Counted from the stretch's first letter, positions 1 through 64,000 are shown. The stretch is 64,000 nt of DNA from a bacterium (GCA_030652805.1 JAUSPT010000024.1:1-64000), one strand, 5' to 3'. Numbers and translations: made by a program. The notes: generated from the sequence alone by a model not told the origin.

Positions 1-1
1 A

Positions 2-949
2 AGACCGCTGGGAATACCAACAGTAAAGGATAGGGTGGTGCAAATGGCGGTAAAGCTGATAATAGAACCGTTGTATGAGGCAGATTTTCTCCAATGTTCC
101 TACGGATTTCGACCAAAGCGGAGTGCACATCAAGCAGTAAAGGAAGTGCATAAACAGGTCAACTATCGTAAGTGGATAGTGGATATAGACCTGAAGAGCT
201 ACTTTGATACAATTCCGCATGGACAGCTAATGGAATGCGTGCGAAAGCGGGTAACAGACCGTAAGATATTGCACCTTATTAGGAAGTGGCTTAAAGCAGG
301 AATATTGGAAGAAGGTAAGGTGAAGTATGTAACAAGCGGTAGTCCGCAGGGCGGAGTGTTAAGCCCGTTGCTCAGCAATATCTATCTGCATGAGTTTGAT
401 AGACAATGGAATGAGCAATACGGAAAGCTGGTGCGTTATGCGGATGATATGGTGATACTTTGCAGAACACAGGAAGCAGCGAAACAAGCTTTACGGAGAG
501 CAACAGCGATAATAGAGAAGTTGGGATTGGAAATGAACCAAGAGAAGACGAAGATTTGTCATGTGCGGGAAGGGTTTGATTTTCTGGGATTTACCTATCG
601 GGAAGGGTATTCAGCAAGGTGGAAGAGAAAAGTGCGGGTAAAATACCCAAGAAAGAAAACGATGAAGTCTATCAGGCAGAGGATAAAGGAAGTCATCAAA
701 GGCTTTCCATTGGGAACACAGCTAAAAGAAGTTATAGCAGAAATCAACAGGAAGCTAAGAGGATGGGCTAATTATTTTCGTATAGGCAATGCATATGCAG
801 CAGCAATTAGTCTGAATGATTATGTATGTGCGCAACTTCGTATATTTTGGAGACGACGAAAACAACGAAAAGGTATATCTGGCACTCGGAAATGGTCGAA
901 TGCTTACTTTTATGAAAAGGGGGTATGTTATGTTCCAAACTTACTTTAG
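2..949 (+). CDS. ltrA: Group II intron reverse transcriptase/maturase (5' truncated by window)
   Basis: This is the intron-encoded protein that assists splicing and carries out target-primed reverse transcription. The frame is open from base 2 and reads [16 protein letters not shown], the conserved RT block that precedes the first methionine at base 35, so the gene begins left of the window. Visible motifs are [12 protein letters not shown], the [16 protein letters not shown] block, and the catalytic YADD box at [10 protein letters not shown] (about bases 437-466). The thumb/maturase region follows with FDFLGFTYR and [11 protein letters not shown]. No HNH endonuclease domain is seen after the maturase domain, so it would depend on another priming route. 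The stop is 36 bases before domain V. Family assignment is secure; intron class is not assigned. Confidence 0.93.
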
Positions 950-984
950 TACTCAACGAATGCTACATAAAGAAACTCAGGGGG

Positions 985-1018
985 AAAGCCGTGTGAGGGA
1001 AAACCGCACGCACGGTTT
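985..1018 (+). ncRNA. Group II intron domain V
   Basis: A 34-base hairpin with the hallmarks of domain V: a lower stem AAGCCGTG pairing with CACGGTTT, which contains the catalytic AGC triad, a short bulge, and an upper stem closed by a GAAA-type tetraloop. Its position just after the maturase stop is the usual one. This RNA hairpin forms the metal-binding active site of the ribozyme. Confidence 0.85.
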
Positions 1019-1028
1019 GGTCTATGAG

Positions 1029-1631
1029 GTGAAGGCATGGCTTCTAAACAGGGCGTCCTTTACTTTAATAGAACTTTTGGTTGTAATAGCGATAATCGCT
1101 CTGCTTGCCTCAATGCTTTTACCGGCACTACAAAAGGCAAGAGGGATGGCAAGAGGAATTAAGTGTGTCAGTAACTTAAAGCAGTTAGGATTGGCTACGC
1201 TGCTTTATGCTGATGACTGGGATGGATATGCTCCGTGTCGCTATGATGGTTCAAATACGTGGGTTCAGGTTTTGGTGAATGGGGGATACACTACGCGAAA
1301 TAACCATCTACAGTGCCCAAGTTATAAGCCGATAGACATACCAACCAGCGGTGAGTGGAGTGTGCAAACTTACGGTGTGGAAACTATCGATACACACAGA
1401 CGTATATTGGCAGGTGACTATATCACTTTTTCTACCACCAGCTGGTTTTATGTCGATTCCCGACAGCAGGATATCAGGCAATATTATCGTGTTACACTTG
1501 ATGGTACGAATCCCGGGGTTGCTCGCCATCATAACGGAAGAGCGAATCTCTGGTTTGTGGATGGACATGTAGAAGGTCATGATGAGAGCGGGCTCGCAAC
1601 TCTTACGCCTGCTATCACTGGTTCTTACTAG
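1029..1631 (+). CDS. Type IV pilin-like (pseudopilin) protein with H-X9-DG motif; N-terminus at intron junction
   Basis: Carries the prepilin N-terminal hydrophobic helix [20 protein letters not shown] followed by [10 protein letters not shown], then [19 protein letters not shown], and ends with the H-X9-DG motif [12 protein letters not shown] (the prepilin-type processing-associated domain common in PVC bacteria). Such proteins are exported, cleaved before the Phe and assembled or anchored through the helix. The frame extends upstream through domain V without a stop, which is accidental. GTG at 1029 is the most plausible in-frame start, giving a short basic leader, but it has no clear ribosome-binding site. 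The original 5' end may have been lost or displaced when the intron arrived. Length of about 200 residues is normal for small members of the family. Confidence 0.7.
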
Positions 1632-1693
1632 TCTGAGTAAATTAGGTATAATGAGACAAGTATAGACAAATACCAAAATAAGGAGGAATAAAG

Positions 1694-3334
1694 ATGGAAT
1701 TGGCAAAAAAGAGAAAGAAATTAGGCTATTGTATAGTTGTGATTTTATTAGGAATGATGTTATTCCTGCCATATTCCCTCTCTTTGGCTAATGCTGAGGA
1801 GGGTCTGGCAGAAATGAAACAAAGAAGGAAAGAGGCGGCCCATCGTCAACGCCGGCTTATTTTTAACAACGACGGAGATGATGCATCATGGTACTGTAAG
1901 GTGGCGACACCGGAAGAACTTCTGAGACTTCGAACAACCGGACTGGCGGGCTCGCAGGTGGATACGATTTTCTATAGCACCTGTTCGGGTGGTTTTGGGG
2001 TGTACTCCCATAACACCAAGGTAGGCCAGGTAGTCAGTCCAGAAGTTCTGTTTACGGACAGCATTTCGAAAAAGCTTATTGAACAAGGAACCGACCCGCT
2101 GAAGATCATGGTGGATTTTTGCCACAAGAACGAAATAGAAATCTTCTGGTCGATGAGGATGAATGATACGCATAATGCTAGTCCTGAATATACCGAGGGT
2201 ATGCTTTTGAATTTTTTGAAAGAACATACTGAGTATCTTCTTGCGAGCGGGCCAGGTCAAAAACTTAGGTATGGAGCATGGTCAGCCGCGAATTATGGAC
2301 TGAAAGAAATCAGAGATCTGGCTTTTAAGTTTATACAGGAAGTGTGTCAGAACTACGATGTTGATGGAATCGAATTGGACTTTTTCCGGCATCCGATATT
2401 TTTCAAGTCTCATAGCATGGGACAAACGGTAGAACAGCAAGAGTGTGACTTAATGACCAGTCTGATGAGACAGGTTCGGGATATGACCGAGAAAGAGGCT
2501 ATCAAGAGAGGTCGTCCTTTGCTTATTGCGGTGCGTGTTCCTGATTCAGTTGAATGTTGTAAGACCATCGGACTAGACCTGGTTCGTTGGCTGGAAGAAG
2601 ATTTGATAGATATTTTAGTACCGAGTGGTTATTGGCAATCGAATCCTTTGGAAGTGAGCGTAAAACTGGGACACAAGTATGGTGTTCCGGTCTATCCGGG
2701 TATAGTCGGCTCGCGATATCTGGGAAAAGGCACTGACATGCGCAACTCATCTTTGGGGGTGCGCGGCCAGGCCATGAACATATGGGCCTCCGGGGCAGAT
2801 GGTATTTACCTGTTTAACTTTTTTATTAAGCATCTACCAACCGATCCTCTTTACCGGGAATTGGGGTGTCCGTATCTTACCCAGAAGAGAGATAAAATTT
2901 ATACCACCGGTGCCCAAGCGATTAAAATTTTAAAAGAATGGATTCCTAACGGCAAAAAACGATTTCTTAATAGACAATTGGTATCCATTGAACAACCGGT
3001 GCAATTAACCCCGAGCAGACCTGTTACTATAGAGCTTACCGTTGGAGAAAGGATAGATACACTGTGGGGAAAGAATCGTTTGCCTGTTATAATGTCTAAA
3101 GTAAAACTGCTTCTTCAGATTCCAGCGCAAATGGATTGCAAGACTGTTTTGGTAAAGCTGAATGGGACACAATTAGGGACTGGGGTAAGAGGATCGAACG
3201 GAACTTATGCAGAGTTCCCCGTGAGTAATCCAAGTAGAGTTTTAAAAGGTGTCAATCGTTTTGAGATATCACTAACGCCTGGTAGTGAGCGTAACGTGCT
3301 TATTCAAGACCTGCTTCTTTGGGTAGGGAATTGA
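1694..3334 (+). CDS. Exported TIM-barrel glycoside hydrolase-like protein
   Basis: The ATG follows an excellent ribosome-binding site (AAGGAGGAATAAAG). An N-terminal signal/anchor helix occupies residues 12-33 after a KKRKK basic patch. The core (about residues 50-430) resembles the (beta/alpha)8 glycosyl-hydrolase-like proteins related to YngK/family 10-type enzymes. It has NYDVDGIELDFFRHP (about residues 223-237), where Asp and Glu are placed as in barrel hydrolases, and DILVPSGYWQSNP and VYPGIVGSR on later strands. The last 110 residues look like a beta-sandwich with a sequence QLTPSRPVTIELTVGE. The gene precedes two more exported LamG/CBM proteins on the same strand, which suggests a polysaccharide-related role. 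The substrate cannot be read from the sequence, and catalysis is unproven. Confidence 0.6.
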   Translation: MELAKKRKKLGYCIVVILLGMMLFLPYSLSLANAEEGLAEMKQRRKEAAHRQRRLIFNNDGDDASWYCKVATPEELLRLRTTGLAGSQVDTIFYSTCSGGFGVYSHNTKVGQVVSPEVLFTDSISKKLIEQGTDPLKIMVDFCHKNEIEIFWSMRMNDTHNASPEYTEGMLLNFLKEHTEYLLASGPGQKLRYGAWSAANYGLKEIRDLAFKFIQEVCQNYDVDGIELDFFRHPIFFKSHSMGQTVEQQECDLMTSLMRQVRDMTEKEAIKRGRPLLIAVRVPDSVECCKTIGLDLVRWLEEDLIDILVPSGYWQSNPLEVSVKLGHKYGVPVYPGIVGSRYLGKGTDMRNSSLGVRGQAMNIWASGADGIYLFNFFIKHLPTDPLYRELGCPYLTQKRDKIYTTGAQAIKILKEWIPNGKKRFLNRQLVSIEQPVQLTPSRPVTIELTVGERIDTLWGKNRLPVIMSKVKLLLQIPAQMDCKTVLVKLNGTQLGTGVRGSNGTYAEFPVSNPSRVLKGVNRFEISLTPGSERNVLIQDLLLWVGN

Positions 3335-3405
3335 ACAACGCGGAAAATCTGCTTTTAGCCAGGCAAAAAAGGCTGGTATATTATAATATTATAGGAGGAA
3401 GGAAA

Positions 3406-4134
3406 ATGTTAAAGAAGACGATGGTATTAGGCGTAGTATTCGTTTTAGCTTTGTTCTTCGGACTTGCTAACTATGGTTGGGCAGGAGAAGAGGGCTTAGT
3501 AGCTTACTGGAAGTTTGATGAGGGTAAAGGGGGTATAGTCAAAGATGCAACAAATAACGGAAATGACGGAGCGATCTATGGAGCTACATGGGCAGTAAAT
3601 GCATTAAAATTTAAGGGTGCGAATGATTATGTTGATGTCCCTGATAATGCGAGTCTCTCTGCTTTAACAGCATTGAGTATTGCGTTATGGATGAAAAGTG
3701 AAAGCAATGCTATCTATCAGGGCTTTGTTGGCAAATATGGTGGAGGAGACAGAGAATGGTATATAGACGGAAGACCGGCGAAAGATCAGTGTACTTTCTA
3801 TTTGTATGATGAAAGTGAGGGGGGATATATAGGCAGACTTGCACATAGCGCAGGTTTATTTAATGGGAAGTGGCATCATCTTGTTGGAACATGGGACGGT
3901 GGAACAACAGGGGCTAGTATGAAACTATATAAGGATGGCGTTCAGATTAATGGCGTAGATGCGAGCAAGGGAACATTTGTTGCTGTGAGGGATTTAGATG
4001 CGAGTGTGATTATTGGAAGGATGTCTGCAAGTTATCCTCAATGGGACTTTGACGGCACAATCGACGAAGTCAGGATTTACAATAAGGCGTTGACAGCAAC
4101 AGAAGTAAGGAGAATCTTTATAAAAGGAAGATAG
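3406..4134 (+). CDS. Secreted LamG-domain (concanavalin A-like) protein
   Basis: ATG 3406 is chosen because AGGAGGAAGG lies just upstream and it begins a clean signal peptide (LKKTMVLGVVFVLALFFGLA, cleavage near GWA-GEE). The remaining 215 residues are one LamG/laminin-G-like jelly roll: LVAYWKFDEGKG, DATNNGNDGAIYGATW, a VDVPDN strand, ALSIALWMK, GKWHHLVGTWDG, and the closing GTIDEVRIYNKALTATEV. LamG domains bind glycans or cap larger enzymes; here the domain is alone, so a binding or surface role is inferred rather than catalysis. Its closest neighbour in the window is the N-terminal LamG domain of the protein at 4211, with the same opening (WKxDxGxG...DxxxNGNxGxIxGATW), so the two may be related by duplication. 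Confidence 0.75.
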   Translation: MLKKTMVLGVVFVLALFFGLANYGWAGEEGLVAYWKFDEGKGGIVKDATNNGNDGAIYGATWAVNALKFKGANDYVDVPDNASLSALTALSIALWMKSESNAIYQGFVGKYGGGDREWYIDGRPAKDQCTFYLYDESEGGYIGRLAHSAGLFNGKWHHLVGTWDGGTTGASMKLYKDGVQINGVDASKGTFVAVRDLDASVIIGRMSASYPQWDFDGTIDEVRIYNKALTATEVRRIFIKGR

Positions 4135-4138
4135 TTCC

Positions 4139-4175
4139 GTATTTTACAGCTTCCGTTTAGTCTGCCGTAAAATAC
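4139..4175. repeat. 9-bp perfect inverted repeat after LamG gene
   Basis: GTATTTTAC (4139-4147) and GTAAAATAC (4167-4175) are exact reverse complements separated by 19 bases, directly after the LamG stop. No T-run follows, so it is a weak terminator candidate; it could instead be an mRNA 3' stabilising hairpin or an operator for the next gene, whose start is 36 bases further on. Confidence 0.4.
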
Positions 4176-4210
4176 CAAAATAAGATAGTGTTAAAAATCA
4201 GGAGAAAAAA

Positions 4211-7200
4211 ATGATGAAGAGAATAAGGATGTTAGCGTGTATTATCTGCGGATTTGGTCTATTGTTGGTAAGTCCTGTCTGGGGTACGGATATTAATAAA
4301 GATGCTGTAGGAATATGGAAGATAGATAAAGGTGAAGGAACAACCTTAAAGGATAGCTCAGGAAACGGTAACAATGGAACTATTAAAGGAGCAACATGGG
4401 TGAAGGAAGGTTCTGGGTGGGCATTAAGTTTTGATGGCAGGGACGACTCTGTGGAAGTTCAGGACGCTCCCTCCTTAAGGCTTCAGCCTCCTTATACCAT
4501 GGGTGTATGGTTTAAGACTACCAGCTCGAATGATGGGATGTTTCTTATTGGTAAATCCAGGGGGTATGCCTATTGTCTTTTCATCACCCGCCAATCCAAA
4601 TACTTGAGTAATAATATGCGGGCAACGGATGATAAGGTTTATAATATTGCGCATGTTTTAAAAGAAGAGAATGAAACCTTTGCTGATGATATATGGCATT
4701 TTGTAATAGGAACGGTAGAAAAAGGTAAGATAAAATTGTTTATTGACGGAGAGTTAAAGGGGGAGAGAGAGTATCCGGAAGAGCTGAGTGTCCTGCACAG
4801 CGAGAACACGGCTCTCTCTCTGGTTATGGGGAGATGGGCTAAGGCGTATTATCAGGGAATGATTGGAGAGGCATTCATTCTCAAAAGAGCCATGACTAAA
4901 GAGGAAATCAAAATTCTCTTTGAGGAAGAAAAGAAAAAATATAGGGGAATATCCCTCAGGAAGACGTCGGACAAGCCGGTTATAGACGGCAAACTTACTG
5001 ATACCTGCTGGCAGAACCAAAGACCATTAACCAATTTTTATTTAAATAATATTGGTATCGAATTAGCCAAAAAACAGACGACTGCATATCTGACCTACGA
5101 TGATAAGAATATATACGTGGGATACAGGTGTCAGGAGCCGCAAATGGCAGGAATAAAAGCACATATAGCTGATCATGATGGTCCTGTCTCGAGGGATGAC
5201 TGCGTAGAATTTTTTGTCTCTCCAAAAGGAGAAGATGATTATGTTTACTACCAGTTTATCCTGAACACCAATAATGCTTTATTTGACCAGAAGATAGCAT
5301 GGAATGTCGAACACTGGGATAATCCTTTCTATGAATTTGATTCTTCATGGAACTGCAAAGGTCTCAAAAGCGCCATTTATAGCGGGCAAGATTACTGGTC
5401 AGCAGAGATAGCCATACCTTTTTCTGAGCTTGGAGGGATTCCTAAACCAGGTGATAAGTGGCGCTTAAATCTTGCCAGAGAAGAGACCCAGTCAGGTGAA
5501 TTAAGTACATTCTCCTCATTAGTAGGAGGTTTTCATCAACCCAAACATTTCTCCAGAATAGATTTTGAAGATAATATAGCTATTCTAACCAGAGCCAAGA
5601 AGCAGTTTTTTGATACCTTGACAGTAAAAAGAGAACGGCCGCTCTATAAAGAATTGCTTACTGATAAACCGGGTAGTTATATAGTTCATAACTGGCAGCA
5701 TTGGGGTAGTGAGAGCGCTATGAAGAAGTATAAATTAACCATGGATGAATGGATAAAGATGAGGTTTGAGCGAATGGAGGAAGAAGCTAAGATTGGGATG
5801 ATGGGAACGTGTTTACCCTGGTCACTCCGAGGTAGAACTCCTTGTGATACTCATAAAACACGCTTGGAACTTCACCAGAAATATGGCGCAATGGTAAATG
5901 CTCAATTTGCTAGTCAGGATGGCTGGTGTCTCCGGCAAAAAGCATTAAAAGAGGGAGCGGTCTTACAAAATCAAGGAGAGCCATATCATGTCCATGAGTC
6001 ATGTTCTATTCTCGACCCGGTCTATGTAAAATTACTAAAGAAAAGCCTGACTGACTATGCCTATAAATACAAAGACCTGCCTTATCTCTATGCCTGGGAA
6101 GGAGAGGATGAACCTACCTTCCCTCTATATCGAGGCGATATCAATACTGCTCCTGACTTGATAAAGAAGTGGAATAAGGAAGTAAAAAATAATTATGGAT
6201 TTGGTAAGTATGAAATGCCAAAGTGGAAAAAGAGCCGATGGGCAAGACCTATGGCTGGAGAGGTTTTTAGTTATATTGCCTATAATAGATGGGCAGCTCA
6301 GAAGTATCTAGAACGGAATAAAGAACTCTATCAAATAGCAAAAAGGATTACTCCTAATATTAAGTTTTGCGCCGGGAACTTGGGTACTATCCACGGTATT
6401 GACACCTTTGACCATATCGGAATAGCGGAATATAGCGATATTATGATGAACGACCCTTATGCTTCCGCTGAAGCAGGAGGTAGAGGAAGAGGGACGTTCA
6501 ATCATGGTTTTGCCACTAAGCTTACGTATGATTTATCAAATGGAAAAGACGTTTGGACAATCATTCAAGCATTTACTCATTACGGATTTAAGGCTACTCC
6601 GGATAGATTGAGGGAATGGGTTTCTCAATCTCTAAAGAATGGCGCAAAAGTAATTGACTACCTAGAAGACGATGATTGTCTCAGCAATAAGCCTCTCTAT
6701 CAGGAGATGTTGAGATTAGCTGGTATTATCACAAAAATGAACAAAATAAGAATTCCTAAAGATTCTGATACGGCTATTCTTTATCCTTATTATTCCTCTT
6801 TTGCTGATGGCCGCTTTACAAATGCTGACGAGGTATATACAGCCTATTCTCTTCTGGGGGAAAGGATTGGCTCGTGGTTCACATTCATAAGCGATTTCCA
6901 GATAGAAAAAGGACAAAAGAAGCTTTCTGATTACAAAGTGATTTACATTCCCAGAGGAGATTATTTAACCGAGGAGATAGCAAAGAAAATAGAAGATTAC
7001 GTTAGGAACGGCGGTATTGTAGTAGCTGGTGACCCAGGAATATTCAACTGGAATATCAATGGAGAAAGTTTAGCCAACTACCGGGAGAGAATATTTGGTG
7101 TTAAGGTGAGAAATAAAATACAATCAAAGGAAATGATTGTAAATGGAAAGAAGTTACCTGTTTATATGGATAACGATGCAAGCAGTAGTAACTTTTACCG

Positions 7201-7450
7201 GAGCTATCCAGTTTATAAAATAGAAGTAGTTGGCTCTAAGGCAAAAGTAACAGGCTATTTGGAAAATGGGATACCGGGGGTAGTTGAGAATAAGTATGGT
7301 AAAGGCAGGGTAATATACTTTGCGGTAAATCCTTTTATTCCTCGGGCTGTCTTTGAACCCGCCTGGAGTGATTTTTTCAGGGAGATTCAAACTACAGCCG
7401 GATGCAAGATAGATCAGGATATATGGAATTTTGAACTGCATGGAAACTAA
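4211..7450 (+). CDS. Large exported LamG-CBM9-like-glycoside hydrolase-like protein with C-terminal GATase-like domain
   Basis: A 1079-residue exported protein (signal peptide residues 1-25, good SD GGAGAAAAAA). Domains in order: LamG jelly roll (about 30-235; KDSSGNGNNGTIKGATW, GEAFILKRAMTKEEI); a CBM9-like carbohydrate-binding domain (about 245-445; KPVIDGKLTDTCWQ, LTYDDKNIYVGYRC, DDCVEFFVSP, WSAEIAIPFSELG); a central 400-residue region with a TIM-barrel look and possible acidic catalytic residues in LYAWEGEDEPTFPLY; and a final domain (about 847-1065; DTAILYPYYSSF, DYKVIYIPRGDYLTEE, YVRNGGIVVAGDPG) resembling the class I glutamine amidotransferase-like/beta-galactosidase trimerisation fold. 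Such multi-domain proteins occur in polysaccharide-degrading PVC bacteria. Family membership of the central domain is uncertain; the substrate is unknown. Confidence 0.65.
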   Translation: MMKRIRMLACIICGFGLLLVSPVWGTDINKDAVGIWKIDKGEGTTLKDSSGNGNNGTIKGATWVKEGSGWALSFDGRDDSVEVQDAPSLRLQPPYTMGVWFKTTSSNDGMFLIGKSRGYAYCLFITRQSKYLSNNMRATDDKVYNIAHVLKEENETFADDIWHFVIGTVEKGKIKLFIDGELKGEREYPEELSVLHSENTALSLVMGRWAKAYYQGMIGEAFILKRAMTKEEIKILFEEEKKKYRGISLRKTSDKPVIDGKLTDTCWQNQRPLTNFYLNNIGIELAKKQTTAYLTYDDKNIYVGYRCQEPQMAGIKAHIADHDGPVSRDDCVEFFVSPKGEDDYVYYQFILNTNNALFDQKIAWNVEHWDNPFYEFDSSWNCKGLKSAIYSGQDYWSAEIAIPFSELGGIPKPGDKWRLNLAREETQSGELSTFSSLVGGFHQPKHFSRIDFEDNIAILTRAKKQFFDTLTVKRERPLYKELLTDKPGSYIVHNWQHWGSESAMKKYKLTMDEWIKMRFERMEEEAKIGMMGTCLPWSLRGRTPCDTHKTRLELHQKYGAMVNAQFASQDGWCLRQKALKEGAVLQNQGEPYHVHESCSILDPVYVKLLKKSLTDYAYKYKDLPYLYAWEGEDEPTFPLYRGDINTAPDLIKKWNKEVKNNYGFGKYEMPKWKKSRWARPMAGEVFSYIAYNRWAAQKYLERNKELYQIAKRITPNIKFCAGNLGTIHGIDTFDHIGIAEYSDIMMNDPYASAEAGGRGRGTFNHGFATKLTYDLSNGKDVWTIIQAFTHYGFKATPDRLREWVSQSLKNGAKVIDYLEDDDCLSNKPLYQEMLRLAGIITKMNKIRIPKDSDTAILYPYYSSFADGRFTNADEVYTAYSLLGERIGSWFTFISDFQIEKGQKKLSDYKVIYIPRGDYLTEEIAKKIEDYVRNGGIVVAGDPGIFNWNINGESLANYRERIFGVKVRNKIQSKEMIVNGKKLPVYMDNDASSSNFYRSYPVYKIEVVGSKAKVTGYLENGIPGVVENKYGKGRVIYFAVNPFIPRAVFEPAWSDFFREIQTTAGCKIDQDIWNFELHGN

Positions 7451-7498
7451 AAATACTGTGAATTTTTACATTACCAACAAATCAGCGGGAGCATAAGA

Positions 7499-8590
7499 AT
7501 GACAAACAAAATCAATGCTGGGTTTATAGGGGTTGGGGCTTTTACAGATAGAATGCATCTTCCTCACACACTCGCTAATCCAAAATACAGGATTCACACT
7601 TTATGCGATTTAAATAAAGATTTATTAAAAGAGAGAGAAAAACAGTATAAACCAATAAAAACAACAACTGATTACCATGATATTTTAAAAGACCCGGAAA
7701 TCGACATGGTTTTTATTGGCTCACGCCACGATAAACACGCTTTTTTTATAGAGGAATGCGCTAAAGTGGGTAAAAACGTAATGGTTGAGAAACCAATGGC
7801 TACAACAAATGAAGAATCGAGAAAAATAATTGATTGTGTGGATAAATCAAACATAAGACTTATGGTTGGTTATAATAGACGGTTTTCTCAGGCAATGATT
7901 GATGCAAAAAAAATATTCCAGGAAAATAAATCAACCGCAACCAATGTATATTACCGCATGGCTGATGAAAATAAAGATATGGATTATTATGGCTTTGACG
8001 TGGATAAATTCGGAGGACATCTGGTTACAGAAGTTTGCCACATATTTGACCTTTTATCGTGGTTTCTTGAAGAAGAGCCAAGGGAGATATATGCTGCAGG
8101 AGATCTAAAATCAAACCAAAATGTCACCATTACATTCATTAAAGGTTCTGTTGCTACTATCATAAACAGTACCAGAGGAACCCTGAACTATCCAAAAGAA
8201 TACATGGAGGTTTTTTCAGGATACACAACTCTTGCAATTGATTGGTTTTCGGAGATCCGTTTTTCAAAAGACGGAGAATATAGGCGAATTAATTATCCAA
8301 TGAAGCGGGACGAAATCCCTGAGATTGTTTGCGAAAGTCCTAATATGACAAGTGAAGATATTTATAGGAAATATGAATTTATTGCTAAAAATAATCTATA
8401 TTGGAAGAGAAAATTTCAGCCGGATAAAGGACACTATGCTGAACTCGATGTTTATGCTGATGCCCTGTTGAATGATAAACCGTCACCTGTTGATGAAAGA
8501 GATGGCGCAAGAGCAACTGCAATGGCGCAAGCTGCAAATGAATCAATCAAAAAGAAAGCCGTCCAGTCAATTGAGACTTTTTGGATTTAA
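7499..8590 (+). CDS. Gfo/Idh/MocA family NAD(P)-dependent oxidoreductase
   Basis: A 363-residue cytoplasmic protein. The N-terminal Rossmann fold starts with AGFIGVGAFTDRMHLP, followed by the family motif EKPMATTNEES (about residues 96-106) whose Lys is catalytic in the family, and YNRRFSQAM. The C-terminal alpha/beta domain contains GGHLVTEVCHIFDLLSWFL, where the conserved His sits. Members oxidise or epimerise sugars, inositols or related polyols. The preceding gene is an exported glycan-acting protein and the following genes are amidohydrolase and SDR, so a catabolic role for a sugar or sugar acid is plausible. Substrate and cofactor preference cannot be read. A second, distinct member lies at 22571. 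Confidence 0.85.
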   Translation: MTNKINAGFIGVGAFTDRMHLPHTLANPKYRIHTLCDLNKDLLKEREKQYKPIKTTTDYHDILKDPEIDMVFIGSRHDKHAFFIEECAKVGKNVMVEKPMATTNEESRKIIDCVDKSNIRLMVGYNRRFSQAMIDAKKIFQENKSTATNVYYRMADENKDMDYYGFDVDKFGGHLVTEVCHIFDLLSWFLEEEPREIYAAGDLKSNQNVTITFIKGSVATIINSTRGTLNYPKEYMEVFSGYTTLAIDWFSEIRFSKDGEYRRINYPMKRDEIPEIVCESPNMTSEDIYRKYEFIAKNNLYWKRKFQPDKGHYAELDVYADALLNDKPSPVDERDGARATAMAQAANESIKKKAVQSIETFWI

Positions 8591-8686
8591 AAAAAAGAAT
8601 TCATATCAGTCACTCCCACTACTAAAAAAATTAGAACTTTGTGTTGAAATTAGGTATAATGCGGAAAACAGAGAGTAATATTTCGC

Positions 8687-8863
8687 ATGAAAGCCTTAAA
8701 CTTCTTTGATTCCAATGGAATTTTGGGACAGCCTGTGTTTTCAAGTTCTACGGGCAAATTCGAATCTTATCTCAGTTCTGAGAAACTTATAAAAGAAATG
8801 GATCATTTTGGAATTGATTGTACTCTTGTATCTCACTGAGATGCAGTCAATGATCATCCATCT
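8687..8863 (+). pseudogene. Truncated duplicate of the 5' end of the amidohydrolase gene
   Basis: This stretch is a near copy of the first 177 bases of the amidohydrolase gene at 10231, from the start codon through the sequence encoding SH(W)DAVNDHPS. The two differ at roughly a dozen bases, mainly at third codon positions. In this copy the Trp codon TGG has become TGA, giving an in-frame stop after about 54 codons, and identity ends abruptly at CATCCATCT (8855-8863). TGA is used as a normal stop elsewhere in the window, so recoding is unlikely. It is a gene remnant separated from the intact copy by the DUF4143 ATPase gene. Confidence 0.85.
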
Positions 8864-8906
8864 GCAGAGAAAATTTTATCGGATTCGCAATGATGGATTC
8901 TGTGAA

Positions 8907-8958
8907 GTAAAATTTTACAAAAGTAAGACAAATTTGCGTTGGTAATGCAAATTTGTCT
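8907..8958. promoter_or_regulatory. Two perfect palindromes upstream of the DUF4143 ATPase (candidate operators)
   Basis: GTAAAATTTTAC (8907-8918) is a 12-base perfect palindrome. Eight bases later AGACAAATTTGC (8926-8937) is exactly inverted as GCAAATTTGTCT (8947-8958) across a 9-base spacer. The right arm overlaps the first T of a TTGACA -35 box. The arrangement looks like protein-binding sites that could control the ATPase gene; the second one could also be a transcript hairpin. Confidence 0.5.
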
Positions 8959-8986
8959 TGACATAGCCTAACATTAATGATACAAG
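8958..8986 (+). promoter_or_regulatory. Candidate sigma-70 promoter for the DUF4143 ATPase, probably leaderless
   Basis: A perfect -35 box TTGACA (8958-8963), a 17-base spacer and a TACAAG -10 box (8981-8986). Initiation seven bases downstream would fall at the ATG at 8993, and no ribosome-binding site precedes that ATG, so the predicted transcript is leaderless. Confidence 0.55.
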
Positions 8987-8992
8987 TAGATT

Positions 8993-10222
8993 ATGACAGT
9001 ACATGAAAATAAATATGTTCATAGAGAGCTTGAGAGCGTTTTAAAAAAAGTTGTCGAACATTTTCCTGCTGTAGCACTAACCGGCCCACGGCAATCTGGT
9101 AAATCTACTCTGCTTAAAAATATTTTTGGAGGAACTTATACTATTATTTCCTTTGATGATCCAATCACAAGGGAAAGAGCAATTTCTGATCCCAAATCAC
9201 TTATAAAGAGCGCTGGAGAAAAAATAATCTTTGATGAAATTCAGCATGTTCCTCAGATTCTTTCATACATCAAAATACTCATTGATAATGATCGTCATAA
9301 GTATGGAAGGTTTATCATTACAGGCTCGCAGAAGTTCAGTCTTATCAGGAACTTAGGAGATACTTTGGCAGGCAGAATCGCCTTGCTTGACCTGCTACCA
9401 TTTAGTATAGAAGAGAAAAAATGTGTATCTTTCTTGAAGAATGAATTATCTGATGCACAAGGTAATTTTGAACACTGTTGTCTTCGAGGTTCGTTTCCTG
9501 AGATTACTATTCATTCGGAGATGGATTCTGATATATGGTATGGCAGCTATCTTCAAACTTATTTAGAAAGAGATATTCGTACAATTTATAATATTGGTCT
9601 TTTGAGGGAATTTCAGCAGTTTCTGCGTTTATTGGCAGGCCGTTGCGCTCAAATATTAAATTTGAATAACTTTGCCAATGATTTAGGAGTGAGTGTTAAT
9701 ACGATCAAAAAATGGATTTCTGTACTGGAAGCGAGTCAGATTATATACATTTTATCACCTTATTATCGAAATTTGGGGAAAAGGATTACAAAGAACCCAA
9801 AGGTTTATTTTCTAGATGTCGGATTAGTTTGTTATTTAACAGGACTAAAGACTAAAGAACACTTGTTCAACGGTCCTTTGGCAGGGGCATTATTTGAGAA
9901 TTTTGTTATTCAGGAAACAGTTAAATATTTCTCTGGTAAAGGAATAAGACCAAATCTTTTTTATTTGCGAACTCATAACGGTATGGAGGTGGATTTGATT
10001 ATAGAGAAAGATATGCAGCTGTTTCCATTTGAAATCAAGCTAACCAAGACTCCAAGTATGGGTATTGCGGCACCTATTGAGAGGTTTAAAAAGATATTTT
10101 CAAAGCTAAATGTCAGCTCTGGCAAAATTGTTTCCTTGACGGACGAGGATATGCCTTTAACAGAAAGTGTTTCAGCTCTGACTGTAAATTCTTATCTAAA
10201 GTGCCTGGATAGTTTTATTTGA
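8993..10222 (+). CDS. AAA ATPase with DUF4143 domain
   Basis: A 409-residue protein. The P-loop GPRQSGKST is at residues 31-39, followed by Walker B IIFDEIQHVP and a sensor-like FIITGSQKFSL. The middle region has the usual SYLQTYLERDIRTIYNIG and a winged-helix-like NNFANDLGVSVNTIKKWISVLE. The C-terminal DUF4143 part ends with MEVDLIIEKD and FPFEIKLTK, a PD-(D/E)xK-like arrangement. The family is widespread, patchily distributed and often mobile; its biological role is not established. The gene lies exactly between a dead 5' copy and the intact copy of an amidohydrolase gene, which indicates insertion or duplication at this place. Its stop is 8 bases before the amidohydrolase ATG. A second, different member is at 55302. 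Confidence 0.85.
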   Translation: MTVHENKYVHRELESVLKKVVEHFPAVALTGPRQSGKSTLLKNIFGGTYTIISFDDPITRERAISDPKSLIKSAGEKIIFDEIQHVPQILSYIKILIDNDRHKYGRFIITGSQKFSLIRNLGDTLAGRIALLDLLPFSIEEKKCVSFLKNELSDAQGNFEHCCLRGSFPEITIHSEMDSDIWYGSYLQTYLERDIRTIYNIGLLREFQQFLRLLAGRCAQILNLNNFANDLGVSVNTIKKWISVLEASQIIYILSPYYRNLGKRITKNPKVYFLDVGLVCYLTGLKTKEHLFNGPLAGALFENFVIQETVKYFSGKGIRPNLFYLRTHNGMEVDLIIEKDMQLFPFEIKLTKTPSMGIAAPIERFKKIFSKLNVSSGKIVSLTDEDMPLTESVSALTVNSYLKCLDSFI

Positions 10223-10230
10223 AAGAAACA

Positions 10231-11799
10231 ATGAAACCCTTAAACTTTTTTGATTCCAACGGAATTTTGGGACAGCCTGTATTTTCAAGTTCTACAGGCA
10301 AATTCGAATCTTATCTCGGTTCTGAGAAACTTATAAAAGAAATGGATCATTTCGGTATTGATTGTACTCTTGTATCTCACTGGGATGCAGTCAATGATCA
10401 TCCATCTAGCGGCAATGCAAAATTGATAGAGGAGATTAAAGGGCATAATAGATTGTTTCCATGCTGGTTTGTTATCCCTCATCACACAGGAGAAATGCCT
10501 GAACCGAAGAAACTCATTAAAGAAATGATCTCCAAAAATGTCAGAGCAGTGAGATTATTCCCTATATTTCATAATTTCAGTATGGAAGAATGGTCAATAG
10601 GTCCTCTGCTGAAAGAACTGGAAAAGAACAATATCCTTGCTATTGTTCACTGTCCTACGGATAAGTTATATGACATCTGCAAAAAGCATAAAGAGCTTAA
10701 TATTGTGGGATTAGCTCCATTAAGAGAACTTTATCCTCTTCTTGAAAAATTCGACAATTTATACGCTTCTCTGGAATACTATCCTGATAACAATCTGGTA
10801 GAGGACATATGCAGGCGTTTTGGAGCACACAGACTTGTATTTGGAACAAGGCAGAAGGATCCATATGACACTCATTCTAATGTTTCAGCTAACTGGGTAT
10901 CCGGTCCAACAAAGGCTATGGTTGAGTATGCCAATATTACTGATGAAGAAAAACAAATGATAGCAAGCGGTAATTTGAAAAAATTATTAAAAATATCTTC
11001 CTGCCCGTTAATTAAACATAAGCCGCTTCCGAAACTTCCCTGCCCCATCATTGATTCTCATTTTCATCTGGGTGATATTGCATATAAGTACAAATCGGGG
11101 ACTGATGTAGGCTCAATAATTAAAACTATGGATATTATAGGAGTAAATAAACTATGCATAAATTCCACAAGTGCGGTTAATGGTGCAACTCACTATGATG
11201 GAAATAATTATATCGGGTCTATATGCAAAAAATATCCTGAGAGATTTATTGGGTTTGCCGTAATTAACCCTAATTTCAATGATACTGAGGATGAAATCAA
11301 GAGATGCATTGAAACATTGGGATTAAAAGGAATAAAAATTCATCCGAGGATTCATCAGTGTAAGCTTTCTGATAAAAAATATAAACCTGTTTGGGAAGCT
11401 TCTGAAAAATACGGAATCCCTATACTTTCGCATACTGGAGAAGGTCAATTCGGAAGCAGTCCTGAAGCATTTGAACACATATCCGGGAAGTATCCAAAAG
11501 GAATATTTTTACTCGGTCATTCTGGAGATAATCTGGAGGGGCTGAATATTTGTATCGAAATTGCCAAAAAAAGGGATAATGTCTATCTTGGGACATCTGA
11601 TATTGTGTTTGCATATAACGGAATATTAGAATATACAGTTAAACAAATTGGTGCAGATAAAATCTTGTTTGAATCCGATGCCTGTTATCTGGATTTCAAG
11701 TACTCGCTGGGTATTATTCTCTATGCGAAGATAAGTGACGAGGATAAGGCAAAGATATTAGGTCTTAATATGGCAGGAATATTAAAATTGAAACATTAA
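10231..11799 (+). CDS. Tandem-domain amidohydrolase (COG2159-type), two barrels fused
   Basis: Start at ATG 10231 is preferred over TTG 10219 because the duplicated remnant at 8687 begins at the equivalent ATG. The 522-residue protein contains two consecutive metal-dependent hydrolase barrels. The C-terminal one (about residues 270-522) has the metal motif IIDSHFHLGD (HxH), GLKGIKIHPRIHQ, ILSHTGEGQFG, FLLGHSGD and ILFESDACY, so it looks active. The N-terminal one (1-260) opens with NFFDSNGILGQ, where HxH is missing, and carries weaker versions of the later motifs (VRAVRLFP, AIVHCPT, LVFGT). It is probably a non-catalytic partner. The family includes decarboxylases and hydrolases of cyclic and aromatic acids; substrate unknown. 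Likely co-transcribed with the SDR gene 12 bases downstream. Confidence 0.75.
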   Translation: MKPLNFFDSNGILGQPVFSSSTGKFESYLGSEKLIKEMDHFGIDCTLVSHWDAVNDHPSSGNAKLIEEIKGHNRLFPCWFVIPHHTGEMPEPKKLIKEMISKNVRAVRLFPIFHNFSMEEWSIGPLLKELEKNNILAIVHCPTDKLYDICKKHKELNIVGLAPLRELYPLLEKFDNLYASLEYYPDNNLVEDICRRFGAHRLVFGTRQKDPYDTHSNVSANWVSGPTKAMVEYANITDEEKQMIASGNLKKLLKISSCPLIKHKPLPKLPCPIIDSHFHLGDIAYKYKSGTDVGSIIKTMDIIGVNKLCINSTSAVNGATHYDGNNYIGSICKKYPERFIGFAVINPNFNDTEDEIKRCIETLGLKGIKIHPRIHQCKLSDKKYKPVWEASEKYGIPILSHTGEGQFGSSPEAFEHISGKYPKGIFLLGHSGDNLEGLNICIEIAKKRDNVYLGTSDIVFAYNGILEYTVKQIGADKILFESDACYLDFKYSLGIILYAKISDEDKAKILGLNMAGILKLKH

Positions 11800-11811
11800 A
11801 GGGAGTAAGGT

Positions 11812-12576
11812 ATGCGATTAAAAGATAAAGTTGCTGTTATCACTGGGGCTGGTGCTGGAATGGGAAGAGCTGTAGCTCTCCGCTTTAGTAAAGAAGGGGC
11901 AAAAGTTGTTGTAGTTGATATCAACGAGAAAAATGGGAAAGACACAGTAGTCTCTATTACAAAAGCTGGAAATGATGCGATTTTTATCAAAGCTGATGTT
12001 TCCAAAACAAAAGAAGTAAAAAATATGTTCAAGGTAACTATTGAAAAATATGGAGCATTGCACATTCTCTATAACAATGCTGGAATCTTCCTCAGGGGAA
12101 TTGATAACTGTGTAACTGAGGTTTCAGAAGAAACATGGGATAGATTTATGGATGTTAACTTGAAAAGCGTATTTCTTTGCTCTAAGTATGGCATTCCAAA
12201 AATAATAAAAAGCGGAGGAGGTTCTGTAATTAATGTTTCTTCAAGCGCTGGTATAATTGCATCTAAAAACGTTGACAGTTATACTGCGACTAAGGGAGCA
12301 ATTATTTCTCTAACACGGTCTATGGCTGCTGAATACGCTCCGCAGAAAGTTTGCGTAAATTGCATTATTCCGTGTGGGATTGATACTCCAATGCTCGATG
12401 AAAGCAGAAAAAAACCAGACTGGGACGAAAAAAAGCACTTATCTAAAATTCCAGCAAGAAGATTTGGAAAACCGGAAGAGGTTGCTAATATGGCGTTATT
12501 CCTGGCATCAGACGAAGCATCCTATGTTGTAGGAGCCGTTTTCGTAATTGATGGAGGAATAACATCTTCCCTTTAA
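11812..12576 (+). CDS. Short-chain dehydrogenase/reductase (SDR), classical type
   Basis: A 254-residue classical SDR. It has the NAD(P) motif TGAGAGMG (residues 11-18), VVDINEK after the second strand (an Asp there favours NAD), LYNNAGIFLRG, the Ser of INVSSSAGI and the active-site YTATKGA. It ends with the typical FVIDGGITSSL. It oxidises or reduces an alcohol/ketone on a small metabolite; the substrate is unknown. It follows the amidohydrolase by 12 bases (SD GGGAG) and probably shares its pathway. Its stop codon abuts the stop of the convergent Trm112-like gene with no bases between. It differs from the FabG at 37324, which belongs to a fatty acid cluster. Confidence 0.88.
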   Translation: MRLKDKVAVITGAGAGMGRAVALRFSKEGAKVVVVDINEKNGKDTVVSITKAGNDAIFIKADVSKTKEVKNMFKVTIEKYGALHILYNNAGIFLRGIDNCVTEVSEETWDRFMDVNLKSVFLCSKYGIPKIIKSGGGSVINVSSSAGIIASKNVDSYTATKGAIISLTRSMAAEYAPQKVCVNCIIPCGIDTPMLDESRKKPDWDEKKHLSKIPARRFGKPEEVANMALFLASDEASYVVGAVFVIDGGITSSL

Positions 12577-12756
12577 TCAATTCTCTTTTGGCACGTAATC
12601 CACTGTTTCATCAATCAACATAACAGGGATACCTTCTCTTATTGGATAGTATTTCTTGCAGGCGTCGCATACAAGCTTATCCTCGCCTTCAAGCCTTATA
12701 TCCCCTTTGCATTTTGGACACGCCAGGATATCCAGAAGTTCCTTGTCTATTGCCAT
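12577..12756 (-). CDS. Small Trm112-like zinc-ribbon protein
   Basis: A 59-residue reading frame. It starts MAIDKELLDILACPKCKGDI, then has DKLVCDACKKYYPIREGIP and ends VMLIDETVDYVPKEN. The two CxxC pairs (CPKC and CDAC) and the YPI-xxGIPVML ending are the signature of bacterial Trm112/YcaR-type proteins. In eukaryotes and archaea Trm112 activates methyltransferases; in bacteria these small proteins are often next to lipid A or sugar-transfer genes and their role is less certain. SD GGAGAAAAT precedes the ATG. It is 21 bases upstream of the glycosyltransferase on the same strand side but encoded after it in transcription order, so it may be the last gene of the minus-strand envelope operon. 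Confidence 0.85.
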   Translation of the reverse strand: MAIDKELLDILACPKCKGDIRLEGEDKLVCDACKKYYPIREGIPVMLIDETVDYVPKEN

Positions 12757-12777
12757 AGTATTTTCTCCTTTTATCTG

Positions 12778-13875
12778 TTAAACAAATTCTTTTTTGTAGA
12801 CTTCTAATGTTTTTTTTGCAGTATCTTGCCAGTTGAATTTCTCTATTTGCTTTATGCCCATCTTTATCATATCCTCTCTCAATTTGCTATCAGAAATAAT
12901 TTTTTCTATTGCTTCAGCCAGAGAATCTGCATCCTTAGGCTCTACAGTTATGCCTGCATTACCAACAACTTCAGGCATTGAGGATACATTGGATGTCACA
13001 ACAGGCACTCTGCTTGCCATCGCTTCTACAAGCGGCAAACCAAACCCCTCATAAAGAGAGGGAAAAACAAATACATCACATATCTGGTAAAGAGATGGTA
13101 AATCCTCAAAATCTATGTTCTGGAGGAAAACTATGTCTTTATCCACATTAAACTGTTCTGCATAAATTTTCAGTTCTCCAATTCTCTCCTTTTTCCCTCC
13201 AACCAAAAGAAGTTTTTGCTCTATACCTTTTTTTCTGAGTTTTGAATATGCTTCAATAAGCGCTTCAATATTTTTATGTTTCTTCATATTGCTTATATTA
13301 AGTATGTATTTTGCGTGTAGATTTAATTTGTCTCTCAACTTTTCACATTCTTCTTGAGACGCATCTCTCTTAAAGATTTCAGAGACTCCATTATGAATTA
13401 CAACAACCTTATCTTCTTTCACACCTAAATAATTCACTATATCAATTTTTGTATTTTCAGATACAGCTATTATCTTTTTTGCTCTTATTGCCATCAGCTT
13501 AAACAATGACCTGGCATAGAAATATGCAGGTCTGGATTTGAGAAACTGAGGGAAAATAAGATGTATTAGATCATGAACAGTAACTATCATTTCTCCCTCA
13601 TATATAACAGGGATATTGTAATGCGGGCAATGCAGAAATTCTACATTCCAGAGCTTTAAAGGCTCAATAACTTGTTCACTTATACTATAAATTGGCGAAT
13701 AAAACTCCTTTATGAAAACATTAGGCTTTTGAGTATATTTAGAAAGCGCTTCCTTTTTGCCTAACAAAATATAGGCGTTGGACTTATCAATATCAAAGAT
13801 ATTTGTAAGCAGATTTTTTGTATAAGTACCAATACCCGAATGCAAAATCATTCTGGCATCTATTGCAATACGCAA
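12778..13875 (-). CDS. GT4-family glycosyltransferase (GT-B fold)
   Basis: A 365-residue enzyme beginning MRIAIDARMILHSGIGTYT, the glycine-rich acceptor-side loop. The C-terminal nucleotide-sugar half contains ILNISNMKKHKNIEALIEAY and the E-x7-E signature in PSLYEGFGLPLVEAMASRVPVV, then SMPEVVGNAG. It is cytoplasmic or peripheral to the membrane and transfers a sugar from a nucleotide donor to a growing surface glycan. It starts 2 bases after the stop of another GT4 gene (13878), and radC precedes that, so all three are probably one transcript. Donor and acceptor cannot be assigned. Confidence 0.88.
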   Translation of the reverse strand: MRIAIDARMILHSGIGTYTKNLLTNIFDIDKSNAYILLGKKEALSKYTQKPNVFIKEFYSPIYSISEQVIEPLKLWNVEFLHCPHYNIPVIYEGEMIVTVHDLIHLIFPQFLKSRPAYFYARSLFKLMAIRAKKIIAVSENTKIDIVNYLGVKEDKVVVIHNGVSEIFKRDASQEECEKLRDKLNLHAKYILNISNMKKHKNIEALIEAYSKLRKKGIEQKLLLVGGKKERIGELKIYAEQFNVDKDIVFLQNIDFEDLPSLYQICDVFVFPSLYEGFGLPLVEAMASRVPVVTSNVSSMPEVVGNAGITVEPKDADSLAEAIEKIISDSKLREDMIKMGIKQIEKFNWQDTAKKTLEVYKKEFV

Positions 13876-13877
13876 GA

Positions 13878-15062
13878 CTAATCCTTTCTTAGAGTGTCTT
13901 TTATTATTTTATCCAGATTGTCAACATGGAGCTTCCATGTGTAATTATTTTCCACAAATTCTCTTGCTTTTTTTCCCATGCGGGAAGCATTAAGAGGATT
14001 CTTAGCAAGATTAATGATTGCCTCTGCTATTTTAGAGGGGTCTTCAGCAGGTGTTATAAAACCTGTTTCCCCGTTAATAACGATTTCAGGAAGCGGATCA
14101 TAAGAAACAGTAATAACAGGAAGTCCTGATGCCATGTATTCAAATATCTTGAGAGGAGACCAGAAGAATCCGAAATCTTTTAATGGCTTATAATATGCTG
14201 CATTGTAAGGCGCAATGCCTACATCGGATACCGCCATAAAGTACGGCATCATTTCATATTTTTGTGTGCCGGTAAAAACTGCATACTGGCTCAAATGCAT
14301 ATCTCTGATTTTAGCTTTTACTTCATCCATGCACTCTCCTCCTCCAACAAAGAGAAACCGCACATTCTTAGCTTTGCTGACCACAGCTTTAACAAGTTCT
14401 GGAAGGTCAAGTGCACCATGCCACTTTCTGAATGTGCCTGCAAACACTACTGTAAACTTGTTTTCCAGATTGTACATTTTTCTGATTTTATTTGCTTTGT
14501 CTGTGTTTCGCAGTTCAGGTGCAAACATGTCTGTGTTTGCCGCCCATCTAACCTGCTCTATTTTTAGGCGGGCATGCTTAGGGACAACTGTAAGTGAAGT
14601 AGCTATAACCTTTTTTGCCTGTCTGAATTGAATATCTCTCCAGGTTCTAAGAAGATTAATAGTTGTTTTACATGTAATGTTATATCTCCATATAAGCTCT
14701 TCAGTATGAGGGCTGTTTACCTCAAGTATAAGCGGAATTTTCTTAAGCTTTGAATATATAGTTCCCACTCCGCCAAAGGTAACATATCTTTCAATGATTA
14801 TATCAAACCTTCTCATCAGTAGTTCCGGAAGCAGTTTAAGACCTGCAATAGAGAGAATTTTATTTAAATATTGCATGTTAGTGCGAAGGAGTTTCACCCC
14901 TTTTAAGTATTCAGAATGCGCTGATGTTCCTTGCTTTTGTGAGATTAAAGTTACTTCATATCCGAGTCTGGATAGATTTGAAGCAACCTCCCAAACATGT
15001 ACTGATCCGCCGTTATTCCCGGGGACAGTCTCTCCTGTTATGTATAACACCTTAATGCTCAT
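13878..15062 (-). CDS. GT4-family glycosyltransferase
   Basis: A 394-residue GT-B enzyme. The N-terminus reads VLYITGETVPGNNGGSVHVW, typical of the GT4 acceptor domain. The donor half has FTVVFAGTFRKWHGALDLPE, RFLFVGGGE and SPLKIFEYMASGLPVITVSY followed by PLPEIVINGETGFITPAED. It probably adds a sugar to an envelope polysaccharide. Its start codon overlaps the radC stop by four bases (ATGA-type coupling), and the next GT4 gene begins almost at once after its stop. The substrate is unknown. Confidence 0.88.
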   Translation of the reverse strand: MSIKVLYITGETVPGNNGGSVHVWEVASNLSRLGYEVTLISQKQGTSAHSEYLKGVKLLRTNMQYLNKILSIAGLKLLPELLMRRFDIIIERYVTFGGVGTIYSKLKKIPLILEVNSPHTEELIWRYNITCKTTINLLRTWRDIQFRQAKKVIATSLTVVPKHARLKIEQVRWAANTDMFAPELRNTDKANKIRKMYNLENKFTVVFAGTFRKWHGALDLPELVKAVVSKAKNVRFLFVGGGECMDEVKAKIRDMHLSQYAVFTGTQKYEMMPYFMAVSDVGIAPYNAAYYKPLKDFGFFWSPLKIFEYMASGLPVITVSYDPLPEIVINGETGFITPAEDPSKIAEAIINLAKNPLNASRMGKKAREFVENNYTWKLHVDNLDKIIKDTLRKD

Positions 15063-15751
15063 ATTAACCTGTGTTCCTTAAAACTGAAATAGCCTTCAAG
15101 TCCTATAATAATGTGATCCAGCACATTAACATCTACAGTACCGAGCGCTTTAATCAATACCTGTGTTATGTTCTTATCATCCTCTGAGGCTGTAAGACTT
15201 CCTCCTGGATGATTATGTGCAAGAATAACAGATACAGCTTTGTTCCCTAAAGCATGTTCCACTACCTTGCGAGGGTAAACCACTGCTTTATTTACAGTAC
15301 CAACGTGTATTGTCTCTACTTTAACAGGTCTGTTGGCTGTATTAAGGAAAATAACCTTAAAAATTTCATCCTTAGCTCCTCTTAATGAGGCTTGTAAGTA
15401 ATCATAGACTGCTTTTGGTGAAGATATTATATTCTCCTGTTCCAAAAGATTCTCTAACAAGTACAAGGGAACAGCCTCTCTAAATAGATTAATAAGAGTA
15501 GCTGCATTTGTGCCCATCCCATTTACTGTACTTAGCGCTTCTATTTCTGCATCAAAGACCCCTCTAACGCTTTTAAACTTTTTAAGCAATGCTTTAGCGA
15601 TTGGTTTTGTATCCTTACGAGATATTGCATAGGTAAGTATCAATTCAAGAATTTCATAATCATGCCAATTGCCAAATCCGCTCTTTAGGTACTTTTCTCT
15701 AATTCTCTGTCTGTGTCCCAGATAGTCAGGCTTTGCTATTTTATTTTTCAC
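15059..15751 (-). CDS. radC: RadC family JAB1/MPN-domain protein
   Basis: A 230-residue protein with an N-terminal helix-hairpin-helix-like region (DYEILELILTYAI, KFKSVRGVFDAEIEALSTVNGMG) and the C-terminal MPN/JAMM domain with AHNHPGGSLTASEDD, which supplies the zinc ligands HxH and Asp. RadC was named for a repair phenotype that was later withdrawn, and its true role is unsettled. It is often found near mobile and defence genes, as here beside a DUF1016 nuclease and a type I restriction system. It overlaps the downstream GT4 gene by four bases and follows the DUF1016 gene by 16 bases. Confidence 0.92.
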   Translation of the reverse strand: MKNKIAKPDYLGHRQRIREKYLKSGFGNWHDYEILELILTYAISRKDTKPIAKALLKKFKSVRGVFDAEIEALSTVNGMGTNAATLINLFREAVPLYLLENLLEQENIISSPKAVYDYLQASLRGAKDEIFKVIFLNTANRPVKVETIHVGTVNKAVVYPRKVVEHALGNKAVSVILAHNHPGGSLTASEDDKNITQVLIKALGTVDVNVLDHIIIGLEGYFSFKEHRLI

Positions 15752-15767
15752 CTTGAAATCCCTTCTG

Positions 15768-16814
15768 TCATCTTTGTTTTTCCTTTTCTATTTTCAGTTC
15801 TTTCCTCATAGACTTTTTTAGGGTTTTCGCGTCAGGAAGTTTTTCTTTAAACTCTTTTGGCAATCTTTTGGTTAGGTAATATTCAGCCACTCCTACGGGT
15901 TTTTTAACACTTCGTAAAGCGTACTCAACAACAATATTGTCTTTATCCGCACAAAGAATAATGCCTATCGGCGGATTCTCATCTTTTAATCTTACCTGTT
16001 CGTCCAACAGATGCAGATAAAAATCCATCTTACCAGTATATTCCGGCTCAAATTTACCGGTTTTAAGTTCAATCGCCACGAGACATTTTAGTTCGCGGTT
16101 AAAGAAGAGAAGATCGATAAAATACTCGTTATGCCCCAGCCTCAGCCTGTATTGATTGCCGATGAACGAAAACCCCTTGCCGAGCTCAAGCATAAACCGT
16201 TTCAGTCTATCCACCAGCCTTTTTTCTAATTCTCGTTCTAAAACAGGTTTTGCAATACCAAGGAAGTCTAAATTATAGACGCTCTTTATTGACTCATCAG
16301 CCTGTTCAGCAAGATGTTTTGGAAGGGCTTTAGGAAAATTGTGGGTTTTTCGCCTAAGGCTTAAAGCGTAAGCGTCCGCTTTTATTTGATTAAGAAGAAC
16401 ATTTCGCGACCAGCTCATCTCGACCGATGCTTTTAAATAATACGCTCTTTCTTTTTTGTTTTTGATCTTAGAAAAAATAAGAATGTTGTGCCCCCATGGC
16501 AATTCTCCAACAGCCTGTTGGAGAATTGGATCATCTTTGTACTCAAGATAAAATTGACGCATATACCAGAGGTTTTGAGCTGAAAACCCAAATGTGGTTT
16601 TAAAATCTTTCTGCAAATCATTTGCAAGTTTTTCAACGACTGCGTTCCCCCATTTATATTTTTCCTGTCTTTCTACAATCGTTTTGCCGATATCCCAATA
16701 TAGATTAATAAGCTCCTTATTAATTTTTCGGACGACCTTAATCCTGGACGAAAGGATACGTGATTTAATTTCCTTAAAAAAATTCCTATATTCTTTACTT
16801 AACGCATTTCCCAT
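15768..16814 (-). CDS. DUF1016 (YhcG-type) PD-(D/E)xK nuclease-domain protein
   Basis: ATG 16814 is preferred because GGAGATAAAC lies just before it; an alternative ATG is 12 bases upstream. The 348-residue protein has the N-terminal DUF1016 region (IKSRILSSRIKVVRKINKELINLYWDIGKTI, GKTIVERQEKYKWG, FSAQNLWYMRQFYLEY, LPWGHNILI) and the C-terminal nuclease-like part: YFIDLLFFNRELKCLVAIELK with the D-x-ExK pattern, then DEQVRLKDENPPIGIILC. The family is common in mobile and defence contexts. It lies between radC and the restriction-modification operon on the same strand, supporting a defence-island reading. Its molecular target is unknown. Confidence 0.88.
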   Translation of the reverse strand: MGNALSKEYRNFFKEIKSRILSSRIKVVRKINKELINLYWDIGKTIVERQEKYKWGNAVVEKLANDLQKDFKTTFGFSAQNLWYMRQFYLEYKDDPILQQAVGELPWGHNILIFSKIKNKKERAYYLKASVEMSWSRNVLLNQIKADAYALSLRRKTHNFPKALPKHLAEQADESIKSVYNLDFLGIAKPVLERELEKRLVDRLKRFMLELGKGFSFIGNQYRLRLGHNEYFIDLLFFNRELKCLVAIELKTGKFEPEYTGKMDFYLHLLDEQVRLKDENPPIGIILCADKDNIVVEYALRSVKKPVGVAEYYLTKRLPKEFKEKLPDAKTLKKSMRKELKIEKEKQR

Positions 16815-16850
16815 GTTTATCTCCATTATTCATTTAAAATACTCCCTTTC

Positions 16851-16915
16851 TGTCATTGCGAGCCAAAGGCGGAGCAATCTCGTTTGTCATTCTCCGAATT
16901 GATCTGGGAATCCAG
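16851..16915. repeat. Dispersed TCATTGCGAG-type repeat remnant
   Basis: TGTCATTGCGAG followed by GAGCAATCTCG, then TTGTCATTCTCCGAATTG and GGGAATCCAGA. These segments belong to a repeat type that is scattered between genes in many environmental bacterial genomes. The core is also present inverted at 45273-45283 (CTCGCAATGAC). It occupies the gap between the DUF1016 gene and the hypothetical gene. Confidence 0.6.
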
Positions 16916-16977
16916 ATGGTTAAGGTTTGACATTGTTTTTTAAAGGTCGCTGTGTCATTATCCCTCATTTTTTTCTT

Positions 16978-17427
16978 TTATCTGAATCCTATCCTCGGAT
17001 TATCAATTTCATTCGCTTGGTTTTTCCAATATTCCAGTGTCTCATCCGGTGTAGAAAATACTCGTATTTTGTTTTTGTTAGAATTTTTAGACATAGGAAA
17101 ACAGAGAAGATAACTCTTTACTTCTTCTCCTTCTTCAATTTTACTAATTTCGTTGTGGTAAATACCAATCTTAATAATGTGAGAAAATATTTGTAAAAGG
17201 AATTTGTCTTGGTCTATTTGTTTCTCATTTATATTCCATCTTACAAGCACTTTGTTAGCAATTCCCATATCAACTACAGACCAATCTTCATTGTCTTTAA
17301 GGATTTTAAAAAATTCATAATAGGAGGACTCCCTCTTATTGAGACGAAAACCTAGTCCATTATCCTTAAATGAGTATTCCGTTTTCCCTATACAAAACTC
17401 ATTATCCTTTATATTTTCCATTTTCAT
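16978..17427 (-). CDS. Hypothetical protein in the restriction-modification locus
   Basis: I do not recognise this 149-residue soluble protein. The ATG at 17427 is chosen because AAAGGAGAATC precedes it; a longer frame begins 36 bases upstream without a ribosome-binding site. No signal peptide or membrane helix is seen. The sequence is rich in Lys, Glu and aromatic residues (SYYEFFKILKDNEDWSVVD, KVLVRWNINEKQIDQDK, HNEISKIEEGEEVKSYLLC). It lies 60 bases downstream of the HsdM-HsdS gene on the same strand and upstream of the DUF1016 gene. That position suggests an accessory or cargo gene of the defence locus, but nothing in the sequence proves it. Confidence 0.55.
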   Translation of the reverse strand: MKMENIKDNEFCIGKTEYSFKDNGLGFRLNKRESSYYEFFKILKDNEDWSVVDMGIANKVLVRWNINEKQIDQDKFLLQIFSHIIKIGIYHNEISKIEEGEEVKSYLLCFPMSKNSNKNKIRVFSTPDETLEYWKNQANEIDNPRIGFR

Positions 17428-17486
17428 GATTCTCCTTTTTGAAATTAGTGAAATTAGAGACACATCCCATTTTCTGGTATTTTAAC

Positions 17487-19901
17487 CTATTCTCCCCATA
17501 CTTCCTTGATTTTATCTTTTATATTTTGTCCAAAGATCGTGATTAATTCTTTATTAGCTTCAACTGCTTTCCATTCCTTCCTGATGCGAGAAACCACTTC
17601 TTCTTGAATTTCAAGAGAAGGCAAAAAAATCTTTAGCTCTTGCACATCCTTTTGATTAATACTCGGATATGCTCCTTTTCCCATCCTATCAATCATTTGT
17701 TTTTGAAGATATTCTCCGAAAAGCTGATAATATACAAATTGGGGAACGACTTTGCTGGATGCAGTCAATACTGCAAAACCCGTCGAAGCAATTGTGCTTT
17801 TAGGGAGTTCTGACAAATAGCAGAAAGCTTTTAGGTTTGGCCTTACTGTTGAAAGAAGAACGTCTCCATTTCTAACAACTCGTCTTGCTCTACTTGGTGC
17901 ATCTATCCCTTTTATGCGATTGTTAAATGATACGATACCTGTTCCATTTTCAACAGATGTAATATCTATATAAACAAATTTATTTTCTCCGTATTTCTTT
18001 TTGGGATCAACAGTATCTGCATTTACTGCGAGCACATTCCCCAACTCCACCATCTCCCAATCAGGATCAATTTTGAAAGCAGGCTTATAATTTTCAACTA
18101 CCTGTTTTGCGCCGTCAATAATTTTTTGATAATTGTCTAATTCGGCAACAATCTGTTCCTGAACTTCAAGCGGCGGGAGAGGAATTTTAATTCTTTTTAA
18201 TTCTTTAAAATGCCGGCTATAACCTAAATTCTTTATTTTTAAATTTTCTAAAATAAAATAGAAAAATCTCGGGATATATTCATCAGTGGGTTTTAATATT
18301 TTTACTCCGTCAGCACCTAAGACAAAATCAAAGTCAATATATTTAAAACATTTTGTATGATCTCCAAAAATTACAAGAGGCTCACTAACTCTAAAGACAT
18401 CTTCTTCTCCATTCCAATATCCTGCAATAAATTTCTCGGATTGATCAACGATTGGATATTTTCCCTCATTCAGAAATTTTTCCTTTTTTATTTTTGTTGA
18501 ATACTCGATCTTCTCAATAGCATCTTCAACTTCCACAAAATCCCACTTCCCGCTATAAATAACTGCTTCACGATACCTATCTCCGCTCAAGTTATAATCT
18601 CCGCTTTCTGCGATTTTTGTTTTTCCCACTGCATAAGCGATTTTCTCATTGGGCTGAAAATTTTCAGCCCCTACAGTTTTTTGCCATCTCTGCAAAATTT
18701 CTAATGCCATCGGCAAATCATTTTCTTTTATTTCTCTTCTCTGCGCGCCTAATCCAAAGCCGTCATTGTTTATTTTTACAAACAGAATTTTATCTGTCTT
18801 TTTTGCCAGATTTTTATCCAACAACAATATTGATGTCTTAACTCCAGCATAAGGATTGAAAACCCCTGGAGGTAGAGACACAACAGCATAAAGTGAATAT
18901 TCAATGAGCATCTTGCGAAGTTTTTTATAAGCTGTCTCTGTCTTAAAAATTATACCTTCAGGGACAATAATCCCTGCGCGGCCATTAGGATTTAAATGCT
19001 CTGCAATATAATCAACAAAAAGCACCTCTGAGCGTTTTGCCTGCACGCTAAACCTCTTGTGCGGTTTGATTCCACCTTTCGGGCTCATGAACGGAGGATT
19101 TGCTAAGATAACGTCAAAGACCTCTTGCCATTTTTCTTCTGAGCTTAATGTGTCATATTCGTATATTTTGGGATTTTGGAATTTATGCAGATACATATTG
19201 GCTAGAGATAATCTCACCATATCAGGAGAAATATCATAGCCGGAGAAGTTTTCAATCAGCCTCTTTTTTTCATCAGGAGTTAAATGTACCCTGTCGTCTT
19301 TTTTGTTTTTTTCTAAAATATGTTTATATGAAGAAATTAAGAATCCGGCCGTACCACAGGCAGGGTCTAAAATAGTTTCATTCTTTTTAGGATCAACTAC
19401 TTTTACAATAAAATCTATAATATGCCTGGGTGTTCTAAACTGACCGGCATCACCCTGCGAACCCATAATAGAAAGCAGATATTCAAACGCATCGCCTAAT
19501 TTTTCGCTATGGTCATATTCAAACTCGCCAATAACTTTAAGAAAACTTTTTAAAGTTTCAGGATCACGATACGGCAAATAGGCATTCTTAAAAATATCCC
19601 GAAATAATTGCGGGATATTTGGATTATGGTTCATCCGTTGAATTGCTTCTCCATACAACCCGACAAGTTCATGACCGCTTACACGAGGGTCAAATATTTT
19701 ACTCCATGCATATTTTGCGTATTCCCCTGTGAAAAACTTGGATCTACCTCCCAATTCTTCAGCCTGCTTATCCATATCATCCATAAACTTGTAAATCAAG
19801 GCTATGGTAATCTGTTCAACCTGTGATTTCGGGTCAGGCAGCTTACCAACAAGAATATCCCTTGCTGTATCAATTCGTCTTTTTGTTCCATTAGTCAACA
19901 T
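17487..19901 (-). CDS. hsdM: Type I restriction-modification HsdM-HsdS fusion
   Basis: An 804-residue fusion. Residues 1-460 are an N6-adenine methyltransferase (HsdM): helical N-terminus, AdoMet motif DPACGTAGFL (179-188), GYDISPDMVRLSLANMYLH and catalytic NPPF (269-272). Residues about 465-804 are a specificity subunit with two target-recognition halves. Each half ends in the usual conserved helix lead-in: IKIPLPPLEVQEQIVAELD in the first and LKIFLPSLEIQEEVVSRI in the second. The fused subunit would both recognise the bipartite site and methylate it, and would assemble with the HsdR encoded just upstream. Most type I systems have separate hsdM and hsdS; fused forms exist but are a minority. 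It starts 14 bases after the hsdR stop, so the two are co-transcribed. Confidence 0.92.
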   Translation of the reverse strand: MLTNGTKRRIDTARDILVGKLPDPKSQVEQITIALIYKFMDDMDKQAEELGGRSKFFTGEYAKYAWSKIFDPRVSGHELVGLYGEAIQRMNHNPNIPQLFRDIFKNAYLPYRDPETLKSFLKVIGEFEYDHSEKLGDAFEYLLSIMGSQGDAGQFRTPRHIIDFIVKVVDPKKNETILDPACGTAGFLISSYKHILEKNKKDDRVHLTPDEKKRLIENFSGYDISPDMVRLSLANMYLHKFQNPKIYEYDTLSSEEKWQEVFDVILANPPFMSPKGGIKPHKRFSVQAKRSEVLFVDYIAEHLNPNGRAGIIVPEGIIFKTETAYKKLRKMLIEYSLYAVVSLPPGVFNPYAGVKTSILLLDKNLAKKTDKILFVKINNDGFGLGAQRREIKENDLPMALEILQRWQKTVGAENFQPNEKIAYAVGKTKIAESGDYNLSGDRYREAVIYSGKWDFVEVEDAIEKIEYSTKIKKEKFLNEGKYPIVDQSEKFIAGYWNGEEDVFRVSEPLVIFGDHTKCFKYIDFDFVLGADGVKILKPTDEYIPRFFYFILENLKIKNLGYSRHFKELKRIKIPLPPLEVQEQIVAELDNYQKIIDGAKQVVENYKPAFKIDPDWEMVELGNVLAVNADTVDPKKKYGENKFVYIDITSVENGTGIVSFNNRIKGIDAPSRARRVVRNGDVLLSTVRPNLKAFCYLSELPKSTIASTGFAVLTASSKVVPQFVYYQLFGEYLQKQMIDRMGKGAYPSINQKDVQELKIFLPSLEIQEEVVSRIRKEWKAVEANKELITIFGQNIKDKIKEVWGE

Positions 19902-19915
19902 ATCTCAATTCTCTT

Positions 19916-22441
19916 TTAAGCAACAAAAGCATTTATCGGGACATAATCTTTTATATATTCAACAACAGGGTCTCTCCATCCGTCCAGTTCTTTTAAGTCA
20001 CTCATATCAAATCTTGAATTAGTTGCAAGTCTGCTGTATTCCTGCGAGTTCAAAATTTCCCGTAATTCGGCATCTATAATATATGCTTTCATAAACTGGC
20101 GTATGATATGGATAAACTTGTTTTCAGGATGATAAATAGAAATAAATTTCCCGATTTCTTCTTCAAGTAGCTCATCTTTGCTCTTGAATTTTTTAATTCG
20201 TCCGAATATTTTTTCTAAGATTTCACGCAAACCTAATCTTCGGTCAAGTTTAACGGACTTGCGTAACTTATCAATGTTGAAATATTTTTCCGGTTTGTCA
20301 AAAACTTCTTTTTTTATGTATGCTTCAGCTTCTTCGTATTTGCCTTCGTCAATCTTGCCTTTTATATATTCATCAGCTTTAACCGTTTCCTCAAATGTTT
20401 CAAATATCTTTCTGTCAATTTTCATGCCGCCAAAGCCAATAATGGTTTCTGCAATCTCCTTTATGGGATCAGGACGGACGCTTTCGTATTCTTTCAATGG
20501 CGGAGGTGGCGGCGGAAATGGACCAGTGCCCCCTCCTGTTCCATGCGGCAATTCAATTACTTCATCATAATTAAATTTTTCTTCAAAATATTCGCAATTG
20601 GCAAAGAAATCAAAAAGTTTAAATCGTTCTTTTTTAGCTGCATATTTCTCTATCTCACCTAACTCATCTTTTTCGCTAAAGTTGAAATCAAATTTCCGAG
20701 TCCCTCTACCTTTCATTTGAATAAAATCTGTCGGCGAAAAAATAGGGCGCATTAAACATAGATTGAGAATATCTTCACAATCGTATCCTGTGGTCATCAT
20801 CCCTACGGTAACACATACGCGGGTTCTACTGGAATTATAGCCGTCCTTAAAGGCTGTGTGTCCATTAAGAATGTTATTTGAAAAATTAATTGCCATCTGT
20901 TGTGCGCCGTCAATACGCGATGTTACTTGTACCGCAAAATCAGATTTGTATTTATCGGGATATATTTTGTGCGCCAGCGCATTAAGTATCTGTGTGATTT
21001 TCGAGGCGTGATTCTGGCTTACGCAGAAGATAATACTTTTACCTATCTCTCCTGTCAGCGGATCTTTTAACGCATTTTCTAAGAATGTCTTGCATAATGT
21101 CCTGTTAGTCTTTTCAGAATAGAACTTTCTTTCAAAGTCTTTTTGGAAATATGTCTTTTCCTCTTCTTCTCCTTCTTCATTTTTCAGCAATACAGAATAA
21201 CCCATTTCTGAAAGCAATTCCGTTGTTATATCCGTCCTAGCATCAACAACAATAGGGTTTACCAGATATCCTTCCTTTACTCCATTCAGAAGAGTATATC
21301 TGAATGTTGGATTACTCGCTTCGCATCCAAAAGTTTTATAAGTATCCAATAATTGACGCCTTTCTAATTTACGAGGATCTCTTTCTGCCAATTTCTTTTC
21401 ATCAATCTTTTTCAAGTAGTCCTTTGGCGTTGCAGTAAGTCCCAATTTATATCCGGTAAAATACTCAAAGACCGCACGGCTGTTGCCCCCGATTGATCTG
21501 TGTGCCTCATCCGATATAACCAAATCAAAATCTGTCGGAGAAAACAAATCCTTATATTTATTGTCAAAAAGAAACGACTGAACTGTTGATATAACAATTT
21601 CCGCTTTTTTCCAATCGTCCTTATTTTCTTTATAAATTACCGATTTATAATCACTTTTCATATACTTAACAAAGTTCTTCCACGCTTGATCCTCTAACTC
21701 TAATCTATCAACAAGAAAAAGCACCCTTTTTGCGTTTCCTGTTCTTAAGAATAATTTAATGACGCCTGCTGCAACAAGAGTCTTTCCTGTGCCTGTTGCC
21801 ATTTCAAATAAGAATCTGCTTTTTCTTTCCTTTACTGCTTCCTGCAAAGATTTAATGGCATTTATCTGATAATCCCTCAAGAATTTAAGACTGTCATCGT
21901 TAATAAAATCTTCTCTTTTTGTCTCATTAATCCAATTGGGGTCGCTTTTATAATCCGGCTTTTGAGAAATGACGATATAATCTGACTCAATGTATTCACG
22001 AACTAAATTGTTCGGATTAGGCTTGAAAGATTTTTTATAAGTTAAAGACTCACACGTTGGGAATGCGGTTATGATATGAGGATTACCTGTTTCAATGTCC
22101 CAAAAATAATGCAGATTACCATTTGATAGAATTACAAAACGAACATTAAGATTTTTCGCATATGTACGAGCCTGTTCTTTCCCGCCTAAAGGATCTTTAT
22201 CTTCCCTTTTTGCCTCTAAAACAACAAAAGGAAATCCTTTATCATCTAAAAGAATATAATCTGCAAACCCGTTTTTTGTTTTCTCAAAATCTTCGCCAAG
22301 GTCAGTAAGCGCTTGTTCTGTGATTTTAACATTTGTCTCCAAGCAAATGTTGGCGGATCCGGTATCTGTATCAAAAAAGCGCCAGCCTGCGTCTTCAAGA
22401 TATTTGTTTATTCGTATGCGTGCTTTGGCTTCTTTCTGCAT
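19916..22441 (-). CDS. hsdR: Type I restriction endonuclease subunit R (HsdR)
   Basis: An 841-residue restriction/translocase subunit. The start at ATG 22441 lies about 20 bases after the likely transcription start of an extended -10 promoter; a TTG 27 bases upstream overlaps that promoter and is less likely. Near the N-terminus ADYILLDDKGFPFVVLEAKRE supplies the D-x-ExK nuclease core. The helicase core follows: Walker A MATGTGKTLVAAG, DEAH box (ISDEAHRSIGG), GLTATPKDYLKK and a late motif QMKGRGTRKFD. A Pro-rich linker (GPFPPPPPPLKEYE) leads to the C-terminal coupling domain (EcoEI-type). It cleaves unmethylated DNA after translocation, together with the HsdM-HsdS fusion. Confidence 0.92.
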   Translation of the reverse strand: MQKEAKARIRINKYLEDAGWRFFDTDTGSANICLETNVKITEQALTDLGEDFEKTKNGFADYILLDDKGFPFVVLEAKREDKDPLGGKEQARTYAKNLNVRFVILSNGNLHYFWDIETGNPHIITAFPTCESLTYKKSFKPNPNNLVREYIESDYIVISQKPDYKSDPNWINETKREDFINDDSLKFLRDYQINAIKSLQEAVKERKSRFLFEMATGTGKTLVAAGVIKLFLRTGNAKRVLFLVDRLELEDQAWKNFVKYMKSDYKSVIYKENKDDWKKAEIVISTVQSFLFDNKYKDLFSPTDFDLVISDEAHRSIGGNSRAVFEYFTGYKLGLTATPKDYLKKIDEKKLAERDPRKLERRQLLDTYKTFGCEASNPTFRYTLLNGVKEGYLVNPIVVDARTDITTELLSEMGYSVLLKNEEGEEEEKTYFQKDFERKFYSEKTNRTLCKTFLENALKDPLTGEIGKSIIFCVSQNHASKITQILNALAHKIYPDKYKSDFAVQVTSRIDGAQQMAINFSNNILNGHTAFKDGYNSSRTRVCVTVGMMTTGYDCEDILNLCLMRPIFSPTDFIQMKGRGTRKFDFNFSEKDELGEIEKYAAKKERFKLFDFFANCEYFEEKFNYDEVIELPHGTGGGTGPFPPPPPPLKEYESVRPDPIKEIAETIIGFGGMKIDRKIFETFEETVKADEYIKGKIDEGKYEEAEAYIKKEVFDKPEKYFNIDKLRKSVKLDRRLGLREILEKIFGRIKKFKSKDELLEEEIGKFISIYHPENKFIHIIRQFMKAYIIDAELREILNSQEYSRLATNSRFDMSDLKELDGWRDPVVEYIKDYVPINAFVA

Positions 22442-22467
22442 AGTTTTTATTCTTCTTTCAAATTCCA

Positions 22468-22476
22468 ATTATACCA
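22468..22476 (-). promoter_or_regulatory. Extended -10 promoter for hsdR
   Basis: On the minus strand the sequence reads TGGTATAAT, a perfect TGn-TATAAT extended -10 element, 26 bases before the hsdR ATG at 22441. No good -35 box is needed for this class and none is obvious. Confidence 0.5.
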
Positions 22477-22496
22477 CACCATACATAAAGCATAAA

Positions 22497-22520
22497 GGGC
22501 ACAGCACGCTGTGCCCCTAC
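22497..22520. repeat. Dispersed hairpin repeat (GGG-stem, CACG loop, CCCCTAC end)
   Basis: GGGCACAG and CTGTGCCC are perfect 8-base arms around CACG, followed by CTAC. The element at 53752 has the same loop and tail but a different, internally compensated stem. It lies between hsdR and the Gfo/Idh/MocA gene. Confidence 0.7.
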
Positions 22521-22570
22521 GAATTTTGATTTCACCGAACAATTATTGTTTGTTATTCTCCGACTATTAT

Positions 22571-23728
22571 TCATTTGTTAAAGGATTTACTGAGATCCCC
22601 GTCTATTTTCTTTGCTGTTTTTTTGGTAAATTTTGATTTTCTGATAAGCTCATTGAGCATTTTCTCGTATGCTCTGCTGTCGAGAGGCATTTCAACAGGT
22701 TTAGCAGTCATAGAAGAATAGAGTATAGCATTGCCAAGTTCCACTGAATGTATGCCTTCTTCAGCTGGAGCAATTAGTTTTTCTCCTTTAAGAATAGCAT
22801 TCACAAAATTCTGGAGTATCTCAGCATGCTGCCCACCATTGCCGTTTACAGGAATGGTAATATTCCATACATCAGGTGTTGCAAAAATCTGTTTTGAGGT
22901 CTTGATAAATTTATTTGCTGGGACTTCATTACGAGTAAAGGTTAATACATCGCCCTCAAGAACCACTTTCCCGCATTCTCCGGCAATCTCCAGACGGTTT
23001 GTTCCAGGTGCTTCACCGGTAGACGTAATAAAAACACCCGTAGCTCCGTTTTTGTATTCCATGTATGCAGTAACTTCATCTTCTACCTCAATATTATGCC
23101 TTTTCCCAATACCGCAAAAACCGTGCACTTTTTTTGGCATTCCGCACAACCACTGAAACAAGTCCAGCTGATGCGGGCACTGGTTCAGCAGCACTCCTCC
23201 TCCTTCACCCTTCCACGTTGCGCGCCAGGAGCCGGAGGCAAAGTATGCATTAGTGCGAAACCAGTTTGTGATAATCCATGTAACTCTGATAAGCGCCCCA
23301 AGCTCTCCAGAATCAATAAGCTGTTTAATTTTTTTGTAATGAGGGTCTGTACGCATATTGAACATGGCTGCAAAAACCAGTTTGTTATTCTTTTTATGCG
23401 CAGCAATAAGACGCTCGCAGTCAGCCTTGTGCACTGAAATTGGTTTCTCAACCAGAACATGGTGACCAGCATTAAGCGCGTCAATGCCAGTCGTAGTATG
23501 GAAGTAGTGCGGAGTAACGATCATCACTGCGTCAGACACTTTTCCCTTAAGAAGTTCTTTATGATCGTTAAATACCCTGCAGTTATATTTTTGCCCGGCA
23601 GCTTTAGCTCGTTCCAGATCAACATCACAGACACATGTTAATTCGGCATTTTCTGTTTTTTTAATATTATTCATATGCAGACTTGCCATACATCCAGCAC
23701 CAATCACTCCTATTCTTACGTTTTTCAT
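22571..23728 (-). CDS. Gfo/Idh/MocA family oxidoreductase
   Basis: A 385-residue enzyme. It opens with VRIGVIGAGCMASLHMNNI (Rossmann GxGxxA) and has AVMIVTPHYFHTTTGIDALN and the catalytic-Lys motif EKPISVHKADC. The second domain contains GGGVLLNQCPHQLDLFQWLCG, where the conserved His lies, and HNIEVEDEVTAYMEYKNGATGVF. It probably acts on a sugar or nucleotide sugar. Its stop is far from any downstream gene, and its start overlaps the stop of the GT9 gene by four bases, so the two are translated as a pair. That pairing suggests a role in making or modifying a sugar for surface glycan assembly. It is only a distant relative of the protein at 7499. Confidence 0.87.
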   Translation of the reverse strand: MKNVRIGVIGAGCMASLHMNNIKKTENAELTCVCDVDLERAKAAGQKYNCRVFNDHKELLKGKVSDAVMIVTPHYFHTTTGIDALNAGHHVLVEKPISVHKADCERLIAAHKKNNKLVFAAMFNMRTDPHYKKIKQLIDSGELGALIRVTWIITNWFRTNAYFASGSWRATWKGEGGGVLLNQCPHQLDLFQWLCGMPKKVHGFCGIGKRHNIEVEDEVTAYMEYKNGATGVFITSTGEAPGTNRLEIAGECGKVVLEGDVLTFTRNEVPANKFIKTSKQIFATPDVWNITIPVNGNGGQHAEILQNFVNAILKGEKLIAPAEEGIHSVELGNAILYSSMTAKPVEMPLDSRAYEKMLNELIRKSKFTKKTAKKIDGDLSKSFNK

Positions 23729-24810
23729 ACATCCCCCTTCGTTATTTCTTGTAGTTTATTGTAAACCGCTTTGCATACTTCCTCAACAGTTATTGCATCC
23801 ATACAATAGTGTTTATCCTGCTTGCAAACAGGTTTCTTGCAGCCCAGACAAAAGGCGTCTTCTTTCTGTATGACTATATGCTCCTCTCCGTATGGCCGCC
23901 ATATTCTGGGATCACCCGGTCCAAATAAGGCAATAACAGGTGTGTTAACTGCAGAAGCTATATGAGTTGCGCAGGTGTCAACACTTACAAGCAGATCTGC
24001 CCTTCTCAGAACCTCTGCATATTGACCAAGGTTCATTCCGCAATTTGAGGCTATCGGCTTAGCGTGCATATTGTTCTCTATTTCTTTTATTAAATCAGCA
24101 TCATCAGGTCCTCCTGATATGCAGACTTTTGCTTTAAGTTTTTCTATTATAAAATCCCCAACTTGCGCAAATCTATCTGCTTGCCACTGATAAGATGTAT
24201 TGCTTCCGGGATGTATGCATACAAGAGTATCTGTTTGCGCTACATTGTGCTCTTTTAGAAAACTTTCACACCTTTTTTGACTTTCATGTGATTCTCTAAT
24301 ATAGGGGCGCTGCTCTTTAAGAGGGAATCCTGCCTTTTCTATGAGTTTTAACCAGCTATCTACTTCATGAGATACTTTTATTGAGTCCGAGTATTCCCAC
24401 ATAGGTTTATTCCAGTAAAGAGGCGCTTTTACCTTGTCTGTCAATAAGAATCCTCTGCAGCGATAGTTATAGCCTATACGCCTCTTTGAATTAGCCCAAA
24501 ATGCTATAAGATTGCTGGTAAGCCTTGTATCCAGAACTATTGCAAGGTCATAGATATGAGCAGGTAAAGTCTTAGAAAACTTCCATATTAGAAATGGATT
24601 TCTCCCATTTTTTTTACAGTCAAAATAAACAATATTATCAGCAAGCTCCTGATCTTCAACAATTGATTTGAGATTAGGGGAAACAGCCAAAGTTATATGC
24701 GCCTCAGGTAAATTTTCCCTAACTGCTCTTATTGCAGGGAATGTTACAACTGTATCCCCTATGCGCAAGAGGTCCACTATTAAAACATTCTTAAACTCTG
24801 AGATATCCAT
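23725..24810 (-). CDS. Glycosyltransferase family 9 (heptosyltransferase-like)
   Basis: Start at ATG 24810 (MDISEFKNVLIVDLLRIGDTVVTFPAIRAV) gives a normal GT9 N-terminus. A longer frame begins at 24855; neither start has a strong ribosome-binding site. The family signature is clear: DLLRIGDTVVTFPAI with the catalytic Asp, CIHPGSNTSYQW, and ADLLVSVDTCATHIASAV followed by ALFGPGDPRIWRP. The C-terminal cysteine cluster CLGCKKPVCKQDKHYCMDAI is common in this family. GT9 enzymes add heptose or related sugars to lipopolysaccharide core, so this supports a diderm envelope. It is translationally coupled to the oxidoreductase downstream. Confidence 0.88.
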   Translation of the reverse strand: MDISEFKNVLIVDLLRIGDTVVTFPAIRAVRENLPEAHITLAVSPNLKSIVEDQELADNIVYFDCKKNGRNPFLIWKFSKTLPAHIYDLAIVLDTRLTSNLIAFWANSKRRIGYNYRCRGFLLTDKVKAPLYWNKPMWEYSDSIKVSHEVDSWLKLIEKAGFPLKEQRPYIRESHESQKRCESFLKEHNVAQTDTLVCIHPGSNTSYQWQADRFAQVGDFIIEKLKAKVCISGGPDDADLIKEIENNMHAKPIASNCGMNLGQYAEVLRRADLLVSVDTCATHIASAVNTPVIALFGPGDPRIWRPYGEEHIVIQKEDAFCLGCKKPVCKQDKHYCMDAITVEEVCKAVYNKLQEITKGDV

Positions 24811-24878
24811 AATTAATTTATAATAGCAAATATTCCACAAGATATCCATTGTCATGATAGTAGCTTTTTGATATAAGA

Positions 24879-24925
24879 AGTTACTCTAATAAGACGGGTA
24901 ACTGACCAGAATTAGATGTATCTAA
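24879..24925. promoter_or_regulatory. Inverted repeats between GT9 gene and uxaE (candidate operators)
   Basis: AGTTAC (24879-24884) is inverted as GTAACT (24898-24903), and TTAGAT-GT-ATCTAA (24912-24925) is a perfect 14-base palindrome. Both are in the divergent gap upstream of uxaE. A palindrome of this size is typical of a GntR- or LacI-type operator; no such regulator is encoded nearby. Confidence 0.35.
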
Positions 24926-24996
24926 AAATAGTCTCGACCAATTTAAGATATATAGTAAGCTAGAAGATGAACACCTAAAATTAAGGAGTTGCTTAA

Positions 24997-26412
24997 ATGA
25001 AATCTCTTATTGCAGAAGGTTATAAGATTTACCACGAATCTAAGATAGAGAAAGATGGGAAAATCTATTTTCTCGTCAGTAAAGATATCAAGAAATATCT
25101 GATTTCAAATGATACGAAATTTGAGAAGTCTGTAGAAAAGGTATCTACATATAGTGTCTATGAAAAAACTCACCTCAATGCTCTTAGATTATGCAATTTA
25201 TTTAAACATCTAAAACCCGCTGCTTGCGGAATTAAAAGAAGTTTTGGTTTTGGAGACAGATTGGGATTAGCTACTCCGGGCCATATTAAGACCATTAAAG
25301 GCAGGGATATATTTCCGATTCTTTCCCAGCAGTCTATACGAGAAATGGAACGCACAGGTCGCAGTATGGAAATTGTCTTGGATGATGCTATGTGGGGAGT
25401 TTTTCAGGAAGGATACAGGAAAGGCTATGGAGCAGATATTGACCATGTCAAAGAGCAGGATGATGTTATTAAAGCATGTGAACATGGTTATACTATGTAC
25501 ACCATAGACCCTTCAGATTATATTAATGACAACGTAAAGGATATGTCTCATGAGGAACTTACATCAACGTATGAAAGCATTCCAAACACAGACTTCTACG
25601 AAAAGCTTTATTTAGGAAAGAACTATAAAATAGGTGCAAACACATACAAGATGACCAAGACTGAGCTGATGAATATTATTTCTGTCTATGCCAAGGCATT
25701 AGAGCATATTGTGAATTGTTATAATATTGTAAAAGAGAGGATTTTAAACGGTTTTGATTTTGAGGCATCAGTAGATGAAACTGACACTCCGACCACTCTT
25801 TTGGCTCACATATTTATTGTAGAGGAACTCAGGCGAAACGGAGTCAATTTTACAAGTCTTGCCTTAAGGTTTATCGGGGAATTTGAAAAAGGGATTGATT
25901 ATATTGGTGACATAGAGATATTTAAAAAAGATTTCTTAGCTCATGCTGATATATGCCGTCACTTTGGCAGATATAAGTTAAGCATTCATAGCGGCAGTGA
26001 TAAATTTTCCATTTATCCGACAATCGCAGAATCTACTGAAGGAGTATTTCACATCAAGACAGCCGGAACAAACTGGCTGGAGGCAGTCCGTCTTATCAGT
26101 CATAAGAACCCTGCTCTATACCGGCGCATGCACCAGATCGCACTTAGTAATTTTGAAAAAGATCGTAAATCTTATCATGTTACCACTGATCTATCCAGAA
26201 TTCCCGCGCTTAGTAAACTCTCCGATGAGGAGCTTCCCGGGCTTCTTAATGAAAATAATTCCAGGCAGCTTCTGCATATTACATACGGGAGCATCTTGAA
26301 AGATATGAAAGAGGAGATCTATAAGACCTTAAATATTTACGAGAATGAGCATTATGAGATGCTTGAAACCCACTTAGGTAAACATCTGGATTATGCAACG
26401 AGCAGCTTCTGA
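24997..26412 (+). CDS. uxaE: Tagaturonate epimerase-like protein (UxaE family)
   Basis: A 471-residue protein matching the family first known as the Thermotoga hypothetical TM0440 type and later assigned as tagaturonate/fructuronate epimerase (UxaE). That enzyme converts D-tagaturonate to D-fructuronate in galacturonate breakdown. Recognisable segments are KRSFGFGDRLGLATPGHIK, DDAMWGVFQEGYRKGYGADID, a long helical middle, and SIHSGSDKFSIYPTIAEST, where metal-binding His/Glu residues are likely. SD AAGGAG precedes the ATG. No other uronate genes are beside it, so it could act on another uronate. Its last 22 bases overlap the end of the convergent glycosyltransferase gene. Confidence 0.8.
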   Translation: MKSLIAEGYKIYHESKIEKDGKIYFLVSKDIKKYLISNDTKFEKSVEKVSTYSVYEKTHLNALRLCNLFKHLKPAACGIKRSFGFGDRLGLATPGHIKTIKGRDIFPILSQQSIREMERTGRSMEIVLDDAMWGVFQEGYRKGYGADIDHVKEQDDVIKACEHGYTMYTIDPSDYINDNVKDMSHEELTSTYESIPNTDFYEKLYLGKNYKIGANTYKMTKTELMNIISVYAKALEHIVNCYNIVKERILNGFDFEASVDETDTPTTLLAHIFIVEELRRNGVNFTSLALRFIGEFEKGIDYIGDIEIFKKDFLAHADICRHFGRYKLSIHSGSDKFSIYPTIAESTEGVFHIKTAGTNWLEAVRLISHKNPALYRRMHQIALSNFEKDRKSYHVTTDLSRIPALSKLSDEELPGLLNENNSRQLLHITYGSILKDMKEEIYKTLNIYENEHYEMLETHLGKHLDYATSSF

Positions 26413-27512
26413 TACAATAATTCTGTTTGCTGCGCCATTATTCGTGCATCATAGTTTGATTTAATAAACTTGCTTGCATTTCTGCCCAGTTCATTTGCAA
26501 GACCTTCATTATCAAGAAGTTGTATTACAGCTTTTGCTAACGATTCTGCGTCTTTGGAAGGGATTAATAAACCGGTCTTTCCATGTTCTATAATTTCTCT
26601 TATCCCATCTACATCCGTTCCTACAACTGGTTTCCCGAGATACATTGCCTCAACAAGTACTCTTGGCAGTCCTTCAAACAATGAAGGCTGAACAATTATG
26701 TCACACATGAATATAACATTTGCAATGTCTTTTCTGTATCCAAGAAACCTTACATGTTTATGAATATTTAACTTTCTGCAAATACTCTCAAGATATTCTC
26801 TTGTTATGTTATCTTCTCCACATATTAGAAATGCAATATTTTTGTGTTCCTCTAATACTATTTTGCAAGCTTGAAGAAAATACAGATGTCCTTTTTTACC
26901 AATCTCTCTATTTCTAACTCTTGCAATTATACCAACCAGTTTCTCTCTCTCTTTATGAGTATCTATATCAACATTCAACCTCTCAAAATCAGTTCCATTA
27001 ATAATATGGATTACTTTGCGTCCAGTTATTTTAATTTCTTGAAGCAGGTCTTTTTTTGTTGCATCAGAAACAGCGATAATCTTTCCTGATATATGCTTCA
27101 GGACAAATTTATAAAACCTGGCATTAAAGTTATTAACTCTTTCACCTTCCTGATTCATGTTGATACGGTCATGAATCGTCACAATATGTGGGATTCCCTG
27201 GATTAGAGATGCGACTGCGCCCAACAGATCCTCTCTTCTATTGTGTGTGTGAATAATGTGGATGTTGTTCTCACGGATGATTCTCGTTATATTCTTTAAT
27301 GAGCGGAAACTGAACTTAGATGTAATTTCATTGTATGCTATTTCAAAGCCTTCATTCTTTAATACTGCTCCAAACTCACTATTCTCAGGAACTGCAGTAA
27401 GCACGCTGAATTTCTCCTTATCAAGATATTTTATAAGCGCTCTTATATGCTCCTCATTTCCGCCGAATACTCTTGAGTTTGATACCTGAAGTATGTTTAT
27501 GCGTTGCTTCAT
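26391..27512 (-). CDS. GT4-family glycosyltransferase
   Basis: A 373-residue GT-B glycosyltransferase. The N-terminus INILQVSNSRVFGGNEEHIR and IIHTHNRREDLLGAVAS are typical of the GT4 acceptor half. The donor half has IIARVRNREIGKKGHLYFLQA and PSLFEGLPRVLVEAMYLGKP with the E-x7-E pattern. It is the last gene of an overlapping minus-strand run (34051 to 26391) of envelope glycosyltransferases and overlaps the preceding membrane glycosyltransferase by four bases. Its 3' end overlaps the end of uxaE on the other strand by 22 bases. Its sugar donor is not known. Confidence 0.88.
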   Translation of the reverse strand: MKQRINILQVSNSRVFGGNEEHIRALIKYLDKEKFSVLTAVPENSEFGAVLKNEGFEIAYNEITSKFSFRSLKNITRIIRENNIHIIHTHNRREDLLGAVASLIQGIPHIVTIHDRINMNQEGERVNNFNARFYKFVLKHISGKIIAVSDATKKDLLQEIKITGRKVIHIINGTDFERLNVDIDTHKEREKLVGIIARVRNREIGKKGHLYFLQACKIVLEEHKNIAFLICGEDNITREYLESICRKLNIHKHVRFLGYRKDIANVIFMCDIIVQPSLFEGLPRVLVEAMYLGKPVVGTDVDGIREIIEHGKTGLLIPSKDAESLAKAVIQLLDNEGLANELGRNASKFIKSNYDARIMAQQTELLYQKLLVA

Positions 27513-29689
27513 TCTATTACGATATCATTTTCTGTAAAATATACACTATCTGCCTTTATAAGTTGAGGAAGTTCCCAAACTTGTTTTGCTTTAGCTTTTT
27601 TATTGATAAGTCTTATAAGATAATCAGGCAAATAAGTATTTTCTAAGACGATGTCCTTGATCCGGAATATAAATCTCTTTTCATCTTCTGTTCCAAGCTC
27701 ACATATCGTCTTGATGTGCAGTTCTTTTATGAATTTTGTCCTGCCCCCTATAATGACATTATTATCCTCAAAATTAACCTGTTGCGCATATATCTTTTTT
27801 AATTTCTTTTTCAGAAATTCCCTGAAACAATCTTTAGATATTATTAATTTTGGCTGCTGAGCATTGCCTGATTCCACACTAATAGTAGAATGAAACAGTA
27901 GATCATCCATATTAAGTTTGACCTTGCTCCAGTTGAGACGAATCTTTGCATTTATACCGCGTTTCAACCTTAGATTATCAGTCATTATAACTATCTCATC
28001 AAAATAGCCATTTCTGAAATTCCGTGATGGATTTATGCGCATGTTTAAATTGACATCAGAAGAGATTCTACTCTTAAATCTATATTCTAATAATTCCTGT
28101 ATTTTAGATGCATCTAATTCCTTTTTGATATCCTCGATTTCAATATCTTTTCTCAAAACAACCCTATACACACCAAATTGCTCGTCTCCTCTTTTGTATA
28201 TTTTATGCGCAGAAGCGGCTTGATACCATGCTGTTTTCCAATCCTTCTTCAGCGTATCATTGAGCATGGGTATCATATTCAGGGCATCTTTGTATGCAAC
28301 GACATAGATGCCGTTATAAAACTTGTCGCGTGTATCTTCCGCGAATTTTTCAATACCTCCGTACAGGAGTGTTTTCATGCGCCATTCTTTACCATAGCAG
28401 TAATACCACATCTCCCATGGAACCTCCCGCGTGAAATAAATAATACTATTCGGGAGTACGTTATCCTTTAGATATACAGATACATCACTCATACCATCAC
28501 TTTTTGAATAAACTGCTCCCATGTCCAATTTCCCGATATTCTTTGTGGAGCAAAGACCTGATAATATTATTACTAAAATAAAACTTGTTCTTATAAACTT
28601 GTTTCTCATTACAGGAGGTTTGATAATATAATTCAGGATTCTGGCAAGCACTATGATCATAAAAGGGGATATTAGAAGCAGGTATCTGTCATATACTTTG
28701 AATTGAAACACAACAAAAAGAAGTATGTGGGTATATACAAAAAGTGTCAGAATAATATCGGCAATAATCTTAAATTTCCTTCTAAATTTAATATTAAAGA
28801 AAAGTCTTATAGAGTTATAAATGAGTAAAGGGATTGACAGGATAAACAGGATATTTAAGGGTATGGAGTTGAACGTAAGTTTTATATACTGCCACCATTG
28901 CCTGATTCGCTCAAGGAAACTTCCAAGATCAAGTGTAAACACGCCGCTCTGGTGTGAATATGCCTTTCCCAGCATCCCGAATCTTGGCCTCTGGCATAGA
29001 GCAGACCATGCAAAAACCAGCGCTAGGATAATTAGGCAGCCATAGATCCACTTAGAATATTTTTTTAGATACGGTTTTATATTAAAAGCGTTGTTGCTCT
29101 TCCAAAAAAGCAATATTGAAAAACATATAAATACTGGAATAGCCATAACAGCAGGTTGTTTCGTGCCAAGCGCCAGGCCAAAAACAATACCTGATAAAAA
29201 GGCTTTATCAATGCATAAAAGATAGAAACTCCACAAAATAAAAAACGACATAAGCACATCTATAAATACTGTTGGACCAAATACGATATTGTAAGGAGAG
29301 ACAGCGAGCAGAAATGATGCCCAGAGAGCAGTTTCTCTATTAAAAAGTCTTATGCAGATAAGATATATTAAGAATATGCCGGCTATACTTCCCATGAGAT
29401 TCGGAAGTCTGAGAACATTAACATGATTGCCTAAAACTTTAACAAATGGAGCTGTTACATAGAAGAAAACAGGAGGTCTGTCCACATCAGTTGAACGAAA
29501 GAGCCAGTCGCCTTTTGTTGCAATATCTAAAATATAGGAGCCGTGCAACCCTTCATCACAATGAAAATCATGAGTTGAAAACACACTCAGCCTGAACGCC
29601 ACACCAAGCAATATGATTGCAATTAATGGAACATTCCAATCCCTATTGTTCCAGACGTCCCTAAGCTTGCTTATGAATTTTGTATTCAT
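27509..29689 (-). CDS. GT-C membrane glycosyltransferase (PMT/ArnT type) fused to LmeA/DUF2993-like domain
   Basis: A 726-residue protein. Residues 20-420 form a multi-spanning GT-C transferase of the PMT/ArnT (GT39/GT83-like) kind: HDFHCDEGLHG with the catalytic acidic pair in the first external loop, TDVDRPPVFFYVTAPF, LRLPNLMGSIAG and ALGTKQPAVMAIPV. These enzymes use a polyprenyl-phosphate sugar and work on the outer face of the inner membrane. After an extra-cytoplasmic stretch, residues about 515-726 resemble the DUF2993/LmeA-type lipid-binding fold: two-lobed beta-rich sequence, FDEIVIMTDNLRLKRGI, and the end LIKADSVYFTENDIVIE. This fusion is unusual and is repeated in the next gene. 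Four-base overlaps link it to both neighbours. Confidence 0.8.
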   Translation of the reverse strand: MNTKFISKLRDVWNNRDWNVPLIAIILLGVAFRLSVFSTHDFHCDEGLHGSYILDIATKGDWLFRSTDVDRPPVFFYVTAPFVKVLGNHVNVLRLPNLMGSIAGIFLIYLICIRLFNRETALWASFLLAVSPYNIVFGPTVFIDVLMSFFILWSFYLLCIDKAFLSGIVFGLALGTKQPAVMAIPVFICFSILLFWKSNNAFNIKPYLKKYSKWIYGCLIILALVFAWSALCQRPRFGMLGKAYSHQSGVFTLDLGSFLERIRQWWQYIKLTFNSIPLNILFILSIPLLIYNSIRLFFNIKFRRKFKIIADIILTLFVYTHILLFVVFQFKVYDRYLLLISPFMIIVLARILNYIIKPPVMRNKFIRTSFILVIILSGLCSTKNIGKLDMGAVYSKSDGMSDVSVYLKDNVLPNSIIYFTREVPWEMWYYCYGKEWRMKTLLYGGIEKFAEDTRDKFYNGIYVVAYKDALNMIPMLNDTLKKDWKTAWYQAASAHKIYKRGDEQFGVYRVVLRKDIEIEDIKKELDASKIQELLEYRFKSRISSDVNLNMRINPSRNFRNGYFDEIVIMTDNLRLKRGINAKIRLNWSKVKLNMDDLLFHSTISVESGNAQQPKLIISKDCFREFLKKKLKKIYAQQVNFEDNNVIIGGRTKFIKELHIKTICELGTEDEKRFIFRIKDIVLENTYLPDYLIRLINKKAKAKQVWELPQLIKADSVYFTENDIVIE

Positions 29690-31914
29690 GTCCCAAACAC
29701 AATCTTTGATTTTTCAATACTAACATGTCTTAGGGGAACTCCTAGAAATAGGCTCTTTAAATTAAATAAAGGATTTAGTTTTTTTGATATCAAAGGCAGT
29801 GACCATGAAGGAATTTTTATATTACCAAGTCTTGCATTTACCAGAGTTATCTCTACAGCAGCCCCATCCTTGATATTAAGTGTTCCGCTCATCTGAAAAT
29901 TAATATCTCTGCCTAATAAATGCGCAGTGCCATCTAATCTCAGATTTTTTCCGGAACCAGTTAGCTGACAAGCGCTTACCTGCTTATTTGTACTTAAAAT
30001 ATGATTTGTAATATCCTCAATAGAGACCTCTGCATATATATTATTGCTCTGCGCAGGTACAAGTTTATGATATAAGAAAAGAGCCTCCGGATTTACGCGG
30101 GCATCTTTCCATATAAGCCTTATTAATCCTTTAAATTTCCTGCCAAGTTTTATTCCAGAGGCAGCGCAGATAATATCTCCCAGCTTTCCTTCGTTTAAAT
30201 CAAGTTTGTTCCCGGATGCCAATGTTATCTGGAACTCTTTGGGATTGCGCCACGTTCTTGCAAATATTGATTTCAGATAAGTTTCAAGTTTTTTAGAATT
30301 TTTGTATGAATTAATATTTGCAGAAGCAAGGGTTATAGATGGTTTGAGATTTACTTTATATAATTTGAAATTTAATTTTTTATGTCCATAAGCATTATAA
30401 ACATTGCTAATTTCATAATACGTCATTTGGGGATTTTTAGTGAATGCATCCTGAACTTTCTTAATCTGACCTGTATGTTCAAGCAGTAAATAAACTCCCT
30501 CATCTACACGGTCCCATATCTCCTCTGAGAACTTCCCAATAGGTATATCGTTGCTGAACTCCACTGGTCTAATCTTAAAGCCTTTATCAAAGAAGTAGTA
30601 ATGTGCGTTTGGCCATAATGACCTGGTATAATAAATGGTTGAAGATTTCTCTGCGTTTGCAGAAAAATATTCTACTGCATTTTGAAACCCGTCTTCATTA
30701 TCCCATCTTGCACCAAGTTTCAGATTCTTCATGCCGTCCAGTGTTCCTGAAAGAAGATTAATAAGCAAGACAAGTCCCAAACTAAGAGCAAATATTGCTG
30801 CCAAAGCAGAGTATTTTGTTTTAGTGAAAAATTGCAAAAGCAGAGATAGATATCTGGCTAACAATATGAATACGAAAGGGATAATAAATATCAGATAATG
30901 AGGAGAGAATCCAAACCTGAACAAGCTGAAAGTTCCAAGCATAAGTACGATATATCCAGCCACACATAAGCTTATGATATTCTCAAATCTGTGCTTGTTT
31001 TTGAGATTCATAATTTCGTAAGCAATTAATGCAGGAGCACTGATAAGAAAGAACACATTCACTACTGAGCTGTTAGTAAACTTTGAAAATAAACTTAGCC
31101 AGTGAAAAAGTCTTGATGTAAATTCTCCAGCCATAATTTTAAAAACTCCACCTGTTGCGTTTACCTGAAATATAATACCAAGCCTTGGATCTTCAAAGAA
31201 TACTGCCCATATAAGCAGGACTGCAAACACTATAGAGAACCCAAAAATAAGTTTCATTAAAGGCTTCTTTATATAAAAACTAAATTCAGAATGCTTTGTT
31301 TGCACCCATTTCATATATCTTAATATTATGAAAAATGCTCCAATAATCGGCATGGCAAGAACGCCGAATTGTTTTGCGCAAAAACACAGGCCAAGAAAAA
31401 TTCCAGCCCAGAATTCCCTATAGATACACAGAAAATATATAGAGAAAAGAAGCAGGCAGGCAAACAGAGTGTCTTCAAAAACCGTTGACCCGTAAAGTAT
31501 GTTATACGGAGAAATTGCCATAAGAAAGGCGGCTATTAGTCCGGTGTTTTTATCAAAACATTTGCAGCATATTTGATAAACAAGCCAGATGCTAATCAGG
31601 CTTGCAAAGAAATTCGGAAGTCTGGCAGTGTTATCTCCGAATCCGAATATTCTGAAAGATAATGCTGCAAGATAAGGAAGTAAAGGGGGCTTATCAACAT
31701 CTTCAGCTTGAAAGAACCAGTCTCCTCTAAGAGCAATCTCAGCTCCTCTAAAACTGTATAAGGCTTCATCTCCATGAAAATCTCCTAATCCAAACACACT
31801 TATACGCAATAAAGCCCCAAGAATAAGAATTATTATCAGTAATAAATTTTTATTCTGATTCTGGGAGGTTAGTCCGGTAATTAATCTACGAAACGATATT
31901 TCAGAAGAGACCAA
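29686..31914 (-). CDS. GT-C membrane glycosyltransferase (PMT/ArnT type) fused to LmeA/DUF2993-like domain
   Basis: A 742-residue paralogue of the gene at 27509. The membrane part has LGDFHGDEALYSFRGAE, AEDVDKPPLLPYLAAL, TARLPNFFASLIS, AISPYNILYGSTVFEDTLFA and GLCFCAKQFGVLAMP. These are followed by further helices to about residue 400 and a periplasmic domain. The C-terminal 217 residues (about 526-742) look like the DUF2993/LmeA fold: IRLIWKDARVNPEALF, GTLNIKDGAAVEITLVNARL, and the characteristic end LISKKLNPLFNLKSL then RHVSIEKSKIVFG. It overlaps the GT2 gene by 34 bases, consistent with one operon in which the GT2 makes the polyprenyl-phosphate sugar that this enzyme uses. Acceptor unknown. 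Confidence 0.8.
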   Translation of the reverse strand: MVSSEISFRRLITGLTSQNQNKNLLLIIILILGALLRISVFGLGDFHGDEALYSFRGAEIALRGDWFFQAEDVDKPPLLPYLAALSFRIFGFGDNTARLPNFFASLISIWLVYQICCKCFDKNTGLIAAFLMAISPYNILYGSTVFEDTLFACLLLFSIYFLCIYREFWAGIFLGLCFCAKQFGVLAMPIIGAFFIILRYMKWVQTKHSEFSFYIKKPLMKLIFGFSIVFAVLLIWAVFFEDPRLGIIFQVNATGGVFKIMAGEFTSRLFHWLSLFSKFTNSSVVNVFFLISAPALIAYEIMNLKNKHRFENIISLCVAGYIVLMLGTFSLFRFGFSPHYLIFIIPFVFILLARYLSLLLQFFTKTKYSALAAIFALSLGLVLLINLLSGTLDGMKNLKLGARWDNEDGFQNAVEYFSANAEKSSTIYYTRSLWPNAHYYFFDKGFKIRPVEFSNDIPIGKFSEEIWDRVDEGVYLLLEHTGQIKKVQDAFTKNPQMTYYEISNVYNAYGHKKLNFKLYKVNLKPSITLASANINSYKNSKKLETYLKSIFARTWRNPKEFQITLASGNKLDLNEGKLGDIICAASGIKLGRKFKGLIRLIWKDARVNPEALFLYHKLVPAQSNNIYAEVSIEDITNHILSTNKQVSACQLTGSGKNLRLDGTAHLLGRDINFQMSGTLNIKDGAAVEITLVNARLGNIKIPSWSLPLISKKLNPLFNLKSLFLGVPLRHVSIEKSKIVFGT

Positions 31915-32561
31915 ATTGCTATCACTCCATCTTTTTTCTTTATTTTTTTGCCTTCTTCATATGTGCGAGGATTGTACTTGATCGGCACTTCACAGATTTT
32001 ATATCCTTTTTTTCTGACTTTTGCAGTGAATTCCGTACAGAACTCAAATCCAAAACATCTTAAATTAATATTATTCAGCACCTCTTTTCTGAACATTTTG
32101 TAGCATGTTAATACATCTGTAACGAATGGGAGGTAAAGAATATTTGCTATCAGGCTTACTAATATATTCCCCAGATAATACTGAAAATACATCATCTTGT
32201 TTCTGCCCTTGATTCTTGAGCCGTATACAATCACAGCGCCGTTATTTATCTGTTTTAGTAATTTGCAATATTCCTGCGGAGAATACTCCAGATCAGCATC
32301 CTGCACAACTATAATGTCTCCATCAACATATTTAAATCCTGTTCTAAGCGCAGCTCCCTTACCCTTATGCTGTTTATGGAAGAAAACCCTGAGATTTGCA
32401 TATTGAGAAACCAGCTCTTTAAGTATTTCACGTGTTCCATCAGTGGATACATTGTCCACAATTATAATCTCTTTATTAATGTTTAGCGCATCTACTCTTT
32501 TTACGATCTCTCTGATAGTATCCTTTTCATTATAGCATGGAATAACAACTGATAGCTTCAT
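31881..32561 (-). CDS. GT2-family polyprenyl-phosphate glycosyltransferase (DPM1-like)
   Basis: ATG 32561 is chosen over 32579 because AGGGAGCAAAGGCT places an SD before it. The 226-residue protein has the GT-A fold of dolichyl-phosphate-mannose synthases: MKLSVVIPCYNEKDTI, IIIVDNVSTDGTREIL, KGKGAALRTGFKYV, VQDADLEYSPQEY with the metal-binding DxD, then VYGSRIKGRN and ITPLIAN-like membrane-proximal helices. It would transfer a sugar from a nucleotide donor to undecaprenyl phosphate in the cytoplasm, supplying the three GT-C transferases in the same operon. It overlaps the gene upstream by four bases and the one downstream by 34 bases. Confidence 0.88.
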   Translation of the reverse strand: MKLSVVIPCYNEKDTIREIVKRVDALNINKEIIIVDNVSTDGTREILKELVSQYANLRVFFHKQHKGKGAALRTGFKYVDGDIIVVQDADLEYSPQEYCKLLKQINNGAVIVYGSRIKGRNKMMYFQYYLGNILVSLIANILYLPFVTDVLTCYKMFRKEVLNNINLRCFGFEFCTEFTAKVRKKGYKICEVPIKYNPRTYEEGKKIKKKDGVIAIWSLLKYRFVD

Positions 32562-34051
32562 AGCCTTTGCTCCCTGCAATGTATCTTATACTTCCAGTAC
32601 GTCCAGGTCAATATGCTGCCCACAATTACTATCGCCATAAATATCCAGATATATTTGCCCATAAGGGGTAACACAAATGAACTGTGCCATATTCTTTCTA
32701 TGACAGTTTTGAAAGGAATATGCTCCCTGAATATATACAAATAGTCCCATATATACTGTCCCTCGTATGAGTTACACTGCTTATTATAATATACCAGATT
32801 CGCCTTTGTCAGCAAAAAAAGACAGTATGAATATATAGCTGAGAGACCTACAATGGTTTTGGTTAAACGGATTTTTTTATATCTATTCAGGAATGCGCAT
32901 AAGCCGAGTCCTAAAAATGGAATTGTGCATGTTAAATATCTCTGCGCATAGCATCCACCAGCATTATATTCTGTTCTCAGTCCATAAATAAGAGCTATTA
33001 ATAAGAAATTAACCAGAGCTATTATACCTGCTAAAGATAACTTTTTATCTCTATGTTTAATAAGAAATGCAAGCCCGATAAAGGAAAGTGTAAAACACGG
33101 GAACCACAGCAAAAAGCCGTGATCAACCGAAAACAAAAGGTTTATAACAGGCGGAGGTATTTTTAGTATGCTTATCCACCCATAACCGCCGTATCCTGCC
33201 TCAAACCATGAGCCAAACTGCGTATGGCACTGATATATGGAGAGAAAAAACACTACAACCAGAGGAGCTGTATAAATAGCTATATTCTTTATGATTGCTG
33301 ATATTCTCAATCCTTTATAACAGAGAATAAGCGCAAAAAGATATGGTAAGAATAGCAAGCCATTTACATATCTTGTCCATGCGGAAAGGGCAACACAAAG
33401 TCCAAGTGCAAATGTTAAGAACGTACTTTTTCCTCCTTTGGCTATCTTTTTCTGCAATATTATGAACACATAAAAAGACAGCGTGACTAAGAAGGTGCTT
33501 CCTGCGTGGCTGAAACCGTTTGTTGCATAATAAAGGAGAGGGCTTGCAAAAAAGCATACAAGTGTTGTAAACAGGCTGATATCTCTTGGGAAATTTAATT
33601 CAATAAGAATCTTAAATAGAATTAACATAGCGAGAATTGCATATATGTTGTGAGCAAGGATTACAGACAATATATTCAGGAATTTTCGGGAACTCAGTCC
33701 CTTATAAGGTAGTGTGCGTGGGGTATTATTGAAGGAAGGGGGATTGAATTTAATGAATTTTGCCACAACTTGCGAAACTAAATAAAAAGGCGCGTCAAGA
33801 AGAGTCATGCCAAGGGGATAACCAGTTACCCATCTTCCTGTTTTCTCGCAGTATTGAGTTCCATTCCCATTCCAGCCATACATATTGTTGCCGAGGTCAA
33901 GGTCTCTATCTTCAATAATAGATTCAAGATTTGCAAAATGCCCCCAGCCATCATTTCCACCAAGCCCGTCTTCAAATATGAAACAATGCAGGGCAAGAAC
34001 AAGTATGAGGAAAACAAGTTCCCACGAAAGGTATTTTCTCTTACTCATCAT
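32558..34051 (-). CDS. Multi-spanning membrane glycosyltransferase-like protein
   Basis: A roughly 497-residue integral membrane protein with about ten hydrophobic helices. The first helix (LSWELVFLILVLALHCFIF) is followed by DGLGGNDGWGHFANLESI, an acidic loop placed like the catalytic loop of GT-C transferases, and GRWVTGYPLGMTLLDAPFYL. No close family is recognised with certainty, but the layout, and the operon it begins (GT2, two GT-C, GT4), suggest a polyprenyl-sugar-dependent transferase or a polymer-handling membrane protein. The start is uncertain: adjacent ATG codons at 34051 and 34048 are likelier than the upstream one at 34087, and none has a strong ribosome-binding site. Confidence 0.65.
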   Translation of the reverse strand: MMSKRKYLSWELVFLILVLALHCFIFEDGLGGNDGWGHFANLESIIEDRDLDLGNNMYGWNGNGTQYCEKTGRWVTGYPLGMTLLDAPFYLVSQVVAKFIKFNPPSFNNTPRTLPYKGLSSRKFLNILSVILAHNIYAILAMLILFKILIELNFPRDISLFTTLVCFFASPLLYYATNGFSHAGSTFLVTLSFYVFIILQKKIAKGGKSTFLTFALGLCVALSAWTRYVNGLLFLPYLFALILCYKGLRISAIIKNIAIYTAPLVVVFFLSIYQCHTQFGSWFEAGYGGYGWISILKIPPPVINLLFSVDHGFLLWFPCFTLSFIGLAFLIKHRDKKLSLAGIIALVNFLLIALIYGLRTEYNAGGCYAQRYLTCTIPFLGLGLCAFLNRYKKIRLTKTIVGLSAIYSYCLFLLTKANLVYYNKQCNSYEGQYIWDYLYIFREHIPFKTVIERIWHSSFVLPLMGKYIWIFMAIVIVGSILTWTYWKYKIHCREQRL

Positions 34052-34165
34052 TCTTTTTGAAGTATACACAATATAAACTCTTTGCACAAACTTGTTTCAC
34101 GATGTAGAATACATAACTGAATTTTATCATATAAGCAAAACTGAAAGATACAGGAGAAATAAAGA

Positions 34166-35107
34166 ATGGCCAGGGTACTTGTTACAGGAGGTGGAGGATT
34201 TATAGGGTCTCATTTAACTGAGAAGCTTGTTGAATTAGGCCATGAAGTAACAGTTATTGACAATCTATCGCATGGAAATCTGGAGAATCTTGAATCAGTT
34301 GCTAAAAAGATTAACTTACTTAACGAAGATATTCTTAATCCTGATGTCTTACAAAAGGTTACTGGGGGCAAGGAATACATCTTTCATTTAGCTGCAAACA
34401 CATCTATAAACAAAAGTCTTGAGAAACCATCATGGAGCGCAGAATTAAATATAATGACTACGATCAGACTGTTGGAGACTGCAGTAAGGCACAAGGTAAG
34501 GCGAGTGATATTTTCTTCAAGCGCTTCTGTTTACGGGTATGCTAAAATTCTTCCTGTAAAGGAGACAATGCCGGTAGCTCCTGCATCTCCATATGCTTTA
34601 GAAAAAGTAACAGGAGAAAACTATATGAGGTTGTTTGCAGAATTATACGACATCGATACTGTGTCTTTAAGGTATTTTAATGTGTTTGGACCGCGTCAAA
34701 ATCCTGATCTTCCTCATCCAGGAGGAGTGACTATTGTAATCAATCAAATTCGTAAAACTGGCTCTTCTCAATTGCAGGGTGACGGAATGCAAACGCGGGA
34801 TATGATTTATGTTGGGAATATAGTAAATGCAAACATTCTTGCAATGGAAAAACAGTCTGATTCAAAAGGGGTTGCATATAATATTTGCACAGGCAAGTCT
34901 ATATCAATAGCAGAGCTTCATAATAAGATTTCCAAGTTTATGAAAACTGATTCATCCAGAGAATATCTGCCTTTACCAGAGGGGAATATAATAGATTCTA
35001 AAGGCGATCCTGCATTGGCTAAAGCTGAGCTGGGTTTTGAAGCAGAAATTGATTTGGATGAAGGACTAAAAAGAACAATTGAGTGGAGCAATGACAAAAA
35101 TGCTTAA
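34166..35107 (+). CDS. NAD-dependent epimerase/dehydratase (UDP-glucose 4-epimerase-like, extended SDR)
   Basis: A 313-residue extended SDR: RVLVTGGGGFIGSHLTEKL, VIDNLSHGNLENLES, VIFSSSASVYGYAK, and the catalytic SPYALEKVTGENY (YxxxK), followed by LRYFNVFGPRQNPD. This is the arrangement of nucleotide-sugar 4-epimerases and related dehydratases, which prepare activated sugars for surface polysaccharide. It is divergent from the glycosyltransferase operon, with 114 bases between their starts, and the two probably serve the same glycan. SD CAGGAG is near the ATG. The substrate cannot be fixed from sequence. Its 3' end overlaps the start of the SpoIID-type gene. Confidence 0.87.
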   Translation: MARVLVTGGGGFIGSHLTEKLVELGHEVTVIDNLSHGNLENLESVAKKINLLNEDILNPDVLQKVTGGKEYIFHLAANTSINKSLEKPSWSAELNIMTTIRLLETAVRHKVRRVIFSSSASVYGYAKILPVKETMPVAPASPYALEKVTGENYMRLFAELYDIDTVSLRYFNVFGPRQNPDLPHPGGVTIVINQIRKTGSSQLQGDGMQTRDMIYVGNIVNANILAMEKQSDSKGVAYNICTGKSISIAELHNKISKFMKTDSSREYLPLPEGNIIDSKGDPALAKAELGFEAEIDLDEGLKRTIEWSNDKNA

Positions 35108-36224
35108 ACAAGGGGTTGAAACCCCTTGTTCAATATTCCAGATTTTCTTATTTTCATTCTTGCTATTAGCCAGTACCTGCGGATTTGCTCAATCTAAAAT
35201 TGTGAGAGTATTGATCTTTAAATCCAGCACTTCGCTCACACTTTCTTCTCAAGGACCTGTTGTTATAAAAGCGGGGGATAATGTCTTGAAAAGAGAAAAG
35301 AGATTGGAAGAAATCGTTTTAAAACGCAAAAATAATGCCGTAAGGTTTGGAAGAGACGAATACAAAACATTAGATTTTATATCAAAAGGCTTCCCCATAT
35401 CAGTGAATAACAGAGCGTATAGAGGGGATATTAGAATAAGTGTTCACCAAAAACAGCTTCTCGTAGTCAATTATGTTGATATAGAGAGCTATTTAAAGAG
35501 TGTTGTCCCGTCCGAGATGTTTTCCGCATGGCCTATGGAGGCCTTAAAAGCACAGGCGGTTGTAGCACGCACATATGCGCTTTATCACATGGCTGGCCCG
35601 AGCAAAGAGTATGACTTATGTTCAGAGGCAAAATCTCAGATGTATAAAGGTGTATGTTCCGAGAGCAGCAACTCTAATATGGCTGTGTATTTAACAGAAA
35701 AAATGTGCCTGTATGACAATAAGAAACTGGTTCCCACTTATTTTCATTCAACATGCGGCGGTAATACGATCAATGCGGACAATATATGGGAAAAGGCGTT
35801 GGATTCCATAGAGGGCGTTGATTGCAAGTTCTGTAAGGACTCACCTCATTATAAATGGAAAAAATCAATGGGAAGGAGAAAACTCGGAAAAATTCTGAGC
35901 AAAAAAGGGTTCAAGATAGGTAAAATAAAAAAGATAAGACTTGAAAAAGGCAAACCTTATAGGATTTTCATAGAAGATAAATATGGAAAATCGCAAGTAT
36001 TGAATGTAGCTAAATTTAGAATGCTTGTTGGGTCTGAGATAGTTAGAAGTAGTAATTTTAGAGTTAAAGTCGGATGGTTTAGAGTGAAGTTCAAAGGAAA
36101 CGGATGGGGCCATTGTGTAGGGTTATGCCAGTGGGGGGCACACGGAATGGCTCTTAAAGGATATAGCTGTGAGCAGATTCTGCAGCATTATTATCCTAAC
36201 CTTGATCTAAAAAGAATGTTTTAA
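35091..36224 (+). CDS. SpoIID/LytB-domain protein (peptidoglycan-linked)
   Basis: A 377-residue exported protein. ATG 35091 has GTGGAGCA just before it and overlaps the previous gene by 17 bases; a signal helix follows (CSIFQIFLFSFLLLASTCGF). The SpoIID/LytB core is clear: VVNYVDIESYLKSVVPSEMF, WPMEALKAQAVVARTYALYH, TYFHSTCGGNTINADNIW, GVDCKFCKDSPHYKW and the C-terminal GWGHCVGLCQWGAHGMALKG. In Bacillus the SpoIID protein is a lytic transglycosylase acting on denuded glycan; in non-sporulating bacteria the domain is found in amidase-enhancer-like envelope proteins. The first codons contain a 24-base hairpin repeat. queA starts directly after the stop. Confidence 0.88.
   Translation: MTKMLKQGVETPCSIFQIFLFSFLLLASTCGFAQSKIVRVLIFKSSTSLTLSSQGPVVIKAGDNVLKREKRLEEIVLKRKNNAVRFGRDEYKTLDFISKGFPISVNNRAYRGDIRISVHQKQLLVVNYVDIESYLKSVVPSEMFSAWPMEALKAQAVVARTYALYHMAGPSKEYDLCSEAKSQMYKGVCSESSNSNMAVYLTEKMCLYDNKKLVPTYFHSTCGGNTINADNIWEKALDSIEGVDCKFCKDSPHYKWKKSMGRRKLGKILSKKGFKIGKIKKIRLEKGKPYRIFIEDKYGKSQVLNVAKFRMLVGSEIVRSSNFRVKVGWFRVKFKGNGWGHCVGLCQWGAHGMALKGYSCEQILQHYYPNLDLKRMF
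35107..35130. repeat. 24-base near-perfect palindrome at the 5' end of the SpoIID-type gene
   Basis: AACAAGGGGTT and AACCCCTTGTT are exact 11-base inverted arms separated by GA. The hairpin begins at the last base of the epimerase stop codon and lies wholly within codons 6-14 of the next gene. No T-run follows. It may be a dispersed repeat that landed in a signal peptide region, or a coupling hairpin controlling the downstream start. Confidence 0.7.
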
Positions 36225-37259
36225 ATGCATATTTCTCTTTTTGATTATTCTCTTCCGGAGAAACTGGTTGCGCAATATCCTGCCTCTCAACGTGACAAAT
36301 CCAGGTTAATGATTATTAACAGAGAAACTGGAGATATTACTCATAGGTCTTTTTCTAATATAGTTGATTATCTTTCCAAAGATGATTTGTTAGTCATAAA
36401 CAACACAAAGGTGATACATGCCAGATTGAGAGGGATAAAAGAAGCCACAGGAGCTCGCATAGAAATACTGCTAATCAGAGATTTGGGTAATAATATATGG
36501 AATGTACTTGCAAAGCCGTCAAAAAGGCTAAAGATAGGAACAATTATTAATTGCAGTAAGAATCTTTCTGCCGAAGTCATAGAAAAGAATAATGACGGTG
36601 TAGTAAGGATTAAGTTCAGTTTCACAGGTAATTTCATGGAAATTATATCTAAAATTGGCCAGGTTCCTCTTCCTCCATATATAAAAAGGGCAAGTATCAA
36701 ATCCTATGACACCAGAAGATATCAGACAGTTTATGCTAAAGAAGCCGGATCTATTGCTGCGCCAACTGCAGGACTGCATTTTACAAAGAGTTTGTTAAAA
36801 AAGATTAAAGAAAAGGGAATTCAAATTGCTGAGGTAACACTTCATGTGAGCGTTGACACATTCAAGCCTGTTACGGAGACAGAAATAGAAAAACACAGGA
36901 TGCAGTCAGAATACTATGAGATAACAAAAGAGGCATTTTTCACAGTAAAAAAAGCTATACAGGAGCAAAAGAGAATAATAGCAGTTGGAACAACAAGTGT
37001 GAGAGTTCTTGAATCAGTGAATTTTGATGCTGATAATCCAAAGAAAAATCTTTCAGCATGGACAGACCTTTTTATATATCCCGGATATAAATTTAAAGTA
37101 GTGAACGCTATTATTACAAACTTTCATCTTCCAAAGTCAACGCTATTAATTTTAATACATGCTTTTGCGGGCAGAAAACTTATAACAAAGACATACAAAG
37201 AGGCAATTAAAAAGGAGTACAGGTTCTATAGTTATGGAGATGTGACGTTTGTCACATAA
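36225..37259 (+). CDS. queA: S-adenosylmethionine:tRNA ribosyltransferase-isomerase QueA
   Basis: A 344-residue QueA of normal length. It starts with HISLFDYSLPEKLVAQYPA followed by RDKSRLM, then LLVINNTKVIHARLRG, AKPSKRLKIG, GQVPLPPYIKR, a long active-site block with AGSIAAPTAGLHFT, VGTTSVRVLES, and ITNFHLPKSTLLILIHAFAG near the C-terminus. It transfers and isomerises the ribosyl moiety of AdoMet onto preQ1 in tRNA to form epoxyqueuosine. The ATG immediately follows the stop of the SpoIID-type gene, so it is translated from the same mRNA. No other queuosine gene is in the window. Confidence 0.96.
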   Translation: MHISLFDYSLPEKLVAQYPASQRDKSRLMIINRETGDITHRSFSNIVDYLSKDDLLVINNTKVIHARLRGIKEATGARIEILLIRDLGNNIWNVLAKPSKRLKIGTIINCSKNLSAEVIEKNNDGVVRIKFSFTGNFMEIISKIGQVPLPPYIKRASIKSYDTRRYQTVYAKEAGSIAAPTAGLHFTKSLLKKIKEKGIQIAEVTLHVSVDTFKPVTETEIEKHRMQSEYYEITKEAFFTVKKAIQEQKRIIAVGTTSVRVLESVNFDADNPKKNLSAWTDLFIYPGYKFKVVNAIITNFHLPKSTLLILIHAFAGRKLITKTYKEAIKKEYRFYSYGDVTFVT

Positions 37260-37323
37260 TAACTTGACAATCAATAGCCAATAACTATAATGCCAGCGAT
37301 GAATTAAGAAATTGGGAGGAAGC

Positions 37324-38064
37324 ATGAAGCTTGGTGGAAAAACAGCAGTTGTAACTGGTTCAGCTCAGGGTATTGGAAAGGAAATAGCGTGTAGTCTGGC
37401 AAAGGAGGGCGCAAATGTTGTAGTTTCCGATATAGATCTTGAACTTGCAGAACAAACAGCAGCCGAGATAAGAAAAATGGGAAGAGAAACGCTGGTTATA
37501 AAAGCTGATGTTTCTATGCCAGAGGAAGCTGCAAACATTATAGAAAAAACGATTGACAAATTAGGAAGCCTGGATATACTCATCAACAATGCTGGAATAA
37601 CCAGGGACAACTTTATTTTACGCATGAAGGATGAGGACTGGGATAAGGTGTTAGCAATAAATCTTAAGGGGACATTTAACTGTATTAAAGCGGCTGCAAA
37701 AGTTATGTTAAAGCAAAGAAAAGGCAAAATAGTAAACATGGCATCCATTATAGGATTAATAGGCAATGCTGGGCAGGCGAATTATGCTGCCTCTAAAGCA
37801 GGTGTAATTGCCCTAACCAAGTCCGCTGCCAAAGAATTCGGCTCAAGAGGAATAACTGTTAATGCTATAGCACCTGGTTTTATAAGCACAAGAATGACAG
37901 AAGTGCTTAAAGAAGATACAAAACAAAAAATGCTGGGCAATATTCCTCTAGGTAGATTTGGCTTACCCACTGATGTTGCAAATCTTGTTTTATTTCTTGT
38001 CTCTGATGAAGCAAATTACATCACAGGACAGGTAATTAATGTAGACGGTGGAATGGTAACTTGA
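37324..38064 (+). CDS. fabG: 3-oxoacyl-[acyl-carrier-protein] reductase
   Basis: ATG 37324 follows a strong GGGAGGAAGC; the in-frame TTG 12 bases upstream lies inside that site and is rejected. The 246-residue SDR has [33 protein letters not shown] (the NAGITRDN block is typical of FabG), [21 protein letters not shown] with the Ser-Tyr-Lys triad, and ends [15 protein letters not shown]. It reduces 3-ketoacyl-ACP with NADPH. It is followed by acpP and fabF in the standard fab order. fabD and fabH, often upstream, are not here. Confidence 0.95.
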
Positions 38065-38092
38065 AGTTTTCAAAAAAAGGAGGAGATTGAGT

Positions 38093-38326
38093 ATGTCAAG
38101 TGAAAAAAGAGTGAAAGAGATTATTGTTGAACAGCTTGGTGTAAAGCCGGAAGAGGTTACTAATGAGGCATCTTTTGTTGATGATTTAGGCGCAGATTCA
38201 TTAGATACAGTAGAACTTGTTATGGCACTTGAAGAGGAATTTGACATTGAAATACCCGATGAAGATGCAGAAAAGATTGTTACAGTTGTCGATGCGACAA
38301 ACTACATAGATAAGCACGTCCAATAA
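38093..38326 (+). CDS. acpP: Acyl carrier protein
   Basis: A 77-residue ACP with the standard phosphopantetheine attachment site [16 protein letters not shown] (the Ser of DSL) and the helix II-III sequence [19 protein letters not shown] 38093 is preferred over TTG 38087 because AGGAGGAGATTGAGT precedes it. It carries growing acyl chains as thioesters. It lies 28 bases after fabG and 19 bases before fabF. Confidence 0.97.
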
Positions 38327-38345
38327 GAGCATTTCGGTTATAGTC

Positions 38346-39587
38346 ATGGAGAAAAATAGGGTTGTTATAACAGGTATAGGGGCGGTAACGCCTGTTGGTA
38401 ATAATCCTGATATTTTTTGGAAAAACATATGCGATGGAAAGAGCGGGGTAGATCGCATCAGCTTGTTTGATCCATCAGATTTTGATAGCAAGATAGCTGG
38501 ACAGATTAAAGATTTTGATTCTTCTATGTATCTTAGCCAAAAAGATATAAAAAGGATGGATCGTTTTGTGCAATTTGCTGTTGCCTGTAGTAAAATGGCT
38601 TTAGAGAATAGTGGATTAGATACAGATAAAGAGGATAAGAGCAGAATAGGTGTTCTTATAGGTTCTGGGATTGGCGGATTAAAGGTAATTGAAGATCAGC
38701 ACAATGTGCTCTTGCAGAAAGGCCCTTCAAGGGTATCTCCTTTTCTTATTCCGATGTTGATAATAGACATGGCTAGTGGACAAGTTGCAATTCAATTTGG
38801 TCTTAAAGGTCCGAATTTTGCGATTGCTACTGCGTGCGCTTCCGGCTCTCATGCAATAGGAGAGGCTTTTAGGATTATTCAAAGAGGAGAAGCAGATATA
38901 ATGATAGCAGGGGGAACAGAGACTGCAATAACTCCTATTGGTGTTGCCGGCTTCTGTAAGATGAAGGCTCTTTCTACAAGAAATGATAAGCCTGAGAAAG
39001 CAAGCAGACCATTTGACAGGGATAGAGATGGTTTTGTAATTGGGGAAGGAGCAGGTATTCTGCTTCTTGAAGATTTGGATCATGCAACAAGGAGAGGTGC
39101 ATACATTTATGCAGAATTAGCAGGTTTTGGTATGACTGCTGATGCATATCATATAACATCTCCATCTCCTGAGGGTGAGGGAGCTGCGCAAGCAATGAAA
39201 TTGGCTTTGGACGATGCGACGCTAAATCCTGAAGATATTGATTACATTAATGCACATGGCACTTCAACCCCTTTCAATGACAGATGTGAGACAAAGGCTA
39301 TTAAAACTGTATTCGGCAAGTATGCAAAAAACATACCTGTGAGTTCAACGAAATCTATGACGGGTCATCTTTTAGGAGCGAGTGGAGGGGTTGAATTGAT
39401 AACATGTGTCTTAAGCATAAAGCATGGCATTATTACTCCAACTATAAACTATGAAAATCCGGATCCTGAATGTGATCTTGATTATGTGCCTAATACTGCG
39501 AGAGAATGCAAGGTTCAATATGCGATGTCAAATTCATTTGGTTTTGGCGGTCATAATTCAGCTTTAGTTGTAAAGAAATTTGAATAA
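38346..39587 (+). CDS. fabF: 3-oxoacyl-[acyl-carrier-protein] synthase II
   Basis: A 413-residue condensing enzyme of the expected length. [20 protein letters not shown] starts the thiolase-like fold, [18 protein letters not shown] carries the active-site Cys, and the two catalytic His lie in [18 protein letters not shown] and [15 protein letters not shown]. It extends acyl-ACP by two carbons with malonyl-ACP. It is the third gene of fabG-acpP-fabF, with only a weak ribosome-binding site; coupling from acpP is likely. Confidence 0.96.
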
Positions 39588-39621
39588 TGATGATTTCTAA
39601 AATTTCAAGGAGACAATAGTT

Positions 39622-41535
39622 ATGAAAAAACTTTCAATATTCTTATTAATATTTTCAGTAATCTTAACCAGTGTAACTCCTGCATATAGTTGGCCGTGGT
39701 CCAGAAATCGTCGTCCGCTTCCGCCCAAAACAGCAACAATCCAAGGCAGAGTAACAAATTCCCTAACAAATCAAGCCATATCCGGCGCAGCAGTCCGAGC
39801 AGGCAGTTACAGAGCCAGTACAAATGCAAATGGGCAGTATGTAATAAAAAATATTAATGTATGGTTCTGGGGAAGAATATATAGAGTAAGCGCATCAGCA
39901 AATGGATATTACTCAAGTTCTAAATGGATATATGTGAGAGCAGGAAGAACATACACATTAAACTTCAGATTAAGACCCAAAAAACCGCTAATATTAGTCA
40001 AGATAACTTCCCCTGAAGACAATTCATACATAAGCGGGTCAAGCTTAGATGTAAAAGTAGCATGGCAGGGCAGAGCAGGAATAATAGACTTATATTTAGA
40101 TAATAGTTTAGCTGGAAGCTACAGAACATGGCGCTGGTGGCATAGAACAGGAATTCATACATTTAAAATAGACATTTCAGTTCAACAAGATGGAGAGCAC
40201 AAGCTCAAAGCAATAGCATACAGATCACACATGAGAAAAGGCTACAAAGCAGAGTCTAAAGAGATAACATTCGTGTTAGATAACACCTCCCCTGTAATTT
40301 CAGCTCTATTACCAGAAGATAACGCTTTAATTAACAACAACCAGCCAGAGATCTCAGCAGTGTTGTCGGATGCTACAAGCGGGATTGGCAAAGAGACAAT
40401 CATATTGAAACTTGATGATGCAGAAGTGACTTCAGCTTATGATGAGGTAACAGGGGAACTAAGTTATACACCAGAAACAGCGCTTGAAGACGGAATTCAT
40501 ACAGTTTCTATTGAGGTAAAGGATAGAGCGGAAAATGAAGCAAGTGCAAGCTCAACATTTAGAGTGGAAACAGACACAACACCGCCAAGCATAACTGATT
40601 TATCTCCAAAAGACGCTTCCACAATCTACTACACAACGCCAAAAATCTCAGTAAAATATTCTGATGATAAATCAGGTATAGATAAAACCACAGTAAAGAT
40701 GTTGGTAAACGCAGTAGATGTAACAGCAAGCAGTATAATTACAGATGAAGGTATTTCGTACAAACCTACAGAAGAACTCACAGAAGGCGGAGTAACAGTA
40801 AATATAGAGGTGAAAGACAAGGCAGGGAATCTAGCAACGAAGGAATTTAGTTTTGAGATAAAGATATTGACAGCGGAAGATCTTTTGCAGGCAGTAAAGA
40901 ATAATCACGACTCAATTACCAGTATGAAGACAGACTATACTGTTGAATCGTTGTTAAATTCAGAGCCTGTTCTTGAGACGCAGTATGTAAGGTGTTTTTA
41001 CAAAGACCCTTCAAAAACGAAGTTATATACTTATGAAGATTCAGATATGACAAACAAGCTGAGTATATTAATAATGGATGATACAAGCATATACGATGTA
41101 GATCCAAACACAGGAGATATAGACGAAGTAAATACTTTTGAAGCAGAGGGGCTTGGAATTGAGTTTGAAGCATACGGTGATACAGAACTGTTTTTTGAAT
41201 CTCATGACGTAACCAGTGAGACAATAGATGGAATGAGTGGCATAGGAGAAATAACAGCAGTCCCTGAGAATGCCAATGATACCTATTCCAAGATAAAGTT
41301 AAAAATAGATTATCCCAAAGAGATTATCGTAGGAATGTCTTTTTATGACAATGATGATGAATATATAAGCGGATTTGAGGTAGTTGAAGCTGTAGAGATT
41401 GACGGTATCTGGGTTCCAAAGAAAGTAATTGAAACACCTGCGTTAGAAGGGATGCAGGTTATTCAAACATACAGTAACATTGAAATAAATGTTGATATTC
41501 CTAATGACGCATTTGATCCGGGAAAGCAGTTATGA
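39622..41535 (+). CDS. Exported protein: carboxypeptidase-regulatory-like, Ig-like repeats and LolA-like C-terminus
   Basis: A 637-residue exported protein (signal helix residues 3-24, SD CAAGGAGACA). Residues 37-118 form a carboxypeptidase-regulatory-like beta-sandwich (TIQGRVTNSLTNQAISGAAV, YRASTNANGQYVIKNI). Three Ig-like units follow (about 125-220, 223-318, 318-415), the last two with matching openings DNTSPVISALLPEDNA and DTTPPSITDLSPKDAS. The last 220 residues resemble the outer-membrane lipoprotein-sorting (LolA/LolB-like) fold: AEDLLQAVKNNHDSITSMKT, then MDDTSIYDVDPNTGDID and IDYPKEIIVGMSFYDND. The combination points to an envelope protein that binds lipid or lipoprotein. It is linked by a four-base overlap to the next exported protein. 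Function is inferred only from fold. Confidence 0.6.
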   Translation: MKKLSIFLLIFSVILTSVTPAYSWPWSRNRRPLPPKTATIQGRVTNSLTNQAISGAAVRAGSYRASTNANGQYVIKNINVWFWGRIYRVSASANGYYSSSKWIYVRAGRTYTLNFRLRPKKPLILVKITSPEDNSYISGSSLDVKVAWQGRAGIIDLYLDNSLAGSYRTWRWWHRTGIHTFKIDISVQQDGEHKLKAIAYRSHMRKGYKAESKEITFVLDNTSPVISALLPEDNALINNNQPEISAVLSDATSGIGKETIILKLDDAEVTSAYDEVTGELSYTPETALEDGIHTVSIEVKDRAENEASASSTFRVETDTTPPSITDLSPKDASTIYYTTPKISVKYSDDKSGIDKTTVKMLVNAVDVTASSIITDEGISYKPTEELTEGGVTVNIEVKDKAGNLATKEFSFEIKILTAEDLLQAVKNNHDSITSMKTDYTVESLLNSEPVLETQYVRCFYKDPSKTKLYTYEDSDMTNKLSILIMDDTSIYDVDPNTGDIDEVNTFEAEGLGIEFEAYGDTELFFESHDVTSETIDGMSGIGEITAVPENANDTYSKIKLKIDYPKEIIVGMSFYDNDDEYISGFEVVEAVEIDGIWVPKKVIETPALEGMQVIQTYSNIEINVDIPNDAFDPGKQL

Positions 41536-42515
41536 AAAAAATTAGTTTATTACTATTTATACTCACAATATGTTTAGCTGTAACTATACCTTCTTACGCA
41601 AAAAGGCTAAAAGGATGTGATTATGTAAGTTATCATAGTCCCTGCTGGATGCCTGATTCAAAACATATCGTGTACATAAAACATATAAGTCATCACAAGT
41701 ATCGTTATGGCTGGCTGGCTGCGGTGAGCAAGAGCGGAGATTTATGGGTGGGAAACGATTATTATATCTACAAGATGAATGTAGAGACGAAAAAAGAAGA
41801 GATAATTAAAAAATATTTTTCAAAGGTAGATCAGATAAAGTCTAAGTATGAGTATTTTGTTGACGAGAACGGAAAAGCAAAGAGATTTCCATATAAAATG
41901 GAATCTTTTAAGATAGATTGTTCTAAAGACGGGAAATGGATATGTTTTAATTCGGGGACGTTGCATCTTTTAAGCGCAGACGGAAAGATATTAAAAAAAC
42001 TGCCTGTAGCTGGTGGCATCCCCAAATTTTCCCCGGATGGCAAAAGAATACTTTACGGTGTTTCTAGTGATGTAAGAACACATGAAGGAAAATATGTATG
42101 CAAGAAAGACGATTTAAGACTGATAGATGTAGATGGAGAAAATGACAGATTATTGGTTGAAAATGCTACACATGGCATCTGGCATCCAAGCGGAGAGAAA
42201 ATAGGATATCACAGAGAAAAAGATAAAATAGATTTCTGGACAGTAAATGTTGATGGAACGAATAAAAAAGCCGAGTTCAAAGCAAATTGTTATCCATGTG
42301 ATTGGTCGCCTGATGGTGGGTATATAAACACTGTGGGAAGATTTCTCGATATGCAAGGAAAGAGAATGAAGACAGGTTTTAAAAGTATTCCCTCATATGG
42401 AAAATTTTCACCTGATGGACTCAAAATGGTTGGAGAAAGTTTAGGCATAACTTTCTCCAAAATTGGAGACGAAAAAGAAACGGTATTGCTTAAAGATTAT
42501 TCAAAGGAATATTAA
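41532..42515 (+). CDS. Exported TolB-like beta-propeller (PD40/WD40-like) protein
   Basis: A 327-residue protein with a signal peptide (ISLLLFILTICLAVTIPSYA). The body is a run of PD40/TolB-like blades. Their hallmark phrases are SPCWMPDSKHIVYIK, CSKDGKWICFNSG, PKFSPDGKRILYG, GIWHPSGEKIGYHRE, CDWSPDGGYIN and GKFSPDGLKMVGE, each a W/F-SPDG-type turn. That gives about six blades. TolB-type propellers act in the periplasm, usually as protein-binding scaffolds. The ATG overlaps the stop of the previous gene (ATGA), and the lipase-like gene follows 15 bases later, so the three exported proteins are co-expressed. Confidence 0.75.
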   Translation: MKKISLLLFILTICLAVTIPSYAKRLKGCDYVSYHSPCWMPDSKHIVYIKHISHHKYRYGWLAAVSKSGDLWVGNDYYIYKMNVETKKEEIIKKYFSKVDQIKSKYEYFVDENGKAKRFPYKMESFKIDCSKDGKWICFNSGTLHLLSADGKILKKLPVAGGIPKFSPDGKRILYGVSSDVRTHEGKYVCKKDDLRLIDVDGENDRLLVENATHGIWHPSGEKIGYHREKDKIDFWTVNVDGTNKKAEFKANCYPCDWSPDGGYINTVGRFLDMQGKRMKTGFKSIPSYGKFSPDGLKMVGESLGITFSKIGDEKETVLLKDYSKEY

Positions 42516-42530
42516 ATACGGGAGAGAAAG

Positions 42531-45236
42531 ATGAGAAATAAGAGATTTAATTTTCTAATAATATTATTGTGTACGATGTTTTTGTTCACATCTTTTTCAA
42601 TAGAGGCAGACCAATTATACACAACGGAAACTGCTTGGGAGGATAATCTGGATGTTTACCGTCCTTGTCCTGTATTATTCCTTCACGGTTTTGCAGCAGG
42701 TTCGCCGGAAACATGGCAAAAGGTAGTAGATAACCTTAAAACTCATCATTTTGATTTCTATTATAGGGGAGAGAAGTATGGACACAGTTTTGGTAATAAA
42801 GTTAGTCCGTATCTAGAATCTATTCAATTCTTCAATGAAGCTGATGAACCGGTGGTAGGCAAGAACAACTCCGTAGATACATACAAAGCGGGAGACTGTT
42901 ATGTGGACAGAGGCTTGAGGGATATAAATGATCCGGGTGGAGCTAATAAGGTTTACTATTGGCTGCACAAACGTGTTCCAGATGGTGTTAATGACAGATT
43001 ATCTTTTCTTGATAAGGAATCCACTCCAATAATTGGGACTTATACAGTTGACAGTGAAAAGCCAAAGGTAAACATGATTTGCCACAGTCTGGGAGGATTG
43101 TCTGCAAGGCAGTTTTTGAAACAGTATGGGGATGAAAATGTGGCGAAGCTGATAACCGTGGGCACTCCTCATTTAGGCTCTCCTCTTGCTGCAGCGGCGC
43201 ATGGTGGATATGTGGGAACTCAGCTTATAGCCAAGGCAATTGCATCTACATTCTATATTCCAAGACTATCAAAAATTCTAATTCCAAAGATTGAGGGAGC
43301 CTCATTATGGCCGCCAAAGATTAAGATAGGCATCAGAAAATCCACTTTTACTTCCTATGTTTCAGGTATAAAAAACACACGCGTTAATCTTCCTGATTTA
43401 GCAGATATTGATATTCAGGGAGACGCAGTAAGCGATTTGGTACCCGGATGTGAATTTTTAAATCAGCTAAATAGTTCTGTTCCTGGCGGTCCGAAATATT
43501 ACTGCGTTTACGGGCAGTATTCTGCAATTCCATATATTCATATTGGAGTCAATGCGATAGGTGGAGATATGGTAGTTCCTGTAGCCAGCCAGAGAGCCGA
43601 TGGAGTGGGAATTCCATGGAAGGAAATGAAGAGGATTTATACATATCATTCAAACGAAGGAGCCACTTTAGCGGAGAATGATTGTAAAACTCTTTTAGGA
43701 TTCCTTGATGATACAGAACCAGTCCTTGACTTAGTCCGAGTTTTAGAATCAAAAGACATAAATCTTTCAACGCTTCCTGAAAGGCCGGAAGGAGATTGGG
43801 ACAATGAAGACACTGACTGGAGACAGCACTCAGCAGGTGGAAGTGTAATAGAACTGGATATATTGAAATATGGCAAGGTTTACATCGAAGGTAAAGTTGA
43901 CAACGAATATCTTCCTGCAACAAGTGAAGTAAAGATAGCAGTTTTTAAAAGGGATAAAAATCAATCAGCCACTTATGATGAAGATGAATTAGAATACTGG
44001 GGGTATGAATCTGATGATTTTGGCTATGTAACAAAGAAATGGAGTAATCTTGAAGAAGCAAAAGAGACTAGATGTTTAAAGCCTTATGCAAATCAGATAC
44101 CAGCACCAGCAGGATTCAGATATAAGGTAGAATTTAATTTTAAAGACCCAGATAAACCAGAACCTGGAATATATGAAGCAAAAGTCTTCGTTGAAAACCC
44201 AGCAGGCTTGAAATCAGAGGTAAAATCTTTAAAAGTAACGTTTTTTGACAGTAGCACAGGATTAGATTGCGGATATTGGAATGGTAGTTTTGCCTTTATC
44301 CATAAAAATGCCTATGAACCGCCTATGATTTATAAACATCCAAATTATGAGCTAATAGATATAGAGTGTCCAGAGTTGTTGCCTTTACGTGGTAATTACT
44401 TAAGTGATAAATGGTATTATGATGGTGATAGTTGGAATGAGATCTATGAGCCAGACTGGGGTGAAGGGGATTGGAGTGATAGAGGGACAAGCTCTATACA
44501 AACCACAGGTAATGAACCTTATGGTAAAATAACTAAATTAGGTAAAGAGATAAACGTCGATGGCGAAAACAGATATTATTTTAAAGCGCGCATTTGGCTT
44601 CTTTCTGGTGGAGTATGGAGTTATACTGACCATATAGGTGGTTATGTTTATGATGGACAGTGCTATGAAGAGGGATGGGCGTACGCTAGTGGAGGAGTAC
44701 AAGGTGCATGGAAATGGGGCAATGATATATGTTATTTAGCGGCACATGGTACTTCTCATGGTACTTATGCTATGTATTGTAAAAATGGGGTTTATTTAGG
44801 TACAAGTTTATTCTCATATCGTGGAATTGGTCTTACAGTTTGTCCCAATTTAGTTTATGCAAGAGCTACTTCTTATTATGCACGGGCTGATTATGGTCTT
44901 GCTAGACCAGATGGAATAATAACCTTAGAGAGGATAGGTCATATACCTCCTTATTATGGCTCTTATCACGCTTTGTCTAATGGTTGTTTGCGAATTAAAA
45001 GCACTTCTCAACGTCAATATGAGTATTATATTGATGCTGTAAAAAATAGTGGCACTTACTCTTTGCCTCAATATAACGGATATGAGTTTAGCGGCATAAG
45101 TTTCTATCGTAACAGTGGGAATGAAGTTATTGCGATAGTAAGTAGTTGGCAACATCCTGATGAAGATATGACAAGAATAATGAGCTTTAATCCCATAACA
45201 AATAGCTGGACAGATTATGGAGAAGTTCCGTGGTAA
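42531..45236 (+). CDS. Secreted lipase/esterase-like alpha/beta hydrolase with long C-terminal region
   Basis: A 901-residue secreted protein. After a signal peptide (residues 5-25), residues 44-400 form an alpha/beta hydrolase of the triacylglycerol lipase/PGAP1-like type: PVLFLHGFAAGSPETW (oxyanion HG), nucleophile Ser186 in MICHSLGGLSARQF, and ITVGTPHLGSPLA. A likely catalytic Asp and a His (YHSNEGATLAEND) occur later. The remaining 500 residues contain Ig-like material (GKVYIEGKVDNEYLPA, PGIYEAKVFVENPAG) and an aromatic, Gly/Tyr-rich C-terminal region that I do not recognise, perhaps a beta-propeller or surface-binding module. The enzyme probably acts on esters outside the cytoplasm; the substrate is unknown. 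Third gene of an exported-protein cluster. Confidence 0.7.
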   Translation: MRNKRFNFLIILLCTMFLFTSFSIEADQLYTTETAWEDNLDVYRPCPVLFLHGFAAGSPETWQKVVDNLKTHHFDFYYRGEKYGHSFGNKVSPYLESIQFFNEADEPVVGKNNSVDTYKAGDCYVDRGLRDINDPGGANKVYYWLHKRVPDGVNDRLSFLDKESTPIIGTYTVDSEKPKVNMICHSLGGLSARQFLKQYGDENVAKLITVGTPHLGSPLAAAAHGGYVGTQLIAKAIASTFYIPRLSKILIPKIEGASLWPPKIKIGIRKSTFTSYVSGIKNTRVNLPDLADIDIQGDAVSDLVPGCEFLNQLNSSVPGGPKYYCVYGQYSAIPYIHIGVNAIGGDMVVPVASQRADGVGIPWKEMKRIYTYHSNEGATLAENDCKTLLGFLDDTEPVLDLVRVLESKDINLSTLPERPEGDWDNEDTDWRQHSAGGSVIELDILKYGKVYIEGKVDNEYLPATSEVKIAVFKRDKNQSATYDEDELEYWGYESDDFGYVTKKWSNLEEAKETRCLKPYANQIPAPAGFRYKVEFNFKDPDKPEPGIYEAKVFVENPAGLKSEVKSLKVTFFDSSTGLDCGYWNGSFAFIHKNAYEPPMIYKHPNYELIDIECPELLPLRGNYLSDKWYYDGDSWNEIYEPDWGEGDWSDRGTSSIQTTGNEPYGKITKLGKEINVDGENRYYFKARIWLLSGGVWSYTDHIGGYVYDGQCYEEGWAYASGGVQGAWKWGNDICYLAAHGTSHGTYAMYCKNGVYLGTSLFSYRGIGLTVCPNLVYARATSYYARADYGLARPDGIITLERIGHIPPYYGSYHALSNGCLRIKSTSQRQYEYYIDAVKNSGTYSLPQYNGYEFSGISFYRNSGNEVIAIVSSWQHPDEDMTRIMSFNPITNSWTDYGEVPW

Positions 45237-45322
45237 AGAAAATTGGAGGCATAACCCATTACAACGCTAACACTCGCAATGACTTGGCAGGATAGGAATA
45301 ATTAACCTAAGGAGATAGACAT

Positions 45323-46462
45323 ATGGATTTTAGTTTAACAGAAGAACAGCAGATGATGCTTGAGGAAGTTAAGAAAGTTTGTAAAGAAAAAATAGCTCCA
45401 AGAGCAGAGGAGGTTGACGAAAAAGGTGAATTCCCGAAAGAGAACATTGATCTTTTGGCCAATATGGATTTACTTGGGCTTGTTATCCCTGAGGAATATG
45501 GCGGTCTTGGCATGGGTTTTTTAACATGGGCTCTTGTTGCTGAGGAGATTTCAAAAGCATGTGGAACAACAGGTCTTATTTTTGGAGCTAATTTGCTTTG
45601 TGTGTATCCACTGATGACTTTTGGCACAGAAGAGCAAAAGAAAAAATATCTGCCGTCTCTGGCAAAGGATAAGCTCGCAGCGTTTGCTCTCACTGAGCCG
45701 GAAGCAGGCTCTGACGCTGGAAACGTCAAGACAACCGCAAAGCTTGAAGGAGATCAATATATAATAAATGGCAGAAAGATCTTTAATACGAATGGTGGAG
45801 AAGCAAGCATCTATATTATTATTGCAAGTACACATCCGGCTCAGGGGCCTCGCGGTCTGAGTGCGTTCATAGTCGAGGAAGACACTCCTGGATTTACAAT
45901 AGGGCAAAAGTTTAACAAGATGGGGTTCAGTGCACTTCCGAATGTAGAACTTGTTTTTGATGATTGTAAGGTGCCAAAAGAAAATCTATTATTAAAAGAA
46001 AGACGTGGTTTTCGAGTTGCAATGGAAACATTTGATGCAGGCAGAATCGGAGTTGGCATAGGCGCGCTTGGCATTGCTGAGGCAGCGTTCGAAGCCGCTC
46101 TCAAATACGCAAAGGAAAGAGTGCAATTTGGAAAGCCGATAGCCTCTTTTCAGGCGATTCAACATATTTTGGCTGATATGGCAACAGAGATTGAGGCAGT
46201 AAAATTGATACTTTATAAATCAGCATGGCTTAAGGACCAGAATCAGCCTTTTGAAAAATATGCTTCAATGGGAAAACTAAAGGCTTCAGAAGTTGCTATG
46301 CACGTATCTACAAAAGCTGTGCAGGTTTTTGGCGGATACGGATATATGAAGGAATATCCTGTGCAGAGGTATATGAGAGAAGCCAAACTGTTTGAAATAA
46401 TAGAAGGCACCTCTGAAATCCAACGCAGTGTTATTGCAAACTTTTTATTAAAGGGACGTTAA
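45323..46462 (+). CDS. Acyl-CoA dehydrogenase
   Basis: A 379-residue flavoenzyme of normal length. It has the N-terminal helical domain (DFSLTEEQQMMLEEVKKV), GLVIPEEYGGLGMGFLTWAL, CAFALTEPEAGSDAGN-type FAD loop (AFALTEPEAGSDAGN), RVQFGKPIASFQAIQH, and the catalytic-Glu segment LFEIIEGTSEIQR near the C-terminus. The Glu position fits the short-chain/butyryl-CoA dehydrogenase type. It oxidises acyl-CoA to enoyl-CoA (or the reverse in fermenters), passing electrons to ETF. SD AAGGAGATAG precedes the ATG. etfB begins four bases after its stop. Confidence 0.93.
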   Translation: MDFSLTEEQQMMLEEVKKVCKEKIAPRAEEVDEKGEFPKENIDLLANMDLLGLVIPEEYGGLGMGFLTWALVAEEISKACGTTGLIFGANLLCVYPLMTFGTEEQKKKYLPSLAKDKLAAFALTEPEAGSDAGNVKTTAKLEGDQYIINGRKIFNTNGGEASIYIIIASTHPAQGPRGLSAFIVEEDTPGFTIGQKFNKMGFSALPNVELVFDDCKVPKENLLLKERRGFRVAMETFDAGRIGVGIGALGIAEAAFEAALKYAKERVQFGKPIASFQAIQHILADMATEIEAVKLILYKSAWLKDQNQPFEKYASMGKLKASEVAMHVSTKAVQVFGGYGYMKEYPVQRYMREAKLFEIIEGTSEIQRSVIANFLLKGR

Positions 46463-46465
46463 ATC

Positions 46466-47257
46466 ATGCAGTTCATTGTTTGTATAAAACAAGTTCCTGA
46501 TACTGAAGAGATAAACAATGTTAAAATAGATTCCCAGACAAACACAATGATTAGAGAAGGGATAAAGAATGTTATAAATCCCTTTGATGAGAACGCAATT
46601 GAGGAAGCTCTTAAGTTAAGAGAAAAATATGGAGGCAAGGTCACTGTTATCAGCATGGGGCCTCCACAGGTAGAGGCTGCGCTTAAATCTGCTCTGGCAA
46701 TGGGTGCAGATGAAGCGATACTTATTTGCGATAGAGCATTTGCTGGTTCAGATACACTTGCTACATCATACACATTGGCTCAAGCCATAAATAAAATAGG
46801 GAAGTTTGACATTGTATTATTTGGTAAACAGGCTATAGATGGTGATACTGCCCAGGTTGGACCTGGTGTTGCAGAACAGCTCGGTATAGCGCAAATAACA
46901 TATGCCCGAAAAATAGAGATTAATGACAATATATTAAGGGCTGAGAGAGCATTAGAGAATTCTTTTGAGGTTGTAGAGGTAAAGCTTCCATGCGCGGTGA
47001 CAGTTACAAAAGAGATTAATGAACCACGTTATGCTTCGATGAAGGGGCTTCTTATGGCAAGGAAAAAGCAGATTCATGTTTGGAGCGCTGAGGACTTGGA
47101 TGTTGATAAGGACAAGATAGGGCTGGATGGTTCTCCTACTCAGGTAGTTAAAATATTCACTCCACAGACAAAACATGAAGGTGAAATTCTGGATGGGACA
47201 TCTTCAGAAGTTGTAGATAAACTTGTTTCAAAATTAACAGAACATAAGCTTTTCTAA
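46466..47257 (+). CDS. etfB: Electron transfer flavoprotein beta subunit
   Basis: A 263-residue EtfB. It begins MQFIVCIKQVPDTEEI and contains NPFDENAIEEALKLRE, VTVISMGPPQVEAALKSALA, LFGKQAIDGDTAQVGPGVAE and LPCAVTVTKEINEPRYASMKG, the AMP/FAD-binding signature. It accepts electrons from the acyl-CoA dehydrogenase encoded just upstream. EtfA, the partner that binds FAD, normally follows but is absent: two tRNA genes come next and no etfA is seen anywhere in the window. The partner must be encoded elsewhere. Confidence 0.93.
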   Translation: MQFIVCIKQVPDTEEINNVKIDSQTNTMIREGIKNVINPFDENAIEEALKLREKYGGKVTVISMGPPQVEAALKSALAMGADEAILICDRAFAGSDTLATSYTLAQAINKIGKFDIVLFGKQAIDGDTAQVGPGVAEQLGIAQITYARKIEINDNILRAERALENSFEVVEVKLPCAVTVTKEINEPRYASMKGLLMARKKQIHVWSAEDLDVDKDKIGLDGSPTQVVKIFTPQTKHEGEILDGTSSEVVDKLVSKLTEHKLF

Positions 47258-47279
47258 TCTTTTATCCTCAAACTAACAT

Positions 47280-47353
47280 GTGCCTGTAGCTCAGTTGGAT
47301 AGAGCGTTGGGTTGCGGACCCAAAGGTCGGAGGTTCAAATCCTCTCAGGCATG
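47280..47353 (+). tRNA. tRNA-Arg (anticodon GCG)
   Basis: Folds into a normal cloverleaf: acceptor GTGCCTG/CAGGCAT with a G-T first pair, discriminator G, D-arm GCTC/GAGC with A20 (an arginine identity base), anticodon stem TTGGG/CCCAA around the loop TTGCGGA, variable loop AGGTC and T-arm GGAGG TTCAAAT CCTCT. The anticodon at the middle of that loop is GCG, which decodes CGC and CGU. CCA is not encoded. It closely resembles the bacterial arginine isoacceptor that usually has anticodon ACG (inosine after TadA action). Confidence 0.9.
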
Positions 47354-47360
47354 CCGCAAT

Positions 47361-47447
47361 GGAGAGATCGCGTAGCCTGGCTTAGCGCGCACGCTTGGAA
47401 AGCGTGTAACCTGAAAGGGTTCGAGGGTTCAAATCCCTCTCTCTCCG
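47361..47447 (+). tRNA. tRNA-Ser (anticodon GGA)
   Basis: A class II tRNA: acceptor GGAGAGA/TCTCTCC with discriminator G, short D stem GCG/CGC, anticodon stem CACGC/GCGTG around TTGGAAA (anticodon GGA, codons UCC and UCU), a long variable arm with AACC...GGTT pairing, and T-arm GAGGG TTCAAAT CCCTC. The 3' CCA is not encoded. It is seven bases after tRNA-Arg, so the two are probably one transcript. Confidence 0.93.
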
Positions 47448-47467
47448 CCGGTTTCTTTCAGCTTCTT

Positions 47468-49336
47468 TCATTCACGGTGCCTTTTTCCAAGAAGCATAAT
47501 ATCTCGTAGTCCTTCGATACTTTTAGCATGTAACCAGTCTTTGTCAAAGTTTGCATCTTGAGTAATTTGTGCAATTGCTGATAAAGCGCGCAGATGAAAA
47601 TTCCTTTCATCACGTGTGCCAACTAATATGAATACAGCATAAACAGGAGTTGACGATTCTATAAAGTTAATGCCAGCTTCACATCTTACTATAACCAGTT
47701 CGAATTTGTGCTTGCCGTCAATAATTATATGTGGAATTGCCAATCCTGGCTTTATTACTGTTGTTGAAGTTTTCTCCCGCGCAATTAAAGAATCGAGCAC
47801 TTGCTTTGCGTCCATGTTTAATCTGCTAGCGAGTTTTTCTGCAATAATTGCGAAGAATTCTTTAAGTGTAACTTGTTTTGTTATATCAATTACTTTGCAT
47901 CTTTTTACTAATTCGTCAAATCTGTCTTCTATTATTTTGTCCCGTTCTTTTAGAACTTCGCGTAGCTCAGCTCCTAATGAATCACCTGCAATCTCTTTGG
48001 CAGTTATACGCTCAACAATATGTATTAGAGCGGACTTGCGCATGGATATCTTGCGAACATAAATCCTATGCCATAAAATACAGGAAAGGATAAAGCTTCC
48101 CGTTCCAAGGATTGCTATAGTTCCCATCTTATATATTAGAAACCCATAACAGATGATTCCTGCTATTTGTAACCAGGGATACAATGGCGAGCGGAATGTT
48201 GGCTTATAATTCAGAATTTTGCTTTCACGCATAACAATGCATGCTAGGAACGCAAATATAAATAATACGAGCTGCATGGTGGAGGCTACTTTTACAAGAT
48301 TTTCAAGATTTAGAAAAAGCATCACTATTATCATGAAAATTCCTGTAAATATTATAGAAAAATGTGGTGTGTTAGATCGTTTGTTTATGTTTGCAAGAAA
48401 TCCTGGCAGAAGATGATCACGACTCATTGCCATAGGAAAACGTGATGCAGCCAGTATACCCGCGTTGGCAGTAGTAATAAAAGCAAGTATTGCAGCGATT
48501 GCCATAACCAAGCTGCCAATTTTACCAAATATTTTATATCCCCCAGTTGATATTGGAGTCAGGGAATGCGCCAGTTCATGCTTGTCGAGCAAGCCCACTG
48601 TTACAAAAATTGCTAAACCATAAAGAAGCAGTACAACGCAAAATGCCAGTATCATTCCGTACGGGATGTTCTTTGTTGGATTCTTTACCTCTTCTGCAAC
48701 ACTTGCAACCTTTGTCAATCCACAAAACGATATAAAGACCATACCGGCTGCTGCAAACAGCGCGTGCTTGTCAGACAGCATAAAAGGAGTGTATCTGTTG
48801 ACATCAATAAACATTGTTCCGCGAGATATATATAAAACCAATAAACCGATGAGCAGAATTACAAAGAAAACCTGAAACCTTCCTGTGAATTTAACGCTTG
48901 TCAGGTTGAGAATTATAAAAAACACACAGAATCCTACAGCAATGAGTTTAATCTGCCAATCTGTGATATTTGGGTTGATCAATGTTGCAAATACACCAAT
49001 GCCAACTAATGAGAACGCGCTTTTAAGACTGAGCGAAAACCAACTGGCGAATCCACCCATTGTGCCTGCCGCTGAGCCCATACTTCGCTCAATAAAGAAG
49101 TAATCGCCGCCGGCTTTAGGCATAGCTGTAGTCAATTCAGCCTCAGAAAATAACGCTGGTAGAATGAGTATGCCTGCCAGAATATAGACTAGAATCACTG
49201 CTGGACCAACTTTAGCATAGATCAGTCCAGGAAGGATAAACAGTCCTGAACTAATCATTGCGCCAGCAGCGATGCAAAATACGTCAATACCCCTCAGTTG
49301 GCGGATTAATCTTTTGCCTTGATTATTATGAGACAT
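47468..49336 (-). CDS. APC-family amino acid permease fused to a PTS EIIA-2 domain
   Basis: Residues 1-430 are an APC-superfamily transporter with about 12 helices: IDVFCIAAGAMISSGLFILP, PGLIYAKVGPAVILVYILAG, MPKAGGDYFFIERSMGSAAG, FISFCGLTKVASVAEEVKNP. Residues about 490-622 are a fructose/nitrogen-type EIIA domain (LKEFFAIIAEKLASRL, STTVIKPGLAIPHIIID with the conserved phosphorylatable His). The fusion suggests transport controlled by PTS phosphorylation or regulation of this domain by another kinase. ATG 49336 (MSHNNQGKR) is preferred; an upstream in-frame ATG at 49393 would add a polar 19-residue extension. On the minus strand a TATAAT lies 10 bases before the chosen ATG, so the mRNA may be nearly leaderless. 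Confidence 0.85.
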   Translation of the reverse strand: MSHNNQGKRLIRQLRGIDVFCIAAGAMISSGLFILPGLIYAKVGPAVILVYILAGILILPALFSEAELTTAMPKAGGDYFFIERSMGSAAGTMGGFASWFSLSLKSAFSLVGIGVFATLINPNITDWQIKLIAVGFCVFFIILNLTSVKFTGRFQVFFVILLIGLLVLYISRGTMFIDVNRYTPFMLSDKHALFAAAGMVFISFCGLTKVASVAEEVKNPTKNIPYGMILAFCVVLLLYGLAIFVTVGLLDKHELAHSLTPISTGGYKIFGKIGSLVMAIAAILAFITTANAGILAASRFPMAMSRDHLLPGFLANINKRSNTPHFSIIFTGIFMIIVMLFLNLENLVKVASTMQLVLFIFAFLACIVMRESKILNYKPTFRSPLYPWLQIAGIICYGFLIYKMGTIAILGTGSFILSCILWHRIYVRKISMRKSALIHIVERITAKEIAGDSLGAELREVLKERDKIIEDRFDELVKRCKVIDITKQVTLKEFFAIIAEKLASRLNMDAKQVLDSLIAREKTSTTVIKPGLAIPHIIIDGKHKFELVIVRCEAGINFIESSTPVYAVFILVGTRDERNFHLRALSAIAQITQDANFDKDWLHAKSIEGLRDIMLLGKRHRE

Positions 49337-49472
49337 AATCTGTATATTATACTGCCAAATCTCATAATTGCGAGAACTTTTAGAAAAACGCAAGATATTA
49401 CAAATTAAGGCAATATAATTTGAGAAATATAGTTATGTTAAAGATACACTCTCTCAAAAAGGAGTATTAACT

Positions 49473-51167
49473 ATGATGACAGATTTAGAAATTGCACAAG
49501 CCGCAAAACTTAAACCAATTCAGGAGATTGCCAAAAATATTGGGCTAAAAGATGATGAACTAGAATTGTATGGTAAGTACAAGGCAAAAATTATTCTTGA
49601 AGTCCAGGATAGGTTACATACACAATCAAATGGTAAGTATATTGATGTAACAGCCATTACTCCTACTCCTCTTGGTGAAGGAAAAACTGTTACAACTATT
49701 GGCCTGAGTATGGCACTCAACAGAATAGGCAAAAAGACAATTACTGCAATAAGACAGCCTTCAATGGGTCCCACATTTGGAATTAAAGGTGGTGCAGCAG
49801 GCGGAGGATATTCACAAGTTGTACCTATGGAGGATTTCAATCTTCATCTTACAGGGGATATACACGCTGTAGGAGTAGCTCATAACCTTCTTGCAGCATT
49901 TATTGACAACTCTCTTCAGAAAAAGAATCCATTAAATATAGATCCATTTAGTATTACATGGCGCCGTGTTGTTGATATCAGCGATAGAGCTCTGAGAAAT
50001 ATTGTAATAGGCCTGGGCGGCAAGATAGATGGAGTTCCTAGGGAAACCGGTTTTGATATAACTGTAGCTTCAGAAGTTATGGCAATCCTTGCTTTAACAA
50101 CAGGCTTAAAAGATTTAAGGAAAAGGTTGGGCAGAATAGTAATTGGTTACACGAGAGATGAGGAGCCTGTAACAGCGGAAGATCTTAAATGCGCAGGCGC
50201 AATGACTGTTCTGATGAAAGACGCGATAAAGCCAACTTTAATGCAGACATTAGAGAATACGCCTGTGTTTGTGCATGCAGGTCCATTTGCAAATATTGCA
50301 CACGGCAATAGTTCTATACTGGCTGACAAAATAGGATTAAAACTTGCTGATTATGTAGTAACAGAGAGTGGATTTGGAGCAGATTGCGGAGCAGAAAAAT
50401 TTCTTAACATCAAATGCCGTTATAGTAAACTAATTCCCGATGCGGCTGTAATAGTATGTACTGTTAGGGCACTTAAGATGCACAGCGGTGATTTTACAGT
50501 TGTTGCTGGAAAACCGCTTGATGAGGGATTAATCAAAGAAAATCTGGATGCTATTGAGCGTGGAGCTTGTAATCTGGAGAAACATATTGAAAATATAAAA
50601 TTGTTTGGAATTCCTGTAGTAGTTGCTGTGAATAGATTCACTACTGATACAGATAAAGAAATAGAATTAATAAGAGAAATAGCTAAAGGGGCTGGCGCGG
50701 AAGATGCGGTTGAGAGTACTGTGTGGGCTGAAGGAGGTAAGGGAGGAGAAGAACTTGCAAAGAAAGTTGTTGAAGTTGCAGAGAAACCCAGTAATTTTAA
50801 ATTTCTATATGATTTAGAACAATCAATAGAAGAGAAGATGACTATCATTGCAAAAAAGATTTACGGAGCTGATGGGATAGATATTTCTCCTGTGGTTAGA
50901 AAGAAGATCCGTATGTATGAAAAAAATGGGCTTGATAAACTACCTATCTGTATGGCAAAGACACATCTTTCACTTTCTCATGATCCAAAATTAAAGGGAA
51001 GACCAAAAGGTTTCACAGTTCCAATAAAAGACATTAGACTATCTGCAGGAGCAGGTTTTCTTTACCCTCTACTTGGAGACATGCGAACAATGCCAGGACT
51101 TCCGACTACCCCTGCTGGTACAAAGGTAGATATTGACAGTACAGGGAAAACTGTTGGATTGTTTTAA
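49473..51167 (+). CDS. fhs: Formate--tetrahydrofolate ligase
   Basis: A 564-residue enzyme of normal length that makes 10-formyl-THF from formate, THF and ATP; it feeds purine synthesis and the methyl branch of the Wood-Ljungdahl pathway. Signature blocks: the ATP-binding [92 protein letters not shown], and the C-terminal [17 protein letters not shown] precedes a pair of ATG codons. It is divergent from the permease gene. No other one-carbon gene is nearby, so acetogenesis cannot be inferred. Confidence 0.97.
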
Positions 51168-51257
51168 TAATTTGAAAAAAGGGCTTGTATTTTTTTTAAA
51201 CTTAATTAGAATTAGATAAACGTTTGAAAAATTAACTTTGGAAGGAGGTGTAGAAAT

Positions 51258-51518
51258 ATGTGGAGTTTAATTGGAGGAATAGCTGCTATAGTACTTGGAG
51301 CTCTGGGATTAAAAATATGGTGGTTGCTTTTTCTGAAAGGTCTTGCTGCTACTGTTCCAGCAATATTAGTTCTTGGCGGCATAGCTGCTGTTGCTGCTGG
51401 TGTCAGTTCTATTAAAGATGATATTGCGGCTAAAAAGGAGAAGGAGGAAGAGAAGGAAAAGCCAGCTGCTGAGGAAGTAAAACCAGAGGAGAAAAAGGAA
51501 GAAGAGAAAAGCGAATAA
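51258..51518 (+). CDS. Small membrane protein with Lys/Glu-rich tail
   Basis: An 86-residue protein with a very strong ribosome-binding site (GGAAGGAGGTG). Residues 4-20 and 24-52 form two hydrophobic helices (LIGGIAAIVLGALGL; LLFLKGLAATVPAILVLGG). The last 32 residues are almost all Lys, Glu, Ala and Pro (KKEKEEEKEKPAAEEVKPEE), a disordered charged tail. I do not recognise a family. Such small proteins with a two-helix hairpin are found free-standing in many PVC-type genomes; a membrane-stress or scaffold role is possible but unsupported. A long hairpin that could end transcription follows its stop. Confidence 0.7.
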   Translation: MWSLIGGIAAIVLGALGLKIWWLLFLKGLAATVPAILVLGGIAAVAAGVSSIKDDIAAKKEKEEEKEKPAAEEVKPEEKKEEEKSE

Positions 51519-51535
51519 AAATTTTTTATATGGTT

Positions 51536-51581
51536 AAAGGGACAGAGTAAGTCACAGGACGTGTGATTTATCTGTCCCTTT
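51536..51581 (+). terminator. Long hairpin, probable terminator after the small membrane protein gene
   Basis: AAAGGGACAGA (51536-51546) pairs exactly with TCTGTCCCTTT (51571-51581). The interior also pairs (AAGTCACA with TGTGATTT, imperfect), giving a stem of about 20 pairs, and TTATTG continues the T-rich tail. It is 18 bases after the stop codon and precedes the fusA promoter. Confidence 0.65.
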
Positions 51582-51589
51582 TATTGTGC

Positions 51590-51618
51590 TTGACATAGCA
51601 TGCTGTAATTGATATGTT
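51590..51618 (+). promoter_or_regulatory. Candidate sigma-70 promoter of fusA
   Basis: Perfect -35 TTGACA (51590-51595), 17-base spacer, -10 TATGTT (51613-51618). It lies between the hairpin at 51536 and the fusA ATG at 51676, leaving a leader of about 50 bases. Confidence 0.5.
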
Positions 51619-51675
51619 TCCCCTCGATATGTGTCCTGATTTAGGGTAACTTACTTAATAGCATAGGAAGAAGTA

Positions 51676-53745
51676 ATGCAAATTGGAGATGTTAAAAAGA
51701 TAAGAAATATCGGCATTATGGCTCATATTGATGCGGGTAAAACGACAACAACAGAAAGAATGCTATTCTTTGCAGGCAGGATACATCGCATAGGCGAAGT
51801 TCATGACGGGGCTGCTACAATGGACTGGATGGAACAGGAAAGAGAGAGGGGAATAACAATCACGTCTGCGGCCACAACATGTATCTGGCGTAAGCATCAT
51901 ATTAATATCATTGACACTCCAGGGCATGTAGATTTCACTGCAGAGGTAGAACGAAGTCTAAGGGTTTTAGATGGTGCAGTAGCAATATTTTGCGCAGTTG
52001 GCGGTGTAGAGCCGCAAACTGAAACTGTATGGAGGCAGTCGGAAAAATATAAAATTCCCAAGATTGTCTTTATTAATAAAATGGATAGAATTGGAGCAGA
52101 TTTTTTTGCTGTACTTGAGATGATAGACAAGAAACTTGGAGTTAACTATGTGCCAATTCAGTTGCCTATTGGAAAGGAAGATAATTTTCATGGCATTATA
52201 GATATTGTGGAAGAAAAGGCATTTTTCTTCAATCCGGAAGACGCTATGGAAGAGCCGAAAGAACGAGAAATTCCAGAAGACTATGTAAAGATGACGAAGA
52301 AATATAGAAATGAGCTAATAGAAAAACTTGCTGACACAGATGACAGTCTCATGAATAAATATATTGAAAATCAGCCCATTACAATAGAGGAAATTAAGAA
52401 TTCTCTTAACAAAGCAACTATAAAATCCGAGATATTCCCTGTGCTGTGCGGCGCAGCTTTCAAGAACAAGGGAGTCAGGAGGCTTATGGAAGCTGTTGTC
52501 GATTACCTGCCAAGTCCAGAAGAGGCCCCCCCTGTAGAAGTTATAGATAGTGATTCAGGAGAAAAGAGCCTGTTCAGTTTCGGAGAAAAAAAGGATTTAT
52601 TGGGGCTCGCTTTTAAGATTGCTGTTGACCCTCATATTGGAAAACTTGTTTATTGCAGAATATATTCGGGTTCAATAAAACAAGGTGAATATGTTTTCAA
52701 GGCAGGGTCATCAAAGAAAGAAAGAATATCCCGTATTGTAAAGATGCACGCTAATAAAAAAGAAGCTGTGAATAGTCTCAGCGCAGGAGATATAGGAGCA
52801 ATAATCGGGCCAATGAACATTACTACTGGAGATACAATATGTAAACAAAATTCTAATCTTTTTCTCGAGAACATAGAATTTCCAACACCTGTAATTTCAG
52901 TGGCAATTGAAGCAAAGAACAAGATTGAGCAAGAGAAACTTTCGGATTCCATAAGAAAATTATCTAATGAGGACCCGACATTTAATTTCTTTTTTAATGA
53001 AGAGACATCCCAAACTATTCTTTCTGGTATGGGTGAACTGCATCTTGAGATCCTGGTAGATAGATTAAAGAGGGAGTTTAAAGTGTCTGCGAATGTAGGC
53101 AAGCCTAAAGTTGCTTTCAAGGAGACAATAACCAATATTCAGGAAGAAAAATACAAACATCAGAAGCAAACTGGTGGAAGAGGGCAATTTGCAGAAGTAC
53201 ACATAGAACTAATTCCTGCAAAGAGAGGTGAAGGGTTCGAATTTATTAATGATATCAAGCAGGGAGCTATTCCAAGAGAATTTATTCCTGCTGTTGAAAA
53301 GGGCTGTATTGAGGCAATGGAAGCAGGAATTTTTGCGGGATATCCTGTAATTGATGTAAAAGTAAGATTATTTGACGGAAGATTTCACGAAGTTGACTCT
53401 TCTGAAATAGCTTTTAAGGTAGCCGGGTACTATGCATTCAAAAGTGCGTTTATGAAGGCAGGTCCAAGGCTTGTTGAGCCGATTATGACAGTAGATATAT
53501 CTACTCCGGAAGAGTATTTTGGTTCAATCATGTCTGATATAACATCAAGAAGAGGTAAGATAATCCTGATAGAAAAAAAGGCTAAGAGCCAGTTAATAAA
53601 GGCTGAGGTTCCGCTTATGGAACTTTTCGGTTACGCTACACAGCTGAGATCACTATCACAGGGACGAGCAACAGAGTCTATGCGGTTTGAAAGATATGAC
53701 AAAGCTCCTCCGCATGTTGTCAGTAAAATAATAGAAGACAATTAA
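51676..53745 (+). CDS. fusA: Elongation factor G
   Basis: A 689-residue translational GTPase that drives ribosome translocation. G1 is [17 protein letters not shown], switch region [18 protein letters not shown]3 [12 protein letters not shown]4 VFINKMDR, and G5-like [12 protein letters not shown]. Domains III-V follow with [17 protein letters not shown] and the domain IV tip [15 protein letters not shown]. Length and motifs are those of standard EF-G. It is not beside rpsL, rpsG or tuf, and it has its own promoter after a terminator. Another fusA may exist elsewhere in the genome; if so, this copy could be an EF-G variant, but nothing in the motifs demands it. Confidence 0.95.
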
Positions 53746-53751
53746 ATTAAC

Positions 53752-53775
53752 GGGTCAAGCACGCTTGACCCCTAC
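53752..53775. repeat. Dispersed hairpin repeat (GGG-stem, CACG loop, CCCCTAC end)
   Basis: GGGTCAAG and CTTGACCC are exact 8-base arms around CACG, followed by CTAC. It shares the loop and tail with the element at 22497 while stem bases differ in a compensated way. It sits between the convergent ends of fusA and the HD-domain gene and may serve both as a terminator hairpin. Confidence 0.7.
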
Positions 53776-55202
53776 TAGATATTTGTAGACAGAGCTTCCC
53801 TTGTTCTGAATATTTCTTCAAATGCTCTGACTAGTTTCTTTTTATGTCTATAGTCATGAGCGTATATCCTGCAGAGGTAGACTCTGGAAGGCACAAATTC
53901 AAATAGCTCCTTTAACGTTTCTTTCTGGACCTTTCCAGACGCAAGCTCGTATAAGAAAATCTGTTTGTCTCCCATAGCCATGGGATTATCAGGCATTGGA
54001 TCAAGGGCAGGAATATCTATGCGAAAATCTATCTTATCAGGAGAGAGGTTTTCCTTTATTTTCGCTTCCAATCTTTCAACATCTGAATAGAAAATATCTG
54101 CATAATTTTCTGTATCCTTTAATCTTTCAAATTTCTCATAAACCATTTTCCACTGCCTTTGTCTCATAAGAATCTTCTCCCATTCTCTGCCAAGCCGGCA
54201 GATACTTTGATTTAGGCTGTATTTCCATTTATCTACACTCGCAAACAATGACCATTCTGTAAGATATAAATAATCATTGAGATGATTTATAGGATTTTTA
54301 TTTTCAAAGACCACTTTCATTGTTTCAGAGAATATATCCTTTAAACACAGATCTATGGACCTTGTAGCTCTGTGGTAATAAACAGCAGAATAAAGACTCA
54401 ATCTGGCATTAACAAAATTGAGCAATGCTGTCTTCCCAGCTCCATGAAGCGTTAAACCTTTTGATGATATAAATGTATAGTGCAGAATGCGTTCAAGATC
54501 AATAATGCCTCTGGAAAAGCCTGTTATATACGAATCTCTTAATACATAGTCAAGATTATCTACAGTATATATTCCACTAAAAAGAGGTAGTAAGAATTTA
54601 AGCCACTTTGGGAAAGATGAGCGAGTTCTGTCTTTTTTAGGCTTTTCAATAAGAAAAGATATGTACAAAGGGTCAATAACCTCACCTTTAGCAAAATCTC
54701 CGGATGGACTTCTTTTGATTTTCTTTAATAATGAGGCTAGCTTTGCTTTTATTATTGTCTTTGATATTGTCTCATGGGAAACATTAAATTGTTTGAGATA
54801 ATTGTCATCAAAAAAATGTCCGAATGGTCCATGCCCTATATCATGAAGCAGGCCTGCAAGTCTCATCAGCTCTTCTAGGTAATTACTTGACGGGCAATCC
54901 GGACAGACTTTTTTTATTGACGGATATAGATGCAGGGCAAACCTGCCTGCTACATGCATTGTTCCAAGTGAATGCTGAAATCTGCTGTGCTCAGCTGAAG
55001 GAAAAACCCAGAATGCGCTTTGAAGTTGATGTATGCGTCTGAGCCGCTGTACCCACGGATTATCAATAATATCACGTTCTGTAATCTCTGTTTTATCTTC
55101 CTCAGTTGGAGAAGTAAATTTGATGTAATTATGTATAGGGTCGCTTATTAGATCTATGCCTGAATAAAAAGAATCGTTTTCACCTAGCTCTTTTGTTTCC
55201 AT
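53775..55202 (-). CDS. HD-domain phosphohydrolase (dGTPase/SAMHD1-like)
   Basis: A 475-residue protein. ATG 55202 has GAGG eight bases before it and is preferred to the ATG 24 bases upstream. The HD superfamily metal site is visible: EHSRFQHSLGTMHVAGRF gives the first His, and LAGLLHDIGHGPFGHFFD gives the HD pair; a later Asp in TVDNLDYVLRDSYITG completes the set. The layout matches bacterial proteins of the SAMHD1/YpgQ-like HD class, which hydrolyse dNTPs or related nucleotides. The C-terminal half carries no clear extra domain. It stands alone on the minus strand, and dGTPase-like proteins can also act in phage defence, but there is no other sign of this here. Confidence 0.8.
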   Translation of the reverse strand: METKELGENDSFYSGIDLISDPIHNYIKFTSPTEEDKTEITERDIIDNPWVQRLRRIHQLQSAFWVFPSAEHSRFQHSLGTMHVAGRFALHLYPSIKKVCPDCPSSNYLEELMRLAGLLHDIGHGPFGHFFDDNYLKQFNVSHETISKTIIKAKLASLLKKIKRSPSGDFAKGEVIDPLYISFLIEKPKKDRTRSSFPKWLKFLLPLFSGIYTVDNLDYVLRDSYITGFSRGIIDLERILHYTFISSKGLTLHGAGKTALLNFVNARLSLYSAVYYHRATRSIDLCLKDIFSETMKVVFENKNPINHLNDYLYLTEWSLFASVDKWKYSLNQSICRLGREWEKILMRQRQWKMVYEKFERLKDTENYADIFYSDVERLEAKIKENLSPDKIDFRIDIPALDPMPDNPMAMGDKQIFLYELASGKVQKETLKELFEFVPSRVYLCRIYAHDYRHKKKLVRAFEEIFRTREALSTNI

Positions 55203-55301
55203 TACCTGAGCCTCACATTTTATCAATAGTTACTTTTCTATTAGTATACAAACATTCCTTTGTGTGTCAATAATATCAGATGATCACGGATTTCCCAGTT
55301 T

Positions 55302-56633
55302 TTACCGGGATAATAAACAGGCTGGAATAAACAGGGCTTGAGTATCGTTTAACTGTCGGCTGTCAAGGAAATCTTTTGTAACAACCAATGTATTTTTAGC
55401 ATTTATCTGACTCATGCCACTTTTCATTGCTCTGGGAACCTTTGCCGATTTAAGCGGTTGATATTTAACTTCAATAGCCATATCCCTGATTAAAAAGTCT
55501 ATTTCGGTACCACTGTAAGTCCTCCAAAAGGATACGGGGTTGGCTATATCTTGAAGTCCTGCCAGTAGTTGGAATATTACGTTTTCAACCAGATGACCTT
55601 TATCTATCCGATCCGATAACGGAAGGAACTGATTAATAAGTGCATTGCGTATGCCTGTATCATAAAAATATGTTTTAGGTGATTTAATAACTCTTTTCTT
55701 CACATTAGAAAAATACGGCGGTATCAAGTCAACTACGAATGTAACCGAAAGGATATCCAGATACCTCTGCAGGGTGCGATATGTGATTCCAAGGGGAGTA
55801 GTAAGTTCAGAATAGACCGTCAGGCTGCCTATTTGACCGGCCAGAATCTTAATCAACTGAGTAAAAGAGCCCAGATGATCTATATCAAATAGGGTGTGAA
55901 TATCCTTGCGCAGATAATCATTGATAATACTCTGAAGGCGTTTCTGCTTAATATCTGCTGAATCGGCCATAACCACGGCTGGGTGACCACCGTAAACAGT
56001 ATATTCTTCAAAAAGCGGTATCAGTCTCTGTAGAAAAGGTTGTATCGCAGGAGGCTCTGGCATCCTTTTCCCAAAGATATTTCGCAAACAAAATTTTTCG
56101 GTGAGTTCCGATAACTGATGCTCCTGCCTAAAATTGAGAAATTCTTTGAATGCAAGAGACTGTAGATGAAATTCCTGTTTCCTACCGGGCAGAGTGTCCT
56201 TGAATTTTTTCCGTAATCCGGTAGATGAGGAACCCGAAGCGATTATTTTTATTTCAGGGTGGTGGTCAACAAGAAGTTTTACCAGTTGAGATGGATTGTC
56301 CAAATACTGAATTTCGTCAATGAACAGATAAAGAATACGTTTTGAATGAAATTTTTTCCCGGCCAGGCGCAAATGTTCTAATAAAGCTGAAACACCGCTA
56401 TTACAGATTTCCAGGTCGGCAGAAGATTCTAAGTCGAAAAAAGCTATATTTTCAAGATTTGCTATTTTAGTCTTAAGTAAATACTGGGCCAGAAGAAACA
56501 TAAGGCAGCTTTTTCCCACCTGTCTGGAACCAACGATAATAATAGATTCACGTTCAGACAACCATGGGATAATTTGTTCCATAATATCTCTTTTGTTTAA
56601 CTTGCGATTGACGACATCTTCAGTTTTTATCAT
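55302..56633 (-). CDS. AAA ATPase with DUF4143 domain
   Basis: A 443-residue member of the same broad family as the protein at 8993, but clearly different in sequence. P-loop GSRQVGKS is at residues 35-42, Walker B YLFIDEIQYLDNPS, then IIASGSSSTGLRKKF. The middle has YGGHPAVVMADS and the DLNxxDxxTLFDI-type linker (DYLRKDIHTLFDIDHLGSF). The C-terminal half has TEIDFLIRDMAIEVKY, the PD-(D/E)xK-like pattern typical of DUF4143. SD GGAGG precedes the ATG. These ATPases are patchily distributed and their function is unknown. It is divergent from the MEDS histidine kinase. Confidence 0.85.
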   Translation of the reverse strand: MIKTEDVVNRKLNKRDIMEQIIPWLSERESIIIVGSRQVGKSCLMFLLAQYLLKTKIANLENIAFFDLESSADLEICNSGVSALLEHLRLAGKKFHSKRILYLFIDEIQYLDNPSQLVKLLVDHHPEIKIIASGSSSTGLRKKFKDTLPGRKQEFHLQSLAFKEFLNFRQEHQLSELTEKFCLRNIFGKRMPEPPAIQPFLQRLIPLFEEYTVYGGHPAVVMADSADIKQKRLQSIINDYLRKDIHTLFDIDHLGSFTQLIKILAGQIGSLTVYSELTTPLGITYRTLQRYLDILSVTFVVDLIPPYFSNVKKRVIKSPKTYFYDTGIRNALINQFLPLSDRIDKGHLVENVIFQLLAGLQDIANPVSFWRTYSGTEIDFLIRDMAIEVKYQPLKSAKVPRAMKSGMSQINAKNTLVVTKDFLDSRQLNDTQALFIPACLLSR

Positions 56634-56710
56634 ATTAGTGCCTCCATAGACAATTATATCATGGAAAATATTGTTGTCAATGTCAAAAATTTTCTATTAA
56701 ATAAAAATAA

Positions 56711-56739
56711 TAGATTGTTTTGTAGTAATAAGTTATAAT
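56711..56739 (+). promoter_or_regulatory. Weak sigma-70-like promoter upstream of the MEDS histidine kinase
   Basis: A perfect TATAAT (56734-56739) is preceded at 17 bases by TAGATT, a poor -35 match (three of six). It is in the divergent gap before the regulatory cluster and would give a leader of about 60 bases. Confidence 0.35.
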
Positions 56740-56806
56740 TAAATTTCTAACGAGGTTTAGCTGATGGCTTTGCCTACCAAAGAAAGGATTTGGAAGGGAA
56801 TTAAAA

Positions 56807-58504
56807 ATGGAAGCAAGAAAAACAGGAATTGATATTTTAGGCAATAAGCCCTGGGGTACACACTTCTGCCAATTTTACCAGACCAAAAATGATTTAATTG
56901 ATATTCTGGTGCCGTATTTTAAAGCGGGATTAGAAAATAATGAATTTTGCATGTGGGTTACTTCAGAGCCTCTAAATGTTGAAGAAACAAAGGAATCGTT
57001 AAGAAAGGCTGTAAAAGACCTGGATAAGTATATCAAAAAAGGTCAGATAGAAATACTTGATTACAGCCAGTGGTATACCAAAGCAGGAAAATTCGAACAG
57101 GATAGGGTATTACAGGGCTGGGTCAAAAAGGAGAAGGAAGCCATAAAGAAAGGGTTTGACGGTCTCCGCCTCACAGGCAATACTTTCTGGCTTGAGAAAA
57201 AGGACTGGAAGAGTTTTGCTGATTATGAAGAAGTGGTAAACAATGTTATAGGTAAATATAAAATGCTCGCAATCTGCACCTATTCCCTTGAAAAGTGCAA
57301 TCTATTTAAAGTCCTGGATGTAGTCAAAAACCACCAATTCGCTCTCATACAGCGTGCAGGTAAATGGGAGATTATTGAAAGCGCCGAGCTCAGGAAGGCG
57401 GAGGAGGAGCTAAGGGAAAACGAAGAGAAGTATCGAGACTTGTGGGAGAACGTAAATGACCTTATTCAGAGCGTTAAACCAGATGGTACGTTTGTATATG
57501 TTAACCGTGCCTGGCGAGAAACTCTTGGGTATAATGAGAAAGAAATCCCAGATCTCTCGTTGTTGGATATCATTCATCCCGACAGTCATGCGCACTGTAT
57601 GGAGATATTTAAGCGTTTGTTAGCTGGAGAAAAGGTCGAATACATTGAAGCTGCGTTCCTGGCCAAGGATGGCAAGACAATTATGGTCGAGGGAAGCGCA
57701 AACTGTCGCTTCGTAGATGGCAAGCCTGTTACTACACGCGCTATTTTCCGTGATGTCACCGAGCGCAAGAAGGTGGAGAAGAGGAAATCGGAATTTCTTT
57801 CTCATGTATCCCACGCCTTAAGGACACCCTTGGCTTCGATTAAATCCTTTGTAGAGATTCTCTTAAAGTACAAAGATGTGAATCCGACCGAACAAAGTGA
57901 GTTTCTGACTGTAATTAATAATGAAACTGACCGTTTAACTCGCCTGATAAATCAACTTTTAGATTTAGACAAGATAGAACAGGACGAGTTAAAATGGAAA
58001 TTTGTGTCTTGTGATATCTCGAATATAGTTCAGAACGCAATTAGTGAGCTAGAGCCATTGATACAAGAAAAAAATATTGTAGTTAATATGAATCTTCCTT
58101 CTCAGGATTTGATTGTTAATGGAGATAAAGATAGATTAAATGAGGTGTTCATAAATCTAATAGGCAATGCAATTAAATTTACTCCTAGTAAGAGAGAGAT
58201 TAGGATAACCGTTAAAAATAAAGGGAAAGTTGTCGAAGTCAGTATAGCTGATACAGGTATAGGAATACCCAAGGATGAGTTGACCAATATCTTTGAAAGG
58301 TTCAAGAGATTAGATAACTCCATTAATAGAAAGCTAACAGGAACAGGTTTGGGCTTATACATATGCAAGCAAATTATAGAAAAGCATGAAGGTAAGATTT
58401 GGGCTGAGAGCCATGGAAGTAAGGGTGCTAAATTTATTTTTGTCTTACCAAAGTATAAAGCTAAGTCAACTAAAAAGAGAATCGAACCCAAAAGAGGTTC
58501 ATAG
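56807..58504 (+). CDS. MEDS-PAS-HisKA-HATPase histidine kinase
   Basis: A 565-residue soluble kinase with no membrane helix. Residues 1-180 are a MEDS domain (methanogen/methylotroph DcmR sensory): NKPWGTHFCQFYQTKNDLID, then PYFKAGLENNEFCMWVTSEP. A PAS domain covers about 200-325 (NEEKYRDLWENVNDLIQSVK, AIFRDVTERKK). HisKA contains SHVSHALRTPLASI with His336; the acidic residue that normally follows the His is Ala here. The HATPase_c domain has NLIGNAIKFTPS, IADTGIGIPKDE and GTGLGLYICKQI. It begins a same-strand run of sensor and regulator genes that ends at gvpA, so it probably senses a chemical or energy cue for gas vesicle control. SD GGAAGGGAA precedes the ATG. Confidence 0.85.
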   Translation: MEARKTGIDILGNKPWGTHFCQFYQTKNDLIDILVPYFKAGLENNEFCMWVTSEPLNVEETKESLRKAVKDLDKYIKKGQIEILDYSQWYTKAGKFEQDRVLQGWVKKEKEAIKKGFDGLRLTGNTFWLEKKDWKSFADYEEVVNNVIGKYKMLAICTYSLEKCNLFKVLDVVKNHQFALIQRAGKWEIIESAELRKAEEELRENEEKYRDLWENVNDLIQSVKPDGTFVYVNRAWRETLGYNEKEIPDLSLLDIIHPDSHAHCMEIFKRLLAGEKVEYIEAAFLAKDGKTIMVEGSANCRFVDGKPVTTRAIFRDVTERKKVEKRKSEFLSHVSHALRTPLASIKSFVEILLKYKDVNPTEQSEFLTVINNETDRLTRLINQLLDLDKIEQDELKWKFVSCDISNIVQNAISELEPLIQEKNIVVNMNLPSQDLIVNGDKDRLNEVFINLIGNAIKFTPSKREIRITVKNKGKVVEVSIADTGIGIPKDELTNIFERFKRLDNSINRKLTGTGLGLYICKQIIEKHEGKIWAESHGSKGAKFIFVLPKYKAKSTKKRIEPKRGS

Positions 58505-58521
58505 AGTAATAGGAGAGATCT

Positions 58522-59208
58522 ATGGCTAAGAGAACAATCTTAGTAGTTGATGATGATCCTAATATCATTCAAGCGGTCTCTTTTGTTTTAAAAAAGGAAG
58601 GATATATAGTTACTACAGCTGTTGATGGAAAAGAAGCATTTAAAAAAGCTAAAGAAGAATTACCTCACCTAATTATTCTTGATGTTATGTTACCGAAACT
58701 GAGTGGATTTGAGGTCTGTAAACGATTAAAAGCTAATACTCAAACCAGAAAAATTCGTACTATTATGTTGACTGCTAGGAGTGAAGAAAAGGATAAAAGG
58801 TTGGGTGAGAAGTTAGGTGTGAATGCTTATATTACTAAACCTTATAATATTGATGAGGTTCTATTTACAGTAAAGAGAGCTATAGAGAAAAAAGAATTAC
58901 AGAGATCAATTGAAAAAATGAAAAAAGCAGCCTTGGTGGGGTATATGGGAGAGGCGATGTCTCATGAGATATTTAATCCTTTATCTGTTGTTTCTGGCTC
59001 CGTCCAACTTTTAATGAGCAGGATTAAAAAAGGCAAAAAGCTAACTACAAAAGAATATGAAGATTTCTTTAAAAATATTACTAAAAATGTAGAAAGGTGC
59101 ATAGAGATTATAAATATTTTTAGGAAATTTTATGCATCTATAGGCATTGAGATTAAGCCTAGAAATTTAGAAGAAACGTTAAGGGATATATTGGAAGGCA
59201 AGATATGA
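58522..59208 (+). CDS. Response regulator receiver fused to an orphan HisKA-like segment
   Basis: A 228-residue protein. Residues 1-120 are a canonical receiver: VDDDPNI acidic pocket, phosphoacceptor Asp54 in LIILDVMLP, IMLTARS and ITKPYN with the conserved Lys. Residues 130-228 contain VGYMGEAMSHEIFNPLSVVSG, an H-box-like helix with His, and a second helix of the dimerisation type, but no ATP-binding HATPase domain. It could not autophosphorylate. It may be a phosphotransfer/dimerisation partner for one of the flanking kinases, or a hybrid kinase broken in two. It overlaps the next kinase gene by four bases (ATGA). SD AGGAGAGATC. Confidence 0.8.
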   Translation: MAKRTILVVDDDPNIIQAVSFVLKKEGYIVTTAVDGKEAFKKAKEELPHLIILDVMLPKLSGFEVCKRLKANTQTRKIRTIMLTARSEEKDKRLGEKLGVNAYITKPYNIDEVLFTVKRAIEKKELQRSIEKMKKAALVGYMGEAMSHEIFNPLSVVSGSVQLLMSRIKKGKKLTTKEYEDFFKNITKNVERCIEIINIFRKFYASIGIEIKPRNLEETLRDILEGKI

Positions 59209-60278
59209 TTATGAGTAAAGAGTTTAGCAGAGCTCTGTTTGAGTACAATCCTATTGAAACCGTAGTCGTGGATTTGGAAGGAAGAATAATCGACTTTAAT
59301 CTGGCAAAAAAGAACTCAGGGGATAGATTGCCCAATATTGGGGATGGGATGTACAAGGATTATGCAGCTCATCATGAGATTGACATGTATGCTGAATTGA
59401 TAAAATGTATCAGAACAAGTAAGGTAAAAAAGTTTCCTGAGAAAAAATATAAAAAGAGGTTTCTATCCATAACAATAGCTCCCTTTCCCAAAGGGGCAAT
59501 TATAACATCTCTAGATGTCACCGAGCACAAGAAAGAGACAGAAATAGAGAGGAAAAGAGCTACAGAGGCGAAAAAGGATTATGAACAACTACAAGCCAAT
59601 AAGGACGATTTGATTCGCTCCGAGAAACTTGCCTTTACCGGCCGCATAGCCGCAAATATTGCTCATGAGATAAGAAATCCCCTGACCAATGTAGCTATGG
59701 CAGTCCAGCAGCTTGGGAAAACCATTAAACAGGAAGGACACATTGCTAAACATATGGACATCATTAAAAGAAACACAGAAAGGATTAACTATTTAATTAC
59801 TGAACTCCTAAATTGTGCCCGCCCGCCAAAACTTAATATACAGCCATGTAATATTCATAAGGTATTAGAAGATATTTTAGAGTCCAACAAGACTAAGATT
59901 AGTTCAAAAAATATAAAGATAATTAAAAGGTTTACCTCTGACACATTCATAATAAAGATTGATAAAGAACAAATGCAGCGTGCCTTCTTAAACATAGTCA
60001 TCAATGCTATTGAAGCTATGCCCAAGAGAGGCAAATTGACCATTATTACAGAGTTTAAGGGAAATCTTTTTGAGGTGAAGGTTCAAGATACAGGTAAAGG
60101 CATTCCTGAAGAAGATATTATCAGGATATTTGACCCTTTCTTTAGTTCCAAGTCCGGGGGTGTAGGCTTAGGATTGACTATATGTTATGGGATTATTGTG
60201 AGCCATGGCGGTACTATAGAGGTAGAAAGCAAGCCGAAAGAAGGGTCTATCTTTATGGTATCTTTGCCAATTGGGTAA
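59205..60278 (+). CDS. PAS-containing sensor histidine kinase (NtrB-like core)
   Basis: A 357-residue cytoplasmic kinase. The N-terminal PAS-like region (EYNPIETVVVDLEGRIIDF to ITSLDVTEHKK) is followed by a coiled linker, then the H-box LAFTGRIAANIAHEIRNPLT and the HATPase_c domain: NIVINAIEAMPKRGK, VQDTGKGIPEED and GGVGLGLTICYGII. The core resembles NtrB-type kinases that partner NtrC-type activators. Its ATG overlaps the stop of the receiver-HisKA gene, so the two are translationally coupled. The NtrC-type gene two positions downstream is the obvious target. Confidence 0.88.
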   Translation: MIMSKEFSRALFEYNPIETVVVDLEGRIIDFNLAKKNSGDRLPNIGDGMYKDYAAHHEIDMYAELIKCIRTSKVKKFPEKKYKKRFLSITIAPFPKGAIITSLDVTEHKKETEIERKRATEAKKDYEQLQANKDDLIRSEKLAFTGRIAANIAHEIRNPLTNVAMAVQQLGKTIKQEGHIAKHMDIIKRNTERINYLITELLNCARPPKLNIQPCNIHKVLEDILESNKTKISSKNIKIIKRFTSDTFIIKIDKEQMQRAFLNIVINAIEAMPKRGKLTIITEFKGNLFEVKVQDTGKGIPEEDIIRIFDPFFSSKSGGVGLGLTICYGIIVSHGGTIEVESKPKEGSIFMVSLPIG

Positions 60279-60373
60279 AGATCAAAAGTTAGAAAAAGTA
60301 AAATTTTGAGATAAAAAAGGCACAAAGTGACAAAGGCGCAAAAGATGCTCGTTTACATAACGGAGAGTGAATA

Positions 60374-60452
60374 TAAACTCACCCTGACCCTCTCTTGAGT
60401 AGAGAGGGAATGTTCCCCTTCTCTGTCAAGAGAAGGGGCGAGGGGATGAGTT
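60374..60452. repeat. Dispersed CTCACCCTGACCCTCTC-type element with two hairpins
   Basis: The element opens with CTCACCCTGACCC and closes with GGGCGAGGGGATGAG. Inside are two exact hairpins: CCCTCTC/GAGAGGG (60388-60408) and CCCCTTCTCT/AGAGAAGGGG around GTCA (60415-60438). Elements of this type recur between genes in many bacteria. It lies in the 210-base gap between the PAS kinase and the receiver gene and could end or attenuate transcription. Confidence 0.65.
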
Positions 60453-60488
60453 GAGTTCACTAAATATTTACGACGACGGAGTGTAATA

Positions 60489-61097
60489 GTGGAAATAAAA
60501 TATGATATTAGAAGAGGCGCAGATATATATCGGGCAATTTATGGAGCTCGATTACAGAAATGGATTCTTGCAGGTAAGATAAAGCGAGGAGAAGTAATTG
60601 TCTGGCGAAGCGGTCTTTCAGGCTGGCGCAAAGCCGAAGAACTTGAAGAACTGGCGCCATTTTTTGAACAGTGGGAAAAAGAACAATTAAGAGAAACAAA
60701 GAGGCAAAAAGAGCAAGTCTTCTTAAGGAAGAAACAGAAGAAGATAAAGAATATTTTGATAATAGACGATGAGAAGGATTTGTGTTCGCTCCTGTCTGAC
60801 GCCTTAATCCAGAGAAACTACAATGTATCGATTGCAAACACAAAAAGAGAAGCTATGGCTTATCTTAAAAAGAAATCACCTGATTTAGTTCTGTTAGACC
60901 TAAAACTACCTGATGGCGATGGAATAAAAATCCTTCCTAGGATCAAAAGGGTAAATCCAGAGACAGTAGTGATTGTAATTTCTGCCTATGGAAGCGAAGA
61001 AAGCAGACAAATGGCAAAAAAGGGAGGAGCTTTTACCTTTATAAACAAGCCGTTTACTGAAGAAGATATATTAAGGAGTATAAAAGTACTCTCATAA
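60489..61097 (+). CDS. GYF_2-like domain fused to a response regulator receiver
   Basis: A 202-residue protein. The start is GTG 60489 with CGGAG nine bases upstream. Residues 3-58 resemble the GYF_2/DUF4339 module (YDIRRGADIYRAIYGARLQ, WILAGKIKRGEVIVWRSG, LSGWRKAEELEELAPFF), usually a protein-binding or membrane-linked adaptor. A charged linker (about 60-85) leads to a complete receiver domain: LIIDDEKDLCS, LVLLDLKLPDGDG with the phosphoacceptor Asp, and INKPFTEED. There is no output domain, so it may dock other proteins or be an intermediate in a phosphorelay. It is 11 bases before the NtrC-type gene and probably co-translated. Confidence 0.8.
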   Translation: MEIKYDIRRGADIYRAIYGARLQKWILAGKIKRGEVIVWRSGLSGWRKAEELEELAPFFEQWEKEQLRETKRQKEQVFLRKKQKKIKNILIIDDEKDLCSLLSDALIQRNYNVSIANTKREAMAYLKKKSPDLVLLDLKLPDGDGIKILPRIKRVNPETVVIVISAYGSEESRQMAKKGGAFTFINKPFTEEDILRSIKVLS

Positions 61098-61108
61098 CAG
61101 AGGGCAGC

Positions 61109-62488
61109 ATGGAGACGATTCTAATAGTAGATGATGAGAAGGACTTGCGTTTTAATCTTTCCAACATTTTGAAGGACGAAGGTTACAACGCAATCGCTGT
61201 GGGAGACGGAAGGAAAGCGCTTAATGCAGTTAAGAAAAATTCTCCCAATTTGGTCCTGCTGGATATGAAGCTTCCTGAAATGGATGGGATGCAGATTCTA
61301 GAGAAGATGAAGCTGATTGATAAGGATTTGATTATTATAATGCTTACTGCTTATGGAAATCTAAATGGAGCGGTAAAAGCAATGAAATTAGGGGCATTTG
61401 ACTATCTTGCCAAGCCTTTTGATAATGAAGAATTAATTCTTGTAATAAAAAGGGCTCTTCGGACCCAATATTTAGCCAAGGAAGTAGAAACTCTAAAAAA
61501 ACGGGTTGGTGAAAAAATTACAGCAGAAGAGCTAATGGGAGAAAGCCCTCAAATAAAGCAAGTCTTAAAACAGATTAAGATAATTGCTCCGACCAATATG
61601 ACTGTAATACTTCAAGGTGAAAGCGGAACAGGCAAGGAATTGATTGCTCAGATGATCCATCAGGAAAGTCCGCGAAAAAATGACCCTTTTATTGCTATAG
61701 ACTGTGGCGCAATTCCCGATACATTGGCTGAGAGTGAACTCTTTGGTCATGAGAAAGGCGCCTTTACAGGAGCTGATGCTCAAAAAGAAGGCAGGTTTGA
61801 AGAGGCTAATGGAGGAACTCTGTTTCTGGATGAGATTACAAATCTCTCTTCTACTACGCAGAGAAAACTTCTCAGAGTGATACAGGAAAGAAGGCTTCAG
61901 CATATAGGCGGCAAGAGAAGTATAAAAGTTGACGTCAGAATAATCGTGGCTACGAACATTAATCTCTCAGGCGCGGTAAGGCGGGGTAAATTTAGAGAGG
62001 ACCTCTTCCATAGGTTAAATGAATTTCATATTTCACTTCCCCCGCTTCGGGAAAGAAAAGATGACATCCCCCATTTAGCCATGCGTTTTTTGGGGGGAGG
62101 AAATCAGGAATTAAATAAAAAAATAGAAGGGTTTTCTTCTGATGTAATGAAATTGCTTCTGGATTATCCCTGGCCGGGCAATGTTAGAGAATTAAAGAAT
62201 GTAGTCAGAAAAGCAGTGCTTCTGTGCGATTCCAATCATATCAAACCGGAACACTTTCCATTAGATAATATTGCTTCCACTAAAAAGCTTGAATTTCAGC
62301 AGGATTTGGATAAAGGAGTCTCCCTCAAAGAGATAACTAAAAAAGCGACAGGACAGATAGAAAAGGAAGCTATTGAGCAAGCACTGGCAAAAGCCGGCGG
62401 CAATAAAAGTAAAACCGCCAAAATCCTCAAAATAGACCGCATGACCCTCTATTCTAAGATGAAGGAATATCAGATACGTAGACTGTAA
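61109..62488 (+). CDS. NtrC-family sigma-54-dependent response regulator
   Basis: A 459-residue activator with receiver, AAA+ and helix-turn-helix domains. The receiver has VDDEKDL, phosphoacceptor Asp52 in LVLLDMKLPEMDG and LAKPFDNEE. The AAA+ domain shows Walker A GESGTGKEL, the sigma-54 contact loop GAFTGA in HEKGAFTGADAQKEG, Walker B LFLDEITNLS and RLNEFHISLPPLRERK. The C-terminus is a Fis-type HTH (GGNKSKTAKILKIDRMTLYS). It binds upstream sites and remodels sigma-54 RNA polymerase. A perfect -24/-12 promoter 263 bases downstream of its stop points to gvpA as its direct target. SD GAGGGC. Confidence 0.95.
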   Translation: METILIVDDEKDLRFNLSNILKDEGYNAIAVGDGRKALNAVKKNSPNLVLLDMKLPEMDGMQILEKMKLIDKDLIIIMLTAYGNLNGAVKAMKLGAFDYLAKPFDNEELILVIKRALRTQYLAKEVETLKKRVGEKITAEELMGESPQIKQVLKQIKIIAPTNMTVILQGESGTGKELIAQMIHQESPRKNDPFIAIDCGAIPDTLAESELFGHEKGAFTGADAQKEGRFEEANGGTLFLDEITNLSSTTQRKLLRVIQERRLQHIGGKRSIKVDVRIIVATNINLSGAVRRGKFREDLFHRLNEFHISLPPLRERKDDIPHLAMRFLGGGNQELNKKIEGFSSDVMKLLLDYPWPGNVRELKNVVRKAVLLCDSNHIKPEHFPLDNIASTKKLEFQQDLDKGVSLKEITKKATGQIEKEAIEQALAKAGGNKSKTAKILKIDRMTLYSKMKEYQIRRL

Positions 62489-62546
62489 ATCGTATATCGT
62501 ATACAGCACACGGCTAACGAAATACGGACGACGAAATACGAAATAC
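62489..62546. repeat. Low-complexity CGTAT/ACGAAATACG stretch
   Basis: Just after the NtrC-type stop the sequence contains ATCGTATATCGTATAC and then ACGAAATACG twice (62517-62526 and 62531-62540) plus a third partial copy. It resembles decayed intergenic repeat DNA. The remaining gap to gvpA (62547-62879) holds the inverted repeats, terminator candidate, sigma-54 promoter and CAGAT array listed separately; no gene was found in it. Confidence 0.4.
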
Positions 62547-62560
62547 AGCATGCAAAGCGC

Positions 62561-62632
62561 TGTAGAATAGAGTCTACACTATATAAAGGAACACGTAGGG
62601 TTGTTGTAAAATAAATTCTACACAGATGTAGA
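62561..62632. promoter_or_regulatory. Paired TGTAGA/TCTACA inverted repeats, candidate upstream activator sites
   Basis: TGTAGA-N6-TCTACA (62561-62578) and TCTACA-N4-TGTAGA (62617-62632) use the same hexamer in opposite orientation. Their centres lie about 180 and 127 bases before the -24 element, in the range typical of NtrC-type enhancers. The second lies in the loop of a larger stem. Confidence 0.45.
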
Positions 62633-62650
62633 AACAACTCTACGCTTTTT
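62594..62650 (+). terminator. Hairpin with CTTTTT tail, candidate terminator after the NtrC-type gene
   Basis: CGTAGGGTTGT (62594-62604) pairs with ACAACTCTACG (62634-62644) over 11 pairs with one G-U; the large loop contains a second hairpin (TCTACA/TGTAGA). CTTTTT follows immediately. It would separate the regulatory operon from the gvpA transcription unit. The long loop lowers confidence, and the same bases could be an enhancer. Confidence 0.45.
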
Positions 62651-62750
62651 GCCTTTAAATTTCCTCTGCTTTTAAGCTCCTCAGAATTCTTTCAAAAGAT
62701 ATTTTTAAAAAAGAGGATACGCAAGCCGAAATTTTTTTTAGCAGATACTT

Positions 62751-62766
62751 TGGCACGGAATTTGCT
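62751..62766 (+). promoter_or_regulatory. Sigma-54 (-24/-12) promoter of gvpA
   Basis: The 16 bases TGGCACGGAATTTGCT match the sigma-54 consensus TGGCACG-N4-TTGCW at every defined position, with GG at 62752-62753 and GC at 62764-62765, 10 bases apart. Transcription would start near 62777, about 100 bases before the gvpA ATG. The gene just upstream encodes an NtrC-type activator with an intact GAFTGA loop. Confidence 0.88.
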
Positions 62767-62774
62767 TTTACAAT

Positions 62775-62863
62775 ACAGATGGTCGCAGATGAAAAATCGC
62801 AGATGGGTACAGATGTTCAATCTGCGCTGGTCTGTGAAAATAATCTGCGCTAATCTGTGAAAG
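62775..62863. repeat. CAGAT/ATCTG repeat array in the gvpA leader
   Basis: Copies of GCAGATG or ACAGATG (around 62775, 62785, 62800, 62810) are followed by inverted copies ATCTGCGCT and GGTCTGTGAAAA, AATCTGCGCTAATCTGTGAAAG. The two halves are complementary and could fold the gvpA leader into a hairpin. The same repeat type recurs between gvpA and the next gene (63126-63217). Confidence 0.55.
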
Positions 62864-62879
62864 AGGGGAGGTGGAAAAA

Positions 62880-63086
62880 ATGGCAGTAGAAAAAGCAATC
62901 GGTTCATCTAGTTTGGTTGAGGTTATTGACAGAATCCTTGACAAGGGTGTTGTGGTTGATGCATGGGTTAGAATTTCTTTAGTTGGTATTGAATTACTCG
63001 CTATTGAAGCAAGAGTCGTAGTCGCATCAGTCGAGACATACCTGAAGTATGCTGAAGCAATTGGTCTAACCGCAACAGCAGCTTAA
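62880..63086 (+). CDS. gvpA: Gas vesicle structural protein GvpA
   Basis: A 68-residue shell protein matching the GvpA family almost throughout: [40 protein letters not shown] and [14 protein letters not shown]. It is the small, very hydrophobic subunit that assembles into ribs forming the gas-filled shell. ATG 62880 is chosen because GGGGAGGTGG sits at good spacing; the in-frame GTG at 62871 lies within that site. It is the first gene after the sigma-54 promoter. Genes for assembly factors (GvpF/L, N, K, G, J, S and others) are not in the window and would be expected beyond the right edge. Confidence 0.96.
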
Positions 63087-63097
63087 GTATAGTTTAA

Positions 63098-63248
63098 AAA
63101 AAGGATTCTTGCCGAGCCACCCTTTTGAGCGCAGATTGGCGCAGATGTAAAAGACAGATGCACACAGAGAAATCTGTGATAATCAGCGTAAAAAAATCAG
63201 TGTTAATCTGTGGTTTAAACAGCATGGTTCGCCAAGAGATTCCTTTTT
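63098..63248. repeat. gvpA-repeat-protein spacer flanked by imperfect inverted repeats
   Basis: AAAAAGGATTCTTGCCGAGCC (63098-63118) is imperfectly inverted as GGTTCGCCAAGAGATTCC (63226 on) plus T-rich bases to 63248. Between them is a CAGAT/ATCTG array (63126-63217). The segment could form a long stem that terminates or stabilises most transcripts after gvpA, leaving less mRNA for the next gene. Confidence 0.4.
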
Positions 63249-63275
63249 CCGTTCTGAGAAAAAAGGGGTAAAATT

Positions 63276-63974
63276 ATGGGAAGTGCCGAGGAAATGAAGA
63301 ATTTGGCGCAAGGAATTGTTTCTTCTTATCAGGCCAGAGTTTCTGAAGTAGCCACGGTCATGGACAATGCTCACCAAATTCTTGAAGATTTTAAGCTCAA
63401 AAGAAGTGAGATGAGCAGTCAACTTAGAGAAACCCTTGCCAATGGAGAGTCTCTCAGAAAAAAGGATTTTGATAATATGATGAAAGGCATCCTTTCCCAT
63501 CAAGAAGAAAGAGAAAAAGAGGTAAAAGATTTATTAAAGACTTTTTTTGAAGAACAAAAAGAAATAGCTGAAGCCATTAGGAAGAATTTGGCCGAAGGCG
63601 AAAGCGTGAGAATAAGTGATTTTAAAAAGATGCTCCAGGATATTCAGGCAAGGCAGAAACTCAGGGAAAATGAAGTAAGAACGACCCTAAAGGAATTTCA
63701 GGAAGGACATAGGGAGATGGCTGAGTCTTTGCACAGCCTTTTAAATAAAGAAGAGTCCTTACGGATTGAGGACTTTAAAGAGATGCTAAAAGATATTCGT
63801 TCAAGACAGATAGAGCGGAAAAAAGAAGTCAGAACCAAACTTGATGAATTCAGGAAAGAACATCAAAATATGACTTCCGAATGGAATAAACTAACCGGTC
63901 TTATGGCCGAGAAAAGAGCCAGCAAGCTGAGAGGAGGTGAGAGAGAGGAAAAGTTGGAAGTTGCCAGGGTTTAA
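63276..63974 (+). CDS. Coiled-coil protein with three 51-residue repeats, candidate GvpC-like gas vesicle protein
   Basis: A 232-residue, highly charged, entirely helical-looking protein encoded right after gvpA (SD AAGGGG). Residues 50-100, 101-151 and 152-202 are three repeats of exactly 51 residues. Shared core: L-x3-L-x3-ES-[LV]-R-x2-DF-x2-M-[LM]-x2-I, then Q-x2-R-x2-EV-x3-L-x2-F. Examples are ESLRKKDF, ESVRISDF and ESLRIEDF. The N-terminal 40 residues look like half a further, decayed repeat (GIVSSYQARVSEVATVMD). No signal peptide or membrane helix is present. Cyanobacterial GvpC also uses tandem helical repeats (33 residues) to clamp the shell and is encoded just after gvpA. The sequence is not a GvpC I recognise, so a GvpC-like role is inference from repeat architecture and position. 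Confidence 0.75.
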   Translation: MGSAEEMKNLAQGIVSSYQARVSEVATVMDNAHQILEDFKLKRSEMSSQLRETLANGESLRKKDFDNMMKGILSHQEEREKEVKDLLKTFFEEQKEIAEAIRKNLAEGESVRISDFKKMLQDIQARQKLRENEVRTTLKEFQEGHREMAESLHSLLNKEESLRIEDFKEMLKDIRSRQIERKKEVRTKLDEFRKEHQNMTSEWNKLTGLMAEKRASKLRGGEREEKLEVARV

Positions 63975-64000
63975 TTTTGGATCCTGGGTAAGTAACCTGA

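Follow-up and report, generated by a model that had tools for sequence, protein, structure and literature searches.

The window, the whole stretch of 64,000 nucleotides from an uncultured bacterium that was analysed (GCA_030652805.1, JAUSPT010000024.1:1-64000), carries near its end five signalling genes (56807-62488) that are all co-directional on the + strand and lie 5' of a promoter and of gvpA. The first gene (56807..58504, +) codes for a sensor kinase of 565 aa with the domain order MEDS-PAS-HisKA-HATPase_c, and the second (58522..59208, +) codes for a REC-HisKA protein of 228 aa without an ATPase domain, a candidate phosphotransfer protein. These are followed by a HisKA-HATPase_c kinase of 357 aa with a PAS-like N-terminus (59205..60278, +) and by a protein of 202 aa in which a GYF-like domain is joined to a receiver (60489..61097, +). 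The fifth gene (61109..62488, +) codes for an NtrC-type activator of 459 aa with a REC domain, a sigma-54 AAA+ domain that has the GAFTGA and Walker motifs, and HTH_8. The intergenic gaps among the five are 17, -4, 210, and 11 bp. The ATG of gvpA follows 391 bp after the end of the NtrC gene. Within this interval are three putative activator sites, namely, site 1 (62562..62577, +, GTAGAATAGAGTCTAC), site 2 (62606..62621, +, GTAAAATAAATTCTAC, with 1 mismatch to the dyad described below), and site 3 (62628..62643, +, GTAGAAACAACTCTAC), and a -24/-12 sigma-54 promoter, TGGCACGGAATTTGCT (62751..62766, +), found as an exact pattern match. The gvpA gene for the gas vesicle shell protein (62880..63086, +, Pfam) can also be read from a GTG at 62871 but the ATG at 62880 is the more likely start because relatives begin with MAVEKAIG. 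Behind it is a gene for a repeat/coiled protein in the GvpC position (63276..63974, +), the first of two tandem homologues, in which no Pfam family scored above its cut-off. The gvp cluster extends about 17 kb beyond the end of the window, reaching roughly position 82 kb on the contig, and codes for two GvpC-like repeat proteins, three DnaJ-type zinc-ribbon proteins, GvpN, two GvpO-like and four GvpF-like proteins, GvpG, GvpK, Hsp20-like proteins, an ArsA-like ATPase, a CDC48-like double AAA protein, and further GvpA/J. Except for gvpA, which was identified by Pfam, the gvp names were assigned from sequence and position.

The layout of five consecutive signalling genes leading into a -24/-12 promoter, gvpA, and a repeat protein on one strand, as given by the sequence-only reading, was confirmed in full, and the domain labels that it gave were confirmed in part. 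Pfam supported MEDS, the PAS domain of the first kinase, REC-HisKA, and the NtrC-type protein. The MEDS match (PF14417) scored 160 bits against a cut-off of 29.8 and covered positions 1-161 of the 161 in the profile. On the other hand, no PAS model in Pfam passed for the second kinase (59205-60278), whose PAS label comes from the look of its sequence alone, and the GYF_2 match (PF14237) in the 202-aa receiver protein scored 21.9 bits, which is below the Pfam cut-off of 25.8. The GYF_2 score was 21.0 in the sister species, G002, and none was listed in G042, a genome from another small phylum. A structure model of this protein built from four sequences had low confidence in the N-terminal part.

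Control of gvpA by an NtrC-type protein, sigma-54, and kinase and receiver partners is already known from GvrA, GvrB, and GvrC of Serratia. By the account in PMC4982088, Serratia sp. ATCC 39006 needs GvrA, which is of the NtrC family, together with GvrB and GvrC to transcribe gvpA1 in full, a consensus sigma-54 site precedes gvpA1, and the gvp clusters of proteobacteria as a rule include a second operon that starts with gvrA and also holds gvrB and gvrC. A Serratia rpoN mutant is described as having no gas vesicles (PMC11778176). The window resembles Serratia in having an NtrC-type activator in the gvp cluster, a -24/-12 site upstream of gvpA (gvpA1 in Serratia), and further regulators, but in Serratia these regulators are in the second operon headed by gvrA whereas in the window the five signalling genes are 5' of gvpA. 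The elements of GvrA-type control that can be read from sequence are present, since the locus codes for an NtrC-type activator that has a receiver, GAFTGA, and an HTH, as well as for kinase and receiver partners, gvpA is preceded by the -24/-12 site, and the genome has rpoN. The activator has intact GESGTGK, GAFTGA, and GGTLFLDE motifs and its receiver has the Asp and Lys residues in place. The genome has one match for a sigma-54 gene, and for sigma-54 activators it has six strong matches and one weak one. The site at 62751-62766 is an exact consensus site, and this exact pattern occurs only twice in the 2.0 Mb genome while the reversed pattern used as a control occurs 0 times. The second exact site is between pilC-like and pilin-like genes. 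Since pilin-like genes are a classical sigma-54 target, one would expect a sigma-54 promoter at this second site, which makes it an internal control for the pattern search.

The three sites between the NtrC gene and the promoter are dyads of the form GTAGA-N6-TCTAC, located at -189, -145, and -123 from the -24 box. Their spacing of 44 and 22 bp is near whole helical turns, and none of 100 shuffles was as good. The sister species has the three dyads and the promoter at identical offsets despite an ORF that lies there between the NtrC gene and the promoter. In dyad 1, which is in a diverged stretch, 9 of the 10 arm bases but only 1 of the 6 spacer bases are kept between the two species; dyads 2 and 3 add little to this because they sit in a block that is conserved throughout. 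The C-terminal helix of the NtrC-type protein is DRMTLYSKMKE in the window, the similar DRTTLYSKIKE in G288, a genome considered below, and DYKTLYNKIKK in G042. A near-match dyad, GTAGAAAGAGACCTAC, is present in G288 upstream of a perfect -24/-12 site, and G042 has two dyads of another sequence, TGGAA-N4-TTCCA, that are 20 bp apart. The dyad search gave no convincing tandem family in G135, G183, and G359, and in G235 that region is masked. From these comparisons we infer that the GTAGA-N6-TCTAC dyads are the probable binding sites of the NtrC-type protein.

The regions around the gvp genes were read in the 22 genomes with gvpA in a sample of 385, and -24/-12 sites were scored against dinucleotide shuffles. 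A strong site was found before gvpA in 8 of the 10 loci with an NtrC-type gene nearby and in 0 of the 8 where none was found (Fisher p=0.001, a guide only because the test was set up after viewing the loci and related genomes were treated as independent). The two exceptions, G228 and G052, have the NtrC gene and no site at gvpA, and in both of them gvpA seems not to head its transcription unit. The sister species keeps the NtrC gene (95%), the GYF-receiver gene, the kinase, and the promoter. In G042 the order is the same, that is, kinase, kinase, GYF-receiver, NtrC, and gvpA, with a -24/-12 site, and two small ORFs lie between the NtrC gene and gvpA. A further likeness is found on plasmid 2 of Methylocella tundrae (NZ_LR536451.1), where genes for a sigma-54 regulator that is 43% identical to the NtrC-type protein of the window, a PAS-type kinase, and a lone receiver lead into gvpA, a GvpF-type gene being interspersed. 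Upstream of gvpA there is a -24/-12-like site, TGGCTCCGTTCTTGCA. Unlike in the window, the receiver there is without a GYF-like part, the HTH is a separate small ORF, and there is neither MEDS nor REC-HisKA. In two regions on plasmids of Thiodictyon and Octadecabacter, no kinase or NtrC gene is annotated next to gvpA. The arrangement had been taken by the sequence-only reading to be undescribed; its overall design is known from Methylocella tundrae and, by the accounts cited above (PMC4982088, PMC11778176), from Serratia, but the set of sensors is new. What is new here is the MEDS kinase, the REC-HisKA protein without an ATPase, and the GYF-like receiver, which set the window apart from Serratia as far as its published description goes and the combination of which is absent from the literature that we found.

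We propose that a dedicated two-component or phosphorelay cassette very probably switches on gas vesicle synthesis through sigma-54. The cytoplasmic kinases, namely, the MEDS-PAS kinase and the second kinase, would start the flow of phosphoryl groups, which would pass by way of the receiver-bearing REC-HisKA and GYF-receiver proteins to the NtrC-type activator. By binding the phased dyads, which lie some 120-190 bp 5' of the -24 box, the activator would then drive transcription by sigma-54 of gvpA and of the gvp operon that follows. What can be read directly from the DNA are the parts, the promoter, the dyads and their conservation, and the linkage to gvp genes in several lineages; the order of the phosphorelay is the one suggested by the order of the domains.

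How much of this cassette works as a relay is less certain. One possible reading, which we think is not the likelier one and which is compatible with sigma-54 control, is that the MEDS kinase and REC-HisKA are decaying or accessory and that the working system is made up of the second kinase, the GYF-receiver, and the NtrC-type protein. The H-box of the MEDS kinase, SHALRTPL, is unusual in having A where E is usual, the one departure among catalytic motifs that are otherwise intact, and its autokinase activity is uncertain because the usual acidic residue after the His is missing. In addition, neither MEDS nor a free REC-HisKA was seen at the locus in G042 or in G288. However, the H-box variant and REC-HisKA are both common to the window and the sister species, and when these two were compared dN/dS was 0.20 for the HisKA part of REC-HisKA and 0.45 for the kinase part, the compared genes being well below 1, which indicates that REC-HisKA is under purifying selection. 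REC-HisKA has the phospho-acceptor Asp, the Lys, and HEIFNP and has no HATPase_c. It thus combines an intermediate receiver with a phosphotransfer His domain that is without its own ATPase, as in a phosphorelay, and could be a phosphotransfer step. The sister species has REC-HisKA in the same form and also a separate REC gene, and the window protein looks like a fusion of REC 1 with the HisKA part of a second gene, which are separate in G002, and this would suit the reading as decaying or accessory. Against this, REC-fronted kinases recur, G042, G288, and G235 using a REC-fronted full kinase instead. A scan of the genome contigs with REC-HisKA returned general REC and HisKA relatives only.

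The first kinase of the sister species matches that of the window at 92% from PAS onward but has a different N-terminus, in which the domain search found no MEDS. This implies that the sensor was swapped and the remainder was kept. Among the 385 genomes the closest MEDS domains are in G090, G089, and G229, all of which bear gvp genes. In G089 and G229, which belong to another phylum (four genomes in the sample), MEDS is 56-58% identical to that of the window and is upstream of gvpA, but there it is fused to a LuxR-type HTH and not to a kinase, and no NtrC gene was seen beside gvpA and no -24/-12 site was found there. In the MEDS tree 78% of bootstraps place the three MEDS domains that are adjacent to gvpA in one group, which is suggestive only. 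MEDS as the marker of a gvp-only clade was considered and rejected, this bootstrap value being weak support and the close MEDS kinase of G090 not being near gvp genes; the other close MEDS kinases are also away from gvp genes. The structure model of MEDS is confident (pLDDT 89) and resembles KaiC/RecA-like proteins (Z about 17), and by sequence profile MEDS matches SSO2452. The Walker A motif was found in 0 of 12 MEDS sequences, while H19, C21, and C48 are invariant in 12 of 12. We found no paper that links MEDS or DcmR with gas vesicles. It is conceivable, but we consider it doubtful, that one MEDS lineage became attached to gvpA in two phyla by way of different outputs (kinase, NtrC, and sigma-54 in one and LuxR-type DNA binding in the other), so that MEDS is a gas-vesicle input module by which buoyancy answers the same intracellular signal, and that REC-HisKA also does relay phosphoryl groups from the MEDS kinase towards the activator. 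PMC11507031 cites a prediction that MEDS senses simple hydrocarbon derivatives. The suggestion of the sequence-only reading that MEDS points to a small-molecule or redox/carbon signal is so far unsupported, MEDS being missing from the kinase of the sister species, and to name carbon or redox as the signal would be a guess.

A different question is whether the cassette is specific for gas vesicles. G288 has a kinase, a GYF-receiver (52%), and an NtrC-type protein (62%) with the near-match dyad and a perfect promoter, TGGCACGCTTGTTGCT, that leads at the contig end to the start codon of a protein beginning MSNLPAVLQP and not to gvpA, and neither gvpA nor gvpN was found in a search of that genome. 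This would be expected if a general, portable cassette of kinase, GYF-receiver, and NtrC controlled whatever sits downstream, with gvp as one target and the NtrC-type protein perhaps regulating other genes as well. We consider this improbable. The G288 contig ends behind the promoter, an overlap search for its extension gave no joining contig, and that a search of the genome came back empty does not prove that the genes are missing. Moreover, the GYF-like profile is strong in five genomes and in four of these (G000, which is the window genome, G002, G042, and G235) the domain is by gvp genes, the fifth being G288, and the exact -24/-12 pattern has just one other occurrence in the genome of the window, next to the pilin-like genes. 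The G288 cassette therefore means that the cassette is portable and not that the link to gvpA in the window fails. The synteny that the sequence-only reading had named as a check was borne out for the kinase, GYF-receiver, and NtrC genes by gvp genes in other lineages, with G288 as the single case in which regulators and promoter were found and gvpA was not. The kinase core and the GYF-receiver are in one ORF in the sister species, and in a second copy in G235 the GYF-like domain and the receiver are neighbouring genes, arrangements that link the kinase with the GYF-receiver in a common pathway. A plasmid search with the GYF-receiver gave no match.

That the signalling genes are chance neighbours or gvp hitchhikers and that gvpA is transcribed from an ordinary sigma-70 promoter is highly improbable because, although sigma-70-like hexamers are spread throughout at about the shuffled rate and silent-site divergence from the sister species varies strongly among the genes of the locus, from 0.08 to 0.79, which suggests a mosaic history, this reading is opposed by the perfect promoter, the conserved phased dyads, the co-occurrence of NtrC genes and sites, the same gene order in another phylum, and the Serratia genetics.

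Dedicated sigma-54 control of the gvp genes is thus the reading that we prefer, and for the dedicated NtrC/sigma-54 circuit put forward earlier the synteny, the site that tracks the NtrC gene, the conserved dyads, and rpoN all agree. To our knowledge, the signals that induce floating are poorly known outside a few cultured groups such as Serratia, cyanobacteria, and haloarchaea. The comparison of loci gives a testable rule, which is that gvpA is preceded by a -24/-12 site where the locus has an NtrC gene, and phased dyads accompany the site in at least three genomes. The locus and its relatives point to an output that is kept and a sensor that is exchanged, and MEDS, being tied to gvpA in two phyla, may offer a handle on the input signal.

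The gvp cluster extends past the end of the window, and in its continuation (L006) it carries three paralogues with DnaJ-type CXXCXGXG zinc ribbons (L006:3093-3413, 5192-5590 and 6716-7102), all of them without a J domain. Genes for CDC48-like and ArsA-like ATPases lie close to these zinc-ribbon genes. Also beyond the window, the product of L006:16777-17883 (contig positions 78777-79883) joins a GvpA/J-type part to PH/GRAM-like (Vps36-type) domains and ends in a cysteine-rich C-terminus. This architecture is unusual among gas vesicle proteins and is present in two copies in the genome, the paralogue being at L008:2301-3422. The short contig C6 (L008:1-4350, its full length) carries a second, partial gvp set with paralogues of GvpK, GvpF and GvpJ-PH (identity 77-85%), and a transposase-like zinc-ribbon ORF adjoins this set.

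Short repeats of the AATCTGCGCTAATCTGTG type are found in the gvpA leader (62814-62859) and downstream of gvpA (63166-63212); in the sister species, G002, a related stretch was found upstream of the dyads that are the putative activator sites. The G002 locus also has two ORFs amid the gvp signalling genes (L020:16201-17222), placed between REC-HisKA and the second kinase. One encodes a protein of 253 aa whose sole domain is a sigma-54 DNA-binding domain, and the other is an 87-aa GIY-YIG nuclease ORF. In genome G235, an intein-like insert splits the CDC48-like gene (L150:1875-5685) that belongs to the gvp locus.

Across the whole locus, gvpN had the highest silent-site divergence between the window's genome and G002 (0.79), and the lowest value, 0.08, was that of gvpA and of the kinase part. 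Because this divergence varies about tenfold between neighbouring genes, the sequence comparison points to mosaic exchange inside the gvp region.
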